From contig NZ_CP012023.1 of the NCBI RefSeq assembly GCF_001308265.1, positions 2,618,932 through 2,682,931 of the forward strand: a stretch of DNA of 64,000 bases, written 5' to 3'. The notes beneath the pieces were generated by a model. It saw only the letters and a program-made list of their open reading frames with translations, had not been told where the DNA came from and searched no databases. This document shows positions 1 to 64,000 of the stretch, piece after piece. Every line of letters begins with the position of its first letter. The stretch's first letter is position 1. The position numbers were made by a program, and so were the translations under genes. The stretch is from Celeribacter marinus (GTDB taxonomy: Bacteria > Pseudomonadota > Alphaproteobacteria > Rhodobacterales > Rhodobacteraceae).

Positions 1-1241
1 CATTGACGCGCCTGACCGCGCAGGTCGCCGCTCCCGCATTCGGCATGCGCCGCTCCTACGGCGATGCAGCACTCAACACTGATGGCCGCGCCTATGATAT
101 GACGCGCCTTGACCGTGTCATCGCCTTTGACGCGGCCACGGGTGTGGTCGAGGTCGAGGCGGGGATGCCAATCGGTGATCTTGGTCGCGCGTTTGCCGGC
201 AAAGGATGGATTCCCCCCGTCATGCCCGGCACCGGATTTGCCACCATCGGCGGCTGTATCGCCAACGATGTCCACGGCAAAAACCACCACACGGCGGGCA
301 CCTTTGGTCAGCACGTCACCGAAATCACACTTATTCAGGGCGACAAGGTGCGCAAAATCACCGCCAAATCCGCACCGGATCTGTGGCAAGCCACCATCGG
401 CGGCCTTGGCCAAACGGGTGTGATCGCCTCGGCAAAGGTGCAACTCATGCCCTGCAAAGGCGACATGATGGTGTTGACCGAGCGCCGTATTGACGGGTTC
501 GACGAGTTCCTCGTGGCCTTTGACGATAGCAAAACCGACTACACCGTGGGGTGGATCGACGCCACAGCCAAGGGCAACGCGCTCGGGCGCGGCATCTTGG
601 AAGAGGGCGAGATCACATCAGGCGTGCACGCCAAAAAGGACAAGACCCGCGAAGTGCCGTTTAACGCACCAAGCTGGGCGCTCTCTGCGCCCATCGTCCG
701 CCTGTTCAACGAGCTGTATTTCCGCCGCGTCCCCGCAAGTGGGCGCACAAGCGTAAAGCCGATTTCCGAACCGTTCTTTCCATTGGATGCGATCCACAAC
801 TGGAACCGTCTGTATGGCAAAAAGGGCTTCAACCAATTTCAATGCGTGGTGCCACTGGATAAAACCGCCTGTCTGCGCATTATGTTGGAACGTATCGCCA
901 ACTCCGGCCTCGCCTCCCCGCTCGCTGTGCTCAAAAAGCTGGGCGCGGGGCGTGGTGGCTACATGTCGTTCCCGATGGAGGGCTATACGCTCGCCGTTGA
1001 TTTCCCGAACCGCCAAGGGTCCGAGTTCCTGATACAGGAATTGACCGATCTGGCCCGTGACGCGGGTGGACGGATTTACTTCGCCAAAGACGGCGTGGCC
1101 TCGGCGGCACAAATCGCGGGCATGTACCCCGACCACGCCAAATGGGCCAAAGCCGTGAACAAGGCCGACCCCGACCGCCACCTTGAGACTGATATCGTGC
1201 GCCGCCTGAGCCTGCGCGACCCACAGGAGACAGCGCAATGA
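1..1241 (+). CDS. FAD-binding oxidase, DprE1-like (5' end cut by window)
   Basis: Flavin-dependent oxidase of the FAD_binding_4 family, resembling DprE1 (decaprenylphosphoryl-ribose 2-oxidase) and sugar-lactone oxidases. In DprE1 the substrate is a polyprenyl-phosphate sugar oxidised to a 2-keto intermediate. The visible part starts inside the FAD domain: RRSYGDAALN lies near residue 16 and GTGFATIGGCIANDVHGKNH near residue 77, both typical of the flavin-binding half. About 410 residues are visible; family members are a little longer and normally have residues before this point, so the TTG at base 3 is probably not the real start. The stop overlaps the ATG of the following SDR gene by four bases (ATGA), which suggests translational coupling and a DprE1/DprE2-like two-step epimerisation. 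The true sugar substrate is not known. Confidence 0.8.
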   Translation, partial: LTRLTAQVAAPAFGMRRSYGDAALNTDGRAYDMTRLDRVIAFDAATGVVEVEAGMPIGDLGRAFAGKGWIPPVMPGTGFATIGGCIANDVHGKNHHTAGTFGQHVTEITLIQGDKVRKITAKSAPDLWQATIGGLGQTGVIASAKVQLMPCKGDMMVLTERRIDGFDEFLVAFDDSKTDYTVGWIDATAKGNALGRGILEEGEITSGVHAKKDKTREVPFNAPSWALSAPIVRLFNELYFRRVPASGRTSVKPISEPFFPLDAIHNWNRLYGKKGFNQFQCVVPLDKTACLRIMLERIANSGLASPLAVLKKLGAGRGGYMSFPMEGYTLAVDFPNRQGSEFLIQELTDLARDAGGRIYFAKDGVASAAQIAGMYPDHAKWAKAVNKADPDRHLETDIVRRLSLRDPQETAQ

Positions 1242-1975
1242 ACACCACATGGATCATCCTAGGGGCCACCTCATCAATGGCCCGCGCGTTGAGCCGCAAA
1301 CTCTCCGCCCAAGGTGCAACCCTGTTGCTATGCGGTCGTGACATGGACGACCTCGCGGCGACTGCCGCCGATTGCGTGGCCCGCGGGGCAACTGCCGCCG
1401 AAGCGCTCGCCTTTGACGCGCGCAAACCTGCCACCTTTGCGCCGATCATCGAACGCGCGACATCGCAAGAGGGCGAAATCAACTGCGCCGTCTTCGTCGG
1501 CTCGATGCCAAGCCAAGACGCGATTGACGCCGACCCGTCCCTGATCGAGGGCGTCATACAGGACAGCCACACCGGCCCCGCCACATTCTTGCAACTGCTC
1601 GCCCCCGAATTGGAGGCGCGTGGCCAAGGCACCGTTGTGGGCGTTGGGTCCGTGGCCGGCGATCGTGGCCGCATCGGGAATTATGTTTACGGGTCTGCCA
1701 AAGCGGGCTTTGCCACCTACCTGTCGGGCCTACGCAACCGCCTGACCCGCGCGGGCGGCCATGTTGTCACCGTCAAGCCCGGGTTCGTGGACACCGCAAT
1801 GACATGGGATGTCGAGGGTATGTTCCTCGTCGCCGCCCCCGAAAAGGTTGCGGACGACATTCTCAAAGCCGTCAAAATGAAACGCAACGTGATCTACACG
1901 CCGTTCTTCTGGCGCTACATCATGTTGATCATTCGCCACATCCCCGAGGCGGTGTTCAAAAAGATGAGCATCTAA
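1238..1975 (+). CDS. SDR-family reductase, DprE2-like
   Basis: Short-chain dehydrogenase/reductase of 245 residues, the probable partner of the upstream flavin oxidase; DprE2 reduces the 2-keto sugar using NADH. The N-terminus carries a variant glycine-rich nucleotide loop (GATSSMA, residues 9-15). The catalytic pair is Y151-x3-K155 in YVYGSAK, preceded by a GSVAGDRG strand. The start overlaps the upstream stop by four bases. The C-terminal 30 residues are hydrophobic and basic (WRYIMLIIRHIPEAVFKKM), as in DprE2-like proteins, and may associate with the membrane. A bidirectional hairpin terminator follows. Exact substrate is inferred only from the pairing. Confidence 0.8.
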   Translation: MNTTWIILGATSSMARALSRKLSAQGATLLLCGRDMDDLAATAADCVARGATAAEALAFDARKPATFAPIIERATSQEGEINCAVFVGSMPSQDAIDADPSLIEGVIQDSHTGPATFLQLLAPELEARGQGTVVGVGSVAGDRGRIGNYVYGSAKAGFATYLSGLRNRLTRAGGHVVTVKPGFVDTAMTWDVEGMFLVAAPEKVADDILKAVKMKRNVIYTPFFWRYIMLIIRHIPEAVFKKMSI

Positions 1976-2025
1976 AGTCGGGTTTGAGGCGGCTCGGTTG
2001 AGATCATTCGACAAAGAGACAAACC

Positions 2026-2051
2026 AAAGGGCGCCCGCTGTGGCGCCCTTT
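2026..2051. terminator. Bidirectional rho-independent terminator
   Basis: Perfect 10-bp stem (AAAGGGCGCC with GGCGCCCTTT) around the six-base loop CGCTGT, with T-runs on both strands. It lies between the convergent SDR gene and the lytic transglycosylase gene. The same stem sequence recurs at 43584-43608. Confidence 0.85.
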
Positions 2052-2053
2052 TG

Positions 2054-2965
2054 CTATTCGCTGCGAAGTGCGTTGGTGGCGAACACGCAACCGTCTGAAT
2101 ACAGATCGGGCGGCGTCACGCAGAGCCCCCGCGCCACTTGCCACGCCGCAAGCACCTTTGGCACATAGGCGCGGGTTTCGGCGTAGGGCGGCGGGCCTTG
2201 GTGTTTGCTCACCGCGTTTTCGCCCGCATTATACCCCGACAGGGCAAGCGCCAGATCACCGTTGAAATGCGTGAGCAACCAATCGAGGTAGGCAATGCCG
2301 CCTTTGATGTTCTCGGACGGGTTCATCGAGTCCGTCACGCCGAACCGCTCGGCAGTTGCGGGGATCAACTGCATCAACCCCTGCGCCCCTGCCCCGCTTT
2401 GCGCATCGGCCTTGCCCGCGCTTTCGACCGCCATAACCGCCAGTGCCAAGGCAGGGCTGACCTGTGTGCCAATCGAATGAACGAGCAAATCGGTGCCGTA
2501 AGCGTTGGCAATATCTGTGACCTGTTGGAACGTGGGCTTTGACAGGCCTGCCGCTTGCGGAGCATCGAGTGCCTTGAGCGCAAGGGCAAACCGTTCCGGT
2601 GCGGCCCCCGTCACATCATGCGGCACCGCGTTCCAAAACCAGTCCTGTAGATCGGCGGGGACTTCAGGATCCGTGCTTACGCGCACCGTATTGGGCGCAG
2701 TCCCCGCGCCCTCGCCTTGTTGGCGGGCAATATCAGTGGGGCGGATTTGCACGGTGATACGTTTGGACGCACCGCCCACAGGCACACCGATGCGTTTTGG
2801 CGTGACTTTACCCCACGCGGGTTTGGTCGTGACTGTAGTCCCACCCAGCGTTTTGGGCACGATCGGTCCGGCAATATCTTGGGCAAACGCAGGCAAACCA
2901 AAGACCGCGCCGCCACACAGGCCCGCAAAAACCGCCGCGCGCAGATGAGTCGAAGAAAATAACAA
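2054..2965 (-). CDS. Periplasmic lytic transglycosylase (SLT domain)
   Basis: Lytic murein transglycosylase that cleaves the MurNAc-GlcNAc bond of peptidoglycan. A signal peptide of about 28 residues ends at AFA before QD. Residues 30-160 form a variable proline-rich and linker region. The C-terminal part is an SLT (family 1) domain: catalytic Glu181 in AVMAVESAGK, GAQGLMQLIPATAERFG near 193-209, the ALSGYNAGENAV block near 241-252 and PPYAETRAYVPKV near 259-271. Two cysteines near the C-terminus may pair. The gene is transcribed away from the pilus locus next door. Such enzymes often open the cell wall for envelope complexes, but no direct link to the Tad pilus can be shown here. Confidence 0.88.
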   Translation of the reverse strand: MLFSSTHLRAAVFAGLCGGAVFGLPAFAQDIAGPIVPKTLGGTTVTTKPAWGKVTPKRIGVPVGGASKRITVQIRPTDIARQQGEGAGTAPNTVRVSTDPEVPADLQDWFWNAVPHDVTGAAPERFALALKALDAPQAAGLSKPTFQQVTDIANAYGTDLLVHSIGTQVSPALALAVMAVESAGKADAQSGAGAQGLMQLIPATAERFGVTDSMNPSENIKGGIAYLDWLLTHFNGDLALALSGYNAGENAVSKHQGPPPYAETRAYVPKVLAAWQVARGLCVTPPDLYSDGCVFATNALRSE

Positions 2966-3345
2966 TAATCTATACCTAACTACGCGGTCTCCCCGCGCTC
3001 CATCCGATCGGTTTGTTGCAAGATCGCAAAAAAAGCCACCTCAAGCCAGTCATTAGAGGCATTTCGAGATCAATTGCATTTGATCATTAATCCTCTTTTT
3101 ACCCTGCAAGCAGATTTGTTAGAATTGGTTAAGATTTAATATCGTTACTTATCAATTACTTAAGTGCATAAGTCTCTAAAATTTTCATAGTTCCAAAAAC
3201 GTACCAATGCTGCCCCACTCTTGCCCCAGTTCGGGGGCCATATAGCCTCATCGAAACGCAGACAGCGACCAACTGGTACGGGAAACACCAGCGCCGAAGC
3301 GCCAAGACGTGGACATGAAATTAACGACCCTAGGAGGGACTGACT
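2966..3345. promoter_or_regulatory. 380-bp AT-rich divergent regulatory region upstream of flp
   Basis: No credible gene. The region separates the transglycosylase (minus) from the first flp gene (plus) and is more AT-rich than its surroundings between about 3050 and 3200. It contains TTAC-N7-TTAC followed directly by TTAA at 3145-3163, which is loosely like a CtrA site (TTAA-N7-TTAA) but not canonical. A strong Shine-Dalgarno AGGAGG at 3332-3337 sits eight bases before the flp ATG. If the AT-rich block holds the promoter, the 5' leader is more than 150 bases long. Confidence 0.5.
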
Positions 3346-3543
3346 ATGAAATTCTTCAAACTCGCAAACCGCTTTAACCGTGACGAAGACGGCGCTGTAA
3401 CTGTTGACTGGGTTGTTTTGACATCCGCAGTTGTTGGCCTCGGCGTTGCAGTTCTCACAACTGTTGCAAACGGTACAAAATCGCTCGGCTCGACAATCTC
3501 CGCAGATCTCGCAGCTCGCACAACTACAATCAGCGGCTTCTAA
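3346..3543 (+). CDS. flp: Flp/Fap-type pilin subunit, copy 1
   Basis: Type IVb prepilin of 65 residues, the major subunit of the Tad pilus. A 16-residue basic leader ends in D-E-D-G; predicted cleavage is after Gly16, giving a mature N-terminus AVTVDWVVLT. The hydrophobic helix runs from about residue 17 to 42. Position +5 is Asp21 where classical Flp pilins have Glu, followed by Trp instead of Tyr. The gene is preceded by a very strong AGGAGG site. The second copy 41 bases downstream encodes exactly the same protein with 13 synonymous differences. The processing peptidase is at 13781-14275. Confidence 0.93.
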   Translation: MKFFKLANRFNRDEDGAVTVDWVVLTSAVVGLGVAVLTTVANGTKSLGSTISADLAARTTTISGF

Positions 3544-3584
3544 TCTAAGCCCCGCTTGACCACTCACACACAAGGAACACTGAT

Positions 3585-3782
3585 ATGAAATTTTTCAAAC
3601 TCGCAAACCGCTTTAACCGTGACGAAGACGGCGCTGTAACTGTTGACTGGGTTGTTTTGACATCCGCAGTTGTTGGCCTCGGCGTTGCAGTTCTCACAAC
3701 TGTTGCAAACGGCACAAAGTCCCTCGGCTCCACAATCTCCGCCGACCTTGCTGCACGTACAACGACCATCAGCGGCTTCTAA
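3585..3782 (+). CDS. flp: Flp/Fap-type pilin subunit, copy 2 (identical protein)
   Basis: Second flp gene; its 65-residue product is identical to copy 1. Codons 4-42 are also identical at DNA level, while codon 3 and 12 codons between 43 and 61 differ, all silently. The Shine-Dalgarno is AAGGA at 3572-3576. A perfect hairpin terminator follows at 3827-3858, so the two pilin genes probably form their own highly expressed transcript, separate from the assembly genes. Either copy could supply the pilus; the duplication may simply raise dosage. Confidence 0.93.
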   Translation: MKFFKLANRFNRDEDGAVTVDWVVLTSAVVGLGVAVLTTVANGTKSLGSTISADLAARTTTISGF

Positions 3783-3826
3783 GCGAACTGAGATCTCGGG
3801 CCCAACGGGTCCGAGCAAAACACACC

Positions 3827-3858
3827 AAATCCGCGCCCTGCATTTGGGCGCGGATTTT
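3827..3858 (+). terminator. Terminator after the flp pair
   Basis: Perfect 12-bp stem (AAATCCGCGCCC with GGGCGCGGATTT) around a seven-base loop, ending in TTTT. It isolates the two pilin genes from cpaB, 190 bases downstream. A smaller hairpin with one mismatch (3796-3814) precedes it. Confidence 0.85.
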
Positions 3859-4045
3859 ACGCATGACGCACCACGCATCGCCCCAGACAGCGCAATCCAA
3901 GATCGCGGACCCCGCTTCGTCGGATGTTAAGCAAAAATCCTTATCACCGCCGCGGGTCCACCACCTGAATGCCACATTTGCACGCGATGCTATGTCCAAG
4001 TCGTTCAGGGTTTTGTCTCAAAACCCGTAGAAAGAGGAAAACCAC

Positions 4046-4888
4046 ATGCGCCTTATCTTTGGACTTGTACTGGTCATCGGCATGGCCCTTGCTGGCTTTG
4101 CTGTTCACATGACCCGTGGCTATATGTCGACGTATCAGGCCGAACTTGCCGCCGAAAAGGCAAACCGCACCCAGATCGTCAAAACCGAGGACATTTTTGT
4201 CCTGACAAAGAGCATTTCATATGGTGACGCCGTGACACCCGATTTGGTGAAGCTCGTGCGTTGGCCACTCGACAGCATGCCCGAGGGCGTCTTTCGCACA
4301 CCCGAGGAATTGTTCCCAGAGGGTCTTGAAGTCCCGCGTATCGCGCTGCGTGCCGCCGAAGCAATGGAGCCGATTTTAGCCATCAAAGTCACCGCACCAG
4401 GTGAAGACGCAGGCGTGGCCTCGCGCCTTGGCCAAGGGATGCGCGCCTTTGCGATCTCCGTGGATGTCTCGACGGGTGTGTCCGGCTTTTTACGTCCGGG
4501 CGACCGCGTCGATGTCTATTGGAGTGGCCGCCTGCCCGGCTCACAAACCGATGTCACCAAACTCATTCAGTCGTCGATCCCGCTTGTCGCCGTGGACCAG
4601 ACATCCGATGGCGAGCGCAAATCGCCGACGATTGCGCGCACCGTCACCGTCGAAGTGACGCAAGAACAGGTTGCAGCCTTGGCTCAAGCACAGTCATCGG
4701 GACGCCTTTCACTGGCTCTTGTCGGGCGCGACGATCAAACAACGGTCGGTGCCGTTCAGGTCGATCAAAACTCTCTGCTTGGCATCGAAGAACAAGTACT
4801 GGTTGAGGCCGAACGCGCCCGCGTTTGCACTGTGCGCACCCGTAAAGGGGCCGAAATCATCGAAATGCCGATCCCCTGCGCACAATAA
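4046..4888 (+). CDS. cpaB: Tad pilus assembly protein CpaB/RcpC
   Basis: Periplasmic component of the Tad secretion channel, 280 residues. The N-terminal segment (about residues 3-22) is a hydrophobic signal or anchor. A SAF-type domain follows (about 45-110: D-I-F-V-L-T, Y-G-D-A-V-T-P-D, then P-R-I-A-L-R-A-A-E-A-M-E-P-I-L), and the RcpC domain contains GVSGFLRPGDRVDVYWSG. CpaB proteins help the secretin, possibly by binding peptidoglycan or sugar. Shine-Dalgarno AAAGAGGAA precedes the ATG. A stable hairpin with a T-run follows the stop, so cpaB looks like a separate transcription unit or an attenuated first gene before cpaC. Confidence 0.9.
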   Translation: MRLIFGLVLVIGMALAGFAVHMTRGYMSTYQAELAAEKANRTQIVKTEDIFVLTKSISYGDAVTPDLVKLVRWPLDSMPEGVFRTPEELFPEGLEVPRIALRAAEAMEPILAIKVTAPGEDAGVASRLGQGMRAFAISVDVSTGVSGFLRPGDRVDVYWSGRLPGSQTDVTKLIQSSIPLVAVDQTSDGERKSPTIARTVTVEVTQEQVAALAQAQSSGRLSLALVGRDDQTTVGAVQVDQNSLLGIEEQVLVEAERARVCTVRTRKGAEIIEMPIPCAQ

Positions 4889-4911
4889 TCAGCACGGCGA
4901 CCAAAACTTTT

Positions 4912-4946
4912 GCGCGCACCCCAATCCTAAAGGGTGCGCGCGTTTT
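4912..4946 (+). terminator. Hairpin with T-run between cpaB and cpaC
   Basis: Perfect 10-bp stem (GCGCGCACCC with GGGTGCGCGC) around a ten-base loop, followed by GTTTT. It lies 24 bases after the cpaB stop and 186 bases before cpaC. It may end the cpaB transcript or only reduce read-through. Confidence 0.75.
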
Positions 4947-5131
4947 CAATGCCTTATGGTGCATTTGAGCGGTGAGCCGCTGGCTTTTTTTGCGCTCGAT
5001 CTATGCCAAACCCACATCACAAAAGTCCGCCAAGAGATTGATTCTTGCAAAAAATTGCCGTTTGGCGCATGTTAACGGTAATCGGGGCGCTAGACCCCAT
5101 TTTTGAGGCGTGATCAAAGAGGCAGGATCAC

Positions 5132-6574
5132 ATGAAAATGATGAATATATTTAAAGCCGCCCTTATCGGGTGCGCCGTAATTGGGACTACCCCGACAGGG
5201 GCATTCGCCGATAAACTTCGTGTCATGACTGGCGCGCCATCGGGGACGCTCAATGTCCCGATGAACCGCGCAGTTGTGGTCGAAAGCGACGAACCCTTTG
5301 CAGAAATTTCAGTCGCCAACGCGGAGATCGCGGACATCTCGACATTGTCGGATCGCTCGATCTATGTTTTGGGACGTGCGCCCGGTCGCACAACAATGAC
5401 CCTTTTGGCCCCTGACGGCTCGTTAATCACCAACGTCCAAATTCAGGTCACGCCAGACATTACAGAATTTAAAGAGCGCCTGAAACAGATCATGCCCGGC
5501 GAGGGTATTGAGGTGCGCACAGCAAACGATGGTATCGTGCTTTCGGGCGTCATCTCATCGGTTACGCGGATGGAGCGCGCGGTTGAATTGGCCGAACGCT
5601 ATGCACCGGGCCGCGTGTCCAACTTGATGAACATCGGCGGCACGCAACAGGTGATGCTCAAAGTCCGCTTTGCCGAAATGGCGCGGTCGGTGTCCAAAAA
5701 CCTATCGTCTTCTGTGGGCTTTCTCAATGATATCAACGTCATCGACCCCGCCACCGGCGCGATTGATGCGGCGACCAATTGGTCGGGTGGTTCATCTGGG
5801 ACACTCATTGGCGCAGCCAACGGCGTCACGGGCGCACTTACGGCCAAAGACGATGCACTGGGCGCAATCAAGTTTGGCGGATCTTTGGGTGGCGTCGAGT
5901 TGGCGGTCGTCCTCGAGGCGATGGAGCAAAAAGGCGTTGTACGCACTTTGGCAGAGCCGAACCTCACCGCGCTTTCGGGCCAACAGGCGAAATTCCTTGC
6001 GGGTGGAGAATACCCTATTCCAGTACAAACACCCAATGGCATCGTGATTGACTACAAACCCTTCGGTGTTGAACTCGAATTTATCCCGCGCGTGGTCAAT
6101 GGCGATCAGATCAACCTCGAACTTAAGGCGGCGGTATCGGGGATCGACAGCACGGTCAGCTACGCTATTGACGGCTTTTCGCTCAATTCGTTTAAGCGCC
6201 GCGAAGCGTCGACCACGGTAGAAATGCGCGATGGTCAGAGCTTTGCAATCGCGGGCCTGTTGCAAGATGATTTCCAAGATCTCAACGGTCAGGTGCCGTG
6301 GTTGGGTGACATTCCTGTCTTAGGGGCGTTGTTCCGCTCTATGGACTATCAGCGCGCTCAATCAGAGCTGGTGATCATTGTGACACCGCACCTTGTATCG
6401 CCAACTTCAGGTGCTGCATTGATCCTTCCAACGGACCGCGTTCGCGTCCCGACCGAAGCTGAAATGTTCCTCTTTGGCAAAACCTTTGGGGGTACGACCA
6501 AGCCTCAATCCGGCGGTGCAGGCGAAGTGGCGAAACAGGACTTCCAAGGGTCCTATGGCTACGTGATGGAGTAA
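5132..6574 (+). CDS. cpaC: Tad outer-membrane secretin CpaC/RcpA
   Basis: Secretin of 480 residues forming the outer-membrane pore for the Tad pilus. A signal peptide ends near residue 26 (G-A-F-A before D-K). The N-terminal pilus assembly N domain (about 30-110) contains the VANAEIADISTLSDRSIYVL block. A BON-like domain follows, and the secretin core runs from about 180 to 425 with VRTLAEPNLTALSGQQAKFL, GVELEFIPRV and the terminal signature QVPWLGDIPVLGALFRS plus SELVIIVTPHLVSP. Length is typical for the family. The OmpA-like lipoprotein gene starts four bases after the stop, so the two are surely co-transcribed. Confidence 0.93.
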   Translation: MKMMNIFKAALIGCAVIGTTPTGAFADKLRVMTGAPSGTLNVPMNRAVVVESDEPFAEISVANAEIADISTLSDRSIYVLGRAPGRTTMTLLAPDGSLITNVQIQVTPDITEFKERLKQIMPGEGIEVRTANDGIVLSGVISSVTRMERAVELAERYAPGRVSNLMNIGGTQQVMLKVRFAEMARSVSKNLSSSVGFLNDINVIDPATGAIDAATNWSGGSSGTLIGAANGVTGALTAKDDALGAIKFGGSLGGVELAVVLEAMEQKGVVRTLAEPNLTALSGQQAKFLAGGEYPIPVQTPNGIVIDYKPFGVELEFIPRVVNGDQINLELKAAVSGIDSTVSYAIDGFSLNSFKRREASTTVEMRDGQSFAIAGLLQDDFQDLNGQVPWLGDIPVLGALFRSMDYQRAQSELVIIVTPHLVSPTSGAALILPTDRVRVPTEAEMFLFGKTFGGTTKPQSGGAGEVAKQDFQGSYGYVME

Positions 6575-6578
6575 TCAG

Positions 6579-7235
6579 ATGCGTGTCACGACAACAACAG
6601 CACTTACGGCCTGCGCCCTCTTTGCGCTCACAGCCTGTTCGGATTCCAAAGCATTTTCCGGCTTTTACCAAGAGGCCGGTGGCTACCTGAATGCCGGTGA
6701 TTTTGGCAACGCCACTATGAACAACACCTTGGTTCATAATGGGGAACTCAAATACGCCGTGAACCTCAACGAGCGGTTTGCCTCCTCCGTGCCCACAACG
6801 GTGAACTTTGCATTCAACTCCGCCGTTTTGGACGCAGCATCGCGCGCCGTCATCGCGCGTCAGGCGCATTTCATCTCGCAATTCCCCGAGGTGCGGTTCC
6901 GTGTCTACGGGCATACCGATCTTGTCGGCTCGGACGCGGCGAACAAACGCCTTGGCCTGCGCCGCGCACAGGCAGTTGTGAACGAATTGGCCCGCGCGGG
7001 GATCTCCAAATCACGTCTTGAGGCCATGGTCTCATATGGCGAAAGCCAACCTATTGTTGCGATCGACCAACCCGAACGCCGCAACCGCCGCACCGTGACC
7101 GAAGTGTCAGGGTTCGTCGAGAGCGATCCGATTGTGATGGATAGCCGCTACGCCGACATCGTGCACCGCGAATACATCGAAAGCGCAACGGCGCCGTCCG
7201 AGCTGATCAAATTTGGTGAGGAAGAAACCAAGTAA
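6579..7235 (+). CDS. OmpA-domain lipoprotein in the cpaD position of the Tad locus
   Basis: Probable outer-membrane lipoprotein of 218 residues. The signal peptide ends in a lipobox L-T-A-C with Cys20. The C-terminal half is an OmpA/MotB peptidoglycan-binding domain: NFAFNSAVLDAASRAVI near 77-93, the YGHTDLVGSDAANKRLGLRR block near 109-128 and RRNRRTVTEV near 167-176. In other Tad loci the gene after the secretin is cpaD/rcpB, a secretin pilotin-like lipoprotein. This protein takes that position but has an OmpA fold, so it may anchor the secretin to the cell wall. The role is inferred from position and domain. Confidence 0.85.
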   Translation: MRVTTTTALTACALFALTACSDSKAFSGFYQEAGGYLNAGDFGNATMNNTLVHNGELKYAVNLNERFASSVPTTVNFAFNSAVLDAASRAVIARQAHFISQFPEVRFRVYGHTDLVGSDAANKRLGLRRAQAVVNELARAGISKSRLEAMVSYGESQPIVAIDQPERRNRRTVTEVSGFVESDPIVMDSRYADIVHREYIESATAPSELIKFGEEETK

Positions 7236-7330
7236 ATTTTATCAATGTTGTGAAATAGCGAATTATTACGCGATTTTGGCCCCATTGTTGCCCACATTCA
7301 CCGTCACCTTCTTCTTATTGGGAGCAGTAT

Positions 7331-7350
7331 GTCCGACCACCGAGTCGGAC
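7331..7350 (+). terminator. Small hairpin between the OmpA-like gene and cpaE
   Basis: Perfect 7-bp stem (GTCCGAC with GTCGGAC) around CACCGA in the 202-base gap before cpaE. No T-run follows, so it may be an RNA structure or weak terminator only. Confidence 0.35.
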
Positions 7351-7437
7351 TGCGCGTCAAAAGAACAGGTGGCGGTTTTGGTTTAAAACATTGCCTTTGC
7401 TCTTTCGGCGCTCCGACATGAGAGAAGGACGCAGGCA

Positions 7438-8694
7438 ATGACGAGTGAAACTGCATTGCAGACCAACGCACCTCTGGTGGCATGTACCATCAGCCGTGAC
7501 GTGCAAAACTTCGATCTTTTGATCGAAGATATGGAGGACGCACTGGGCGAAGCCTGGGGTGATCTGTCATTCGATGATGCACGCCAATTTTTCCGTCAGC
7601 CTGATAGCGGTAGCCTGAAATTCGTGGCCGTGGCCATTGATCAACAGGACGAAAGCGCATTGGCGATGATCGCGGAGTTGATCAAATCCGCCAAGGTACA
7701 AGGCGTTAAGGTGATTTTGATCGCGGACGAAGTGTCGCCCATGGCGCTGCATCAGCTGTTACAATTAGGCGCCGAAGATTTCATTCCCTACCCGCTTCCA
7801 GAGAACGCATTGAACGAGGCTATTGCACGCCTTGACCGTCCTGAAAAAGCGCCGGCAGTCGATTTTGTCGAGACATCCGCAGGCACGCTCTACGGCAAGT
7901 CAAAGAGCAACCGCAATGGCGTGGTCTTGCCTGTGCAGGCCGTGTGCGGTGGCGCAGGGGCGACAACATTCGCCGTGAACCTCGCCTGGGAACTCGCCAA
8001 TATCGAAAAGAAAGCACCTCAGCCACGCGTCCTTTTGATCGACCTCAACCTACAATACGGCTCGGTATCGACCTATCTCGACCTGCCACGCCGCGAGGCC
8101 GTGTACGAGCTTTTGACCTCAACCGAGTTGATGGATGATGACAGTTTTCGTCAGGCCTTGGTCGAGTTCAATGACACATTGGCCGTGATGACCGCGCCGC
8201 CTGACCTGCTCCCGCTCGACTTCATTAGCAGTGAGGACATCGAACGCTTGATCGACATGGCCAAATCGCAATTCGACTACGTGGTCGTGGATATGCCAAC
8301 CACTTTGGTCAACTGGACCGAAGCCGTTTTGACCGCCTCCGAGTTCTATTTCGTCCCGTTCGAATTGGATCTGCGCTCGGCGCAAAACATCATGCGTCTG
8401 CGCACCGCCCTTCAGGCCGAAGATTTGCCATGGGAGAAACTGCGGTTCTTGTTGAACCGTGCACCCAAAGCCATGGACCTTAACGCGAAATCACGGATCA
8501 AACGCCTATCCGAGAACCTCGAAATTGCAATTGACGTGCAGCTACCGGACGGCGGCAAGATTGTCCGAGAAGCCTGCGATCAAGGTCTCCCACTTGCCCT
8601 TGAGGCCGCCAAATCCCCGCTGCGCAAAGAGATTATGAAACTCGCCGCATCGATACACGCCCACCAAGTAGAACATTTGGAAGCCGCCGAATAA
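7438..8694 (+). CDS. cpaE: Tad localisation ATPase CpaE/TadZ
   Basis: MinD/ParA-like protein of 418 residues that places the Tad machine at its cellular site. The N-terminal receiver-like domain (about 10-135) lacks a clear phosphoacceptor constellation. The P-loop domain begins near 163: VCGGAGATTFAVNLAWEL, in which the usual lysines of the deviant Walker A motif are absent (GGAGATT at 171-177). This is common in TadZ proteins. The switch region is LLIDLNLQYGSVSTYLDLP. Shine-Dalgarno GAGAAGGA precedes the ATG. cpaF follows after 31 bases, so cpaE to cpaA probably form one transcript. Confidence 0.92.
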   Translation: MTSETALQTNAPLVACTISRDVQNFDLLIEDMEDALGEAWGDLSFDDARQFFRQPDSGSLKFVAVAIDQQDESALAMIAELIKSAKVQGVKVILIADEVSPMALHQLLQLGAEDFIPYPLPENALNEAIARLDRPEKAPAVDFVETSAGTLYGKSKSNRNGVVLPVQAVCGGAGATTFAVNLAWELANIEKKAPQPRVLLIDLNLQYGSVSTYLDLPRREAVYELLTSTELMDDDSFRQALVEFNDTLAVMTAPPDLLPLDFISSEDIERLIDMAKSQFDYVVVDMPTTLVNWTEAVLTASEFYFVPFELDLRSAQNIMRLRTALQAEDLPWEKLRFLLNRAPKAMDLNAKSRIKRLSENLEIAIDVQLPDGGKIVREACDQGLPLALEAAKSPLRKEIMKLAASIHAHQVEHLEAAE

Positions 8695-8725
8695 GGCCGC
8701 CCAACTCCCTTGAGGAATACCGAGT

Positions 8726-10171
8726 ATGTTTTCGAGATATAAAAAAGATGACGCCGCAAAGGCGCAACCCGTTCCAGAAGCCGCCGCCCCAAGGGCGACC
8801 GCGGCCCCAACAGGCGCGGCCCCGCACAAAACTGCGGTGACCAGACGTGTGATCGCAAAAGCGGCGCAGGTCGTCCCAGCGGACAAGGAAATCAAACGCA
8901 AGGAACGCATTTCAGACATCAAGGTCGAGATGCACAAACGCCTGCTCGAAGATCTCAATCTCTCCGCCCTCGAACAAGCGCCCGAGAAAGAGCTGCGCGC
9001 AGAGATTTCGGCCATCACCGCCGAGGCGCTCACCGATTTGGGCATGGTCCTCAACCGTGACGAGCGCGCAACATTGAACCAGAACCTCTATGACGAGGTG
9101 CGCGGTCTTGGCCCGCTTGAAACACTTTTGAAAGACGACACCGTCAACGATATTCTCGTAAACGGCCCGCAACAGATTTTTGTGGAACGTGATGGCAAAC
9201 TGCAACTCACGGACATCACATTCAAAAACGAAAAGCACCTGTTGCGGATTATCGACAAAATCGTCTCCGCCGTGGGTCGCCGCGTCGATGAGAGCAACCC
9301 CTATGTGGATGCCCGTCTTGCCGATGGATCGCGCTTTAACGCCATGGTGCCGCCCGTGGCCGTGGATGGCTCGCTCGTCTCCATTCGTAAATTCAAAAAA
9401 GAGAAACTGGCGATCGACGATCTCGTGCGCTTTGGTGCCTTCACCGAAGAAATGGCCGTGTACCTTCAGGCCGCCGTGTCCTCGCGCCTCAACGTGATTG
9501 TATCAGGCGGTACGGGGTCGGGTAAAACCACCACGCTCAACGCCCTCTCGTCTTTTATCGACGACGATGAACGCATCCTCACAATTGAGGACACCGCCGA
9601 ACTTCAACTCCAACAAACCCACGTGGGCCGCATGGAAAGTCGTCCTGCCAACGTCGAGGGCAAAGGCGCCGTGTCTCAACGCGATTGTCTCAAAAACGCC
9701 CTGCGTATGCGTCCCGACCGGATCATCGTCGGTGAAACCCGTGGCGAGGAAGTGATCGACATGCTTCAAGCGATGAACACCGGCCACGACGGATCAATGA
9801 CCACGATCCACGCCAACTCCGCGCGTGATGGTGTGTCGCGTCTGGAAAACATGATCGCTATGGCCGGGATCGAAATGCCGCTCAAGGCCGTGCGCTCGCA
9901 AATCTCGTCGGCTGTGAACCTCATCGTTCAGGCCTCGCGCCTACAAGATGGCTCGCGCCGCATGACATCAATCACCGAAATCACCGGCATGGAAGGTGAC
10001 GTCATCTCCATGCAAGAGGTGTTTCGCTATCAGCGCACCGGCTTGACGCCCGACAATAAAATCATCGGTCACTTCACGGCGACTGGTGTGCGGTCACACT
10101 TCTCCGAGCGGTTCCGCATGTGGGGCTACGATTTGCCCGCATCGCTATACGAACCCACGAAACCCTCTTAA
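8726..10171 (+). CDS. cpaF: Tad secretion ATPase CpaF/TadA
   Basis: Hexameric secretion ATPase (VirB11/PulE superfamily) of 481 residues that powers pilus assembly and possibly retraction. The first 60 residues are Ala/Pro-rich and likely flexible. The N-terminal domain contains [20 protein letters not shown]. The Walker A motif is GGTGSGKT at 261-268, followed by the Asp box near IEDTAELQL, Walker B in [20 protein letters not shown] and the His box [19 protein letters not shown]. All catalytic elements are intact. Confidence 0.95.
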
Positions 10172-10189
10172 GGCAGGTCAGGAAACGCC

Positions 10190-11158
10190 ATGGTCCTTAC
10201 TATTGAACCCATCATCTACGGGATTGTCTTTATCGCCGTGCTCTTACTTGTTGAGGGCATCTATCTCACCGTTTTCGGCAAGAGTATTTCGCTGAATTCA
10301 AAGGTGAACCGGCGCTATGAGATGCTTGAGAAAAACGGTGATCGCGAGCAGGTGCTCAACCAGCTTCGCAAGGAGATGGGCCAACACCTGCGCTCGCGCC
10401 AGATCCCGCTCTACTCCATCCTCGCCGAGAAAGCGCAAAAGGCCAATATTGCCTTTACGCCTGTCCAGCTCTTGATGGTTATGGGGTTTTTGGGTGCGTT
10501 CGCCTTTGTCGGCTTGACCATCGGAACCGCGACCTCTGTGCCAATACGTGCCATAGTGTCCGTCGTGATCGGGGTTGGTGCGGTGTTCGTCTGGATCAAC
10601 GGCAAAGCCAAAAAGCGCCTGTCGATGATCGAGGAGCAACTGCCCGATGCGGTTGAGCTTATGGTACGTTCCTTGCGTGTCGGACACCCCTTTGCCAACG
10701 CACTAAACATTGTCGCCAAAGAAGTTCCCGATCCGTTGGGCACCGAAATGGGCGTGATCGCGGATGAAAGTGCGTACGGGCGCGATGTCGGCGAAGCTCT
10801 CAAAGATATGGCTGAACGCCTTGATATGCAGGATTTGCGCTTTCTCGCCGTGGCGGTGTCAATCCAACAACAATCAGGCGGCAACCTTGCCGAAGTACTG
10901 GATGGATTGGCCAAGGTGATCCGCTCACGCTTCAAACTGTTTCGACGCGTAAAGGCAATTACGGCTGAGGCCGCATGGTCGGGTAAGTTCCTGTCGGGCT
11001 TTCCTGTCGGCGCTCTCATCCTCATCGCGGTCGGCAAACCTGACTATTTCGACACCGTGAAAGACACAGGTGCCTTCATCCCTGCCGCCCTCATCGTCGC
11101 GGGATTTCTCGTCGCCAACGTCTTTGTGATGAAAGCTCTTGTGAACATCAAAGTTTGA
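10190..11158 (+). CDS. tadB: Tad inner-membrane platform protein TadB
   Basis: Inner-membrane protein of 322 residues in the T2SS F (GspF) superfamily. Membrane segments are visible at about 5-25, 95-115, 120-140, 275-295 and 300-320. The cytoplasmic GspF domain contains EEQLPDAVELMVRSLRVGHP and later VSIQQQSGGNLAEVLDGLAKVIRSR, the diagnostic TadB/TadC signature. It pairs with TadC to form the platform on which CpaF works. It starts 18 bases after cpaF and is followed 49 bases later by tadC. Confidence 0.93.
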   Translation: MVLTIEPIIYGIVFIAVLLLVEGIYLTVFGKSISLNSKVNRRYEMLEKNGDREQVLNQLRKEMGQHLRSRQIPLYSILAEKAQKANIAFTPVQLLMVMGFLGAFAFVGLTIGTATSVPIRAIVSVVIGVGAVFVWINGKAKKRLSMIEEQLPDAVELMVRSLRVGHPFANALNIVAKEVPDPLGTEMGVIADESAYGRDVGEALKDMAERLDMQDLRFLAVAVSIQQQSGGNLAEVLDGLAKVIRSRFKLFRRVKAITAEAAWSGKFLSGFPVGALILIAVGKPDYFDTVKDTGAFIPAALIVAGFLVANVFVMKALVNIKV

Positions 11159-11207
11159 TCGACCCTTTGCCCGACAAGGCCAAAACGGCCCTACAAGGAT
11201 ACTCCCT

Positions 11208-12182
11208 ATGACGGATCTTTTTACAAAACTACTCGGTGAAGAGCTTGGCCCCTTTGGTCCGCTGATCTTAATCGGTGTGCTTGGCGCCGTGATGATCCTC
11301 GCGGCGTTACTGATGCTGATGAACAAGCGGCGAGATCCGTTTGACCGCCTGACGGATTCAAGCCACGGCAAGGATCGCCATGTCAAAGGGGCGAAACTGC
11401 GCGACGAAAAAAAGGTCGACAAGCTCCAAAAATATGCGGCCTTTCTCGAACCGCAAAACGAAGAAGAGTATTCCGCAGCACAGCTCACCCTCATTCAGGC
11501 GGGGTATCGCGGCAAGAACGCCGTTCGCATGTTCCACTTTTCACAATTCGCATTGGGCCTGAGCCTTTTGGCGTTTGGTCTGATCCTCGCCATGATCAAA
11601 AGCCAGACACAAGAACTTAGCACCCAAGCAATGATCATGCATATCATCCTTCCGGGTGGTATTGGATACTACTTCCCAAAGTATTGGGTCACGCGCCGCG
11701 TTGAAGCCCGTAAGGAAGAAATCACCAACGGCTTTCCCGATGCGCTCGATCTCATGCTGGTTTGTGTTGAGGCGGGTCAATCACTGGATCAGTCAATTAT
11801 CCGCGTTGCTCGCGAAATCCGTTCCGGCTTTCCCGCCCTTGCCGACGAATTCGACATCGTCAGTTTCGAGATCAAGGCGGGCAAGGATAAGGTCAATGTT
11901 CTACGCGATATGGCCGAACGCGCTGGCGTGGCCGATGTTGCGTCCTTTGTGACGGTACTTATTCAATCACAGGCCTTTGGGACGTCCATTGCCGATGCAT
12001 TGCGGATATACGCCGCCGAAATGCGTGATAAACGCGTGATGCGCGCCGAAGAGGCCGCAAACAAGTTGCCTACCAAGATGACCCTTGCCACAATGATGCT
12101 CACCGTGCCGCCGCTGTTGATCATCCTGATTGGTCCGTCGGTCTATGATATTTACACGCTGCTCAACACCACAAAGTTCTAG
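11208..12182 (+). CDS. tadC: Tad inner-membrane platform protein TadC
   Basis: Second GspF-superfamily membrane protein, 324 residues. Hydrophobic segments occur at about 12-40, 105-125, 140-155 and 295-315. The conserved central region is GFPDALDLMLVCVEAGQSLD, followed by MAERAGVADVASFVTVLIQS and GTSIADALRIYAAEMRDKRV. With TadB it builds the pilus platform. The Shine-Dalgarno AAGGA lies eight to twelve bases upstream of the ATG. The TPR lipoprotein gene follows after 42 bases. Confidence 0.93.
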   Translation: MTDLFTKLLGEELGPFGPLILIGVLGAVMILAALLMLMNKRRDPFDRLTDSSHGKDRHVKGAKLRDEKKVDKLQKYAAFLEPQNEEEYSAAQLTLIQAGYRGKNAVRMFHFSQFALGLSLLAFGLILAMIKSQTQELSTQAMIMHIILPGGIGYYFPKYWVTRRVEARKEEITNGFPDALDLMLVCVEAGQSLDQSIIRVAREIRSGFPALADEFDIVSFEIKAGKDKVNVLRDMAERAGVADVASFVTVLIQSQAFGTSIADALRIYAAEMRDKRVMRAEEAANKLPTKMTLATMMLTVPPLLIILIGPSVYDIYTLLNTTKF

Positions 12183-12224
12183 CGAACACAAAGGTGGCGC
12201 GGCAAACTGAGCAAGGATACCTCA

Positions 12225-12803
12225 ATGTCGCGCCGCCTATCGCGCCTGCCCTACTTTGCCGCGATCTGCGCGGCAAGCCTCGCCTTAGCCGCGTGCAACA
12301 CGGGTGGCCTCAGCCAGCTCAAGGGAAGCCCTTATGCGCCCAGTGGCCTCAACTCATCCCAAACGTCCATAGACGGGCTATTGGTCGGGCACCGCCTGAT
12401 GGAGGCGGGTGAATATGAGTTGGCGCTCAAATCCTACTACCGCGCGGCGGGCGAACAGGGCGTCACAGTTGATACCCTCTCGGCAATCGGGTCTGCGAAC
12501 CTCAAATTGGGCCGTTTGGGACAAGCCGAAAGTGTTTTGCGCCGCGCCACGGATATGGACGAAACCTTTGTTCCTGCATGGAATAACTTGGGCGTTGTGT
12601 TGATGGAGCGCGGCAATTACGGCGAGGCCGAACGCGTGTTTCGCATCGCATTCGCCTTGGATAGTGGCCAATCTGCCGACATACGCGACAATTTGCGCTT
12701 GGCACTCGCCAAAATCGAAAACCCTGCATATATTGATGAAAACGAAAGTGATTTCGCTTTGGTGCGTCGTGGCACGGGGGATTATCTCCTACTGGCACGC
12801 TAG
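12225..12803 (+). CDS. tadD: TPR lipoprotein TadD
   Basis: Tetratricopeptide-repeat lipoprotein of 192 residues. The lipobox L-A-A-C lies near residue 24, after a hydrophobic signal. At least two TPR units are visible from about 45 to 150 (LMEAGEYELALKSYYRAAG, then SANLKLGRLGQAESVLRRAT and NLGVVLMERGNYGEAERVF). TadD-type proteins are pilotin-like scaffolds at the outer membrane. It is the first of two TPR lipoproteins in this operon; which one corresponds to canonical TadD cannot be settled from sequence alone. Confidence 0.85.
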   Translation: MSRRLSRLPYFAAICAASLALAACNTGGLSQLKGSPYAPSGLNSSQTSIDGLLVGHRLMEAGEYELALKSYYRAAGEQGVTVDTLSAIGSANLKLGRLGQAESVLRRATDMDETFVPAWNNLGVVLMERGNYGEAERVFRIAFALDSGQSADIRDNLRLALAKIENPAYIDENESDFALVRRGTGDYLLLAR

Positions 12804-12926
12804 GTGGACCGTGGGGTCAAACCCCGATCTATGACAAAAGGATCCGAAAACGGGCCACGTCATAGCTATAAAACGGCCCCTTGAGCAGTCGAGCGAAACG
12901 AGCAGACATAAAGGGTGGCAGGCACC

Positions 12927-13781
12927 ATGCGCAAAATTGTAATGATTTCGCTAGCTCTTACGGGCGCGATGGCTCTTTCGGGATGCGAAGGTGCCATGTC
13001 CGAAGTGAAGCGGGCAAAAACGGGCGTCAATGTGATTGACGAAAGCAACCTCAACGAATTGATGCTCGGCGCGGCCGACCCTAACGAGGCTGTGTCCTAT
13101 TTCTCGCGCTCTGTTGCCCAAGACCCCTCGCGCTCAGACCTAAAACGCGGGCTTGCCAAATCGCTCATCCGGTCAGGCAACGCAGACGCCGCCGTCAAGG
13201 CATGGGAAGCCGTGATGAAACACGACGACGCGACCAGCGACGACCGTGTGGATTACGCCGATGCCCTGATCCGCATTGGCGATTGGAAAGGCGCGGAAAA
13301 GCAACTCAACGCCGTACCACCAACCCACGAGACCTATAAACGCTACCGCCTTGAGGCGATGATTGCCGACAGCAACCAAGAGTGGAAAAAAGCCGATAGT
13401 TTCTACGAAACCGCAGCCGGCCTAACCACCAAGCCCTCGTCCGTGCTCAACAACTGGGGCTACTCCAAATTGACACGCGGTGAATTTAAAGATGCCGAAG
13501 TCCTGTTTGGCCGCGCCATTACCTATGACCCCTCCCTCTTTACCGCCAAAAACAACATGGTGTTGGCGCGCGGAGCACAAGGTAAATACGATCTTCCTGT
13601 TGTCGAAATGACCCAGATCGAGCGCGCACAATTGCTCTACACCCTTGGCCTGTCTGCCGTGAAGTCGGGCGATGCCGTGATGGGTAAGGGACTGATCAAA
13701 GAGGCGATTGAAACGCATCCACAACACTTCGAGGCCGCCGTGCGCAGCTTGCGCGCCCTTGAGGACAATGTGACGAACTGA
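12927..13781 (+). CDS. Second TPR lipoprotein of the Tad operon
   Basis: TPR-containing lipoprotein of about 284 residues, exported through a signal peptide with lipobox L-S-G-C. I chose the ATG at 12927 because AAAGGG lies 11 bases upstream; an in-frame GTG at 12915 has no such site. Repeats are visible from about 55 to 200 (SYFSRSVAQDPSRSDLKRGL, KAWEAVMKHDDATSDDRVDY, NNWGYSKLTRGEFKDAEVLF). The stop overlaps the ATG of the prepilin peptidase by one base (TGATG). A 120-base gap precedes it. Likely a periplasmic scaffold of the Tad machine, perhaps specialised relative to the shorter TadD. Confidence 0.85.
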   Translation: MRKIVMISLALTGAMALSGCEGAMSEVKRAKTGVNVIDESNLNELMLGAADPNEAVSYFSRSVAQDPSRSDLKRGLAKSLIRSGNADAAVKAWEAVMKHDDATSDDRVDYADALIRIGDWKGAEKQLNAVPPTHETYKRYRLEAMIADSNQEWKKADSFYETAAGLTTKPSSVLNNWGYSKLTRGEFKDAEVLFGRAITYDPSLFTAKNNMVLARGAQGKYDLPVVEMTQIERAQLLYTLGLSAVKSGDAVMGKGLIKEAIETHPQHFEAAVRSLRALEDNVTN

Positions 13782-14275
13782 TGCTGACACTTTCAACAGG
13801 TGCGGCCCTTTGGTTTCTTGTGGCCACTACGCCGGTGGCGTTTGTGAGCGCATTTAACGATCTCAAACGCATGAAATTGCCCAACGCATTGGTGTTGGTT
13901 TTGGTGGCGATCTATGTGATCAGCGGACCATTTGTGTTGTCGTTCGAGCAATATCTATGGGGCTTTGCGCACGGCGTCATCATGTACGGCGTCGGAATGT
14001 TTTTGTTCATGTTCGCAGGCGTTGGTGCGGGCGATGGTAAATTTGCCGCTGCGATGTCCATGTTCATTCCCTTGGCCGATGCCATGCCCGTACTGATGAT
14101 CTTTTGCGCATTCTTACTTGGTGCATTTACGGCCCACCGCATCCTCCGCGCGGTCCCTGCCATACGCCGCGCCACACCCGATTGGGTGTCATGGGGCCAC
14201 AATAAATTTCCGATGGGCCTCGCCTTGGCAGGCACGCTTATCACCTATTTCGCAATCGCAACCTTTGGTGCGTAG
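13781..14275 (+). CDS. cpaA: Prepilin peptidase CpaA/TadV
   Basis: Integral membrane aspartic protease (family A24) of 164 residues that removes the Flp leader after glycine. The two catalytic aspartates are Asp27 (FNDLKRMKLPN) and Asp85 in the G-x-G-D-like motif GAGDGK. Five or six hydrophobic segments cover the protein. It lacks the N-terminal methyltransferase domain of PilD, as is usual for TadV. Its substrates are the Flp proteins encoded at 3346-3782. It is the last gene of the operon, converging with the membrane protein on the minus strand with only eight bases between. Confidence 0.92.
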   Translation: MLTLSTGAALWFLVATTPVAFVSAFNDLKRMKLPNALVLVLVAIYVISGPFVLSFEQYLWGFAHGVIMYGVGMFLFMFAGVGAGDGKFAAAMSMFIPLADAMPVLMIFCAFLLGAFTAHRILRAVPAIRRATPDWVSWGHNKFPMGLALAGTLITYFAIATFGA

Positions 14276-14283
14276 GACGATTT

Positions 14284-15921
14284 TTAGTCGCCACGCACAA
14301 TCGGATACACCAAAAACAGATCGTCACGGATCGGGGCCAATACGCGCAGCCCCGCCCCCTCCAGTGCACTCAGCGCAGCCTTGCGGTATTGCACCGAATG
14401 GGCGCACAGCGGCACCACAATAGCATCCGCATTCTCAAGGCCCGGTGTTCCGGCGTAATACCACGGCGCCCCGCCTTTGAGCGGCGCAAAGCCGCCAATC
14501 ATCCATACCATCGACGCAACATCCGCCATATAGAACTGTGTCTCGGGCGCGAAATTAAAGGGCGATTGTTTCAGCCGATCCGCAATATAGGTGTCAACGG
14601 CGGTATCACCAGAGACAAGCGCACAGCGCGGCAACGCTTCACCCAAAAATGTTGTGACCTCACGCGCTTTGCTCTCGGCCTGATAGTCATCTAACGCGGG
14701 AATTTCGTCCGCAAGAATACGGCGTGCAAAGACCACATTGGAGCGCTCGTTAAAGGCAAAGACATCATTGAACTTCGGTGCATCCGACATCAATACACTG
14801 TAGTTTTGCGTGTTCTCGGACAGGTGGCGAAACGGGCTTGTCACGATGTTTTGCAAGGACGGCATGATGAGCGCAAACGACACCAGCGCAAGCGCATTTA
14901 GCGCCGCCTTACCATCCGCATTGAACAAGACGCGCACCCCACGCGCAGGGCGATGTGCAAGCAAATAGATCGCCAAAAGGATGAGCCATTTGGGATCATT
15001 TCCAAAGTTTTGATAGGTCACGTAGATGAAGCCGGGGAGCAAAAGCATCAACAGCAATCCGGCACGGTCCTGACCGCTTTGCCGCAGCACCACCACCGAC
15101 AAAATCGCCACAATTGTCGCAACGAGGAACTGCGGCCCGTTGATGATCTGCGCCAACGGCAAACCGGGGGCGGCGCGGGTTTCAGAGCGCGCCACCGTCA
15201 AAAGATCGCCTATATAAGCCTCGAAAATGCCAACCCCGAAAAACAACGCGATCAATGCAGCACATAGCGCGCCGGCAATCACACCAAACACAAGCGACGA
15301 CACGGCACGCCGCATCACCAACGCCAAAACAATCGGGACAAAGAATGCGACAAAATACGTAGGCTTGGACATCGCCAAACCCGTGAGCGCGAGTGCAATA
15401 AACACCCCGTCAAGGCGCGGGTTTACGTGATCGTCATGCGGCGGCACCACCGCGAGCAAAATCGCGACAAAGGCCATCACCCACGCCCAGCGATTGTAAT
15501 ACATGGAGACAGACACCGACAACATATCCTCGCCGTGCACAAGCGCCAGAACGAGTGCGATGCAGACCACGCCAAACACCCACGATGTCACACCGGTCAG
15601 CCGCGAGGTGCCCACGCGCCAAACTATGGGCGCGAGGATCAACGCCACCAAAATCTGTCCCGCGATAAAGGCCTGACCAATACCAAACCCCGCCTTGGCC
15701 ATCACCGCCACGGGCACCAAGGCCATCAATCCAATCGGTGTCTCGAAATCAACATGGGGCACCTGCCCCATCACCATACGCGCCACCATGTCGACCATGT
15801 AGGCCGTATCACCCTCAAAGCGGTCGATATACAACCCGCCCTTGGCCAAGCCGACCCCACCCAAAAGCGCGATCAACCCCGCCAAAACCAATGCGTAGCG
15901 CGTTGATGAAATCTTGCCCAT
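14284..15921 (-). CDS. Polytopic membrane protein, GT-C glycosyltransferase-like
   Basis: Large inner-membrane protein of about 545 residues with roughly ten hydrophobic segments in its first 370 residues and a soluble C-terminal part. The first loop holds acidic residues (Y-I-D-R-F-E-G-D-T-A-Y) and then HVDFETPIG. An acidic first loop followed by a P-I-G motif is common in PMT/ArnT/PIG-M-like GT-C glycosyltransferases that use polyprenyl-phosphate sugars. I chose the ATG at 15921, ten bases after AAAGG and just before the first membrane segment; in-frame starts reach to 15966. Donor and acceptor are unknown. Its position beside the Tad locus allows, but does not prove, a role in envelope or pilin glycosylation. 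Confidence 0.6.
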   Translation of the reverse strand: MGKISSTRYALVLAGLIALLGGVGLAKGGLYIDRFEGDTAYMVDMVARMVMGQVPHVDFETPIGLMALVPVAVMAKAGFGIGQAFIAGQILVALILAPIVWRVGTSRLTGVTSWVFGVVCIALVLALVHGEDMLSVSVSMYYNRWAWVMAFVAILLAVVPPHDDHVNPRLDGVFIALALTGLAMSKPTYFVAFFVPIVLALVMRRAVSSLVFGVIAGALCAALIALFFGVGIFEAYIGDLLTVARSETRAAPGLPLAQIINGPQFLVATIVAILSVVVLRQSGQDRAGLLLMLLLPGFIYVTYQNFGNDPKWLILLAIYLLAHRPARGVRVLFNADGKAALNALALVSFALIMPSLQNIVTSPFRHLSENTQNYSVLMSDAPKFNDVFAFNERSNVVFARRILADEIPALDDYQAESKAREVTTFLGEALPRCALVSGDTAVDTYIADRLKQSPFNFAPETQFYMADVASMVWMIGGFAPLKGGAPWYYAGTPGLENADAIVVPLCAHSVQYRKAALSALEGAGLRVLAPIRDDLFLVYPIVRGD

Positions 15922-16108
15922 TTTTACCATGCCTTTGATGACTGTTCGCATCTTTAGTTTGCGCACACGCTACGGCCAAATGCGTCAGCAAAAAAGGGAC
16001 AAAGACCAAAATGCGGCCTTATTGGTGCCGAATTTCCCCAATATCCAAATCGTGACCCATCCAGTTGCGCCACCAACGCGCGACACGAGCAATGTGAAAG
16101 ATCGCGCG

Positions 16109-17422
16109 ATGAATATGCAAGTGCAGCCCAACGTCTTGGCCCCGACCCAACCCAAAACACTGGCGGAAACGGGCCTGAATATGGTCATGATGCGCGATAT
16201 CTTACTCAAGACCATGTTTCGCACCAACCAAGAGCATGTGACGCAGCTGTCGCAATCCATGTGCTTGCCTGCCACCTTAACCCAAGATTTGGTAGACAAT
16301 GTACGCGAACAAGGCCTCGTTGAGGCAACGGGAACGCTGCACGCGGGATCAAGTTCCGAAATGGGATTTCGTCTCTCGGACACCGGAAAAGCGCGTGCGC
16401 TCGACGCGCTGTCGCAATCCGAATACTTTGGCCCGATGCCAATCCCGCTCGCGCGTTACGCCGAACAGGTCAAAAAGCAATCCGTGCGCAATATGATGAT
16501 CACGCGCGCCGCCCTCACGGGCGCAATGGGCCATCTTATTTTGCCGCCGGACCTTTTGGACCAACTCGGACCAGCCGTAGGTGCGGGCCGCTCGATCCTA
16601 ATGTACGGCCCACCGGGCAACGGAAAATCATCGATTTCAAACGGTATCCGTGACGCACTTGGCGATCTGATCTATGTGCCGCGGGCGATCGAATACAACG
16701 GGATGGTGGTCACCGTCTATGACCCCCTCATGCACGTCAAACGCGAGGAAAATGAGGATAGCGCGACCGCCCTTCGTCGCACGGCCAACCGCTTTGATCG
16801 TCGCTACGTGCGCTGTGAACGTCCGACCGTGGTGACGGGCGGTGAGTTATCGCTCGACATGCTTGATCTTGTCTACAACCCGACCGCACGTACGTATCAG
16901 GCCCCGCTTCAACTAAAATCCACGGGTGGCATTTTCATCGTCGATGACCTTGGCCGCCAAGAGGATCCACCGCAAAAACTGGTCAACCGTTGGATTGTCC
17001 CGCTCGAAGAGAACAAGGATATTCTAGCGCTTCAATCGGGCGAAAAGTTCGAGGTGCCATTTGACACCTTGGTGATTTTCTCTACCAACTTCCACCCAAA
17101 CGAGATTTTCGACAAAGCCGCGTTGCGCCGCATCTTCTACAAAATCAAAATCGACGGGCCTGATCAGGCCGGCTTTCTCAAAATCTTTGCGATGGTCGCC
17201 AAGAAAAAAGGTGTGCCCCTCAATGAGGCCGCCCTCGTGTATCTGCTCAAACACAAGTACGCGACAATCAACAACGTCTACGCCAACTATCAGCCGGTGT
17301 TTTTGATCGATCAAATCATGGCCATTTGCGACTTTGACGGGCTACCGTATCAAATGACACCCGACCTCATTGACCGCGCATGGGCCAATATGTTCGTGAA
17401 AGAAAGCCATTTCGACCACTAA
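16109..17422 (+). CDS. AAA+ ATPase of unknown function beside the Tad locus
   Basis: P-loop ATPase of about 437 residues. The N-terminal 160 residues contain helical elements (MRDILLKTMFRTNQEHVTQL) and a winged-helix-like stretch. Walker A is GPPGNGKS at 167-174, Walker B is GGIFIVDDLGRQ, sensor 1 lies in TLVIFSTNFHPNEIF and an arginine-rich segment follows (KAALRRIFYKIKIDGP). I chose the ATG at 16109, preceded by GAAAG; upstream in-frame ATGs would run into the divergent gene. It looks like a predicted ATPase group with exeA/McrB-like P-loops. Position suggests a link with envelope or pilus assembly, but function is unknown. Confidence 0.75.
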   Translation: MNMQVQPNVLAPTQPKTLAETGLNMVMMRDILLKTMFRTNQEHVTQLSQSMCLPATLTQDLVDNVREQGLVEATGTLHAGSSSEMGFRLSDTGKARALDALSQSEYFGPMPIPLARYAEQVKKQSVRNMMITRAALTGAMGHLILPPDLLDQLGPAVGAGRSILMYGPPGNGKSSISNGIRDALGDLIYVPRAIEYNGMVVTVYDPLMHVKREENEDSATALRRTANRFDRRYVRCERPTVVTGGELSLDMLDLVYNPTARTYQAPLQLKSTGGIFIVDDLGRQEDPPQKLVNRWIVPLEENKDILALQSGEKFEVPFDTLVIFSTNFHPNEIFDKAALRRIFYKIKIDGPDQAGFLKIFAMVAKKKGVPLNEAALVYLLKHKYATINNVYANYQPVFLIDQIMAICDFDGLPYQMTPDLIDRAWANMFVKESHFDH

Positions 17423-17535
17423 ACGCGCCCAAATCGCCACCGCGACGATGAAGGTGCAATTCAAAATGGCGTTAGATTTTCTAACTTTCCAAACGCCCGC
17501 ATCCACGTCATGCTCCCGTAAAGGGAGAACAATCT

Positions 17536-18336
17536 ATGACAAAAATCGGAGTGGCTGGCGTTGGTCGGATGGGGGGCGGAATGCTCACCAATTTGCGCAA
17601 AAATGGAATTGACGCGGTGGGGTTCGACATTCGTGATCCGTCCGAATTCACCCTCCCCGTTACCAACGACATTGCGCAATTTGCGAACGGGCTAACAACG
17701 CTCATCACTGTGGTGCGCGATGGCGATCAAACCGATGCGCTCTTGCTCGAGACACAAAAGATGATTGAGGCGGCAACCGATCTTAAGACGCTTATCATCT
17801 CGTCCACGCTATCGCCGCGCTACCTCTTGGCGCTGCGCGAAAAACTACCTGCCGACCTAAACGTGATCGATGCGCCAATGTCAGGGGCCGAAGTTGGCGC
17901 CCGCGAAGGCACACTTGCGTTTATGATCGGCGGCACCGAGGCGCAAGTTGCAGACAATATGACGCTGTTTGAGGGTATGGGAAAAACGATCAAACACATG
18001 GGCGAGTTTTCCATGGGCGCACAGGCGAAAGTCCTCAACAACATGCTGTGCGCAAGCCACGTCATCGTGGGGCGTTTGGCCCTTGATTGGGCGCGAGAGG
18101 CGGGTTTGGACGAGGACAAACTGCTTGATCTCTTCGAGGGGGCAACCTCGCAAAACTGGTTTACGTCACGCTACAAAGACATCGAATTTGCCAAGCACGG
18201 CTACGAGCCAAACAACACGATCGCGATCTTTATAAAGGATCTCGGCTGTATGATCGATGCCGCCCCAGAGGGCGCATCAACGGCCATTCCACAGATCATG
18301 ATCGACGGCATGCGCGCCCTCAAACCTGTCGACTAA
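17536..18336 (+). CDS. Beta-hydroxyacid dehydrogenase, 3-hydroxyisobutyrate dehydrogenase-like
   Basis: NAD(P)-dependent dehydrogenase of 266 residues. The Rossmann motif GVAGVGRMGGGM starts at residue 5. The substrate-binding signature is DAPMSGAEVGAREGTLAFMI, and the catalytic lysine lies in GAQAKVLNNMLCASHVIVGR. The C-terminal helical domain contains IFIKDLGCMIDAA. Substrates in this family include 3-hydroxyisobutyrate, tartronate semialdehyde and glyoxylate; sequence alone does not choose. It is about 30 residues shorter than typical members. Shine-Dalgarno AAAGGGAG precedes the ATG. It stands alone between the ATPase and the convergent folD. Confidence 0.82.
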   Translation: MTKIGVAGVGRMGGGMLTNLRKNGIDAVGFDIRDPSEFTLPVTNDIAQFANGLTTLITVVRDGDQTDALLLETQKMIEAATDLKTLIISSTLSPRYLLALREKLPADLNVIDAPMSGAEVGAREGTLAFMIGGTEAQVADNMTLFEGMGKTIKHMGEFSMGAQAKVLNNMLCASHVIVGRLALDWAREAGLDEDKLLDLFEGATSQNWFTSRYKDIEFAKHGYEPNNTIAIFIKDLGCMIDAAPEGASTAIPQIMIDGMRALKPVD

Positions 18337-18352
18337 CATGATAGAACCAACG

Positions 18353-18379
18353 GCATCGGGCACACATTTGGCCCGATGC
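18353..18379. terminator. Hairpin between the convergent dehydrogenase gene and folD
   Basis: Perfect 9-bp stem (GCATCGGGC with GCCCGATGC) around a nine-base loop, 17 bases after the dehydrogenase stop. There is no clean T-run, so terminator function is likely but weaker than elsewhere. Confidence 0.5.
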
Positions 18380-18431
18380 ACGGCCATCCATTGGCCAACA
18401 AAAATTCCACCGGCTTTCCGTCTGAACGGCG

Positions 18432-19334
18432 CTAGGCGGTCAAACCCTTGGGCTCGGCCAAACCGTGTGCGCGGCAACACGCCGTCAATGTATTGGCCAA
18501 AAGACACGCGATTGTCATGGGCCCCACGCCACCCGGAACGGGAGTAATCGCACCGGCGTTCTGCGCGGCCTGTGCGTAATTTACGTCCCCCACGAGGCGC
18601 GATTTCCCCTCGCCTTTTTCAGGTGCAGCAACGCGGTTGATCCCCACATCAATCACCGTCGCGCCCTTTTTAATCCAGTCACCCGGCACAAATTCGGCAC
18701 GCCCCACGGCGGCCACAACGATGTCTGCACGGCGCACAACATCTGCGAGGTCTTTGGTGCGCGAATGCGCCACCGTAACGGTGCAACTGTCACCCAACAA
18801 AAGCTGTGCCATCGGTTTGCCCACGATATTGGACCGCCCGATCACAACCGCATTCAACCCCGACAACGAGCCAAGATGATCGCGCAGCATCATTAAACAG
18901 CCAAGCGGCGTACACGGGACCATCGCCTTTTGGCCCGTAGCCAGCCGACCAACATTGGAGATGTGAAACCCGTCAACGTCCTTTTCGGGCGCGATCGCAT
19001 TAATCACGAGGCTCTCGTCAAGGTGCTTGGGAAGCGGCAACTGCACCAAAATGCCATGCACATCACTATCCGCATTGAGTTGCTCAATGAGCGCCAGCAA
19101 ATCGGCCTCGGCCGTCTCGGCAGGCAATCTGTGCTCATAGGAATTCATTCCAACTTCGACGGTCAATTTGCCTTTGGAGCGCACGTAGACTTCGGATGCC
19201 GGATCGTCCCCAACCAAAACAACGGCCAATCCCGGTGTGATGTTTTGCGCTTCTTTAATGCGGGCAACGTGATCGGCCACTTTGGCACGCACGGTCGCGG
19301 CAAAGGCTTTTCCGTCGATGATTTGAGCTGTCAT
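18432..19334 (-). CDS. folD: Methylenetetrahydrofolate dehydrogenase/cyclohydrolase FolD
   Basis: Bifunctional cytosolic enzyme converting 5,10-methylene-THF to 10-formyl-THF via methenyl-THF, with NADP. About 300 residues from the ATG at 19334, which overlaps the chorismate mutase stop by four bases; longer in-frame extensions are not conserved-looking. Signatures are YVRSKGK with the catalytic Lys, [11 protein letters not shown], the NADP site [15 protein letters not shown] and [19 protein letters not shown]. In a C1-oxidising bacterium FolD also supplies formyl-THF for purine and fMet synthesis; it is 34 kb from the formate genes here. Confidence 0.95.
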
Positions 19335-19657
19335 GATGTCGGTCCTTGATTGGTCTGTTCGGGGGGCATTGCGCGCTCTTCGCGGGCAATCATATTCTCG
19401 ATCATGAGGCGCCACATGGCCGCGGCGGTCTCCGGCTCAAACCCGTCTGCTTGTGCGGCGGATCGTACCTTTGCCACGACATCCTCAACACGGGCGTCAA
19501 TGCGCGCGGGTAGGCCCGCTGCGGGCTTGATCTGTGCGGCGCGATCGATGTGCTTTTGGCGTAGCGCCAACAGGCGGATCAACGCGCGGTCGATCTCGTC
19601 AATCTGCACCCGCAGATCATCCATGGTGTCAAAGTCTTGCGGCGATTTAAATGTCAT
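19331..19657 (-). CDS. Chorismate mutase (AroQ type)
   Basis: Small all-helical chorismate mutase of 108 residues converting chorismate to prephenate for Phe/Tyr synthesis. The AroQ signature covers residues 13-45: [20 protein letters not shown] then [12 protein letters not shown], and helix 3 contains [14 protein letters not shown]. There is no fused prephenate dehydratase or dehydrogenase. Translation is coupled to folD by an ATGA overlap. The pairing has no obvious pathway logic beyond shared aromatic and folate precursor use of chorismate. Confidence 0.88.
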
Positions 19658-19834
19658 GTCGCGGCCTCCGCGCCCGCTGTAGCACGGGTTTTGTGGGGTT
19701 TGAAGATCACGCTTTACTCGTAATCATAAAAAATCGCTCCTACGGGAACAACGCGCCCCTTTGGCACGCATCGGGTGGAACGGATTATCTTGGCTTGTAC
19801 GGCGCATCATCCGTCCGCCACCAGATCGCCCCAA

Positions 19835-19863
19835 TGAAAAACCGCGCCCCAATGGGCGCGGTT
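19835..19863 (-). terminator. Terminator after ftsH
   Basis: Perfect 10-bp stem (AACCGCGCCC with GGGCGCGGTT) and a four-base loop CAAT. Read on the minus strand it is followed by a T-run (the complement of 19836-19841). It lies 35 bases after the ftsH stop and ends the tol-pal-tilS-ftsH direction of transcription. Confidence 0.85.
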
Positions 19864-19897
19864 CTAACGTGTCATGTATCCGTGTTGCAAAGCCAAC

Positions 19898-21817
19898 TTA
19901 CGCAGAAGGTTCCGGCTCCATGTCACCATCCGCTTTCGGCTTGGCACGGGTTTTAGGCACGGCCGTCACGGACGGCGTTCCTGTATCCGAAGACGATGAG
20001 TTGTCATCATCATCCCCACGATTGAGCGCCTCGCCTGCGATCACTTTTTGGATTTCTGCGCCGGTCAACGTCTCATATTCCAAAAGCCCCTGCGCGAGAT
20101 TTTCAAGGTCTTGACCTTGCTCGGTCAGGATGCGGCGCGCCGTCTCATAGCCGGTATCGATGATCTCTTTGACCTTTTCATCGATCAGCTTTTGGGTGTC
20201 TTGCGAGTGGCTCGTGCCGCCGCCATAGCTCCCCAAATGGCTGTCTTGCTCGTTGGCATAATCCACATATCCAAGCTCGTCGGCAAAACCGAACTGCGTG
20301 ACCATAGCGCGTGCGATACGGGTCGCTTGTTGGATGTCGGATGAGGCCCCAGATGTGATGTTTTCCTTGCCGAAAATCAGTTCTTCGGCGACACGCCCGC
20401 CCATCGCCATGGCGATTTTCGAGGTGTATTTGGTCCAGCTGACAGACAATTGATCCCGCTCCGGCAACGAGAGAACCAGACCCAATGCACGGCCGCGTGG
20501 AATGATCGTCGCCTTGTGGATCGGATCGTGCTGCGGCACGTTGAGGCCCACAACGGCGTGACCCGCTTCGTGGTAGGCGGTCAGCTTTTTCTCGTCCTCG
20601 GTCATGACCATGGAGCGGCGCTCCGCGCCCATCATCACTTTGTCCTTGGCGTTCTCAAAGTCTTCCATTGTCACGAAACGACGACCGATACGCGCCGCAG
20701 TCAGAGCGGCCTCGTTGACAAGGTTGGCAAGATCGGCGCCCGAGAACCCCGGTGTTCCGCGCGCAATGATGCGCAGATCGACGTTAGGGCCAAGCGGCAC
20801 TTTGCGCGCATGCACGCCCAAGATTTTCTCGCGACCTTTAATGTCGGGGTTTGGCACCTGAACCTGACGGTCAAAACGGCCAGGGCGCAACAGCGCGGGG
20901 TCGAGCACATCAGGGCGGTTGGTCGCCGCAACGATGATGATACCCTCATTGGCGTCAAAGCCGTCCATCTCGACAAGCAACTGGTTGAGCGTTTGTTCGC
21001 GCTCGTCGTTACCGCCACCGTAGCCTGCGCCACGTGAGCGACCGACCGCGTCGATCTCGTCGATAAAGATGATGCATGGCGCGTTCTTTTTACCCTGTTC
21101 GAACATGTCGCGCACACGGCTTGCGCCGACACCCACGAACATTTCGACAAAGTCGGAACCAGAAATGGTAAAGAACGGCACACCTGCCTCGCCCGCAATC
21201 GCGCGTGCAAGCAGGGTTTTACCTGTACCGGGAGGACCAACAAGCAATGCGCCTTTGGGGATTTTACCACCAAGCGCCGAGAACTTTTGTGGATTGCGAA
21301 GGAACTCGACAATCTCTTCAAGCTCTTCTTTGGCCTCGTCGATGCCTGCGACATCATCAAAGGTCACACGACCATGTTTCTCTGTGAGCAACTTGGCCTT
21401 GGATTTGCCAAAGCCCATCGCGCCACCTTTGCCGCCGCCCTGCATCCGGTTCATGAAATAAATCCACACACCGATGATCAAAACGAATGGCAAGAAGGTC
21501 ATGAGAACTGTGACGAACCCGCTCTCTTCTTGTGGCGTGCCTTTGACGGAGACGCCTTTGGATACCAACTCGCGCGCGATATCACGATCACCGGGGTTGA
21601 TGGCGTAGCTGCGACGATTGTCAGAACCGGTGAAGATAAGCCGTTCACCGTCGATCTCGACAGAGGATACCTCCCCATCGTCAACGCGCTGCATTAGGTC
21701 GGAATATGCGATCTCGTTTGATGCCATGGACGCCTGATTGCCCCCAATGACATTAAACAAAGCCACAACGAGCATCAAAAGCACAAGCCAGAAGGCGAGA
21801 TTACGTGCGTTACCCAA
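19898..21817 (-). CDS. ftsH: ATP-dependent zinc metalloprotease FtsH
   Basis: Membrane-anchored AAA+ protease, about 639 residues, degrading misfolded membrane proteins and short-lived regulators. Two membrane segments lie at about 5-25 and 103-122. Walker A is GPPGTGKT (about 194-201), Walker B is [12 protein letters not shown], the pore and SRH regions are intact and the zinc site is HEAGH. I assign a TTG start at 21817 (M-G-N-A-R-N) because GAGGAG lies exactly seven bases upstream; the TTG five codons earlier would overlap that site. The C-terminus is acidic then Pro/Lys-rich. Confidence 0.95.
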
Positions 21818-21895
21818 GGGTGGTCTCCTCAAAATACCTTACCCGCGCAGACGAGCGCGGGGCTTTCCCTTAAAATAGGGATCGAACGCATAAGT

Positions 21896-23167
21896 TCAAT
21901 GCGATAAAAGCGAAGTATAGAAGTGACCGCTCGGAAATATCAATTCTGCGCGCGCCACACCAAAGCTTGCGGCCGGTGCAGACACGAGAATAGGGCCGCG
22001 AAATATCGCGGGTGACGATTTGAGACTTTCGCGTGGCGGCCAGTTTTGTTGGCGCTCACCCAGTTGCGCCAATCCGTCATCACCAAGAGCGCGCACAATT
22101 TCTTTTGCATTTTCAGACCCTTGAACGCGCCAACGCCCATCCCATACCTGACCTACGCCACAGGTGGCCCCTACGACCGCGCTATGTTCACGGGTCATGC
22201 GCAAGGTGTCACTCCCCCCCAACAGGCGTACACCGTGCAGCGTGGCATCGCGTCCGCGAGAAATCGCCGCTAAGAATTCTTGTAGCTTTACACCACGCGG
22301 TCCGTAGTCAGCCGAGGCAATCCACCGCAGGGCATGCGCCACCAAACGACGATTTATCTCTGGCGCCGCGTCCATAAAGCCACGTCGATTGAGGATCAAA
22401 TCCCCACCCTCGACCGAAATACAATCAAGCGCGTGGTCATGCGTGGCAAAATCCAAGGCTGATCGCACCTGTCCAAGATGATCCATCACACGCCCCACAA
22501 CATGCATATCAAGGCCAAGAGGCTTCAACTGCTCCATAGCTTTGCGGGCCTTCACACGGTCATAGGTCTCATCCTCATTGGTCGGATCATCAATCCACAC
22601 CTGTTTAAGGCGGCGCAAATAGTCGCGCAGCTCAGAGCGCTCTTGCATCAATAACGGGCGCACCCATGTGATGCCCTCAGAAGTGCGGCGGCGCTGCATG
22701 CCTGTAAGGCCATCGATGCCCGACGCCCGCGCAAGTCGCATAAAAAACGTCTCGGCCTGATCATCAGCGGTATGGCCAAGGGCGATCGTATCGATCCCTC
22801 GGTCTTTGGCCCACTGCGCCATCAAACTATAGCGCGCACGGCGTGCCGCATCTTGGACATTGCCGTGCCCATCCCAATCCGTCCATGTCAACGTATCGTG
22901 TTTGAGATCGAGGGTGTCACAGGTCTGCGCCACAAAGCGCGCTTCGCTCGCGGCCTCAGGGCGCAATGCGTGATTCACGGTGACAACCTCTAGAGCAACC
23001 CCCTCGCCCTGCGCCCAGTCCGCCAAAAGACGCAAAAGCGCAATACTGTCGCCCCCACCGGACACGGCCACACCAAGCTTTGCGGGCTTGTCATAGGCAA
23101 ACGCAGAGGCAAGTTGGTGGCGCAACATGGCTAACCCTGCCGCGCGCGGCCCTGTGTCGTCTGTCAT
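21896..23167 (-). CDS. tilS: tRNA(Ile)-lysidine synthase TilS
   Basis: ATP-dependent enzyme modifying C34 of the CAU-anticodon tRNA-Ile to lysidine, which changes decoding from Met to Ile. The PP-loop motif is SGGGDS at residues 36-41, with the family block EARFVAQTCDTL and LGHTADDQAETFFMRLARAS. Length is 423 residues; the C-terminal domain beyond 300 is divergent as is usual in alphaproteobacteria. It starts 24 bases after the cpoB stop and is followed 78 bases later by ftsH, the conserved tilS-ftsH order. Confidence 0.93.
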   Translation of the reverse strand: MTDDTGPRAAGLAMLRHQLASAFAYDKPAKLGVAVSGGGDSIALLRLLADWAQGEGVALEVVTVNHALRPEAASEARFVAQTCDTLDLKHDTLTWTDWDGHGNVQDAARRARYSLMAQWAKDRGIDTIALGHTADDQAETFFMRLARASGIDGLTGMQRRRTSEGITWVRPLLMQERSELRDYLRRLKQVWIDDPTNEDETYDRVKARKAMEQLKPLGLDMHVVGRVMDHLGQVRSALDFATHDHALDCISVEGGDLILNRRGFMDAAPEINRRLVAHALRWIASADYGPRGVKLQEFLAAISRGRDATLHGVRLLGGSDTLRMTREHSAVVGATCGVGQVWDGRWRVQGSENAKEIVRALGDDGLAQLGERQQNWPPRESLKSSPAIFRGPILVSAPAASFGVARAELIFPSGHFYTSLLSH

Positions 23168-23191
23168 TGTGTGTATCTCTATTCTGCGCGG

Positions 23192-24028
23192 CTACGGACA
23201 ACCGATGGTTTGACGCGCGGCCTGTGCCTCCGCGTCCTCAGGCGCACCGGGGAAGCGGTTTCCAACCTCGGTGAGCATCACACAACCACGATCCGTTTGC
23301 CCCAAAGCCGCCAATGACATGCCCAAACGCAAGAGCGCTGACGGGGCGCGGTCCCCCTCGGGTGCTGTCGAAAAACTGTCGAGATAGGCGCGCGCCGCCT
23401 CTGATGTCTGGCCCAATTGTGTGAGGGCTTCGCCGCGCATAAACTGGCTTTCACCCGTGAGAGAACCGCCCGTATACGTCATTGCGAACATCTCAAACGC
23501 TGCGGCCGCATCCTCAAACTGTGCCTCCTCATACAGGCCCATTGCATGATCGAAATCAGACTGCTCCGTCATGGCCATTGAACCCACCCCATCCATAGGG
23601 GCGTCCGCACCCGGCCCTGAGGCCACGGCGGGTGCCGTCTCGGCCACGCCCCCGAGTGGTTCAAGGGGCGGAAGAGCGCCGATATCGCACCCCGCCTCTA
23701 ACTCGCATAGACGAAAATTGAGATCATCGAGCTGGTTCGTTCCGTCCTTGACCACTTGGCCAATGCGGTATTCCAACTCTTCGACTTTTGCCGTCAGGCG
23801 CGACAAAGCCGCCTCCATCAAGTCCACACGCTCAAGCGTGCTTTCGCCCGCAAAGGCGGTGTTTGGCGCACCCGTTGTGCTCAACTCGCGTGTCAGCTTG
23901 GTAATCTCCACCGACAACACCGCCGCCTCTTGCCGGATATCGGCCAGAGTTTGCGTGTCTTGGGCGAAACCGCCCTGTGCCGTCAGTATGCAAAGGGCAG
24001 ATACCGCCCCAAAGATCACCCGTTTCAT
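23192..24028 (-). CDS. cpoB: Cell division coordinator CpoB (YbgF)
   Basis: Periplasmic TolA-binding protein of 278 residues that links peptidoglycan synthesis to outer-membrane constriction. A signal peptide of about 22 residues ends at G-G-F-A. A coiled-coil segment covers about 25-95 (IRQEAAVLSVEITKLTRELS, LTAKVEELEYRIGQV), followed by a linker and a C-terminal TPR domain (FDHAMGLYEEAQFEDAAAAF, QFMRGEALTQLGQTSEAARA). It is the last member of the Tol-Pal cluster, 36 bases after pal. Confidence 0.9.
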   Translation of the reverse strand: MKRVIFGAVSALCILTAQGGFAQDTQTLADIRQEAAVLSVEITKLTRELSTTGAPNTAFAGESTLERVDLMEAALSRLTAKVEELEYRIGQVVKDGTNQLDDLNFRLCELEAGCDIGALPPLEPLGGVAETAPAVASGPGADAPMDGVGSMAMTEQSDFDHAMGLYEEAQFEDAAAAFEMFAMTYTGGSLTGESQFMRGEALTQLGQTSEAARAYLDSFSTAPEGDRAPSALLRLGMSLAALGQTDRGCVMLTEVGNRFPGAPEDAEAQAARQTIGCP

Positions 24029-24064
24029 CGCGTGCGCCTCACTTTGTTTGTGTCGTAACTTAGA

Positions 24065-24607
24065 TTAGCTAATACCTGCGCCCGCAGCCAAAACCGTCAC
24101 AGCGCGCCGGTTTTGCGCGTAACAGCTTTCATCCGAACACACCGCCAACGGACGCTCTTTGCCGTAGGTCACGGTCTTGAGGCGCGCAGGGTTAATCCCT
24201 TGCGAGATCAAGAACGCCTGAACAGCCGCAGCACGGCGTGAACCGAGGGCAAGGTTGTACTCGCGCGTGCCTTGCTCATCGGCGTGGCCCTCAATAATCG
24301 TCGTGTAATCGGGATTGTCCAACAACCACTGGGCCTGACCGCGTAGCGTTTCACGTCCCGTGTCGGTCAATGTGGATTGATCCACAAGGAACAAGACGCG
24401 ATCTCCAATTGTCTGGTTGAAATAGGCAACGGAGGTTGGGTCATTCAAAGATCCCTCAACAATGCCCCCATTCGCACCATTCGCGCCAAACCCGTCCGCA
24501 CCCGCACCACCGGCGCCAAAACGACCCGGATTGGTACAGGCCGAAAGGCCCAAGGCGGCAATTAAAAGGACTGCTCGTGTAGCAGGTGCTTTGAAAAATG
24601 TTGTCAT
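24065..24607 (-). CDS. pal: Peptidoglycan-associated lipoprotein Pal
   Basis: Outer-membrane lipoprotein of about 180 residues that binds peptidoglycan and TolB. The lipobox is L-S-A-C. A glycine-rich spacer follows (GGAGADGFGANGANGG), then the OmpA domain with VLFLVDQSTLTDTGRETLRG, EGHADEQGTREYNLALGSRR and the terminal NRRAVTV. I prefer the ATG at 24607, which has AAAGGA nine bases away, over the ATG at 24616, which lies inside that site. The 89-base gap to tolB may hold a separate promoter. Intact family features. Confidence 0.94.
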   Translation of the reverse strand: MTTFFKAPATRAVLLIAALGLSACTNPGRFGAGGAGADGFGANGANGGIVEGSLNDPTSVAYFNQTIGDRVLFLVDQSTLTDTGRETLRGQAQWLLDNPDYTTIIEGHADEQGTREYNLALGSRRAAAVQAFLISQGINPARLKTVTYGKERPLAVCSDESCYAQNRRAVTVLAAGAGIS

Positions 24608-24696
24608 ATCCGTCATCCTTTGCGCATGTGTATGTCGCGTTACTTATGTGAACCATAGCACCCTCACCTCGTCTTGGGGAGAGGGCCGTTATAGTC

Positions 24697-26046
24697 CTAT
24701 CTCAATAGAGGCGACCAAGCGGGATCAGAGGCCCCCGCATTGGTTGGCAGACGCTTCAGGTTACGTCCCGATATGTCGACCGTATAGAGCGCCGTCTCGC
24801 CCCCGGCCCCTTGGCTTTCGCGGGTGAACATGATCACGCGACCGTTCGGAGACCAGCTTGGCCCCTCATCCAAAAACGATGCGGTGAGCAGACGCTCCTC
24901 AGAGCCGTCCGTGCGCATCACACCGATATGGAACCGTCCGTTCGCTTGCTTGGTAAAGGCAATGAGATCCCCACGTGGCGACCAAACGGGCGTGCCGTAG
25001 CGCCCTTGCCCAAACGAAATCCGTTTTGCTTCGCCGCCACTGGCAGACATGATATAAAGCTGTTGTGTGCCAGAGCGATCACTCTCGAACACAATCTGCG
25101 ATCCATCGGGTGAAAAACTGGGCGCGGTTTCAATCGCGGGGGTCGAGGTCAATCGCTCTGCCTGACCGCTTGCAATCGTCATCCGGTACAGATCGGTGTT
25201 GGCCCCTGTTGCCACCGAATACACCACCGATCCCCCATCGGGGGAAAAGCGCGGCGCAAACGACATGCTCTCGGCCTGCACAGGCAATGTACGGCGCGTA
25301 ACGGTGCCGACATCCAACATGGTGATCTGAGGAAAGCCGCTTTCATACGACGTATACAGCACACGGTCGCCTGTGGGTGAAAAGCGCGGCGCCAAAACCA
25401 ACGAACTGTCATCCGTCAAAAACTGCATGTTCTCGCCATCATAGTCCATCACGGCCAGACGTTTTTTGCGGTCATTTTTCGGTCCTGTTTGGCTCACAAA
25501 AACAACACGGCTGTCAAAATACGGCCCCTCGCCCGTGATGCGGGAATAGACGACATCGGCCACTTTATGGGCAATACGGCGCCATGAGCGAGTCGTGCCG
25601 CCAAGTTGCAATCCGTCTCCCAACGGCACATCGGCAAACACGTCAAAGACGCGGAACTTGACGCTTAGATTTCCGTCCGCATCGGTCGACACGGCACCGG
25701 TGACCAAGCCTTGTGCATTAATTGCTTTCCAATCGGCATATTGGACGGGCGCGCTAAACGACGACACCTGACTGATATGGGCCGAGGGTGGGATTTCACG
25801 AAACAACCCCGTTCCGACAAGATCGGCGGCAATCACATCGCTAATCTGGCGGGCGAACTCGGCCGCATCGGCTGTTTCCGCAATAAAATCAGGGATCGCC
25901 AACGGGACAGGTTCAATCACACCTTGGGTGATGTCGATTTTCAAGGGACCGGTGTCTTGCGCCACGGCGGCAACCGAGAAGCTTAGCACGATCGCAGTCG
26001 CGAACGAACAGGTCAAAGTTGCGGCACCAGAAATCAAGCGTATCAT
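24697..26046 (-). CDS. tolB: Tol-Pal translocation protein TolB
   Basis: Periplasmic six-bladed beta-propeller of 449 residues that exchanges between Pal and TolA. A signal peptide ends near residue 29 (V-A-A-V-A-Q). The N-terminal domain spans 30-165. Propeller blades show repeated S-F-S-P-D-G/ R-F-S-P-D-G motifs ([100 protein letters not shown]). The start overlaps the tolA stop by four bases. Confidence 0.95.
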
Positions 26047-27191
26047 TTAAACCTCATCTGTTCGGGATCGAACGTCATTTCAATATCGCGCCATTGGTCA
26101 TACTTTTCCACTGGCAAATCAAATCCGCGCGCGCCACAGCGCAAAATTGCGCGCCGCGCCACCTCATAGGCCGCATCAGCTGCCGATTGTGATCCGCCTG
26201 AAAAGCCGATCAACCTTAACGAGCCGCTATTGGGCGTGCCATCTTGGTTCATCGAAACGCCAACGGTAATGGTTGTGCGCATCGCATCCGACGATAGCGC
26301 GCCGACATTCCAACATTGTGACACCGCCACACGAAGCCCCTCACGCTCGCCACCCGTCAAGGGCGGACCAACAGGGCGTGTGGGCGCTTGTGCCGTGTCT
26401 GACGCCGCCGCAGCCGCAATCAATGCAGACGCCGCATCCGCCGCGGCATCTGCGGCCGCGTCATTGGGCGCGGTCTGTTGTACGGGCGCAGGCCTGTCAG
26501 TTTCGCGTGCGTCTGCCGCGCGTGCTGCCAGATTGGCAGGGCGCGATTTAGGGCGCGGCGAGGTGGACATGCCTGATGGCGTCTCGGCCTCTGTCACAAT
26601 TTCGGTTGCGGCCTCTTCGGGAGCGGCCTCGGGGGTGTCCTCTTCAACCACCTGCGCGCTGTCCGCATCGGGCGATACTTGCGGTGTTGGCGCATCTGCA
26701 ATGTCCGGTTGCGGTTCTGGCGTTGTTACGGCTTCGGGCGCAATCCGTGGCACAGGGCGCGGTGTTGGCTCTTGGTTCGGAACATCAGGCAAGCCCGCAC
26801 CGGGATCCTCAAACGACACCTGCGGATCGGCTTGTGGCGGCGATTGCTCGCTCACTTGCGCTTGCGGTGTCAGGGGCTGTGGCGGTTGCGGCGCAGTATC
26901 TTGCACAGGCGTTTGTGGCTCTAACTGGGGGCGCGCTTGTGGAACGGCGTCCGCGCTTGGCGCTGCCTGTGGGGCGATTTCGGCTTGTGGGGATGCCTGC
27001 TCTGGGGCGTCTTGGACAACTTCGGGGGCCGAATTACCGGTCATCGCCGCGAATTCAGCCTCAGAGATCAACGCGACCTCTTGTGTGGCCACGGGTTGGC
27101 TGGCCTCTGGAGTCAAAAACAGACCCCCCAAAAGCGCATAGGCGATCAGACCGAAATGGCCCGCCGCAGATATGTACTGGCCCGTGTTCAC
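26043..27191 (-). CDS. tolA: Tol-Pal inner-membrane protein TolA
   Basis: Energy-transducing protein of 382 residues spanning the periplasm. It starts with GTG (27191). The membrane segment is at about 8-28. A long low-complexity domain II (about 55-280) is rich in Pro, Ala, Gln, Glu and Thr rather than the Lys/Ala-rich helix of E. coli TolA. The C-terminal domain III (from about 290) contains [20 protein letters not shown] and the [16 protein letters not shown] strand typical of TolA/TonB C-domains, with two cysteines. Identity rests on position between tolR and tolB and on this domain. Confidence 0.9.
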
Positions 27192-27203
27192 CGAAAAACG
27201 CCT

Positions 27204-27680
27204 CTAGTTTCCCGAACCGTCAAGCGTAGGTCCGCCTGTTTCGGTCACAAGACCGATATTGCGAAACCCGCCGGCATTGAGCGCGCCCATAACTTGGACG
27301 ACATCCGCATAGGGAATGGACCCGTCCGCGCGCAAAAACACTTTGTCATTCGTGCGCTCGGCGGCAATCGCGCGCAACTTGGTCACGAGCTCCTCAACAG
27401 GTTCTTCGTTGGTCATCAAAAGGACACGACCGTCCGCCGTCAGGGTGATTGACAACGGCTCCTCTTCCTCTTGCGACAACGCGGTGGCGGCCGTTTCAGG
27501 CAACTCGACCGGCACGCCGACAGTCATCATTGGGGCCGCGACCATAAAGATGATCAACAAAACCAGCATCACATCCACGAACGGCGTGACGTTGATCTCA
27601 CTCATTGCAGCAGATTGACCGCGGCGGCGCGATCTACGCCCGCCGCGTCCACCTGATTTTTGCATCACACCCGCACTCAT
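27204..27680 (-). CDS. tolR: Tol-Pal stator protein TolR
   Basis: ExbD/TolR family protein of 158 residues. A basic N-terminus (R-G-G-R-R-S-R-R-R-G) precedes the single membrane helix at about 28-48 with the essential Asp in FVDVMLVLLIIFMVAAPMM. The periplasmic domain contains VFLRADGSIPYADVVQVMGA. With TolQ it forms the proton channel that energises TolA. Three bases separate it from tolQ and twelve from tolA. Confidence 0.95.
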   Translation of the reverse strand: MSAGVMQKSGGRGGRRSRRRGQSAAMSEINVTPFVDVMLVLLIIFMVAAPMMTVGVPVELPETAATALSQEEEEPLSITLTADGRVLLMTNEEPVEELVTKLRAIAAERTNDKVFLRADGSIPYADVVQVMGALNAGGFRNIGLVTETGGPTLDGSGN

Positions 27681-27683
27681 GGC

Positions 27684-28379
27684 TCAGGCGTCCAATTCGC
27701 GCGACAAGATGGTTGAAAACTCATCTGCAAACGCCTCATAGCCGCCCAAGATGCGGTCACTATCAGCGGACAATTTGTTGTAAAACACCACCGCCGGAAT
27801 AGCTGCCAAAAGGCCCAGTGCAGTCGCAAGAAGCGCCTCGGCGATCCCCGGCGCTACAACCGCGAGGTTGGTCGACTGCGCCATTGCGATATCTTCAAAC
27901 GCGGTTTTGATCCCCCAAACAGTTCCGAACAGGCCAATAAATGGCCCCGTTGAACCGACAGTGGCCAACAACGAAAGACCGCTGTTCATCGCTTCCGCCT
28001 CTTTGGAAATCGCGACATCCATTGAGCGGTCGATCCGCGCACCAGCACCCGCAATCAAACGCCCGTCATCGCGGTGCGAACGACGCCATTCGGTCATCCC
28101 CGCAAAGAACACCCGCTCAGAGGCTGTCGTCGGATTGCCGCGCAATTGGTCGTAAAGCTCGTCCAATGGCTCACCCGACCAGAACGCGCGATCAAAGCTA
28201 TCGGATGCGCCGCGCGCCGTCCGGTATGTCAGGTGTTTTTGGATGATAATCGACCACGACCAAAACGAGGCCACAATCAGCATCAACATCACAACTTTCA
28301 CAATGAAAGTTGCGCGCATAAACAACGCAAGCAAAGAGAAATCGATCTCCGATGCCATCGCAAGGGTGGTGTGTTCCAT
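27684..28379 (-). CDS. tolQ: Tol-Pal proton channel protein TolQ
   Basis: MotA/TolQ/ExbB proton-channel protein of 231 residues with three membrane segments at about 17-40, 135-158 and 172-195. The conserved region includes SLLATVGSTGPFIGLFGTVW and GIAEALLATALGLLAAIPAV. It is the first gene of tolQRAB. A terminator separates it from the upstream ybgC, which is unlike the enterobacterial arrangement, so it should have its own promoter in 28380-28490. Confidence 0.95.
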   Translation of the reverse strand: MEHTTLAMASEIDFSLLALFMRATFIVKVVMLMLIVASFWSWSIIIQKHLTYRTARGASDSFDRAFWSGEPLDELYDQLRGNPTTASERVFFAGMTEWRRSHRDDGRLIAGAGARIDRSMDVAISKEAEAMNSGLSLLATVGSTGPFIGLFGTVWGIKTAFEDIAMAQSTNLAVVAPGIAEALLATALGLLAAIPAVVFYNKLSADSDRILGGYEAFADEFSTILSRELDA

Positions 28380-28486
28380 GTACTGCTCTTTTTCCGCCTG
28401 TGGCCGCCTTTTGACGGCTCTATAGTTAGCCTATTGTTTACTATACCGGCAGCCCTCACGCCAACACTTACCTGTGAAGCGCGCGA

Positions 28487-28507
28487 CAAAAGGGCCGAAA
28501 CGGCCCT
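28487..28507 (-). terminator. Terminator between ybgC and tolQ
   Basis: Perfect 7-bp stem (AGGGCCG with CGGCCCT) and three-base loop, followed on the minus strand by TTTT (28487-28490). It lies 14 bases after the ybgC stop. It is short and may allow read-through. Confidence 0.7.
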
Positions 28508-28520
28508 GACAGACGCCGAT

Positions 28521-28910
28521 TTAGTGTAGATTTCGGCGGATAATTGCCGGAAGTCGCGCGGGATGACCGGTTTGAGTGATCGCCACAATCGTCACAACGG
28601 CCGAAAACAAGATCTCTTCGGCACGTTTAACGTCTTGGGTAAGGACAATACGTGCGCCCGTCATGGCATCAACACGGGTCTCAACGGTCAATTCATCGTC
28701 GAATTTAGCGGGACTGAGATAATCAGCCTCGACACGGCGCACGGCGAATACAACGCCTTCGTCTTGTTTGAGCGCCACCTGATCCACGCCCATATCCCGC
28801 ACCCACTCGGTGCGCGCGCGCTCTATGAATTTTAGATAGTTGGCGTAATAGACGATGCCCGCAAGGTCGGTATCCTCATAGTACACATGGACGGAAAATG
28901 TATGGGTCAT
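28521..28910 (-). CDS. ybgC: Acyl-CoA thioesterase YbgC
   Basis: Hot-dog fold thioesterase of 129 residues, conserved at the head of tol-pal clusters; it hydrolyses short or long acyl-CoA and may act with phospholipid synthesis. The YbgC signature is YYEDTDLAGIVYYANYLKFI with the catalytic Asp, followed by ERARTEWVRDMG. Length is normal. A terminator follows at once. Confidence 0.93.
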   Translation of the reverse strand: MTHTFSVHVYYEDTDLAGIVYYANYLKFIERARTEWVRDMGVDQVALKQDEGVVFAVRRVEADYLSPAKFDDELTVETRVDAMTGARIVLTQDVKRAEEILFSAVVTIVAITQTGHPARLPAIIRRNLH

Positions 28911-28994
28911 ATGCGCGGCCTCGTTTGGGGTCAGCCCAACCCTATGATGCAGATGTCAGACGGGCAAGAGGCGGATATCACACCTCAATCCACC

Positions 28995-29639
28995 CTATTG
29001 CGCGGCGATCAAACGCGCATAGAGCCGTAGCGCGTGCGAGGCGTCACGCGCCGCCACGGGCAAGATCGGATCATACGCCGCACGCAACAGGTTCGCCACA
29101 TCAGGCCGCACAACTGTGCCCTCAGAGGCCACGGCAAGCGGGCTATCTTGGCTAAACGCGGTGTCCGACCACAGCAGCATCGCTTGGACGGCTTGGCTCA
29201 GGGCAATCACATCGGCGGGCACCTCTTGCATCGCCTCACTCATGCGCACAAAGGTAAAACACGCCTTGATCGCGCCATCATCGTCGAACCGAAAGGCGCG
29301 GTACTGATGCGCATCACGCGCCTTTAATGTCGTTACTTTTGCATCGAGATCAGGGATCATATCGCCCAAGCGCGGCACATCGCGCAACTCGTCCCACTCG
29401 GAGAAAAAGAACACCATCAGGTTCGATCCAAGCTCAGGATCAGTCTCGGCAATCTCATGGCCAGCGATTGCTACACAGGCTTCAATCGCGCCTTTGACAA
29501 TCTGCAATGTCGCATCCTCGACACCGAAACACACGGGGGCAATCGGGCGACCCCAACGCGAAAACGCATAGTCTCCAGAGGCACGGGTGAAAAATGTCTC
29601 GACGATTTCGGGGCTTGTGTGTGGCTGATCTTGGGTCAT
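28995..29639 (-). CDS. Hypothetical cytosolic protein between ybgC and ruvB
   Basis: Protein of 214 residues with no membrane segment or signal peptide. I do not recognise a named family. The sequence is acidic, with FFFSEWDELRDVPRLGDMIP, AHQYRAFRFDDDGAIKACFT and a helical C-terminus (DASHALRLYARLIAAQ). It follows ruvB by 40 bases on the same strand, so it is probably co-transcribed with ruvCAB. Coding is supported by length, by codon use like the neighbours and by clean spacing. Confidence 0.7.
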   Translation of the reverse strand: MTQDQPHTSPEIVETFFTRASGDYAFSRWGRPIAPVCFGVEDATLQIVKGAIEACVAIAGHEIAETDPELGSNLMVFFFSEWDELRDVPRLGDMIPDLDAKVTTLKARDAHQYRAFRFDDDGAIKACFTFVRMSEAMQEVPADVIALSQAVQAMLLWSDTAFSQDSPLAVASEGTVVRPDVANLLRAAYDPILPVAARDASHALRLYARLIAAQ

Positions 29640-29679
29640 GGCGCCGCGTTTAACGTCTCCGTGTCACCTGCGCAATTCC

Positions 29680-30717
29680 TCACTTGCCGAACATGTCCGA
29701 CTGGTCGGGGGGCTGCGGCGCATTCAACCCCAAATGCGCCCATGTTTTTTGTGTGATCATACGCCCACGCGGCGTGCGTTGAATAAGACCTTGTTGCAAC
29801 AAATACGGCTCGATCACGTCCTCAATCGCATCGCGACTTTCCGACAAAGCCGCCGCCATTGTTTCAACACCCACGGGACCACCGTTAAAGTTTTCGGCAA
29901 TCATCGACAGATACCGACGGTCCGCGCCATCTAGGCCCAGTAGATCAACACCAAGCCGCGTTAGCGCATTATCTGCAAGCGCCTTTGAGATTTTTCCACC
30001 GCCTTCGACAACTGCAAAATCCACCACGCGGCGCAACAGACGTCCGGCGATCCGCGGCGTTCCGCGCGCGCGTTTGGCAATCTCGTATGCGCCCTCGGGA
30101 TCTGTCGGAATACCCAAAAGCCGCGCACCGCGCGTGACGATTTCGTGCAGCTCCGCAATCGTGTAAAACTGCAACCGTGTGGGGATGCCAAAGCGGTCAC
30201 GCAGCGGCGTGGTCAACAAACCCAAACGCGTGGTCGCACCCACCAACGTAAAGGGCTGTAATTCGATCCGCACGGTGCGCGCGGCTGGCCCCTCTCCGAT
30301 CACGAGGTCCAGCTCGAAATCCTCCATCGCGGGGTAAAGCACCTCTTCGACAACCGGATTCATGCGGTGTATTTCGTCGATAAACAACACATCGCGGGCC
30401 TCAAGATTGGTCAGGATCGCCGCCAAATCACCCGCCCGCGCCAAAACTGGCCCAGAGGTCATCTTGAAATTCACTCCAAGTTCACGCGCCATGATCTGTG
30501 CAAGGGTGGTTTTACCAAGCCCCGGAGGACCGTGGAACAATACGTGGTCCATTGCCTCCTCGCGCTGTTTCGCGCTCTCGATGAAAATACGAAGGTTGGC
30601 GCGCGCTTCCTCTTGGCCGATAAATTCGCCCAAAACCTGTGGCCTCAGCGCGCGGTCGGCATCCTCGGCGCGCGCTTCAGGGCGCAGTGTCGGGTCGGGT
30701 TGATGATCGTCGGACAT
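29680..30717 (-). CDS. ruvB: Holliday junction branch migration ATPase RuvB
   Basis: AAA+ motor of 345 residues that drives branch migration with RuvA. Walker A is [12 protein letters not shown] near residue 66, Walker B is [12 protein letters not shown], sensor 1 is in [20 protein letters not shown] and the C-terminal winged helix contains [20 protein letters not shown]. The gene lies six bases after ruvA. All signatures are intact. Confidence 0.96.
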
Positions 30718-30723
30718 GCGCGA

Positions 30724-31407
30724 TTACCCTTTCGGCGCGAGCAATTTTAGGGCGGCACGGATCAACGTTGAGGTGTCCGCGTCTGGCGCGTCCTGCGCCG
30801 ATTGCGCCACCGCCCCCAACGCATCGGTCGGTGAATACCCCAGATTTTGCAGCGCGGACAACGCCTCGGCCTCGGCATTCGCATGTGCAGTGGGTGCGGC
30901 TTTTGGCGCCGCTTTGCGGGCGGGCGGCCTGTCGTTCTCAATCACCTCGTCGCGCTCACTCGTGTCCAAAACCGCCTCGGCCAGTGATCCGCCCAACTCC
31001 ATTGCAGCAGGGGCTTTGTCTTTGAGTTCCATAATGACGCGCTGTGCCGTTTTTGGCCCGACGCCCGGAGCGGCCTTGATCGCGGACCAATCACCCAAGG
31101 CAATTGCGCGACCGGTGGCCTGTGCGCCAAGCGTGCCAAGAATGGCCATCGCCGCTTTGGCCCCGATGCCTTGCACGGAAATCAACAGCCTGTACCACTC
31201 TTTTTCCAATAGTGATGCAAAGCCGAACAGCTGCATCAGATCCTCACGCACGAGCAAATCGGTATAGAGCGAAATCGCCTCGCCACGCGGTGGCAACGCC
31301 ATGCGCGTGCGCTCGGACACGTAGACAATATAGCCGACCCCGCGCACGTCGATCATCGCATGATCTGCGCCAATATAGTCAATGATACCTGTGAGTTTAC
31401 CGATCAT
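30724..31407 (-). CDS. ruvA: Holliday junction DNA-binding protein RuvA
   Basis: Tetrameric protein of 227 residues binding four-way junctions. The OB-fold domain I starts [20 protein letters not shown]. Helix-hairpin-helix motifs are [17 protein letters not shown] and [21 protein letters not shown] variable linker of about 50 residues precedes domain III ([20 protein letters not shown]) that contacts RuvB. Its ATG overlaps the ruvC stop by four bases. Confidence 0.95.
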
Positions 31408-31913
31408 GAGGCCGCTTTCTTGATAGCATCCGCAAGCCGTGACGACGACTGCGCATGGTAGGAATGTGTAATGGCAATCGCGAGGGCGTCAACCGCGTCA
31501 GGCCCGGCCAGCTTCGCACCTGGCAACTGTAACTTGATCATATGCTCAACCTGCTGTTTGGCCGCATGCCCAACTCCGACAACGGTCTTTTTCACCGCAT
31601 TGGGGGCGTATTCACCAATCGGCAGCCCTGCTTGTGCGGGCACCAAAAGCGCAACAGCGCGCGCTTGGCCCAATTTCAATGTGGCAACCGCATCTTTGTT
31701 TACAAAGGTTTGCTCAACAGCCGCGCAATCAGGCGCATAGGTCCGCACAACATGCGTCATCTGATCAAACAACGACAAAAGGCGCGTGGCCAGATCGTCG
31801 GAGGCCAAAGAATGGCATACGCCATTGGCCACATGGGTCATGCGCGGGCCCGCGACATCAATGATGCCCCAACCCATATTGCGCAATCCGGGGTCGATGC
31901 CCAACACACGCAT
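31404..31913 (-). CDS. ruvC: Holliday junction resolvase RuvC
   Basis: Endonuclease of 169 residues resolving Holliday junctions by symmetric nicks. Acidic catalytic residues are in [13 protein letters not shown] (Asp near 7), [11 protein letters not shown] (Glu) and [14 protein letters not shown] (two Asp). It is the first gene of the ruvCAB operon. Length is normal. Confidence 0.95.
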
Positions 31914-32024
31914 ATCTCTGCCCTGCTCTATTTTTATCGTTGATCAACAGTTAGCACGAAACAAGAACATTGACCAAGGGCTTTTATGATAACACTCGCG
32001 CACGGACGCCAAAAAGGAGAAAGA

Positions 32025-32046
32025 CCGCACCCCAAATGAGGTGCGG
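32025..32046 (-). terminator. Hairpin between the small membrane protein gene and ruvC
   Basis: Seven-bp stem (CCGCACC with GGTGCGG), extendable with one mismatch to 11 bp, in the 200-base gap. On the minus strand a pyrimidine-rich tract follows. Probably ends the upstream transcript. Confidence 0.5.
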
Positions 32047-32113
32047 CCCTTAACGTGGCATCAGACGGGGCTATGAGGGAAACACGCCGCACGATCTGAT
32101 GTATGAAGCCCTA

Positions 32114-32467
32114 TTACAGACTGGAGAGAAGCAATTTAGAGCGGCGCGCCACCCATATCGTCGCAGGGTCGGCCGTCATGGCCCACGCCCCCACACGTTC
32201 AACAATCGTACCCTCTTTCAATGTCGCGACACGCGCATTGTAAGACACGGCACCAAGTGACGCGAAAACCAGCGCCTTAAATAACAAAACACCCAACAAC
32301 GAAAAAAAGACGAGACGCAAAGGATTGCGTGACGCGTGGCGACGTGGCCGCGCGATGATTAGACCGTCTTGGTTGACCGAATAGACCGCGCCGTGTTCCA
32401 ATTTACGGCGCTGGACCTCGATCCGCGTCAGACGTTGCTCAAATGATTTAGCCCCAGCATAAGCCAT
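32114..32467 (-). CDS. Small membrane protein, hypothetical
   Basis: Protein of about 117 residues from the ATG at 32467 (M-A-Y-A-G-A-K-S-F); the ORF extends 17 codons further upstream but those residues look random. A basic N-terminal region (RRHASRNPLR) precedes a single hydrophobic segment at about 52-75 (LVFFSLLGVLLFKALVFASL), and the C-terminal 40 residues look soluble (GAWAMTADPATIWVARRSKL). One membrane segment with a basic cytoplasmic side suggests N-in topology. I do not recognise the family. It stands between prmA and ruvC with gaps on both sides. Confidence 0.65.
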   Translation of the reverse strand: MAYAGAKSFEQRLTRIEVQRRKLEHGAVYSVNQDGLIIARPRRHASRNPLRLVFFSLLGVLLFKALVFASLGAVSYNARVATLKEGTIVERVGAWAMTADPATIWVARRSKLLLSSL

Positions 32468-32574
32468 GGCAGACCTCGTAGATATCGGCCCCCACCGACC
32501 ATGACAATATTGCGGCAAATTGTGTCAAAAATGGGGCAAGTAGATCAAAACGGTCCTGTTTTGGCCTATATTGC

Positions 32575-33444
32575 TTAAGCTCTCACAAGCGTTAGTGACG
32601 TCCAGTCAACAATCTCGTCTCGCTGGGTTAGATTGAACCCATTGCGTGTATAAACCGCAATTACATCGTCGGCTTGCGCGTGCAACATCCCCGACAGAAT
32701 CGCCACGCCACCCGTTTTGATCTGTGCTGCCATTTCAGGCGCCAAGCCGATCAGCGGTCCTTTCAAGATGTTGGCAAAGATCAAATCATAGGGGGCGTTT
32801 TCCGCGAGAACCTCATGGGAAAATCCCGCCGCCTCAAGACAGATCACCTGACCGTTTAGCGCATTGGCGTCGACGTTGGTTTGCGCCACATCCACCGCAA
32901 CCTCATCAATATCGGAGGCATACACAAGATGCTCGGACACTTTCGCCGCCGCCATGCCAAGAACCGCCGTGCCACATCCGATATCGGCGACACGCTCAAA
33001 CGTCTGACCCTCAGATAACAGACGGTCAAAAGCGCGCAGACATCCAAGCGTTGTCCCGTGGTGACCCGTCCCAAACGCCATCGCCGCCTCGATCAAAAGC
33101 CCAATTTTATCGGCAGGCAATTTATCGGCATCATGCGCCCCGTAAACAAAGAAGCGTCCAGCCTCGACAGGGGCCAAATCACGGCGGACCTTTGCGACCC
33201 AATCGGTTTCTGGCAGCTCGGAAATCACAAAATCGGCTATGCCACTGGCTTTGGCCAATAGCGCCAATTCGATCTGATCGGGGCGCTCAGAAAAATACGC
33301 GCCGACCTCCCAAAGATCAGAGTCATCGCCAACCTCAAACACACCCACGCCTGTCGGCTCGGGGATCAGCGTTTCGAGCTGCTCACCAAGCGCCTCTGCG
33401 AGGGATTTTCCAGTAATCTGTGTAACTGCGGTAAAGGTCGGCAT
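32575..33444 (-). CDS. prmA: Ribosomal protein L11 methyltransferase PrmA
   Basis: SAM-dependent methyltransferase of 289 residues that trimethylates ribosomal protein L11. Motif I is VADIGCGTAVLGMAAAKV, followed by VYASDIDEVAVDVAQTNVDA and the post-motif LIFANILKGPLIGLAPEMA. The block IEAAMAFGTGHHGTTLGCLR before motif I is specific for PrmA. The N-terminal substrate domain (about 1-100) is divergent, as in other alphaproteobacteria. Confidence 0.9.
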   Translation of the reverse strand: MPTFTAVTQITGKSLAEALGEQLETLIPEPTGVGVFEVGDDSDLWEVGAYFSERPDQIELALLAKASGIADFVISELPETDWVAKVRRDLAPVEAGRFFVYGAHDADKLPADKIGLLIEAAMAFGTGHHGTTLGCLRAFDRLLSEGQTFERVADIGCGTAVLGMAAAKVSEHLVYASDIDEVAVDVAQTNVDANALNGQVICLEAAGFSHEVLAENAPYDLIFANILKGPLIGLAPEMAAQIKTGGVAILSGMLHAQADDVIAVYTRNGFNLTQRDEIVDWTSLTLVRA

Positions 33445-33485
33445 AACAGCGCTCCCGAATTGTTGTTGCCTTGGCCATAAAGAGA

Positions 33486-33510
33486 ACCCGCGCCTTACTC
33501 AAGCGCGGGT
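33486..33510 (-). terminator. Hairpin after msrA
   Basis: Perfect 8-bp stem (ACCCGCGC with GCGCGGGT) around a nine-base loop, 31 bases beyond the msrA stop, with TCTCTTTAT following on the minus strand. Likely msrA terminator. Confidence 0.6.
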
Positions 33511-33541
33511 CCGGTGTTTCGTCATAAGACATGCAACGCCG

Positions 33542-34201
33542 CTATGCGACACCAACGCCAAAATTGATCGGACAACTCACACCCGTGCCCTTTAGACCGC
33601 AATAGCCGTTCGGGTTTTTCGCAAGATACTGCTGGTGCTCTTCTTCGGCAAAATAGAACGCACCTGCGGGCAACAATTCGGTGGTCGTGGAGCCAAAGCC
33701 CTTTTCTTGAAGCTCGGCATTGAACTGTTGGTTCGATTGCTCCGCCTCCAATTGCTTGCGCCCGCTGTCGTAATAGATTGCGGACCGGTATTGCGTGCCT
33801 GTGTCGTTGCCTTGGCGCATCCCTTGGGTCGGATCATGGTTTTCCCAAAATACGCGCAACAAATCTACGTAGCTGATCACAGCCGGATCATAGACAACCC
33901 GCACAACTTCCGTGTGGCCGGTTTGGCCAGAACACACCTCTTTATAAGTCGGGTTGGGGGTATATCCCCCCGCATAACCCGCCGCAGTATTTACAACACC
34001 TGGCAATTCCCAAAACAGGCGTTCAACACCCCAAAAACACCCCATCGCAAACACGGCCTCTTCGTGCGTGTCGGCGGCGGGCGCGGTGAGCGGGCAATGG
34101 AACACGTAATGGTCAGCTGCGGTGGCAATCGGGTCTGGGCGTCCAACCAATGCCTCGTCGGGCGTTGGCAATGTTAGTTTCTTTGTAAACACACCCATCA
34201 T
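33542..34201 (-). CDS. msrA: Peptide-methionine (S)-S-oxide reductase MsrA
   Basis: Repairs methionine-S-sulfoxide in proteins. About 219 residues from the ATG at 34201, which has GAGGAG six bases upstream; a longer frame starts 17 codons earlier without such a site. The catalytic motif is [18 protein letters not shown], followed by [20 protein letters not shown] and [12 protein letters not shown]. The resolving cysteine is probably in [14 protein letters not shown] near the C-terminus. This is the longer MsrA form with an N-terminal extension of about 45 residues. Confidence 0.95.
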
Positions 34202-34318
34202 GGCGGTCTCCTCATTGTGCATTGTAATGCGCGCGATTGCATGCGCGGTCATGAATGAGTTTAGCGCGGATCGTCAGCGCGCCAAGGCGTAATCGCGCAC
34301 AGCTGTGTTACCTGCGCG

Positions 34319-35557
34319 TCACTCGGCGGGCGTGACTGCGACCGTTTTAAACACCCGCCACTCATAGCCCTTTACCGGATGGCGCGGAATCAAGAGCGCC
34401 AACAACAGCGAGACAAACGCCATTGACGCGGCCAAGATAAAGACACCGCCCGGAGAGACGATCCAAAGATACCCGAGCGAGGCCGGTAAGAACACGGCCG
34501 CAATATGGTTGATCGTGAACGCAACCGCTGCGGTCGGCGCAATGTCTTCGGGGTCTGCAATCTTTTGAAAATAGGTTTTAAGCGCGAACGCCAAACCGAA
34601 CAGCATATGGTCAATCACATAGAGCGTCGCGGCCAGAACCACGCCCCACCCGAGCCAGTAGATACCACCATACAACAAGAACACGATAATTAACCCGATG
34701 TATTCAATAACAAGGACAAAACGTTCGCCGCGCACCGCCACCAGTTTACCCATCAACGGGGCGACGATCATGTTGACCATAAAGTTGATCAAAAACAGCC
34801 CCGTGACCTGATGCACCTCAAAGCCGAATTTTTCGACCATCATAAAGGCGGCAAAGACCACGAAAATCTGACGCCGCGCACCGGCCATGAATTGTAGCGC
34901 ATAGTAAAGACCATAACGGCGCTTCAGAACAATCGAGCGCTTTTGCGGGCTTGGCTCTTCGAACTGCGGATAGGCATACATCGCAAAGAGGGCGACGAGC
35001 GCCGTGAACCCACCACTCACCATATACACAAACGCATAGGACAAATCGAAACTCTTCCACGTCAACACCAGAGCGCCATAAGCGATCAAGGACGCCGCAC
35101 TGCCCGCCGCCATCAGGCGACCGATCACAATCGGGGCACGCTCTTTGGACAACCATTGCAACTGAAGCGACTGATTGACCGTCTCGAAATAGTGGAACCC
35201 GATCGACGACAACATCGTGACAACCAAAATGCCGCCAAGGGACGGAAAGAATGCGGTAACGGCCGTAGCCACACCCAAGAGCAGCAAGGCCACAAGCCCC
35301 AACACCTGCTCGCGCATGAACATCAAAAGCGCGATGACACCCACGGCCAGAAAACCGGGGATCTCACGCACGGTATGAAGCCAACCAATTTCGACGCCCG
35401 TAAACCCCGCCGCCTCAATCACAAAGTTATTGAGCAAAGCCGACCATGTGTTGAACGCGATAGGCATCGCAAACGCCATCAAGAAAAGAAGGCTTTCAGG
35501 GCGGCGCCACAACGGCAACTCGCGCGCACGCGAAATGGGAAAGAGTGCATGTTTCAT
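34319..35557 (-). CDS. MFS permease
   Basis: Major facilitator superfamily protein of 412 residues with about eleven or twelve hydrophobic segments from residue 22 onward. There is no clear sugar- or drug-specific signature. The central loop after segment 6 carries basic residues (YPQFEEPSPQKRSIVLKRRY). The C-terminal tail is soluble (HPVKGYEWRVFKTVAVTPAE). Substrate unknown. It is upstream of msrA on the same strand with a 117-base gap, and divergent from the sulfur transporter gene. Confidence 0.8.
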   Translation of the reverse strand: MKHALFPISRARELPLWRRPESLLFLMAFAMPIAFNTWSALLNNFVIEAAGFTGVEIGWLHTVREIPGFLAVGVIALLMFMREQVLGLVALLLLGVATAVTAFFPSLGGILVVTMLSSIGFHYFETVNQSLQLQWLSKERAPIVIGRLMAAGSAASLIAYGALVLTWKSFDLSYAFVYMVSGGFTALVALFAMYAYPQFEEPSPQKRSIVLKRRYGLYYALQFMAGARRQIFVVFAAFMMVEKFGFEVHQVTGLFLINFMVNMIVAPLMGKLVAVRGERFVLVIEYIGLIIVFLLYGGIYWLGWGVVLAATLYVIDHMLFGLAFALKTYFQKIADPEDIAPTAAVAFTINHIAAVFLPASLGYLWIVSPGGVFILAASMAFVSLLLALLIPRHPVKGYEWRVFKTVAVTPAE

Positions 35558-35697
35558 AGGTCAAACCTTTAGGCGCAAATATCAGACTTGGGTAGCGTCA
35601 AGGTGTGCACACCCCACCCGACAGCCGCGCGGGTGGGATACTCGGCATTGGCGACCTGCCAATGAGGCGCACGCACCGTCGGTCGTGCGGACCTTTT

Positions 35698-35711
35698 CAT
35701 ATGCGCATATG
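35698..35711. promoter_or_regulatory. 14-bp perfect palindrome CATATGCGCATATG
   Basis: Perfect palindrome in the divergent region between the MFS gene and the YeeE/YedE gene, 10 bases before the FNR-like box. Could be an operator for a dimeric regulator of either gene. No regulator is identifiable. Confidence 0.35.
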
Positions 35712-35720
35712 TGCAATCGT

Positions 35721-35734
35721 GTGATATAGATCAA
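35721..35734 (-). promoter_or_regulatory. FNR/FnrL-like box upstream of yeeE
   Basis: On the minus strand the site reads TTGATCTATATCAC, nine of ten conserved positions of the FNR consensus TTGAT-N4-ATCAA. It lies about 59 bases before the YeeE/YedE ATG. FnrL controls low-oxygen genes in Rhodobacteraceae, so this suggests redox control of sulfur transport. Confidence 0.5.
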
Positions 35735-35792
35735 AGCGCGCATCACGCATTACCGCCATAAGCGCACGAACTGTGCGCGCGGAGGATCACAC

Positions 35793-36854
35793 ATGGACAT
35801 TCTTGGACTGGTTGAACGCATCGGCGAGGCACCGAGTGCCGCGTTGTTTGGCATGATCACCGGCCTTATTTTTGGCATATCGGCACAGCGCTCTCATTTT
35901 TGCCTGCGCGCCGCGACCATTGAATTTGCCCACGGACAGTTGGGCAAAAAAGTCGCCGTATGGTTTTTGACCTTTTCAACGGCGGTCGTATGGGTCCAAG
36001 GCGCGCAAATGCTCGGGCTATTTCGCGCCGCAGATGCCCGCATTATGGCCGTTCCGGGGTCTTGGTCGGGGGCCATTATCGGCGGTCTGATGTTTGGCGT
36101 TGGCATGATTTTAGCGCGGGGATGTTCGGGGCGTTTGTTGGTCATGGCATCGTCGGGCAACCTGCGTTCGGTTGTGGCAGGGCTCATTTTTGCGGTCACA
36201 GCGCAAATGAGCCTGCACGGGATCTTGTCCCCATACCGCGATAAACTTGCTGCACTTTGGGTCACACCGGGGGGCGAAAATGTCCACCTGTTGAAAGCGC
36301 TACACCTGCCCGAGCAAACCGGATTGCTGCTTGGCCTCGCAATTGCGGCACTTGCACTTTATCTGGCCATCAAAAACCAGATCGGCCCGCGCATCTGGAT
36401 TTTCGCCTCCGGTGTCGGCTTTGCCGTGGCCGTGGGCTGGGTTCTGACGTGGTCTTTGGCCCAAGTGGCGTTTGATCCTGTGCCCGTCTCATCGGCTACG
36501 TTTTCTGGCCCATCGGCCAATACCCTCATGTTCTTCTTGGACCGCAACGCCGTGCTCGAATTTGACGTGGGCCTAATCCCTGGCGTGGTGATTGGTGCCT
36601 TTTTGGCCTCCCTATGGTCAGGCGAATTCAAATGGCAAAGCTTTGATAGCGTGCCTGTCATGCGCCGCTCGATGATCGGGGCGGTTCTCATGGGCTTTGG
36701 CGCGATGCTTGCGGGCGGCTGCGCTATTGGCGCGGGCGTCACGGGTGGTTCGGTGTTCGCGGCCACCGCGTGGCTTGCACTGTTTTGCATGTGGATCGGC
36801 GGCATGGCCACGACTTATATATTGGACCAAATGCCCCTACCCGAGACCGCCTGA
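35793..36854 (+). CDS. YeeE/YedE-family sulfur-compound transporter
   Basis: Membrane protein of 353 residues with about nine or ten hydrophobic segments, related to the thiosulfate transporter TsuA (YeeE). Conserved cysteine motifs are visible: FGISAQRSHFCLRAATIEFA near 29-48, LARGCSGRLLVMASSGNL near 108-125 and LAGGCAIGAGVTGGSVFA near 308-325. In TsuA such cysteines pass thiosulfate through the membrane. There is no adjacent SirA/TusA-like gene. The Shine-Dalgarno is GGAGGA. An FNR-like box upstream suggests regulation by oxygen or redox state. Confidence 0.85.
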   Translation: MDILGLVERIGEAPSAALFGMITGLIFGISAQRSHFCLRAATIEFAHGQLGKKVAVWFLTFSTAVVWVQGAQMLGLFRAADARIMAVPGSWSGAIIGGLMFGVGMILARGCSGRLLVMASSGNLRSVVAGLIFAVTAQMSLHGILSPYRDKLAALWVTPGGENVHLLKALHLPEQTGLLLGLAIAALALYLAIKNQIGPRIWIFASGVGFAVAVGWVLTWSLAQVAFDPVPVSSATFSGPSANTLMFFLDRNAVLEFDVGLIPGVVIGAFLASLWSGEFKWQSFDSVPVMRRSMIGAVLMGFGAMLAGGCAIGAGVTGGSVFAATAWLALFCMWIGGMATTYILDQMPLPETA

Positions 36855-36856
36855 GA

Positions 36857-36990
36857 TGCCGCCCCACGGCGATTGCAGATCGGCTCTGGGTCTCCGATCA
36901 ATCTCGCCTTAATCGCCGCCCCACGGCGATTAAGGATCGGCTTTTAGGGCTCCGCCCGCTCGCGCCTAAAACGCCACCCCGTGGCGTTTT
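36857..36990. repeat. Three degenerate tandem hairpin units between convergent yeeE and priA
   Basis: Three imperfect copies of a hairpin-bearing unit of about 55-58 bases. Each begins with a short stem around CCCC: GCCG-CCCCA-CGGC at 36858, a perfect 12-bp stem at 36907-36918/36924-36935 and a perfect 10-bp stem at 36968-36977/36981-36990. The first two copies continue with a related tail (GATCGGCTCTGGGTCTCC and GATCGGCTTTTAGGGCTCC). The last hairpin ends in TTTT and can end yeeE transcription; its arm also starts with AAAA, so it can work for priA too. Confidence 0.65.
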
Positions 36991-37003
36991 CAAGACGGCG
37001 CTC

Positions 37004-39199
37004 TCACCAAAAGCTTTGCGGGTCAATGTCGATTTGAAGCCGCACGGAACCGGGCAACTTGATCTGCCCCACCCACGCGCTCAAAGCGCGCTGTATCGGT
37101 GCGGTTTTCTCGGCCTTCACCAACAGACGGATACGGTGACGCCCGCGCACCCGTGCAATCGGTGCGGGCGCAGGGCCGAACAATTGCGCACCGACCTGTT
37201 GCAATGGCCCCGCGCGCCGCGCAAGCGCGTTGCCGATGTCCATCACCTGTGCCAAATCCGGCCCCGACAGGATAATCCCCGCCATACGCCCGTAGGGCGG
37301 CACCCCCGCCATTTTGCGCTCGGCCGCCTCGGCCCGCCAAAACCCCTCCTCGTCGCCTGCGATGATCGCACGGATCACGGGATGTTCGGGCTGATAGGTC
37401 TGCAACAGGGCCACGCCCTTTTTCTCCGACCGCCCTGCCCGTCCCGCAACTTGGCGCATCAACTGAAACGTGCGCTCGGCGGCGCGTAAATCCGAGCCTT
37501 GCAACCCCAGATCGGCGTCGATCACCCCCACCAAAGTAAGGTTGGGAAAGTTATGCCCCTTGGCCACCAATTGCGTGCCGATGACAATATCCGTGTCGCC
37601 CTCGGCAATCTCGCGAATAGCCGCCTTGAGCGCACGCGCCGAGCCGAACAGATCCGACGATAGCACCGACACCTTGGCATCAGGAAAGCGCTCCGTGACC
37701 TCCTCGGCCAGACGTTCCACCCCCGGCCCCACGGGGGCCAACCGCCCCTCGACCTGACAACTCGGACAGGCCTCCGGCATCGGTTTTGTCTCGCCACATT
37801 GGTGGCACACAAGACGCTTGAGAAAACGGTGTTCAACCATCCGCGCATCACAGTGATCACAAGCGATCTGATGGCCGCACGCGCGACAAATGGTGACGGG
37901 CGCATAGCCACGGCGGTTGAGAAACAACAAGCTTTGCTCCCCCAACCCGATGCGTTTGGTCACCGCTCGCGCCAAGGCATCGGACACAAACCGTGTCGCA
38001 GGCATCTTTTCGGAGCGCAGGTCAAGCGCATGCATATCGGGCATAACCGCAGGGCCAAAACGGCTTTCCAGATCAAGACGCGTGTATTTGCCCGCCTCGA
38101 CATTGACCCATGATTCAAGGCTCGGTGTAGCCGAAGCCAACACCACAGTAGCCGAACAAAACGTGGCCCGCAGCACCGCCATATCGCGCGCTGAATACAG
38201 CACACCGTCCTCTTGTTTATAGGACTGGTCGTGTTCCTCATCGACCACGATCAACCCGAGGTTCTGAAACGGCAAGTAAAGCGCCGACCGTGCCCCGATC
38301 ACCATCTGTGCGCCGCCCGCGCCCACCATTTTCCACACTCGCCGCCGCTCGGTCATGGTCACGCCCGAATGCCATTCGGCAGGCTTTGCGCCAAACCGCT
38401 CCTCGACGCGGGTCAGGAATTCCGCCGTCAACGCGATCTCGGGCAACAGGACAAGCGCCTGACGCCCCTGCGCCAGACATTCCGCCACCGCCTCCAGATA
38501 CACCTCGGTTTTGCCCGACCCTGTGACGCCCTTGAGCAGTGTGGTCGAATAACTCTGTGATGCCACGGATATGCGCAGCGCCTTGGCCGCGCCCTCTTGT
38601 GGCCCACTCAACTCTTTGCCCGCCTGCGCTGGATCAAGCCGCCCATAGGGCAAATCACGCGGGGTATCTTCCTCAAATATCACGCCCTGCGGTACCAGCC
38701 CCTTGATCACCGAGGGCGTCACCCCCGCCGTATCCGCCAACTCCTTGAGCGTAAAGGCCAGCCCGCCATACTCGTCCAAAACGTCCAGCACCCGCGTGCG
38801 GGCCTCTGTTTCACGCTTGGGCTGTCCCTCGCCGCGCCGATACACCTTTTGCATCGACGGCGGGTTCATCAATCCGGGCGCACGAGTGGCAAGCCGCAAC
38901 ATCGCCGCCAATGGCGTCAGCGTATAATCCGCAACCTTTTCCAAAAACGACCGCATCTCATCACGCATCGGCGCCACGTCCAACACATTGGAAACTGCCC
39001 GTGCTTTGGACAAATCAAATCCGCCGCGCCCCGCGCCCCAAACACAGCCCAACACCTTGCGCGGGCCAAGTGGCACTTCGACAAACGCGCCCACTTCGCA
39101 GCCGCCCACGGGCGCTTTGTAATCAAGCGACCGGTCAATCGGCTCACATGTGAGCACGGCCACCAATGTGCCTTCGGGGAAAAAATGTGTTTGGCTCAT
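37004..39199 (-). CDS. priA: Primosomal replication restart helicase PriA
   Basis: Superfamily 2 DNA helicase of 731 residues that reloads the replisome at stalled forks. The N-terminal 3'-DNA-binding domain covers about 1-110. Walker A is LLKGVTGSGKTEVYLEAV, Walker B is LIVVDEEHDQSYKQEDG, and a zinc module follows with paired cysteines (CRACGHQIACDHCDARMVEH, LVCHQCGETKPMPEACPSCQ). Helicase motif VI is QLMRQVAGRAGRS. The length and motif order are normal. Confidence 0.95.
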   Translation of the reverse strand: MSQTHFFPEGTLVAVLTCEPIDRSLDYKAPVGGCEVGAFVEVPLGPRKVLGCVWGAGRGGFDLSKARAVSNVLDVAPMRDEMRSFLEKVADYTLTPLAAMLRLATRAPGLMNPPSMQKVYRRGEGQPKRETEARTRVLDVLDEYGGLAFTLKELADTAGVTPSVIKGLVPQGVIFEEDTPRDLPYGRLDPAQAGKELSGPQEGAAKALRISVASQSYSTTLLKGVTGSGKTEVYLEAVAECLAQGRQALVLLPEIALTAEFLTRVEERFGAKPAEWHSGVTMTERRRVWKMVGAGGAQMVIGARSALYLPFQNLGLIVVDEEHDQSYKQEDGVLYSARDMAVLRATFCSATVVLASATPSLESWVNVEAGKYTRLDLESRFGPAVMPDMHALDLRSEKMPATRFVSDALARAVTKRIGLGEQSLLFLNRRGYAPVTICRACGHQIACDHCDARMVEHRFLKRLVCHQCGETKPMPEACPSCQVEGRLAPVGPGVERLAEEVTERFPDAKVSVLSSDLFGSARALKAAIREIAEGDTDIVIGTQLVAKGHNFPNLTLVGVIDADLGLQGSDLRAAERTFQLMRQVAGRAGRSEKKGVALLQTYQPEHPVIRAIIAGDEEGFWRAEAAERKMAGVPPYGRMAGIILSGPDLAQVMDIGNALARRAGPLQQVGAQLFGPAPAPIARVRGRHRIRLLVKAEKTAPIQRALSAWVGQIKLPGSVRLQIDIDPQSFW

Positions 39200-39306
39200 A
39201 GGTGTTAAATAGGCGTTTTGCGCGCAGGGTGCCAGAACCCCTTTCTCCCCGTGTGCGTTTGCACTATGACTTAGCGGAAATCTGGCGACATAAAGGAGCT
39301 ACCCTC

Positions 39307-39960
39307 ATGAAATTTTTTGTTGATACCGCTGACGTCGATGCGATCCGCGAACTGAACGACCTTGGGTTTGTTGATGGCGTGACCACCAACCCGTCCCTGA
39401 TCAAGAAATCCGGCCGTGACATTCTTGAAGTCACCAAAGAGATTTGCGATCTGGTTGATGGTCCTGTGTCCGCCGAAGTCACCGCACTCGATTATGACGG
39501 TATGGTCGCCGAGGGTCGCAAACTGGCCACCATCGCAGACAACGTTGTGATCAAATTGCCGCTCACACTCGACGGTCTCAAAGCCTGTAAAACACTGTCG
39601 AACGAAGGCCACAAAATCAACGTGACCCTGTGTTTCTCCGCGAACCAAGCATTGCTTGCGGCCAAATCCGGCGCGACTTACATCTCGCCGTTCGTGGGCC
39701 GCCTCGACGACATCAACATTGATGGCCTCGACCTGATCGAAGATATCCGCACCATCTACGACAACTACGGCTACACCACTGAAATCCTCGCCGCCTCGAT
39801 CCGCACCGTCAACCACATCTCCGATTGTGCGAAAATTGGCGCCGACGTCATCACCGCCCCTCCCGGCGTGATCAAATCCATGGCCAACCACGTGTTGACC
39901 GACAAAGGTCTGGCGCAGTTCGTGGCCGACATCAAAGAGGCCGGTATCAAGATCCTCTAA
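39307..39960 (+). CDS. tal: Transaldolase / fructose-6-phosphate aldolase family protein
   Basis: Small class I aldolase of 217 residues (MipB/TalC subfamily). The start is the ATG at 39307, preceded by AAAGGAG; an upstream extension is not conserved-looking. The N-terminus [20 protein letters not shown], the [15 protein letters not shown] block, the Schiff-base lysine in NVVIKLPLT and [19 protein letters not shown] are diagnostic. Proteins of this size may be transaldolases or fructose-6-phosphate aldolases, and sequence alone does not settle which. It is a single-gene unit with a strong terminator. Confidence 0.9.
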
Positions 39961-39983
39961 TCTTGCCTCGACCCAATCTATTG

Positions 39984-40019
39984 AAACGCCCCCATGCCTC
40001 ACCGCGCGGGGGCGTTTTT
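39984..40019 (+). terminator. Terminator after the transaldolase gene
   Basis: Perfect 10-bp stem (AAACGCCCCC with GGGGGCGTTT) around a 14-base loop, ending in TTTTT. It lies 23 bases after the stop. Confidence 0.85.
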
Positions 40020-40155
40020 GCATCTGGCGCGTGCAAACCCGCCACAGACAGGCCGCACAGCACCACCGTTAACCTTTAAACCATTGATCCGCGCGGCACA
40101 CTCGGGGCATATTGCCCCAAATAGACCGAACAATCGGCAAGCAGTGAGACGAGCT

Positions 40156-40881
40156 ATGACAAACCAGTTCCCCAAAGCGATTGCGCCGTTGGACGATGCG
40201 TTGCGTGAAAAGATTATTTCCGATCCCGATCTGATCCTTGACGATCTCGACGTGATGCGCGCCCTCGTCTCCGCCAATGAAAACACCGCAAGCGGCAATG
40301 TTGTCGATTTGCGCGGCATTGCGATGGACCGGTTGGAGAACCGTCTTGATCGCCTTGAGGATACCCACCGTGGTGTCATCGCTGCGGCCTATGAAAACCT
40401 CGCGGGCACCAACCAAATTCACCGTGCGGTTTTGTGCCTGCTTGAGGCGCGCGATTTCAAAGACTTCCTGACCCGTATTGGCACTGACGTCTGTGACATC
40501 TTGCGCGTCGACGCCGTGAAACTCTTGCTGGAAACCGAAGTCGACGAGGACGTGCCCGCCCTGCGCAGCCTTGGCGATGTGATCGTCACCGCCGAACCGG
40601 AATTCGCAAAGGCCTATGTCACCCTTGGCCGCAACATCCCGATGCGCACGGTCACCCTGCGTCAGGTCTCGCCGGACACCGATATGATTTATGGCGACCA
40701 CGCCGCCGACATCCGCTCCGAGGCCTGTATGATGCTTGACCTCGGTGAGGGACGTTTGCCTGCACTTTTGGTGTTTGGCTCGGAGGATCCGCACCTGTTT
40801 CGCGCGGCGCAAGGCACCGATTTGCTCGCGTTCTTTTCCGGCACATTTGAACGTTTGATGCGCCGCTGGCTTCAAGAATGA
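40156..40881 (+). CDS. DUF484 family protein (GAF-like), partner of XerC
   Basis: Protein of 241 residues in the DUF484 family, a divergent GAF-like fold whose gene is usually next to xerC. The start is the ATG at 40156. The N-terminus contains the helical segment LREKIISDPDLILDDLDVMR; the GAF-like part from about 95 includes DFLTRIGTDVCDILRVDAVK, and the end is DLLAFFSGTFERLMRRWL. The molecular role is unknown. The ATG of xerC overlaps its stop by four bases. Confidence 0.85.
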   Translation: MTNQFPKAIAPLDDALREKIISDPDLILDDLDVMRALVSANENTASGNVVDLRGIAMDRLENRLDRLEDTHRGVIAAAYENLAGTNQIHRAVLCLLEARDFKDFLTRIGTDVCDILRVDAVKLLLETEVDEDVPALRSLGDVIVTAEPEFAKAYVTLGRNIPMRTVTLRQVSPDTDMIYGDHAADIRSEACMMLDLGEGRLPALLVFGSEDPHLFRAAQGTDLLAFFSGTFERLMRRWLQE

Positions 40882-41810
40882 GCCTCGTACCGACAGGAGG
40901 GCTACGCGCCGCTCTTGGCGATTGGCTCGATCATGAACGCGCCCTTAAGGGCGTGGCAGACAACACAATCACCGCGTATTCCACCGATGTGGCGGGGTGG
41001 TTGTCATTCTTGATGGCGCACCACGGTGAGGGGTTCGGCATCTCCAAATTCAAATCGCTGACGATATCCGACATGCGCGCATGGATGGCCCATGAGCGTG
41101 GGCGCGGCTCACAGCCTCGGTCGCTGGCGCGGTCACTCTCTGCCGTTAAGGGATTCACGCGGTGGCTGGCCGAGCGCGAAGGCTTTGACGCCACCGCAAT
41201 CTTGTCCACCCGCTCGCCAAAGTATCAACGCAAATTGCCGCGTCCGTTGTCCGCCGATGCCGCGAAAGACATGATTGGCACGGTCGCGATGCAACACGAC
41301 GAGCCGTGGGTTGCCGCCCGCGACAGTGCTGTGATTACGGTCCTGTATGGGTGCGGGCTGCGTATCTCTGAGGCATTATCGCTAACGGGCGCGGATGTGC
41401 CCTTGGCCGAGGTAATCCGTATCGTGGGCAAAGGCGGCAAGGAACGTGTCGTTCCGGTGCTACCCGCCGCTCGCGCCGCCGTTGACACCTATGTGCGGCT
41501 GTGCCCCTACGATCTGGAACCAACGCAACCGCTGTTTCGTGGCAAACGTGGCGGGGCGCTCAATCCGCGTCAAATCTCCAAAGTGACAGAGGCCGCGCGG
41601 ATGCAACTTGGCCTGCCCTCCACCGTCACGCCGCACGCCATGCGCCACTCGTTCGCCACACATTTGTTGAACGCAGGTGGAGATCTACGCGCGATCCAAG
41701 AGTTGCTTGGCCATGCCTCTCTATCCACCACCCAAGCCTACACAGCCGTTGATGCCGCGCGCCTCTTGGAGGTCTATGAAAACGCCCACCCCCGCGCAAA
41801 ATCGCTCTAA
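40878..41810 (+). CDS. xerC: Tyrosine recombinase XerC
   Basis: Site-specific recombinase of 310 residues that resolves chromosome dimers at dif with XerD. The N-terminal SAM-like domain covers about 10-105. Catalytic residues are Arg in LYGCGLRISEALSLTGADV, Lys in VGKGGKERVVPVL, the H-x-x-R box in TPHAMRHSFATHLLNAGG, His in QELLGHASLSTTQAY and the Tyr of that block. Assignment to XerC rather than XerD follows from the DUF484 neighbour. No dif-like site was recognised. Confidence 0.9.
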   Translation: MSLVPTGGLRAALGDWLDHERALKGVADNTITAYSTDVAGWLSFLMAHHGEGFGISKFKSLTISDMRAWMAHERGRGSQPRSLARSLSAVKGFTRWLAEREGFDATAILSTRSPKYQRKLPRPLSADAAKDMIGTVAMQHDEPWVAARDSAVITVLYGCGLRISEALSLTGADVPLAEVIRIVGKGGKERVVPVLPAARAAVDTYVRLCPYDLEPTQPLFRGKRGGALNPRQISKVTEAARMQLGLPSTVTPHAMRHSFATHLLNAGGDLRAIQELLGHASLSTTQAYTAVDAARLLEVYENAHPRAKSL

Positions 41811-41886
41811 CGCGCGGATCACATTTGGCAGGTGTGCCATATCGTAAGGCTTGCAACGCCCCGCAACATCGCCCATCACGGTTTGC

Positions 41887-42582
41887 ATGACCCAGTTCAA
41901 ACACTCCGCCAAAGCCAACAGCGTTCACATCTTGACCGCAGTAGGCGCGACACTCGCAATGCTTGCGCTCTTTTCAGCCGCCCAAGGGCAATGGCGCGCG
42001 ATGTTTTTATGGATTTTGGCCTCAATGATTGTCGATGGTATCGATGGACCATTGGCGCGCCATTTTGACGTCAAAACCCATGCCCCCCGAATCGATGGCG
42101 TGATCTTGGATTTGGTCATCGACTTTTTAACGTGGGTGTTCATTCCCATATTTGCGCTGTTCCAATCTGGCCTCTTGGCGGGATGGACGGGATGGTGCGT
42201 GGCCCTTATCGTCACCCCCGCCTCCGCGCTCTATTTTGCGGACACGCGTATGAAAACGTCCGATGGATCGTTTGAGGGCTTTCCGGGCGCGTGGTCTATG
42301 GTCGCCTTGGTCTTTTTGGCATTGGAGCCACCCACGTGGGTGATGGTGACAACAATCGCTATCTTGACCCCCGCGATGTTCCTGCCGTTGCGGTTCGTCC
42401 ATCCCGTGCGCACGGCGCAGTGGCGTTGGATCACCCTTCCCATGACACTGATCTGGACGGCTGCTGCGGCGATTTTGATGGCTGGGCACCACACAACCGC
42501 GCTCACACTCGCCCTGAGTCTCAGCTCGGTCTATTTGCTGTTTGCGGGCATGGCCCAACAGATTTTGGCGCGAAAAGCCTAA
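41887..42582 (+). CDS. pcs: Phosphatidylcholine synthase (CDP-alcohol phosphatidyltransferase)
   Basis: Inner-membrane enzyme of about 231 residues condensing choline with CDP-diacylglycerol to phosphatidylcholine. The CDP-alcohol phosphotransferase motif is D-G-I-D-G-P-L-A-R, continuing H-F-D-V-K then R-I-D-G-V-I-L-D-L-V-I-D; the sequence following, FLTWVFIPIFALFQSGLL, resembles Pcs more than PgsA or PssA. Seven or eight hydrophobic segments are visible. I chose the ATG at 41887, although no clear Shine-Dalgarno is present; a TTG-started frame begins at 41851. Pcs is typical of alphaproteobacteria whose membranes contain phosphatidylcholine. Confidence 0.82.
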   Translation: MTQFKHSAKANSVHILTAVGATLAMLALFSAAQGQWRAMFLWILASMIVDGIDGPLARHFDVKTHAPRIDGVILDLVIDFLTWVFIPIFALFQSGLLAGWTGWCVALIVTPASALYFADTRMKTSDGSFEGFPGAWSMVALVFLALEPPTWVMVTTIAILTPAMFLPLRFVHPVRTAQWRWITLPMTLIWTAAAAILMAGHHTTALTLALSLSSVYLLFAGMAQQILARKA

Positions 42583-42734
42583 AACAACACCCGACTTAAC
42601 TCGTATTTGATGCAAGTTTCCGAACAGCGCGGCGCGATGTAAGCCACGCGTTAAACTATTTGCGCGATACTTAGCGCGTGGGATATCTCCCGCAACGTTT
42701 GGGTGGACGGGTCCGCTCGCTGAACGGATGAATC

Positions 42735-43064
42735 ATGAATATCTCGATGGGGCCGGCCTATGTCGCAAATCCCTACATCGCACCGGCCCAACCCCCGACA
42801 AGCGTGGGCAGCGCGTCACACTCAAGCGGCGCAATTGCGGGGACCAAGGCCGAAGGCGCGCCACCAAACGGGGCACGCCCAAACGGCCCGCCGCCCAATG
42901 GTCCACCACCAAGCAAATCAGCCGAAACAGGATCTGATGCACAATCCTTGTTCGACGCATTGATCGCGGATGACACCGAAGACGACGCCAATACCCTAGC
43001 CGCAAACAACGCCAATGCCCTGTACAACGAAATGCAGGCTCTGATCTTGTCGAACGCGGTTTAA
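42735..43064 (+). CDS. Small Pro/Asn/Gly-repeat protein, hypothetical
   Basis: Predicted soluble protein of 109 residues. The central part has an imperfect five-residue repeat (A-P-P-N-G, A-R-P-N-G, P-P-P-N-G, P-P-P-S-K) at about 41-60. The C-terminal half is acidic and helical (AQSLFDALIADDTEDDANTL). There is no signal peptide. The repeat also makes other frames open, so coding status is less certain than for neighbours. The family is not recognised. It is isolated, 152 bases after pcs. Confidence 0.5.
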   Translation: MNISMGPAYVANPYIAPAQPPTSVGSASHSSGAIAGTKAEGAPPNGARPNGPPPNGPPPSKSAETGSDAQSLFDALIADDTEDDANTLAANNANALYNEMQALILSNAV

Positions 43065-43279
43065 GTCGCACACGCCCCCGTAGACAACACCTCGCGGCGA
43101 TAGATCATCGGCGCGGCCACGGTGCGCCGCACACCGCACAAAGCATCCCTAAATTTCAGAAAATACGACCTAATTTCAGTCCGTTAACATTAAATGCAAT
43201 CGAATTTCCTAAACTGGCCTTAACGCAGATGAGGTTTCTTACGCGGGCAGGATGCACCTGCTCCAGAAAGGAATCTACA

Positions 43280-43561
43280 ATGCAAACTCTTGAAACTTCC
43301 CCCGTTGGCGCGCCCGCCATTGGGACGACTGCACCCGCTCCCCGCGCGCAAACCCGTCACAGACCCCCGCATTTGCGACCCGTGGCCAACCTTCCAACAC
43401 CCGCCTCAAACCTCACTAATATGGTGCAAAGCCATGTGGAACGCATTCTCACGGTTGTGTCGCAATGCGATATGGCAACCGCTGAAACTCTGACATTGGC
43501 CCATGAGGCACACGAGGCATTTGCTCTGATGCTTGCGTCATTGTCAGAAACACGCGCCTAA
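43280..43561 (+). CDS. Small hypothetical protein
   Basis: Protein of 93 residues. The start is the ATG at 43280 with AGAAAGGAA nine bases upstream, stronger support than for the longer frame from 43229. The N-terminal 50 residues are Pro/Thr/Arg-rich and probably disordered; the C-terminal 45 residues are a helical segment (SNLTNMVQSHVERILTVVSQ then ETLTLAHEAHEAFALMLASL). Not recognised. It ends 22 bases before a bidirectional terminator. The 215-base leader contains three AATTTC direct repeats. Confidence 0.6.
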   Translation: MQTLETSPVGAPAIGTTAPAPRAQTRHRPPHLRPVANLPTPASNLTNMVQSHVERILTVVSQCDMATAETLTLAHEAHEAFALMLASLSETRA

Positions 43562-43583
43562 AATGCATAAACATACAGACGAA

Positions 43584-43608
43584 AAAGGGCGCCGCAGTGG
43601 CGCCCTTT
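43584..43608. terminator. Bidirectional terminator between the small protein gene and ileS
   Basis: Perfect 10-bp stem (AAAGGGCGCC with GGCGCCCTTT) around GCAGT. The stem is the same as in the terminator at 2026-2051. It serves the convergent small gene and ileS. Confidence 0.85.
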
Positions 43609-43633
43609 CCCAAACTCATCGGTCATCTCGACC

Positions 43634-46564
43634 TTAATCAAGCGCCTCATCACAACGCCCACAGACATCCGCGTGGCTGTGCTGCCCGACGTCAGGAAGA
43701 ATTTTCCAACACCGCTGACATTTCTCGCCCTCAGCCTTTTCAAACACCACGGCAACACCCGCAGTTTCAGGCAGGCGGAACGCCTCGGACGGTGCCGGAT
43801 CGCCGGTCACGTTGATCGCCGATGTGATGCACAGATCGTCAAAATCGACGGTGGCCAAAAGATCGCGCACAGCCGCATCCTCGACGTGGACCACGGGAGC
43901 CGCCTCTAAGGACGCGCCAATCACCTTATCCTGCCGCTGGATTTCAAGCGCTGCGGTGACCACACGGCGGGTCTTGCGAATGGCGGACCATTTCGCCGCC
44001 AGTTCCGCATTTTTCCACGCCGCAGGTGTTTCGACAAAATCCTCCAAATGGATCGAGGCGTCTGTCCCGTCGAACCGCTCAAGCCAAACCTCTTCCATCG
44101 TAAAGGTCAGGATCGGCGCCAACCACCGCGTGATACGGTGATACAAGATATCAAGCACGGTGCGCGCCGCACGCCGCCGCGCTGTATCACCATCACAATA
44201 AAGCGCATCCTTGCGGATATCGAAATAGAACGCCGACAGATCCACGGTGGCAAAGTTGAACACAGCGGTCCAGACGCCCGAAAAATCGAACGTCTTGTAG
44301 CCCTCGCGCACCTGCTCATCGAGCTCGGCCAAACGGTGCAACACCCATTGCTCCAATTCGGGCATGTCCGCCGCATCCACACGGTCGGCCTCGGAAAAGT
44401 CCGCGAGCGATCCGAGCATATAGCGCATGGTGTTGCGCAAACGGCGGTAGCTATCAGCAACGCCTTTGAGGATCTCCGGCCCGATCCGCTGATCAGCGGT
44501 GTAATCGACCTGCGCCACCCAAAGGCGCGCAATATCCGCGCCGTATTGTTGGATGATCTTTTCAGGAACGATGGTGTTGCCCAGAGATTTGGACATCTTC
44601 ATGCCCTTTTCATCAAGGGTAAACCCGTGCGTCACAACGTTTTTATAGGGCGCGCGCCCCTTGGTGCCACAGGCCTGCAACAGCGATGAGTGGAACCACC
44701 CACGGTGTTGATCGGTCCCCTCAAGATAAACATCCGCGATGCCATCAGGCGTCCCATCTTCGCGATCGCGCAGCACGAATGCGTGGGTTGACCCGCTGTC
44801 AAACCACACGTCGAGCACGTCGAACACTTGGTCATAGGCGGCAGGATCGGCGATGCCGTCGAGCATCTTTTCCTTGAACCCGTCCTCATACCAAACGTCC
44901 GCGCCATGGTCCTCGAACGCGGCGGTGATACGGGCATTGAGATCGGCGTTGCGCAACAGAAAATCGGGATCGGTCGGCAATGCGCCCACTTTGGTGAAAC
45001 AGGTCAGCGGAACACCCCACGCGCGTTGACGCGACAACACCCAATCGGGACGGCTCTCGATCATCGAATATAGGCGGTTGCGACCCGTTTGCGGATGCCA
45101 TTTGACGAGCTTGTCGATCGAGGTCAGCGCACGCGAACGGATCGTGTCGCCGTACTCGCCCATACCATCGTCAATCTTGCGATCCACCGATGCGAACCAC
45201 TGTGGCGTATTGCGGAAAATCACCGGCGCTTTGGAGCGCCACGAATGTGGATAAGAGTGCGTCACGCGCCCCCGCGCAATGATGCCCCCCGCCTCGACGA
45301 GTTTGGCGATCACGGCGGTGTTGGCCTTGCCCTCTTTGCCCTTGTGATCAATCACGCGCTGATCGGCAAAGAACGGCACATGCGGCAGGAACTCACTATC
45401 CTCGCCCACGTTATGCGTCATGCGGTCGATCCAGTTGCGTTTGACGAAACACTCATAGTCGTCTGCGCCGTGGCTGGGCGCGGTATGGACAAACCCCGTC
45501 CCCGCCTCATCCGTCACGTGATCACCGTCGATCATCGGAACATCGTAATCCCAAAAACCGTCCGCGCCCTCAATGCCCGCAAACGGGTGTGCAAGCGTCA
45601 ACGCGCCAAGCTCATCCGCGCTGACATCGCGCACCTTTGTGAACTCGGTCACACGCGATTTGCCTAATGCGTCCTCGGCCAAAGCATCGGCAAAGAGGTA
45701 CAATTCGCCCGGCGCGGTCCAACTTTCCTCTTCAGTCGCATCGACACGGTATAGGCCATAAGCAATCTTTGGATTGAACGCGACCGCCTTGTTCGATGGG
45801 ATGGTCCACGGGGTCGTGGTCCAGATCACAACACGAGCCTCGGCCAAATCACCCTCAGCCCCCGACACCACCTTAAACGGCACCCAGATCGTGTGCGATT
45901 TATGGTCGTGGTATTCGATCTCGGCCTCGGCCAATGCCGTTTTCTCAACGGGCGACCACATCACAGGTTTCGAGCCTTGGTAGAGCGTGCCGTTCATCAA
46001 GAACTTCATGAACTCGTCGGCAATCACCGCCTCCGCATGGAAATCCATCGTCAGGTACGGATCAGCCCAGTTGCCAGTGATGCCCAACCGTTTGAATTCG
46101 GCGCGTTGCACGTCAATCCACTCGGCGGCAAAGGCACGACACTCTTGGCGAAAATCAATGACCGGAACGTCATCTTTGTTTTTGCCTTTCTGGCGGTATT
46201 TTTCCTCGATCTTCCACTCGATCGGCAGACCGTGACAATCCCAACCGGGGACATACCGCGCGTCAAAGCCCATCATCTGGTGCGACCGCACGATGATGTC
46301 CTTGATCGTTTTGTTGAGCGCGTGACCGATGTGCAAATGGCCGTTCGCATAGGGAGGGCCATCGTGCAACACAAACGGAGTGCGCCCCTCAGTTTTGCCG
46401 CTTTCGCGAAGGCGGTCATACACGCCGATGTCTTCCCACCGCTTGAGCCACTCAGGCTCGCGTTTGGGCAATCCCGCGCGCATCGGGAAATCGGTTTTTG
46501 GCAGATTAAGAGTTGATTTGTAGTCTGGCCCGCTATCGCTAGGCGTGGTCACGTCGGAACACAT
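43634..46564 (-). CDS. ileS: Isoleucyl-tRNA synthetase
   Basis: Class I aminoacyl-tRNA synthetase of about 976 residues. I chose the ATG at 46564 (M-C-S-D-V-T-T), preceded by AAGGA; an in-frame extension reaches 46645. The HIGH motif lies in [20 protein letters not shown], the CP1 editing domain follows and KMSKS lies in [16 protein letters not shown]. The C-terminal zinc-binding module is intact ([13 protein letters not shown] and CGRCDEAL), as in IleS type 1. No leader peptide or T-box is visible upstream. Confidence 0.96.
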
Positions 46565-46812
46565 GTCTGATCGGTCCTTGAAAGGGAAAGGGTATGGCTG
46601 GTCGCGCGGCGCGGATATCTCATGCGCCTTGTCCCGGCGGCTCAACGATCACTGCGGATCAGAGCGCCGGGCTTATAATTCGTATCAGTGCGAGAGCCAC
46701 GAAATTCATGAGGCCGTTATAGGCGCGCGCTGCCACAGGGGCAAGCCTACTTGCCGCATTGCAGCCCGACACAAATCAGCGCACACTCAACCCGCAGCTT
46801 TAGGATAAAATC

Positions 46813-47232
46813 ATGACCGAACCTCGCTCTGCGATGCCGCCCAAATTTGAAATTTCACACGACGACATCGACCGTGTTCTTCGCATCTTTTACGCCAAGG
46901 TGCGCCACGATGAGACCTTGGGCGCGGTGTTTGGCGCGCATGTCGACAACTGGCCGCACCATGAGGAAAAGATCGGGCGGTTCTGGCGCAACGCAATCTT
47001 GCATGAGCGGGTCTATGACGGCGCGCCCCAGCGGGTTCACATGGCCGCTCCCGAGATCAAAGAGGGTCATTTCGCCCTCTGGCTCGGCCTGTTCGACGCG
47101 ACATTAACCGACGAGCTAGACGCGGACACAGCGCAAAAGTGGTCCGCTTTGGCACACCGCATCGGCCGCGCGTTTCGCATGGGTATCGCCCAACGCGATC
47201 AGCCAAAAGATGCCCCGCCCAAATTATTCTGA
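46813..47232 (+). CDS. Group III truncated haemoglobin
   Basis: Small haem protein of 139 residues. Features of the group III (trHbP) family are visible: helix B/C region IDRVLRIFYAKVRHDETLGA, the HVDNWPHHEEKIGRFWRNAI block and the proximal His in GHFALWLGLFD. These proteins are proposed to handle O2, NO or peroxide at low oxygen. It is divergent from ileS with a 248-base gap. Its stop overlaps the convergent ycjF stop region by nine bases. Confidence 0.9.
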   Translation: MTEPRSAMPPKFEISHDDIDRVLRIFYAKVRHDETLGAVFGAHVDNWPHHEEKIGRFWRNAILHERVYDGAPQRVHMAAPEIKEGHFALWLGLFDATLTDELDADTAQKWSALAHRIGRAFRMGIAQRDQPKDAPPKLF

Positions 47233-48237
47233 TGTCTCAGACTTGGCGAACACTCCCGTGAGCGCCCGTTTGACAAGCCCCGAAACAGACGGCTTTTTCT
47301 CCCGCAGATAAGGCAGCGGACGACAGACCTCCATCGCCGCCACGCCAACGCGGGCGGTCAGCGCACCGTTGACAACCCCCTCACCGAACCGGCGCGACAC
47401 CTTGGCCATCACGCCGCCCCCCGCCATCGTGCCGATGAGATCATCACCCACGGCAACGGCCCCCGTGGCAACCAGATGCGTGAGCACAGATTTCGTCACC
47501 CGCCATGAGCCAAGCGTGCCGGAGCGCCCGCCGTAAATCTCCGCGATACGGCGGATCATCCGCAAATTCGCCGTTAGTGCTGCAAACACATCCGCAAGCG
47601 CAAGCGGGACCAGTGCCGTGACCGTGGCCACCTGACGCGCGGCCACTTCGACCTCGCGGCGTGCGGCGGCATCAAGCGGGGCGAGCAATTCACGCTCGGC
47701 CAGATGCAACACGCCGTCCGCATCAAACACCTCCGCCTGACGCTCGGCAAACCGCTCGCGCCCCCACGCCAATTCATCGCGGGATTTATAAACGTCGAGC
47801 AATTTCTCGGTGACACCCCGCGCCGCTTTCACATCCGAATTGGCAATCGCCACCTCGGCCGCTTTGTGCAGCGTATCAATGCGTTTGAGCCGCGCAAAGG
47901 CCGACAGCTCCTTGAGCGCAATCGCAAGTAAAACAACGACAAACGCCCCCGTCAGCCCAAGGGCCGCGTAGCCCAAAACAGGGTTTCGCGCGATCAAACC
48001 CGCCACAAAATCATACGCCGATAGCGACAACACAAACACGAACAACGTGCCCAAAAGCCGCCAGAACCACCGCGCCAAGGCACTTGGTTTGCGCGCTGCC
48101 ATAACCGCCACGCGCTCCATCGCCGCGGGGCTGCGAACGGGCAAGACATCAGGCACAGGATCGGCGTTCGACGGTGTTACGGCGGGCGCATCATCAAGGT
48201 CAATCAAGATGGGGCCACTGCGTTTTGTCTCACTCAC
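47224..48237 (-). CDS. ycjF: YcjF/TIGR01620 family membrane protein
   Basis: Inner-membrane protein of 337 residues in the YcjF (DUF697) family. Two membrane segments are visible at about 52-72 and 78-100. The C-terminal DUF697 domain includes LMIRRIAEIYGGRSGTLGSW in a variant form (NLRMIRRIAEIYGGRSGTLG). It is encoded with the P-loop protein YcjX, whose stop overlaps this start by four bases, the conserved pair found in many proteobacteria and induced by phage-shock or envelope stress in enterics. Molecular role unclear. Confidence 0.87.
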   Translation of the reverse strand: MSETKRSGPILIDLDDAPAVTPSNADPVPDVLPVRSPAAMERVAVMAARKPSALARWFWRLLGTLFVFVLSLSAYDFVAGLIARNPVLGYAALGLTGAFVVVLLAIALKELSAFARLKRIDTLHKAAEVAIANSDVKAARGVTEKLLDVYKSRDELAWGRERFAERQAEVFDADGVLHLAERELLAPLDAAARREVEVAARQVATVTALVPLALADVFAALTANLRMIRRIAEIYGGRSGTLGSWRVTKSVLTHLVATGAVAVGDDLIGTMAGGGVMAKVSRRFGEGVVNGALTARVGVAAMEVCRPLPYLREKKPSVSGLVKRALTGVFAKSETSE

Positions 48238-49730
48238 AACTTATCTCCGATCAAAAACTCCGCCGCGCGATCAAGACGTATATGGGGTGGCCCCTCATGC
48301 GGGCGCAATGTCATCTGTGCGGGCAAAAACTGCATAACGCCGTATTCATCACCGAGCCACGCCGTGGCCCCTTGTCGCGCGGGCGCTAAAATATGCGCGG
48401 GATCTTGCGGCAATTCGCCCGCATAAAACGCCGCCTGTTTGCTGCCGCCCTGCCCGTCTGCCACGCGCCCCCGCACGAGGTCCAATGTCTGCCCGCCATG
48501 ATCGCGGGTTTCCTCAACGGTGGCACGAAGTGCGGCAATCGACATGGCAGAGGTCGCAGCCCCCGAATAATCCGCGCGATCACGCGCCTCTCGCACCAAC
48601 GCCTCCATAATGGCGGTCAAACGCGCGTGCTGACTGTGATGGATATGGTCCGCTTTCGTGGCCGCAAACAAAATTCTCTCGACCTTCTTTTGCCCCAAAA
48701 GGGCAAACAACCGGCCCACCCGTCCGGGGCGAAAAGCACTTAGGATATCCGCCATTGTGCGGCGCAAATCCTCGACCGCTTTGGGGCCCGCATGAATCGC
48801 CCCCAAGGCGTCCACCAACACAATCTGGCGATCGATCTTGGCAAAGTGATCTCGAAAAAACGGACGGACAACTTCGCGCTTATAGGCCTCAAAGCGGCGT
48901 TCAAATTCGCGGCGCAGCGATCCACGCGGGGCGCTCCCTTCGGGCAGTGGCGCAAACGTCAGCACAGGGGAGCCCGCCATCTCACCGGGTAGTAAAAACC
49001 GCCCCGGCGTGCAATCGGAATAACCCGCCGCGCGCGCCGCATTAAGATAGGCGGTGAACGGCTCGGCGAGTGCTTTGGCGTCCGGCTCGCTATGCGGCGC
49101 ACCCGCATCTACACAGCCCAGCGCCTCCAAAAACGCCGCCCCCTCGTCGCGTGCCTGCGCATCGGCCAACGCCTGAACAGACCAATCGGCGTAGGATTTA
49201 TCCATCAACCCGAGATCCAAAAGCCACTCCCCTGGATAATCGACAATATCCAGATGTACGGTGCGCGGGCCGGAGATTGCGCCCAAAAGTCCCGTTGGCT
49301 GCACCTTAAACGACAGGCGCAATTCGGACACGGCCCGCGTGCTTTGCGGCCAATGCGGATCGGGTGCCGTCAAGGCCGCCAAATGCGCCTCATAGTCAAA
49401 ACGTGCCACCGTATCATCGGGCTGTGGTTGCAAATAGGCCGCCGTGATCGCCGCCGATCCACCCAGTTGCGGCATCCGTCCCCGATCCAACAGGTTCGCC
49501 ACCAGCGATGTGATAAATACGGTTTTCCCCGCACGGCTCAATCCCGTGACGCCCAAGCGGATCACAGGTTCAAAAAGCGCCTCATTGACCCCGTCCTGCA
49601 CCGTTTCCACGCCACGCAAAATACGGTCCGCAATATCGTTGATGATCAAGGCTTTGCCCTTCCGCCGGTTTTCTTTGACTAACATAAGCACGTCACGCCC
49701 CCTTTCAAAGGGCTGTCTGTATCTGGCCAT
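48234..49730 (-). CDS. ycjX: YcjX family P-loop NTPase (DUF463)
   Basis: Predicted GTPase-like protein of 498 residues. The Walker A motif is GLSRAGKTVFITSL near residue 61. Later conserved blocks are HLDIVDYPGEWLLDLGLMDK (Walker B-like) and KKVERILFAATKADHIHHSQ (an NKxD-like T-K-A-D). The N-terminal 30 residues are basic and may be over-extended; a later ATG is possible. It is the first gene of the ycjX-ycjF pair and diverges from truA with only 45 bases between. Confidence 0.88.
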   Translation of the reverse strand: MARYRQPFERGRDVLMLVKENRRKGKALIINDIADRILRGVETVQDGVNEALFEPVIRLGVTGLSRAGKTVFITSLVANLLDRGRMPQLGGSAAITAAYLQPQPDDTVARFDYEAHLAALTAPDPHWPQSTRAVSELRLSFKVQPTGLLGAISGPRTVHLDIVDYPGEWLLDLGLMDKSYADWSVQALADAQARDEGAAFLEALGCVDAGAPHSEPDAKALAEPFTAYLNAARAAGYSDCTPGRFLLPGEMAGSPVLTFAPLPEGSAPRGSLRREFERRFEAYKREVVRPFFRDHFAKIDRQIVLVDALGAIHAGPKAVEDLRRTMADILSAFRPGRVGRLFALLGQKKVERILFAATKADHIHHSQHARLTAIMEALVREARDRADYSGAATSAMSIAALRATVEETRDHGGQTLDLVRGRVADGQGGSKQAAFYAGELPQDPAHILAPARQGATAWLGDEYGVMQFLPAQMTLRPHEGPPHIRLDRAAEFLIGDKL

Positions 49731-49775
49731 ATCGCGCCTCTAGACCAATCGCACGCGGCGCGTTAAAGCAGGGGC

Positions 49776-50564
49776 ATGCCCAGATATGCCCTCCTCATCG
49801 AATACAACGGCGCACCCTTTTCGGGGTGGCAACGTCAAAAAGAACACCCGTCGGTGCAACAAGCGATCGAAGAGTCCTTGCGCATTTTAGAGCCAGAGTG
49901 CGAGACCATTGGGGCGGCGGGGCGCACGGATGCGGGCGTGCATGCCATGGGTCAGGTGGCGCATTGCGATATGGTCAAGGATTGGGATCCCTTCGCGCTT
50001 GCCGCCGCGATCAATCAACATCTCAAACCCAAGCCCATCGCGATTGTAAAAGTCGCACGGGTGGCGGACGATTGGCACGCACGATTTAGCGCCTTTGAGC
50101 GGCGCTATATGTTTCGGATGATTTCGCGCCGCGCGCCGCTTGTGCATGAGGCTGGACTGGCATGGCATGTCAAACACGACATCGACGCCGCCGCGATGCA
50201 ATTGGGCGCCGACCGCCTCATCGGGCATCACGATTTTACCACGTTTCGCTCAACCATGTGCCAAGCCGACAGTCCCAACAAGACACTTGATGCCGCACGG
50301 GTCGAGGTGTTTGACGTGCCTTACGGCCAAGAAATTCGGCTCTATTTTCGCGCCCGCAGTTTTTTACATAACCAAGTGCGCTCCTTTGTCGGCACGTTGG
50401 AGCGTGTCGGTGCAGGGCGTTGGACGCCCGATGATGTCACCACCGCCCTTGAGGCGCGCGACCGCACGGCCTGTGGTCCGGTCTGCCCGCCGCACGGTTT
50501 GTATCTGATGAGTGTGGGCTATCCGAGTGACCCGCTTGGCGTCGACACATCCGAACACGGTTAA
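49776..50564 (+). CDS. truA: tRNA pseudouridine(38-40) synthase TruA
   Basis: Modifies uridines 38-40 in the anticodon stem of many tRNAs. The 262-residue protein starts [20 protein letters not shown]; the catalytic Asp is in [18 protein letters not shown], and the motif [20 protein letters not shown] is diagnostic. The length is normal. Single-gene unit, divergent from ycjX. Confidence 0.95.
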
Positions 50565-50672
50565 TACGAAAGCGCTAAATTGAACGGTTTGCCGTGGGTC
50601 GGTCTTATGCCTGCCCCATTTGCGCCCGAATTGCGCACGATACCTATCGCTAGCAACCTTAGGAGATATCGT

Positions 50673-50822
50673 ATGTCACTCGCCACGCTCAGCTTTGATC
50701 AAATCGCCATGGCCGCGATGACCGTTCTTGCCCTACGCGAGGTCATGATAGTGACCCTGCCCGACCGGATTGCAGGGCCAAATGGATGGCTCGTCAATAC
50801 GAACGCGGGCGATCGCGCATAA
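50673..50822 (+). CDS. Small 49-residue protein, hypothetical
   Basis: Short gene supported by AGGAG at 50661-50665, seven bases before the ATG. The product MSLATLSFDQIAMAAMTVLA has an amphipathic to hydrophobic first half, then LREVMIVTLPDRIAGPNGWL and an acidic tail. It may be a membrane-associated small protein. A longer frame from 50580 lacks a comparable ribosome site. It is too short for firm assignment. Confidence 0.45.
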   Translation: MSLATLSFDQIAMAAMTVLALREVMIVTLPDRIAGPNGWLVNTNAGDRA

Positions 50823-50959
50823 CGCACAACTGCCCGAAAATTCAGCACACACGTAAAACGCCGCGTTTATGCCGTGGTGTTTCAGGGTCAATCATTGAAC
50901 CCATGCCGCCCGTTTGATCTAAAAATGTTAGGATTTAACAACGGCGCGGCTTTTGACCT

Positions 50960-52708
50960 ATGCAGATCGTATCATCTCAATTGCGAGCGCGCCTTGATGC
51001 GCTTTTAGTCCAGATTTATCCAGATCACGACACCGATGCGTTGCGCACACAGATAACAGACGCGTTTTGGCCCGATCCGTCCGAGCAGCGCAACCGTGCA
51101 CGCGCCCCCGGTCAAACGCTTTGGTCCGAGAAAGACAGCGTGGTCATCACCTACGGGAATTCGGTCCAAGACGGCAAACACAAGCCCCTTGATCTGCTGC
51201 ACGACTTTTTGCAACGCTATCTGATGGGCACGATCAACGGCGTGCATATCCTGCCGTTCTTTCCGTTCACCTCCGATGATGGGTTTGCGGTGACGGACTA
51301 CCGCACCGTGAATAGCACTTTGGGGGACTGGGAGGATATCGAGCGCATCGCAATCGAATTTCGCCTGATGTCCGATCTGGTGTTAAACCACGTCTCGTCA
51401 CTTTCCCATTGGTTTACCGACTACTTACAAGGGCATGCCCCCTACGATCAATTCTTTGCCGAGGCATTGCCGAGCGATGATTTGAGCGATGTTGTGCGTC
51501 CGCGCACCTCGCCGTTGCTGCGCGAAGTGGACACGGCTAACGGGACAAAACACGTCTGGTGCACCTTTAGCCATGATCAGGTTGATCTGGACTTTCACAA
51601 CCCTGAGGTCTTGCTGGAATTCTTGCGGATCATGCGGCTTCACATCAACCACGGCGTCCAGATCATCCGCCTTGATGCAGTCGCGTTCATTTGGAAAACG
51701 CTCGGTACCTCATGCGTCCACCTGCCCGAGACCCACGCCATTGTCCGCCTCATGCGTTTGCTGTGCGACTACAATGCCGATCCGGTTGTGCTCATCACCG
51801 AAACCAACGTGCCAAATGCCGAAAACCTAAGTTATTTTGGCAACCGCAACGAAGCGCATATGATCTACAACTTTTCCCTCCCGCCGCTGTTGTTGCACGC
51901 GCTGATGTCGGGAAGTGCGCTCCATCTCAACCAATGGCTGATGCGCATGCCGCCCGCACAACACGGGTGCGCCTATCTCAACTTTTCCGCATCCCATGAC
52001 GGGATCGGCGTGCGCGGCGCCGAAGGGTTGTTATCGGGGGACGAATTGGGCGACATGATTGGCGCGGTCAAAGAGTTCGGCGGGCTGATCTCCATGCGCG
52101 CGCTCGCCGATGGGTCTGAGAAGCCGTATGAAATGAACATCACCTTTTTTGACGCATGCAAAGGAACCATATTAGGCGGCCAAGACGATCTCCAATTTGA
52201 ACGGTTTTTGTGTTCACAGACCATCGTCATGGCCCTTGAGGGGGTTCCGGCCTTTTATATCCACTCCTTGCTCGGCACCCCGAACGACCATGACGGCGTT
52301 GCCAAAACCGATGTCAAACGCGCGATCAATCGCCACCGATGGGATTATCCCGCGCTGCGTGCACAACTAGATGATCCGGCCTCGATCCACGCCCGCGTGC
52401 TAGACGCGCTCAAATCCCGCATTGCGATTCGCACCGCACATAAGCCGTTCAATCCAAACGCCACACAGTTCACCATGCAACTTGGCGAAGAGATCTTTGG
52501 CCTATGGCGGCAATCACGCGAGCGCGATCAGTCTATCTTTGCCATGCATAACGTCACCGATCGCCCCGTCACCATCCCGCTCCAGTCCATCAACCTCATT
52601 GAGGGCGAGGAGTGGTGGGATATTTTGACGGGCGCGCGGATCGACCCCGCCAAACGCGACCTCACCTTTGCGCCCTATCAGTGCCGGTGGCTGTCCAACC
52701 GTCCCTAA
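50960..52708 (+). CDS. GH13_18 sugar phosphorylase (sucrose or glucosylglycerate phosphorylase-like)
   Basis: Cytosolic alpha-glucoside phosphorylase of 582 residues in glycoside hydrolase family 13 subfamily 18. The TIM-barrel motifs include VHILPFFPFTSDDGFAVTDY; the nucleophile is Asp239 in IIRLDAVAFIWK, the acid/base is Glu281 in LITETNVPN and the third acidic residue is Asp347 in SASHDGIGVRG. Members include sucrose phosphorylase and glucosylglycerate phosphorylase (E. coli YcjM); the longer form and the overall pattern favour the latter, without certainty. No transporter or sugar kinase lies beside it. Glucosylglycerate is a compatible solute in some marine bacteria. Confidence 0.82.
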   Translation: MQIVSSQLRARLDALLVQIYPDHDTDALRTQITDAFWPDPSEQRNRARAPGQTLWSEKDSVVITYGNSVQDGKHKPLDLLHDFLQRYLMGTINGVHILPFFPFTSDDGFAVTDYRTVNSTLGDWEDIERIAIEFRLMSDLVLNHVSSLSHWFTDYLQGHAPYDQFFAEALPSDDLSDVVRPRTSPLLREVDTANGTKHVWCTFSHDQVDLDFHNPEVLLEFLRIMRLHINHGVQIIRLDAVAFIWKTLGTSCVHLPETHAIVRLMRLLCDYNADPVVLITETNVPNAENLSYFGNRNEAHMIYNFSLPPLLLHALMSGSALHLNQWLMRMPPAQHGCAYLNFSASHDGIGVRGAEGLLSGDELGDMIGAVKEFGGLISMRALADGSEKPYEMNITFFDACKGTILGGQDDLQFERFLCSQTIVMALEGVPAFYIHSLLGTPNDHDGVAKTDVKRAINRHRWDYPALRAQLDDPASIHARVLDALKSRIAIRTAHKPFNPNATQFTMQLGEEIFGLWRQSRERDQSIFAMHNVTDRPVTIPLQSINLIEGEEWWDILTGARIDPAKRDLTFAPYQCRWLSNRP

Positions 52709-52714
52709 GAGGCA

Positions 52715-53560
52715 TCAAACACGCAAACGCGCCGCGTGCCATTCCAGATGCTCCGCCATAAACGTCGAGATAAAGTAGTACGAATGATCGTACCCCTCTT
52801 GCATGCGCAGGGTGACCGGCTGATCCGCCGCGGCACAAGCCGCCGCCAACAAATCGGGCTTGAGTTGTGTCTCTAGGAAATTATCGCCCGTGCCTTGATC
52901 GACCAAAATATCCGCAACTCGTGCGCCATCCTCGATCAACGCGCAGGCATCATAGGTCCGCCACGCCGCGCGATCAGCCCCCAGATATCCCGAAAGCGCC
53001 TTTTCGCCCCACGGACAATTGAGCGGCGACACAATCGGTGCAAACGCCGATACCGATTTGTATTGATCGCGATTGCGCAGCGCGATCGTGAGCGCGCCAT
53101 GTCCGCCCATCGAATGCCCCATGATCGCAACACGGCTTATATCGGCGGGAAAGTCCGCGCCAATCAGCGCATGCAATTCGCGCTCGATATAGTCACGCAT
53201 GTTGTAATGCTGACCAAACGGCGCCTCGGTCGCATTGACGTAAAACCCCGCCCCAAGGCCGAAATCATACGCCCCCTCGGCATCATCCGGCACATCCGCG
53301 CCGCGCGGGCTTGTGTCCGGCGCAACAAAGATCAGTCCCAACGCGGCACAGGCCGCGCGATACTCGCCCTTTTCCGTCACGTTGGCCTGCGAACAGGTCA
53401 GCCCCGACAGGTAAATCACCACGGGCAGGGTCGCCCCCGCCGCGTGATCAGGCACAAACACGGAAAATTCCATGTCCGTTCCCGTTGCGGATGAGGCATG
53501 TTTATAGACGCCCTGCGTACCGCCGTGGCTGCGGATTTTCGAAATGACTTCAAGGCTCAT
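52715..53560 (-). CDS. fghA: S-formylglutathione hydrolase
   Basis: Esterase D family serine hydrolase of 281 residues; hydrolyses S-formylglutathione to formate and glutathione. The nucleophile elbow is MGHSMGGHGAL, the acidic residue is in QGTGDNFLE and the His is in GYDHSYYFISTF. The N-terminus has the family block LPVVIYLSGLTCSQANVTEK. It starts three bases after the adhC stop, so both enzymes come from one transcript, forming the glutathione-dependent formaldehyde pathway. Confidence 0.95.
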   Translation of the reverse strand: MSLEVISKIRSHGGTQGVYKHASSATGTDMEFSVFVPDHAAGATLPVVIYLSGLTCSQANVTEKGEYRAACAALGLIFVAPDTSPRGADVPDDAEGAYDFGLGAGFYVNATEAPFGQHYNMRDYIERELHALIGADFPADISRVAIMGHSMGGHGALTIALRNRDQYKSVSAFAPIVSPLNCPWGEKALSGYLGADRAAWRTYDACALIEDGARVADILVDQGTGDNFLETQLKPDLLAAACAAADQPVTLRMQEGYDHSYYFISTFMAEHLEWHAARLRV

Positions 53561-53563
53561 AGA

Positions 53564-54673
53564 TCAAAATACCACAACAGAACGGATGCTTTCGCCCGCA
53601 TGCATCAAATCAAAACCCTTATTGATCTCGTCAAGTGTGAGAACATGGGTGATCATCGGATCAATCTCGATCTTGCCGTTCATGTACCAATCCACGATTT
53701 TTGGCACATCTGTGCGGCCTTTCGCGCCGCCGAATGCCGTGCCTTGCCAAACGCGCCCTGTGACCAACTGGAACGGACGGGTGGAGATTTCCTTGCCCGC
53801 TTCGGCCACGCCAATCACGGTTGAGACGCCCCAGCCACGGTGGCACGCTTCCAACGCCTGACGCATCACCGTGGTGTTGCCGGTGCAATCAAATGTGTAA
53901 TCCGCGCCGCCATCGGTCAGCGCCACGAGGTGTTCGACGATATCGCCATCGATCTCGGACGGGTTAACGAAATGAGTCATGCCGAACCGTTCGCCCCACG
54001 CCTTTTTGTCGTTGTTGAGGTCCACACCGATGATTTTATCCGCACCGACCATCCGCGCGCCTTGCAGTACGTTGAGACCAATCCCTCCGAGGCCGAACAC
54101 GATGACGTTTGCCCCCGCTTCGACCTTGGCCGTGTTGGTGATCGCACCGACCCCCGTGGTCACGCCACAGCCGACATAACAGGCCTTGTCAAACGGCGCA
54201 TCGGGACGAATTTTGGCCACCGCAATCTCTGGCACGACGATGAAATTCGAGAACGTGGAACAGCCCATGTAGTGATAAATTGTCTCGCCTTTGTAGCTCA
54301 TGCGCGAAGTGCCATCGGGCATCACGCCCTTGCCTTGTGTCGCGCGGATGGCGGTACACAGGTTGGTTTTGCCCGACAGACAGGATTTACACTGGCGGCA
54401 TTCCGGCGTGTAAAGCGGGATCACGTGGTCGTCGGGTTGAACCGATTTGACGCCCGCGCCCACCGCGCGCACAATCCCCGCCCCCTCATGGCCAAGCACG
54501 GCGGGGAACAATCCCTCGCTGTCTAACCCGTCAAGCGTGTAGGCGTCCGTGTGACAAATACCTGTTGCCATAATCTCGACCAGAACCTCGCCCTCTTTGG
54601 GGCCTTCTAGATCGATCTCGACAATTTCGAGGGGTTTGTTGGCTTCAAAAGCGACAGCGGCACGGGTCTTCAT
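53564..54673 (-). CDS. adhC: S-(hydroxymethyl)glutathione dehydrogenase (class III alcohol dehydrogenase)
   Basis: Zinc-dependent enzyme of 369 residues oxidising S-(hydroxymethyl)glutathione, formed from formaldehyde, to S-formylglutathione with NAD. It also reduces S-nitrosoglutathione. I chose the ATG at 54673; the long upstream extension is not conserved-looking. The catalytic zinc site is [15 protein letters not shown] with GHEGAGIV, the structural zinc site is [15 protein letters not shown] and the Rossmann motif is [15 protein letters not shown]. The gene diverges from the LysR gene. Confidence 0.95.
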
Positions 54674-54778
54674 AAGGGTACTCCAAATTGGTGCGGGCCG
54701 ACAAAAGGCCCGACGGAAAGCCGACGACAAGCAGACGGAAGGCCGACACGAAAAATACACCCGTGCCAGCTTTTCTTT

Positions 54779-54798
54779 TGATAGGGAATAGCCTATCA
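54779..54798. promoter_or_regulatory. Palindrome in the adhC-lysR intergenic region, LysR operator candidate
   Basis: Perfect inverted repeat TGATAGG-N6-CCTATCA, 31 bases before the lysR GTG, overlapped by a second small palindrome CTATCAATAG (54793-54802). LysR regulators normally bind between their own gene and the divergent gene. The spacing is not the strict T-N11-A form. Confidence 0.5.
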
Positions 54799-54829
54799 AT
54801 AGTATCAAAATCAATCAGGAAATCCGAAC

Positions 54830-55747
54830 GTGATCGATAAGTTGGAAATGTTCATGGCCGTTGCCCGCGCGGGACATTTCGGACGCGCCGCCAAAACGCT
54901 TGGCATAACGCAACCCACATTGTCGGCCGGCATAAAGCAGCTCGAAGACCAACTTGGCGTGACCCTCATCTTGCGCGGATCGCGCTTTGGCGGCTTGACC
55001 CCAGAGGGTCAGCGCGCTCTGCACTGGGCGCAGCGGATCGTCGCGGACACACAACAATTGCGCGCCGAAATGCACGGAACGGGCGCCGAGCTTTCGGGGC
55101 AAATCCGCCTTGCGGCAATCCCGTCTGCGCTGACATGGGCCGCGCGTCTGGCGGCACAAATGCGCAAGAACCATCCAAATGTAAGAGTCACAATTCTCTC
55201 TCGCACCTCCTTGGAAATCCTCGACATGATGGAGGCCCACGACATCGACGCGGGCCTGACCTATTTGGACAATGAGCCATTGGGCGATGTGGTTGTCGAA
55301 CCCATTTACATCGAAACCCCAGTGGCCGTGACACGCGCCGACACACCGCTCGCGGCCCGCCCCGATATGGCGTGGTCTGATTTTGACGGGCTTGCGATGT
55401 GCTTGCTCACGGCAGACATGCAAGGGCGCAGGATCATCGACGCGCATTTTCAAAACTCAGGCGTGACACCCGATGTCAGATTGGAGTCCAACTCGACCGT
55501 TGTGTTGACCCGTACTGTTCAAGAAACAGGTTGGGTGACGATCCTGTCGTGGGATCTCGCCACGTTTTTATGTGCGGGGACGGCGTTAAAAATCATCCCC
55601 ATAACGCCGCAAAGCCTTGGACAATCGGTCGGACTTGCCGCACCGCGCCGTGCCAGTGAAACACCCGTATTGACAGCCCTCATGGCCGCCGCCGCCCATA
55701 TCGCAACGTCCAAGTCGCCAGTCACCCCCTCAATAAAACCAGCGTAG
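54830..55747 (+). CDS. LysR-family regulator of the formate dehydrogenase operon
   Basis: Transcription regulator of 305 residues with a GTG start at 54830 and AGGAAA eight bases upstream. The N-terminal winged helix-turn-helix is LEMFMAVARAGHFGRAAKTL followed by GITQPTLSAGIKQLEDQLGV. The C-terminal inducer domain runs from about 90 to 300. Only ten bases separate it from fdsG, so it is probably the first gene of the fds operon and autoregulated. Formate is a plausible effector, as in other fds clusters, but this is inference. Confidence 0.88.
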   Translation: MIDKLEMFMAVARAGHFGRAAKTLGITQPTLSAGIKQLEDQLGVTLILRGSRFGGLTPEGQRALHWAQRIVADTQQLRAEMHGTGAELSGQIRLAAIPSALTWAARLAAQMRKNHPNVRVTILSRTSLEILDMMEAHDIDAGLTYLDNEPLGDVVVEPIYIETPVAVTRADTPLAARPDMAWSDFDGLAMCLLTADMQGRRIIDAHFQNSGVTPDVRLESNSTVVLTRTVQETGWVTILSWDLATFLCAGTALKIIPITPQSLGQSVGLAAPRRASETPVLTALMAAAAHIATSKSPVTPSIKPA

Positions 55748-55757
55748 AAGAGCCATC

Positions 55758-56219
55758 ATGTCCGCAACCGATCCCACTGATGACACCCTATCGCGTCTCA
55801 TTGCGCGACACCGCGATTGCGAAGGTCCGCTGTTGCCGATCTTGCATGACATGATGGAGGCGTTTGGTCATATCGACGAAGGCACCTACCCTCAACTGGG
55901 CCGCGCACTCGGGATCACACGGGCCGAAATCCACGGCGTTGTCAGCTTTTACCACGACTTCAAAACACGCCCTAACGGCCACCACACGATCAAATTGTGT
56001 CGCGCAGAAGCCTGCCAATCGGTCGGAGCAACCGAAACACAATCGGCCCTTTTCGACCGCCTTGGCCTTACAGATTTCGGCACAACACCAGATGGCCGCA
56101 TCACAGTTGAGGCCGTATATTGTCTCGGCCTGTGCGCATGTGGACCTGCGGCGTTGGTCGACACGCAACCGCGTGGACGGGTGAGTGCACAAAGTCTTGC
56201 AACCGAGGTGGGCGCATGA
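55758..56219 (+). CDS. fdsG: NAD-dependent formate dehydrogenase gamma subunit
   Basis: NuoE-like subunit of 153 residues carrying a [2Fe-2S] cluster, part of the soluble molybdenum formate dehydrogenase that oxidises formate to CO2 with NAD. Cluster ligands are in KLCRAEACQSVG and VYCLGLCACGPAALV. The N-terminal helical part contains LLPILHDMMEAFGHIDEG. The stop overlaps the fdsB ATG by four bases. Confidence 0.93.
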   Translation: MSATDPTDDTLSRLIARHRDCEGPLLPILHDMMEAFGHIDEGTYPQLGRALGITRAEIHGVVSFYHDFKTRPNGHHTIKLCRAEACQSVGATETQSALFDRLGLTDFGTTPDGRITVEAVYCLGLCACGPAALVDTQPRGRVSAQSLATEVGA

Positions 56220-57736
56220 AAATCTACGTTCCTCTCGATAGTGCGGCTGTGGCCTTGGGCGCTGATGATGTGGCCGCAGCGATCACGTCCTATGCCGCAA
56301 AAGCCGGGATATCCGTCGAGATTGTGCGCAATGGGTCGCGCGGAATGGTTTGGTTAGAACCGTTGGTGGAGATCGAAGATGCCCAAGGGCGGCGCGCGTT
56401 CGGCCCGCTCTCTCCCGCCGATGTCCCAGCGCTTTTGGAGGGAACTTTAAAAAGCCTTGGCCGTGTGGAGGACATCGCGTTTTTCGCGCGCCAGACCCGC
56501 CTGACCTTTGCGCGCTGCGGCCTCATCGACCCACTCGATCTGACGAGTTACGCCGCGCATGGCGGGCTTGGCGGCCTCAAACGCGCGTTAAGCATGACTG
56601 CGCAGCAAACGGTCGAAGAGGTCACAGCATCTGGCCTACGTGGGCGCGGTGGCGCGGGGTTTCCTACGGGCCTCAAGTGGGAGACAGTGCGCAGCGCGCA
56701 AGCCTCGCAAAAATACATCGTGTGTAACGCCGACGAGGGCGACAGTGGCACCTTTGCCGACCGGATGTTGATGGAGGGCGATCCGTTCTCCCTCATCGAG
56801 GGCATGGTGATCGCCGGCCTCGCCGTTGGGGCCACACGCGGTTATGTCTACCTAAGATCCGAATACCCCGTGGCCATTCGTGTGATGCGTGCCGCCGTCG
56901 ACATCGCGCGCGAAAACGCCCTACTTGGCGAGGACATTCTCGGCACGGGCACGGCGTTCGACGTGGATATTCGTGTCGGCGCAGGGGCGTATGTGTGCGG
57001 CGAAGAGACAGCGTTGCTCAACTCACTTGAGGGCAAACGCGGAACGGTACGCGCCAAACCGCCCCTCCCTGCGCTCCATGGCTTTATGGGCCAACCTACG
57101 GTGGTCAATAACGTCATTTCGCTCGCCACAATCCCTGTGATATTTGAGCATGGCGCGGCTCACTATGCCGCCTTTGGTATCGGCCGCAGCAAGGGCACCG
57201 TGACACTTCAACTCGCGGGAAACGTCAAATATGGCGGGCTGTTCGAGGCAGGGTTCGGCATGACTTTGGGTGATGTCGTGACAGACATTGGCGGCGGGAC
57301 AGCCACGGGCAAGCCCGTCAAAGCGGTGCAAGTCGGCGGGCCGCTTGGCGCGTTTATGCGACCAGACAAATTTGAGACACCCATTGGATACGAGGAGTTT
57401 GATAACGCGGGCGGCCTGATAGGCCATGCGGGCCTGACGGTCTTTGATGACAGCGCGGACATGGGAGCGCTCGCGCAATTCGCAATGGAGTTTTGCGCCA
57501 TTGAAAGCTGTGGCAAATGCACCCCCTGCCGCATCGGATCGACGCGCGGAGTGGAGACGATCGCGCGCATTCGAAACGGCGACCACGCGGCCATTCCCTT
57601 ACTCGAAGACCTATGTGACACCATGCGCGATGGATCGCTTTGCGCACTTGGCGGCTTCACCCCCTATCCGGTTTTATCGGCCCTCAATGGATGGCCCCAA
57701 GATTTCGGCGTCACAACCGCGGAGGTCACGCAATGA
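56216..57736 (+). CDS. fdsB: NAD-dependent formate dehydrogenase beta subunit
   Basis: NuoF-like subunit of 506 residues that binds FMN, NAD and one [4Fe-4S] cluster and passes electrons to NAD. The start is the ATG at 56216. The N-terminal 130 residues form a thioredoxin-like domain. Binding motifs are GLRGRGGAGFPTGLKWE for NAD, YIVCNADEGDSGTFADRML for FMN and ESCGKCTPCRIGSTRGVE for the iron-sulfur ligands. Stop and start of fdsA overlap by four bases. Confidence 0.95.
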   Translation: MKIYVPLDSAAVALGADDVAAAITSYAAKAGISVEIVRNGSRGMVWLEPLVEIEDAQGRRAFGPLSPADVPALLEGTLKSLGRVEDIAFFARQTRLTFARCGLIDPLDLTSYAAHGGLGGLKRALSMTAQQTVEEVTASGLRGRGGAGFPTGLKWETVRSAQASQKYIVCNADEGDSGTFADRMLMEGDPFSLIEGMVIAGLAVGATRGYVYLRSEYPVAIRVMRAAVDIARENALLGEDILGTGTAFDVDIRVGAGAYVCGEETALLNSLEGKRGTVRAKPPLPALHGFMGQPTVVNNVISLATIPVIFEHGAAHYAAFGIGRSKGTVTLQLAGNVKYGGLFEAGFGMTLGDVVTDIGGGTATGKPVKAVQVGGPLGAFMRPDKFETPIGYEEFDNAGGLIGHAGLTVFDDSADMGALAQFAMEFCAIESCGKCTPCRIGSTRGVETIARIRNGDHAAIPLLEDLCDTMRDGSLCALGGFTPYPVLSALNGWPQDFGVTTAEVTQ

Positions 57737-60594
57737 AAGACATCATCATTCCATGGGACGACACCGATTATGGCACGCCAAAACAAAACGGCGCGCCAGT
57801 CTCTCTGACAATCGACGGGCATGACATCACAGTGCCAAGTGGCACATCCGTGATGCGTGCGGCGATGCAGGCAGGGCTAAAAATCCCCAAACTCTGCGCC
57901 ACCGATAGCGTCGAGGCCTTTGGGTCGTGCCGCCTGTGTGTCGTCGAAATCGAAGGGCGGCGCGGCACACCCGCGTCCTGCACCACACCAGTGGCGGACG
58001 GAATGGTTGTGCGCACCCAAAGCGAAAAGGTGCAAAAACTGCGCAAGGGTGTGATGGAGTTATATATCTCCGATCATCCGTTGGATTGTCTGACCTGTTC
58101 GGCCAATGGCGATTGCGAATTACAAGATATGGCGGGAATGGTTGGCCTGCGCGATGTGCGCTATGCCAAGGGCGCAAACCATTTCGAGGATGCTCAGGAT
58201 TGGCGGCCCGTCGACGACAGCAACCCTTATTTCACCTATGATCCCAGCAAATGTATCGTCTGCTCGCGCTGTGTGCGCGCCTGCGAAGAGGTCCAAGGCA
58301 CGTTTGCGTTGACCATCGAAGGGCGCGGATTTGAGAGCCGCGTTTGCGCTGGCGATACACTTGACGATTTTCTGTCCTCCGACTGCGTGTCGTGCGGCGC
58401 GTGTGTACAAGCCTGCCCCACAGCCACACTACAAGAGAAATCCGTGCGCGACCTTGGCACGCCCACCCGCAGCGTCATCACAACATGCGCCTATTGCGGT
58501 GTGGGGTGCTCGTTCAAGGCAGAGTTGAACGGTGATACGGTGGTGCGCATGACCCCGCACAAACAGGGCCGCGCAAACCGTGGGCATTCGTGTGTCAAAG
58601 GGCGCTTTGCGTACGGCTATGCCACCCACCCCGACCGCATTCTCAAACCGATGATCCGCGAGAGCATTGACCAGCCATGGCGCGAAGTCTCATGGGACGA
58701 GGCATTCGGGTTTGCGGCCGCTCGCATTGCAGGCATCCAAAACGCACACGGCAAAAACGCCGTAGGCGTCATCACGTCGAGCCGGTGCACCAACGAAGAA
58801 ACCTATTTGGTCCAAAAACTGACCCGCGCCGTGTTTGGAAACAACAACACCGACACCTGCGCACGGGTGTGCCACTCGCCCACGGGCTACGGCCTAGGCC
58901 AAGCGTTCGGCACTTCTGCGGGTACACAGGATTTCGACAGTGTTGAACACACGGACGTGGCGATCGTCATCGGCGCGAACCCCACGGACGGGCATCCGGT
59001 GTTTGCCTCACGTCTGCGCAAACGCTTGCGTCAAGGGGCCAAACTGATCGTGGTCGATCCGCGCCGCATCGATTTGCTTGCAACCCCGCACATGGGCGAG
59101 GGCCATCACCTCCCCCTCAGACCCGGAACCAACGTGGCCGTGATCACCGCCCTCGCGCATGTGATCGTCACCGAAGACCTGTTCGACGCCGACTTTATCC
59201 GCACGCGTTGCGATTGGGACGAATTCGAACTCTACCGCGATTTTGTATCGGACCCCCGCCATAGCCCAGAGGCCACAGCTTTGCTTACAGGCGTACATGC
59301 GGGGGCACTGCGCACTGCGGCACGGGCGTTTGCGACAGGTGGGAATGGTGCCATCTACTACGGGCTTGGCGTCACCGAGCACAGCCAAGGATCGACCACC
59401 GTCATGGCGATCGCCAACCTTGCGATGCTGACCGGCAACATCGGGCGCAAGGGCGTGGGCGTGAACCCGTTGCGCGGACAAAACAACGTCCAAGGGGCGT
59501 GTGACATGGGATCGTTCCCGCACGAATTGCCGGGATATCGCCATGTCAAAGACCCCGATACCCGCGCCATTTATGAACAGGCGTGGGGCGTTGAGATCAA
59601 TCCCGAACCAGGTTTGCGCATTCCCAACATGCTGGATGCCGCGGTCGCTGGACGGTTCAAAGCGCTCTACATTCAGGGCGAGGATATCTTGCAATCCGAC
59701 CCCGACACCAAACATGTCGCAGCGGGTCTTGCGGCGATGGAATGTGTGATCGTACACGATCTGTTTCTCAACGAGACCGCAAACTACGCGCATGTATTTT
59801 TGCCCGGTTCGACGTTTTTGGAAAAGGACGGGACATTCACCAATGCAGAGCGCCGTATCAACCGTGTGCGCCGTGTTATGGCCCCCAAAAACGGGTATGC
59901 AGACTGGGAAGTCACACAGCGCCTCGCCAATGCATGCGGTGCGCACTGGGCCTACACGCACCCGAGCGAAATCATGGCGGAAATTGCGGCCACCACGCCG
60001 ACATTTGCAGGCGTCACCTATGAGATGCTTGATGCGAAAAACTCTGTTCAATGGCCCTGCAACGATGCATTTCCCGATGGCGCACCGATCATGCATGTCG
60101 ACGGGTTCGTGCGCGGAAAAGGCCGTTTGATCATCACCGAATATGTGGCCACAGACGAAAAAACCGGCCCGCGCTTTCCGCTGCTTTTGACCACGGGCCG
60201 TATCTTGTCGCAATACAATGTTGGCGCACAAACACGGCGCACCGCCAATACCATTTGGCACGATGAGGACGTGTTGGAGATCCATCCCCATGACGCCGAA
60301 ACACGCGGCATCAATGGGGGTGACCATGTACGTCTGGCATCGCGCGCGGGGGAGACATCGTTGCGTGCGACACTGACCGACCGCGTGTCACCAGGCGTGG
60401 TCTACACCACGTTCCATCACCCCGCCACACAGGCCAACGTTGTGACCACCGATCACTCTGACTGGGCCACAAACTGTCCCGAATACAAAGTCACAGCGGT
60501 GCAAGTCGCCCTATCAAACGGGCCAACCGATTGGCAAGACAGCTACCACGCGCACGCCATGCAAGCGCGCCGCATTTCGGACCCACCACAATGA
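57733..60594 (+). CDS. fdsA: NAD-dependent formate dehydrogenase alpha (catalytic) subunit
   Basis: Molybdopterin catalytic subunit of 953 residues. From the N-terminus: a [2Fe-2S] ferredoxin domain (LCATDSVEAFGSCRLCVVEI), a His/Cys cluster (DHPLDCLTCSANGDCELQDM), two [4Fe-4S] ferredoxin motifs (CIVCSRCVRACEE and CVSCGACVQACP), the [4Fe-4S] of the Mo domain (CAYCGVGCSFKAE with SCVKGRFAYG) and the Mo-ligating Cys in NTDTCARVCHSPTGYGLGQA. The end is the molybdopterin dinucleotide-binding domain (TGRILSQYNVGAQTRRT, VYTTFHHPATQANVVT). It has Cys and not selenocysteine. The overlapping fdhD follows. Confidence 0.96.
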   Translation: MKDIIIPWDDTDYGTPKQNGAPVSLTIDGHDITVPSGTSVMRAAMQAGLKIPKLCATDSVEAFGSCRLCVVEIEGRRGTPASCTTPVADGMVVRTQSEKVQKLRKGVMELYISDHPLDCLTCSANGDCELQDMAGMVGLRDVRYAKGANHFEDAQDWRPVDDSNPYFTYDPSKCIVCSRCVRACEEVQGTFALTIEGRGFESRVCAGDTLDDFLSSDCVSCGACVQACPTATLQEKSVRDLGTPTRSVITTCAYCGVGCSFKAELNGDTVVRMTPHKQGRANRGHSCVKGRFAYGYATHPDRILKPMIRESIDQPWREVSWDEAFGFAAARIAGIQNAHGKNAVGVITSSRCTNEETYLVQKLTRAVFGNNNTDTCARVCHSPTGYGLGQAFGTSAGTQDFDSVEHTDVAIVIGANPTDGHPVFASRLRKRLRQGAKLIVVDPRRIDLLATPHMGEGHHLPLRPGTNVAVITALAHVIVTEDLFDADFIRTRCDWDEFELYRDFVSDPRHSPEATALLTGVHAGALRTAARAFATGGNGAIYYGLGVTEHSQGSTTVMAIANLAMLTGNIGRKGVGVNPLRGQNNVQGACDMGSFPHELPGYRHVKDPDTRAIYEQAWGVEINPEPGLRIPNMLDAAVAGRFKALYIQGEDILQSDPDTKHVAAGLAAMECVIVHDLFLNETANYAHVFLPGSTFLEKDGTFTNAERRINRVRRVMAPKNGYADWEVTQRLANACGAHWAYTHPSEIMAEIAATTPTFAGVTYEMLDAKNSVQWPCNDAFPDGAPIMHVDGFVRGKGRLIITEYVATDEKTGPRFPLLLTTGRILSQYNVGAQTRRTANTIWHDEDVLEIHPHDAETRGINGGDHVRLASRAGETSLRATLTDRVSPGVVYTTFHHPATQANVVTTDHSDWATNCPEYKVTAVQVALSNGPTDWQDSYHAHAMQARRISDPPQ

Positions 60595-61328
60595 GCGCGC
60601 CCACTGATAATCTGCCCGACGAGGTCGCCGTGGCCCTTGTGCTCAACGGTTCGACCGTTGCCGTTTTGATGTCCACGCCGCACGACCTCACCGATTTGTT
60701 ACGCGGCTTTGCCGTCAGCGAGGGCATCGTGGAGCGGGGCGCGGATGTGACCGAATGCGAGGTGCACGAGTATGATGAGGGGATAGAGGTGCGTGGGCGT
60801 ATTGCGCAAGAGCGCGCCAGCGCACTCGACGCGCGCCGCCGTGCCTCTGTCGGCCCAGTGGGATGCGGGTTGTGCGGGATCGAAAGCCTGACCGCCGCAA
60901 CCGCCAAGCCGCCCCATGTGCCCCCCGCGGCACCTACCCTGTTTAAGGCCGTTCGCGTTTCACTCGCCGCCCTCAACGCACAGCAAGTTATGCATCAGCA
61001 ATCGCGCGCGATGCATGCGGCGGCGGTCTTTACCGCCCACGGATTACAGATGGTGCGCGAGGATGTGGGGCGTCACAACGCACTTGATAAACTGATCGGC
61101 ACGTTCGCGGACACGCCTATGCAAAACGCCGGAATTTTGATGACCTCGCGTCTGTCCATCGACCTTGTGCAAAAATGCGCCCGCGCGGGCCTGTCGGCGC
61201 TATTCTCAGTGTCCCGCCCAACCAAAGCGGCCGTAGAACTGGCGCGTGAGATCGGTATGACACTTGGCGTTGTCACGCCTTCTGACATCATCTTTTACGC
61301 AGGCGCACCTAAGGAAGCGGACCAATGA
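60591..61328 (+). CDS. fdhD: Formate dehydrogenase maturation protein FdhD/FdsC
   Basis: Maturation factor of 245 residues required for active formate dehydrogenase; FdhD/FdsC proteins bind bis-MGD or transfer sulfur to the Mo cofactor. The start is the ATG at 60591, overlapping the fdsA stop. The conserved block is VGCGLCGIESL with the CxxC pair, and the later motif is VREDVGRHNALDKLIGT. The C-terminus resembles FdhD throughout (SRLSIDLVQKCARAGLSALF). The fdsD ATG overlaps its stop by four bases. Confidence 0.93.
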   Translation: MSAPTDNLPDEVAVALVLNGSTVAVLMSTPHDLTDLLRGFAVSEGIVERGADVTECEVHEYDEGIEVRGRIAQERASALDARRRASVGPVGCGLCGIESLTAATAKPPHVPPAAPTLFKAVRVSLAALNAQQVMHQQSRAMHAAAVFTAHGLQMVREDVGRHNALDKLIGTFADTPMQNAGILMTSRLSIDLVQKCARAGLSALFSVSRPTKAAVELAREIGMTLGVVTPSDIIFYAGAPKEADQ

Positions 61329-61537
61329 CAGACGAAAAAATGATCCGCATGGTGAATCAGATCGCCACGTTTTTCGCCACCCAACCCGACACGGATAAGG
61401 CGGGTACAGTCGCGGCACATATCATGGATTTTTGGGATCCGACAATGCGCGCCCAACTTGTCCAATTTGCGCAAACAGATGGTGCAGGGCTTGACCCAAT
61501 CGCAATGGAAGCGGCGCAGTCGCTCACGTCCCACTGA
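61325..61537 (+). CDS. fdsD: Formate dehydrogenase delta subunit
   Basis: Small accessory subunit of 70 residues, typical last gene of fds operons, needed for activity or stability of the enzyme. The pattern KMIRMVNQIATFFATQPDTD then HIMDFWDPTMRAQLVQFAQT is diagnostic of FdsD. The stop codon is the loop of a short hairpin (61530-61542). Confidence 0.92.
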   Translation: MTDEKMIRMVNQIATFFATQPDTDKAGTVAAHIMDFWDPTMRAQLVQFAQTDGAGLDPIAMEAAQSLTSH

Positions 61538-61552
61538 GTGGGGCGACCTGCG

Positions 61553-62731
61553 TTAGAAAAACTGCCGTAAGATGGGCGAGGACGCCGCGCCGATGACCCG
61601 CGCATTGCCGCCCACACGCGCCTGTTCAATACGCGGCACAGTGATCCCGCGCACATCAAGACGCTCAAACTCCAGACGGGTTTGCGCCACAAGGCGCGTG
61701 CGGACATCAACCGGAAACGCCCCATCGATCATCACAGCCTCAAAATCGATCACGCTGACCACACTGCGCACCGCGTGAGCCAGCGCTTTGGCGGACGCGA
61801 GGATCCAATCATCAAGTGATATCCCAAAGCTCGACCAGTCTTGCGGCATCGCCCACATTAAATTTGTATCACCGCCCGCCTTTGCGACAGCAGCCTCCAA
61901 GACATACAGCGAGGCCACATCCATCAACGCACATTCGCCACCACTTTGAGAACCATCGTCATACGGCACCCGCAACGGGCCGAGCGCACTGGCATTACCC
62001 TGTCGCCCTTCGATCACCTTGGAATCCATAACGATACCACCACCAATGAAAGAGCCCACAAAAAAGTATGCGTAGTCGTAAAACTCGCGCCCACGGCCGA
62101 ACACATATTCTGCGCGGCACGCGGCGGTACCGTCGTTTTCAGTGAATAAAGGCAGCTCCGTGAAGGCCGCGACCTCTTTGGCGAAATTGATGTCGCGCCA
62201 AATTTGGAAGTCCTCAGGGGCACCAATGGCGTCCACCCAACTCCAAATTTCGTTGGGCGCTGCAATACCCACTCCACAGATGCGTGCGCGCTGGTTGTCA
62301 CTAAGCCCGTTGGACAGCTTTTCCATACCCTCTTTCAGATACGCGAAAATCAGATCGGGCATTGGATACCGGTAAGTCACAATGCTCTGGCCAAGCACCT
62401 CCCCCGCAAGGTTCATGATCGCCAAATCTGCACTACGGCGGCCAATCTTGAGACCAAACGACAGCGCCCCGTCCGGGACAATTTCCATTGGGATGGACGG
62501 CTTGCCCACCTTGCCCCGTTGAGGTTCCCCACGGCGTACAAGGCCATCGGATTCGAGTTTGCGTAGGATGTTGGACACTGTTTGCGCGGACAAATCCGTG
62601 CGCTTGGCCAACTCACTGCCTGGCATGCCACCATGGCGCTGTATCAGTGACATCACCAACCGCTCGTTCAGTGCGCGCACCCCGATCTGGTTGACGCCCG
62701 ATCGCAGTTCTTTGACTTCGCTTTTGCCCAC
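61553..62731 (-). CDS. ROK-family transcriptional repressor
   Basis: Sugar-responsive repressor of about 392 residues. I assign a GTG start at 62731 because GGAGG lies seven bases upstream. An N-terminal winged helix-turn-helix (MPGSELAKRTDLSAQTVSNI, LRKLESDGLVRRG) is followed by an ROK kinase-fold domain (GVGIAAPNEIWSW, TENDGTAACRAEYVFG, GSFIGGGIVMDSKVIEG). The usual zinc motif (C-G-C-G-x2-G-C) is reduced to SQSGGECALMD with one Cys, so metal binding is probably lost. It is divergent from frcB with a palindrome between them, so it likely controls fructose uptake. Confidence 0.88.
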   Translation of the reverse strand: MGKSEVKELRSGVNQIGVRALNERLVMSLIQRHGGMPGSELAKRTDLSAQTVSNILRKLESDGLVRRGEPQRGKVGKPSIPMEIVPDGALSFGLKIGRRSADLAIMNLAGEVLGQSIVTYRYPMPDLIFAYLKEGMEKLSNGLSDNQRARICGVGIAAPNEIWSWVDAIGAPEDFQIWRDINFAKEVAAFTELPLFTENDGTAACRAEYVFGRGREFYDYAYFFVGSFIGGGIVMDSKVIEGRQGNASALGPLRVPYDDGSQSGGECALMDVASLYVLEAAVAKAGGDTNLMWAMPQDWSSFGISLDDWILASAKALAHAVRSVVSVIDFEAVMIDGAFPVDVRTRLVAQTRLEFERLDVRGITVPRIEQARVGGNARVIGAASSPILRQFF

Positions 62732-62771
62732 AAGTGGTCCTCCAATCGTGTGACCTTGCCTCAAACCCTTT

Positions 62772-62792
62772 AATAAATCAAATGGATTTATT
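62772..62792. promoter_or_regulatory. Palindromic ROK operator candidate between rok and frcB
   Basis: Perfect inverted repeat AATAAATC-N5-GATTTATT. It lies 41 bases before the ROK GTG and just before a TTGACG -35-like element (62795-62800) on the frcB side. AT-rich arms of this form resemble known NagC/Mlc-type ROK operators. A repressor bound here would block both directions. Confidence 0.6.
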
Positions 62793-62905
62793 TATTGACG
62801 CGCTCATCAGAATCAGATCAGTTAAGCGAGTTCCGTTTGAGGAAACGGTCGAATATTCGGACTCACAGCCATAAAGGCGCAGTCCACACTTTGGGAGGAA
62901 CTACC

Positions 62906-63919
62906 ATGAAGACATTGCTCGCAGGTAGCGCAATTGCGCTCGCAACGATGACATCCGGCGCATTTGCCGCTGACGTGTCCGCGTGCCTTATCACAAAAAC
63001 AGACACCAACCCCTTCTTCGTGAAAATGAAGGAAGGCGCTGAGGCCAAAGCGGCCGAGCTTGGTATCGAACTTAAATCTTTCGCAGGTAAAGTAGACGGC
63101 GACCACGAAACACAAGTGGCAGCTATCGAAACGTGCATCGCAGACGGCGCAAAAGGTATCTTGATCACAGCGTCCGACACATCATCCATCACAACATCTG
63201 TTGCTCAGGCACGTGATGCGGGCCTCTTGGTCATCGCACTCGATACACCGCTCGACCCGATTGATGCGGCTGACGCGACATTCGCCACGGACAACTTCCT
63301 TGCGGGTGAATTGATCGGCAAATGGGCTGCGGCGAAACTCGGTGCAGATGCGGCAAACGCGAAAATCGCAATGCTCGATCTCGCAGTGTCCCAACCAACC
63401 GTTGGCGTTTTGCGCGACCAGGGCTTTCTTCAGGGCTTTGGCATCGAACTTGGCGATCCAAACAAATGGGGCGACGAAACCGACCCACGTATCGTCGGCA
63501 ATGACGTCACACAGGGCAACGAAGAGGGCGGCCGCAAGGCAATGGAAAACCTCCTCGCGTCTGATCCTGAAATCAACGTGGTCTACACGATCAACGAGCC
63601 TGCTGCAGCTGGTGCCTACGAAGCTCTTAAATCCATCGGCCGTGAGAATGACGTTCTCATCGTGTCCGTGGATGGCGGTTGCCCAGGCGTTCAGAACATC
63701 GCAGACGGCGTGATCGGCGCAACAGCGCAGCAGTACCCGCTCTTGATGGCGTCCAAAGGCATCGAAGCAATTGCAGCATGGGCCGCCGACGGCACCAAGC
63801 CAGCAAACACCGAAGGCAAAGATTTCTTTGACACAGGCGTTGCTTTGATCACCGATCAGCCTGCGGACGGCGTTGAGTCAAAATCCGTAGCCGAAGGCAT
63901 GGACCTCTGCTGGGGCTAA
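62906..63919 (+). CDS. frcB: Fructose ABC transporter substrate-binding protein FrcB
   Basis: Periplasmic sugar-binding protein of 337 residues. The start is the ATG at 62906 with GGGAGGAA upstream. The signal peptide ends at G-A-F-A before A-D-V. The mature N-terminus [20 protein letters not shown], the [20 protein letters not shown] block, [20 protein letters not shown] and [12 protein letters not shown] match FrcB of rhizobia as I know it. frcC and frcA are expected after the window edge. Ribose or other sugars are possible ligands. Confidence 0.85.
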
Positions 63920-63925
63920 GTTAAT

Positions 63926-63987
63926 CGACCCCCACGGGGTCGCGTGACGCACACACACAGCAGGGGCGGGCAGAAATGTCCGCCCCT
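63926..63987 (+). terminator. Two consecutive hairpins after frcB
   Basis: Perfect 7-bp stem CGACCCC/GGGGTCG (63926-63942) and 8-bp stem AGGGGCGG/CCGCCCCT (63962-63987). No T-run follows, so they more likely stabilise the binding-protein mRNA and limit expression of downstream permease genes than stop all transcription. Confidence 0.55.
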
Positions 63988-64000
63988 CGTGCAAAATAAA

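Follow-up and report, generated by a model that had tools for sequence, protein, structure and literature searches.

A pair of pilin genes beside the tad cluster

The window, that is, the whole stretch of 64,000 nucleotides that was analysed (bases 2,618,932-2,682,931 of a single-contig genome of 3,096,705 bases), contains two tandem genes, flp1 and flp2, with a cluster of tad/cpa genes downstream (Table 1). The original prediction that these two neighbours encode a single 65-residue protein was right, both in the product and in the placement of the genes: the two open reading frames translate identically. The tad/cpa cluster encodes RcpC/CpaB, a secretin, an OmpA-domain protein and an AAA protein (CpaE-like), followed by a T2SSE-type ATPase (CpaF), TadB and a TadC-like T2SSF protein. 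Two more distant pilin-like genes are found in the same genome (G000) outside the window, at C1:2489130-2489267 (L121) and C1:2072630-2072773 (L122).

Table 1. Features of the flp1-flp2 region, in window positions
Feature	Position	Strand	Basis
53-nt conserved element upstream of flp1 (probable promoter region)	3193..3245	+	
flp1, 65-residue Tad-type prepilin	3346..3543	+	ORF translation; tad operon downstream
flp1 codons 4-42, identical block	3355..3471	+	copy-to-copy comparison
flp1 codons 43-61, 12 silent differences from flp2, 0 amino-acid changes	3472..3528	+	
41-nt spacer preceding flp2	3544..3584	+	
flp2, same 65-residue prepilin as flp1	3585..3782	+	ORF translation
flp2 codons 4-42, identical block	3594..3710	+	copy-to-copy comparison
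flp2 codons 43-61, 12 silent differences from flp1, 0 amino-acid changes	3711..3767	+	
Perfect 12-bp inverted repeat, probable terminator between flp2 and cpaB	3827..3857	+	fold z -5.77
tad/cpa genes	4046..12182	+	Pfam families; cpa/tad names partly by position
Type IV prepilin peptidase (A24)	13781..14275	+	

The name flp rests on genomic context and a sequence motif, because the protein matches no curated Flp profile in Pfam or NCBIfam. In Pfam it reaches DUF4244 (E 0.0027) and Clostridium_P47 (E 0.061), both under the cut-off, and nothing in NCBIfam is matched; two of its relatives likewise reach no curated Flp profile in Pfam. Automatic annotation may therefore miss Tad pilins of this kind. 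The context is that of Flp/Tad major pilins, with tad/cpa assembly genes and a prepilin peptidase adjoining the twin genes. The product has a leader ending in Gly and an acidic-aromatic pair at mature positions 5-6, and the motif G16/AVTV-D21-W22 (the slash marks the presumed cleavage site) is invariant across 19 aligned proteins. An AlphaFold model of moderate confidence (mean pLDDT 75.9, pTM 0.40) predicts a single helix over residues 2-57, and a profile of the present pilins finds no PDB chain up to E 1. According to the published account, the Tad pilin of Caulobacter crescentus is small and all-helical, its leader is cleaved before Ala, and in the pilus its N-terminal end lies in the core with the C-terminal end facing outward (PMC11067988). 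By our own count, mature position 5 is acidic and the next residue aromatic in both pilins (E19-Y20 in Caulobacter, D21-W22 here; PMC11067988).

The 53-nt element lies 101-153 nt 5' of flp1. It is strongly conserved within the genus and is still recognisable in other genera. In 60 of 70 loci its best match scores higher than every one of 100 base shuffles, but the consensus was built from 17 of these, and the remaining loci score 43/53; two of the missed loci had less than 60 nt of upstream sequence. The element probably serves the pilin genes as a promoter or as the binding site of an activator.

The comparisons below draw on a collection of 175 pilin genes from 68 loci. These comprise the loci of the 30 best matches and 40 further regions, from 40 of 313 matching genomes, which were chosen by hand for having at least two nearby matches among the matches listed, so arrays are over-represented and the copies resemble the query. 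The longer L118 and L119 stand in for L020 and L024; L019, L025 and L027 were dropped (contig ends); duplicate, short or off-array loci were left uncounted (L001, L032-L040, L043-L047, L049-L079, L120-L123, L125-L128 and L130-L132); and L124 and L129 enter later comparisons only. The genus is represented by 20 genomes including the window's, and 16 of them (all except G006, G010, G012 and G013) enter the orthologue comparison of codons 4-42 and the upstream and spacer comparisons. A search of the genus around G108 and another around G390, both aimed at close relatives, each added a single genome. Pairs below 85% mature identity were excluded from the silent counts over 66 pairs, and those below 80% from the tests of twin matching. 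Pilin arrays are broken or contain a run of N at L013 (1128-1273) and at the contig ends of L019, L025 and L027; copy numbers in such draft assemblies are thus unreliable.

Block structure of the silent differences

As had been described from the sequence, codons 4-42 of the two genes are identical, codons 43-61 carry 12 silent differences and codon 3 carries one, and there is no amino-acid change. All 13 nucleotide differences are in third positions (codons 3, 43, 45, 46, 49, 53-58, 60 and 61). The 117 nt of codons 4-42 lie within an identical run of 119 nt, and the second-longest identical run is 15 nt. This block structure is not due to chance. Given 13 differences among 63 degenerate codons, a clean run of at least 38 has an exact probability of 7.0e-6; the contrast between 0 of 38 differing codons in the 5' block and 12 of 22 in the 3' block gives P = 4.6e-7 (Fisher test); and none of 200,000 permutations, weighted by the position-specific silent rates of other pilin pairs, left codons 4-42 without a difference. 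The conversion-tract test that had been proposed gave a divided answer. In a GENECONV-like scan of third positions (465 pairs from 31 genes), the window pair was the top fragment with a pairwise P of 0.0005, the lowest value that 2,000 permutations allow. The global P of this fragment, 0.11, was not significant. When all polymorphic sites were scanned, the window pair was absent from the 22 fragments listed.

The two blocks also differ in how far their silent sites have drifted. If each gene chose its codons independently, following the codon usage of related pilin genes, 11.9 +/- 2.3 differing codons would be expected in the 3' block, where 12 are seen, and 19.6 +/- 2.9 in codons 4-42, where there are none. 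The 3' halves are thus silently saturated and the 5' block is young. The agreement in the 3' block also bears on the idea that selection favours the silent differences in codons 43-61 because they prevent deletion by recombination between the copies. Such selection would fit a region in which 12 of 22 degenerate codons (43-64) have changed and the amino acids have not. However, the count is that of random independent choice, and many twin genes in other genomes carry few or no silent differences. We consider this idea very improbable.

Codons 4-42 might instead be constrained as RNA or in codon choice, for example by a structure, a regulatory site or a translation ramp, so that the two copies keep the same codons independently. 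Several observations are of the kind that such a constraint would produce. There are no silent differences in 38 degenerate codons; D21 is GAC in 164 of 174 genes; codons 14 and 21 lack a silent difference in 65 and 66 pairs, respectively; and several positions between 18 and 37 show slightly more codon homozygosity than expected. A like layout is seen in the G019 pair (0/38 vs 9/21) and, more weakly, in the L003 pair (4/37 vs 8/21). Related species, however, do not share the silent choices. The comparison covered 34 genes in 16 genomes, namely G101 and 15 of the 19 that share the window's genus; each gene differs silently from the window's codons 4-42 at 7-20 of 25-34 same-residue codons, and every degenerate position of the block has at least two synonymous codons among the 175 genes. 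The identical block is therefore not common to orthologues, and the alternative of an RNA or codon constraint, which the original prediction had held open, is not supported. Nor did a comparison of synonymous rates in the two blocks reveal a general 5' constraint: over 66 adjacent within-genome pairs the rates are similar, 368/2387 (15.4%) in codons 4-42 and 184/1375 (13.4%) from codon 43 onward. The RNA fold of codons 4-42 is no better than that of shuffles (z 0.60), and the one Rfam match up to E 1 within window positions 2500-5000 is below the gathering score and lies outside the genes (3790-3859). We rejected RNA constraint on the average fold, the Rfam search without a match in the genes and the family-wide silent usage, and we give it hardly any weight.

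A recent tandem duplication, followed by replacement of one 3' half with DNA from another lineage encoding the same residues, would likewise leave an identical 5' block next to a diverged 3' block. Nevertheless, the sequences immediately upstream of flp1 and flp2 differ, and no donor with the same residues is found among the 34 compared genes, each of which is at least 6 residues off in codons 43-62. Each 3' half of the window pair is nearest its twin (11 nt, vs at least 17 in 7 other genomes), and the twin 3' half is also the nearest among all loci. This scenario strikes us as unlikely, and a simple recent duplication, which had been argued against from the start, does not agree with the saturated 3' silent sites and the differing upstream sequences.

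We favour ectopic homologous recombination, either gene conversion or an equivalent unequal crossing-over, that homogenised the 5' block after the silent sites of the 3' halves had become saturated, and we give this reading a probability of roughly 0.8. flp1 and flp2 would go back to an old tandem duplication of the major pilin gene in the Tad locus, and their 3' halves would have remained separate long enough for silent sites to saturate. Later, recombination between the neighbours would have copied codons 4-42 of one gene onto the other, either as a conversion tract or by unequal crossover and subsequent loss of the extra copy. The diverged stretch is probably a poor substrate for recombination (the longest shared run is 15 nt in the 3' half and 119 nt in the 5' block), so the 5'/3' boundary may reinforce itself. 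Selection acting on top of this could keep the amino-acid identity of the exported part. We infer, rather than observe, RecA dependence, the feedback through substrate length, and the direction and date of the transfer. The earlier proposal of gene conversion in the 5' half thus finds its best-supported form in homogenisation by recombination between old copies; conversion as such is not separable from unequal crossing-over, which has the same end product.

Recombination between copies in related genomes

Four related species bear directly on recombination between the copies. The spacer between the genes is orthologous in G001, G007, G017 and G019 (z 5.9-11.6), so the duplication there predates these species. 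Nonetheless, the copies are closer to each other than to the nearest orthologue compared in five of eight segments, with two ties and one reversal. In codons 2-42 the twin is closer in G019 (0 nt, vs 3 nt for the orthologue) and G007 (3 vs 4 nt), tied in G017 (3 vs 3 nt) and farther in G001 (13 vs 9 nt). In codons 43-60 it is closer in G017 (0 vs 10 nt), G001 (3 vs 14) and G007 (3 vs 8), and tied in G019 (8 vs 8). Because the segments that favour the twin vary by genome, the homogenised segment differs between species. The window's own flp1-flp2 spacer has no similarity at z above 3 among the spacers of ten related genomes and is not detectably orthologous to them; the pair's presumed age is read from silent divergence only.

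In the wider collection of 66 pairs, codons 43-59 are closest to those of the twin in 63 pairs and codons 16-42 in 50; the window's own pair belongs to both counts. Codons 16-42 are conserved family-wide, and in 16 of the 66 pairs they are equally close or closer to another genome. The reverse mosaic occurs in L113 (5' 12/38, 3' 0/21), and clean 3' parts are found in L080, L082, L105, L119 and one pair of L095. Among 38 pairs with at least 6 silent differences, the longest clean run is significant at P < 0.05 in only eight, two of them from locus L118; sharp mosaics like that of the window are thus uncommon. Unequal crossing-over or another change in copy number also occurs, as indicated by identical spacers in the three copies of G018 and the four copies of G101. 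Arrays of four pilin genes at L080 (1676-2560) and three at L006 (1282-1911) have identical spacers, which points to recent tandem amplification.

Amino-acid identity between twins with diverged silent sites

In twin pilins the amino-acid sequence of the exported C-terminal region is mostly the same, even where silent sites have diverged. Among 108 adjacent pairs, 71 share at least 80% mature identity (hereafter twins) and 37 are below 75%. In 15 genomes the twins are separated by 5 or more silent differences in codons 43-64, and 10 of these genomes show no amino-acid difference there; L083, L086 and L109 are exceptions, with twins differing by 5-7 residues. All 15 have fewer amino-acid differences in codons 43-64 between twins than against the nearest gene from another genome in the sample. 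The silent fraction of the same twins is higher than that against the nearest genome in 10, equal in one and lower in four, although the nearest genome is mostly distant and saturated at silent sites, so that L008, L085, L090 and L112 are the fair cases. These nearest-genome tests, together with tests on disjoint pairs, replaced a comparison that used silent fractions across all genomes to match paralogues with orthologues. We abandoned that comparison since distant, strongly codon-biased genomes give low fractions.

The cleaved leader serves as an internal reference. Between species, with 18 disjoint closest genome pairs as the yardstick, residues differ at 25.4% in the leader and 24.5% in codons 43-64. 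In contrast, among the 31 twins with 6 or more silent changes, 18.5% of leader residues differ, against only 6.2% in codons 43-64 (P 4e-5, Fisher test on counts). No such contrast with the leader is seen for the transmembrane part, codons 16-42, in the set of all twins (P 0.50). Relative to silent changes, amino-acid changes in the leader are also somewhat rarer in twins than between species (P 0.044), and the effect is thus strongest in the C-terminal part and not wholly confined to it. A pooled Fisher P of 2e-21 used non-independent genome pairs and is not relied on. The strong purifying selection originally proposed holds in that the protein is conserved between the copies, but it is too simple: the C-terminal region varies between species as the leader does and is near-identical only between twins in the same cell.

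The near-identity of the C-terminal region may reflect selection that favours subunits matching within a filament, or coordinated sweeps in which both genes acquire a new surface variant. We speculate, at about even odds, that there is a matching constraint, under which a C-terminal change persists only when recombination carries it into the twin, while the leader is freer to change. Such a constraint might stem from the entry of both pilins into a single filament, or from the need for both to evade a common pilus-binding phage. If it exists, protein identity would be kept within the cell while the same region diverges between species.

Homogenisation of paralogues is a known phenomenon; what is of interest here is that Tad pilins are matched at the protein level. 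Conversion between tufA and tufB in enteric bacteria is a familiar case, and histone and ubiquitin genes also encode identical protein with many silent differences; for all of these, the parts played by conversion and purifying selection are debated. Those proteins, however, are conserved between species too, whereas here the C-terminal part is near-identical only within a genome. The twins provide a natural case, repeated across a bacterial family, that separates homogenisation of DNA from homogenisation of protein. With silent sites near saturation and the exported protein matched, one can test whether assembly into a homopolymeric filament favours identical subunits, and how proteins of this type are able to change through recombination between tandem genes as short as these.

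In a study of interlocus conversion, homogenising amino-acid changes were estimated to outpace non-homogenising ones in 163 of 164 data sets from teleosts and 14 of 14 from yeast (Yang et al. 2023, PMC10503786). Those duplicates resemble the twin pilins in being kept alike at the protein level, but they are eukaryotic, whereas ours are tandem bacterial pilin genes. Among the papers listed on pilin gene conversion, and on Tad/flp paralogues and protein-identical paralogues, no report of this for Tad pilins was found, which is weak evidence that none exists.

A divergent pilin-like gene often lies 3' of the twins, for example at L091 (1984-2169) and L093 (1130-1315). These genes perhaps encode minor pilins.
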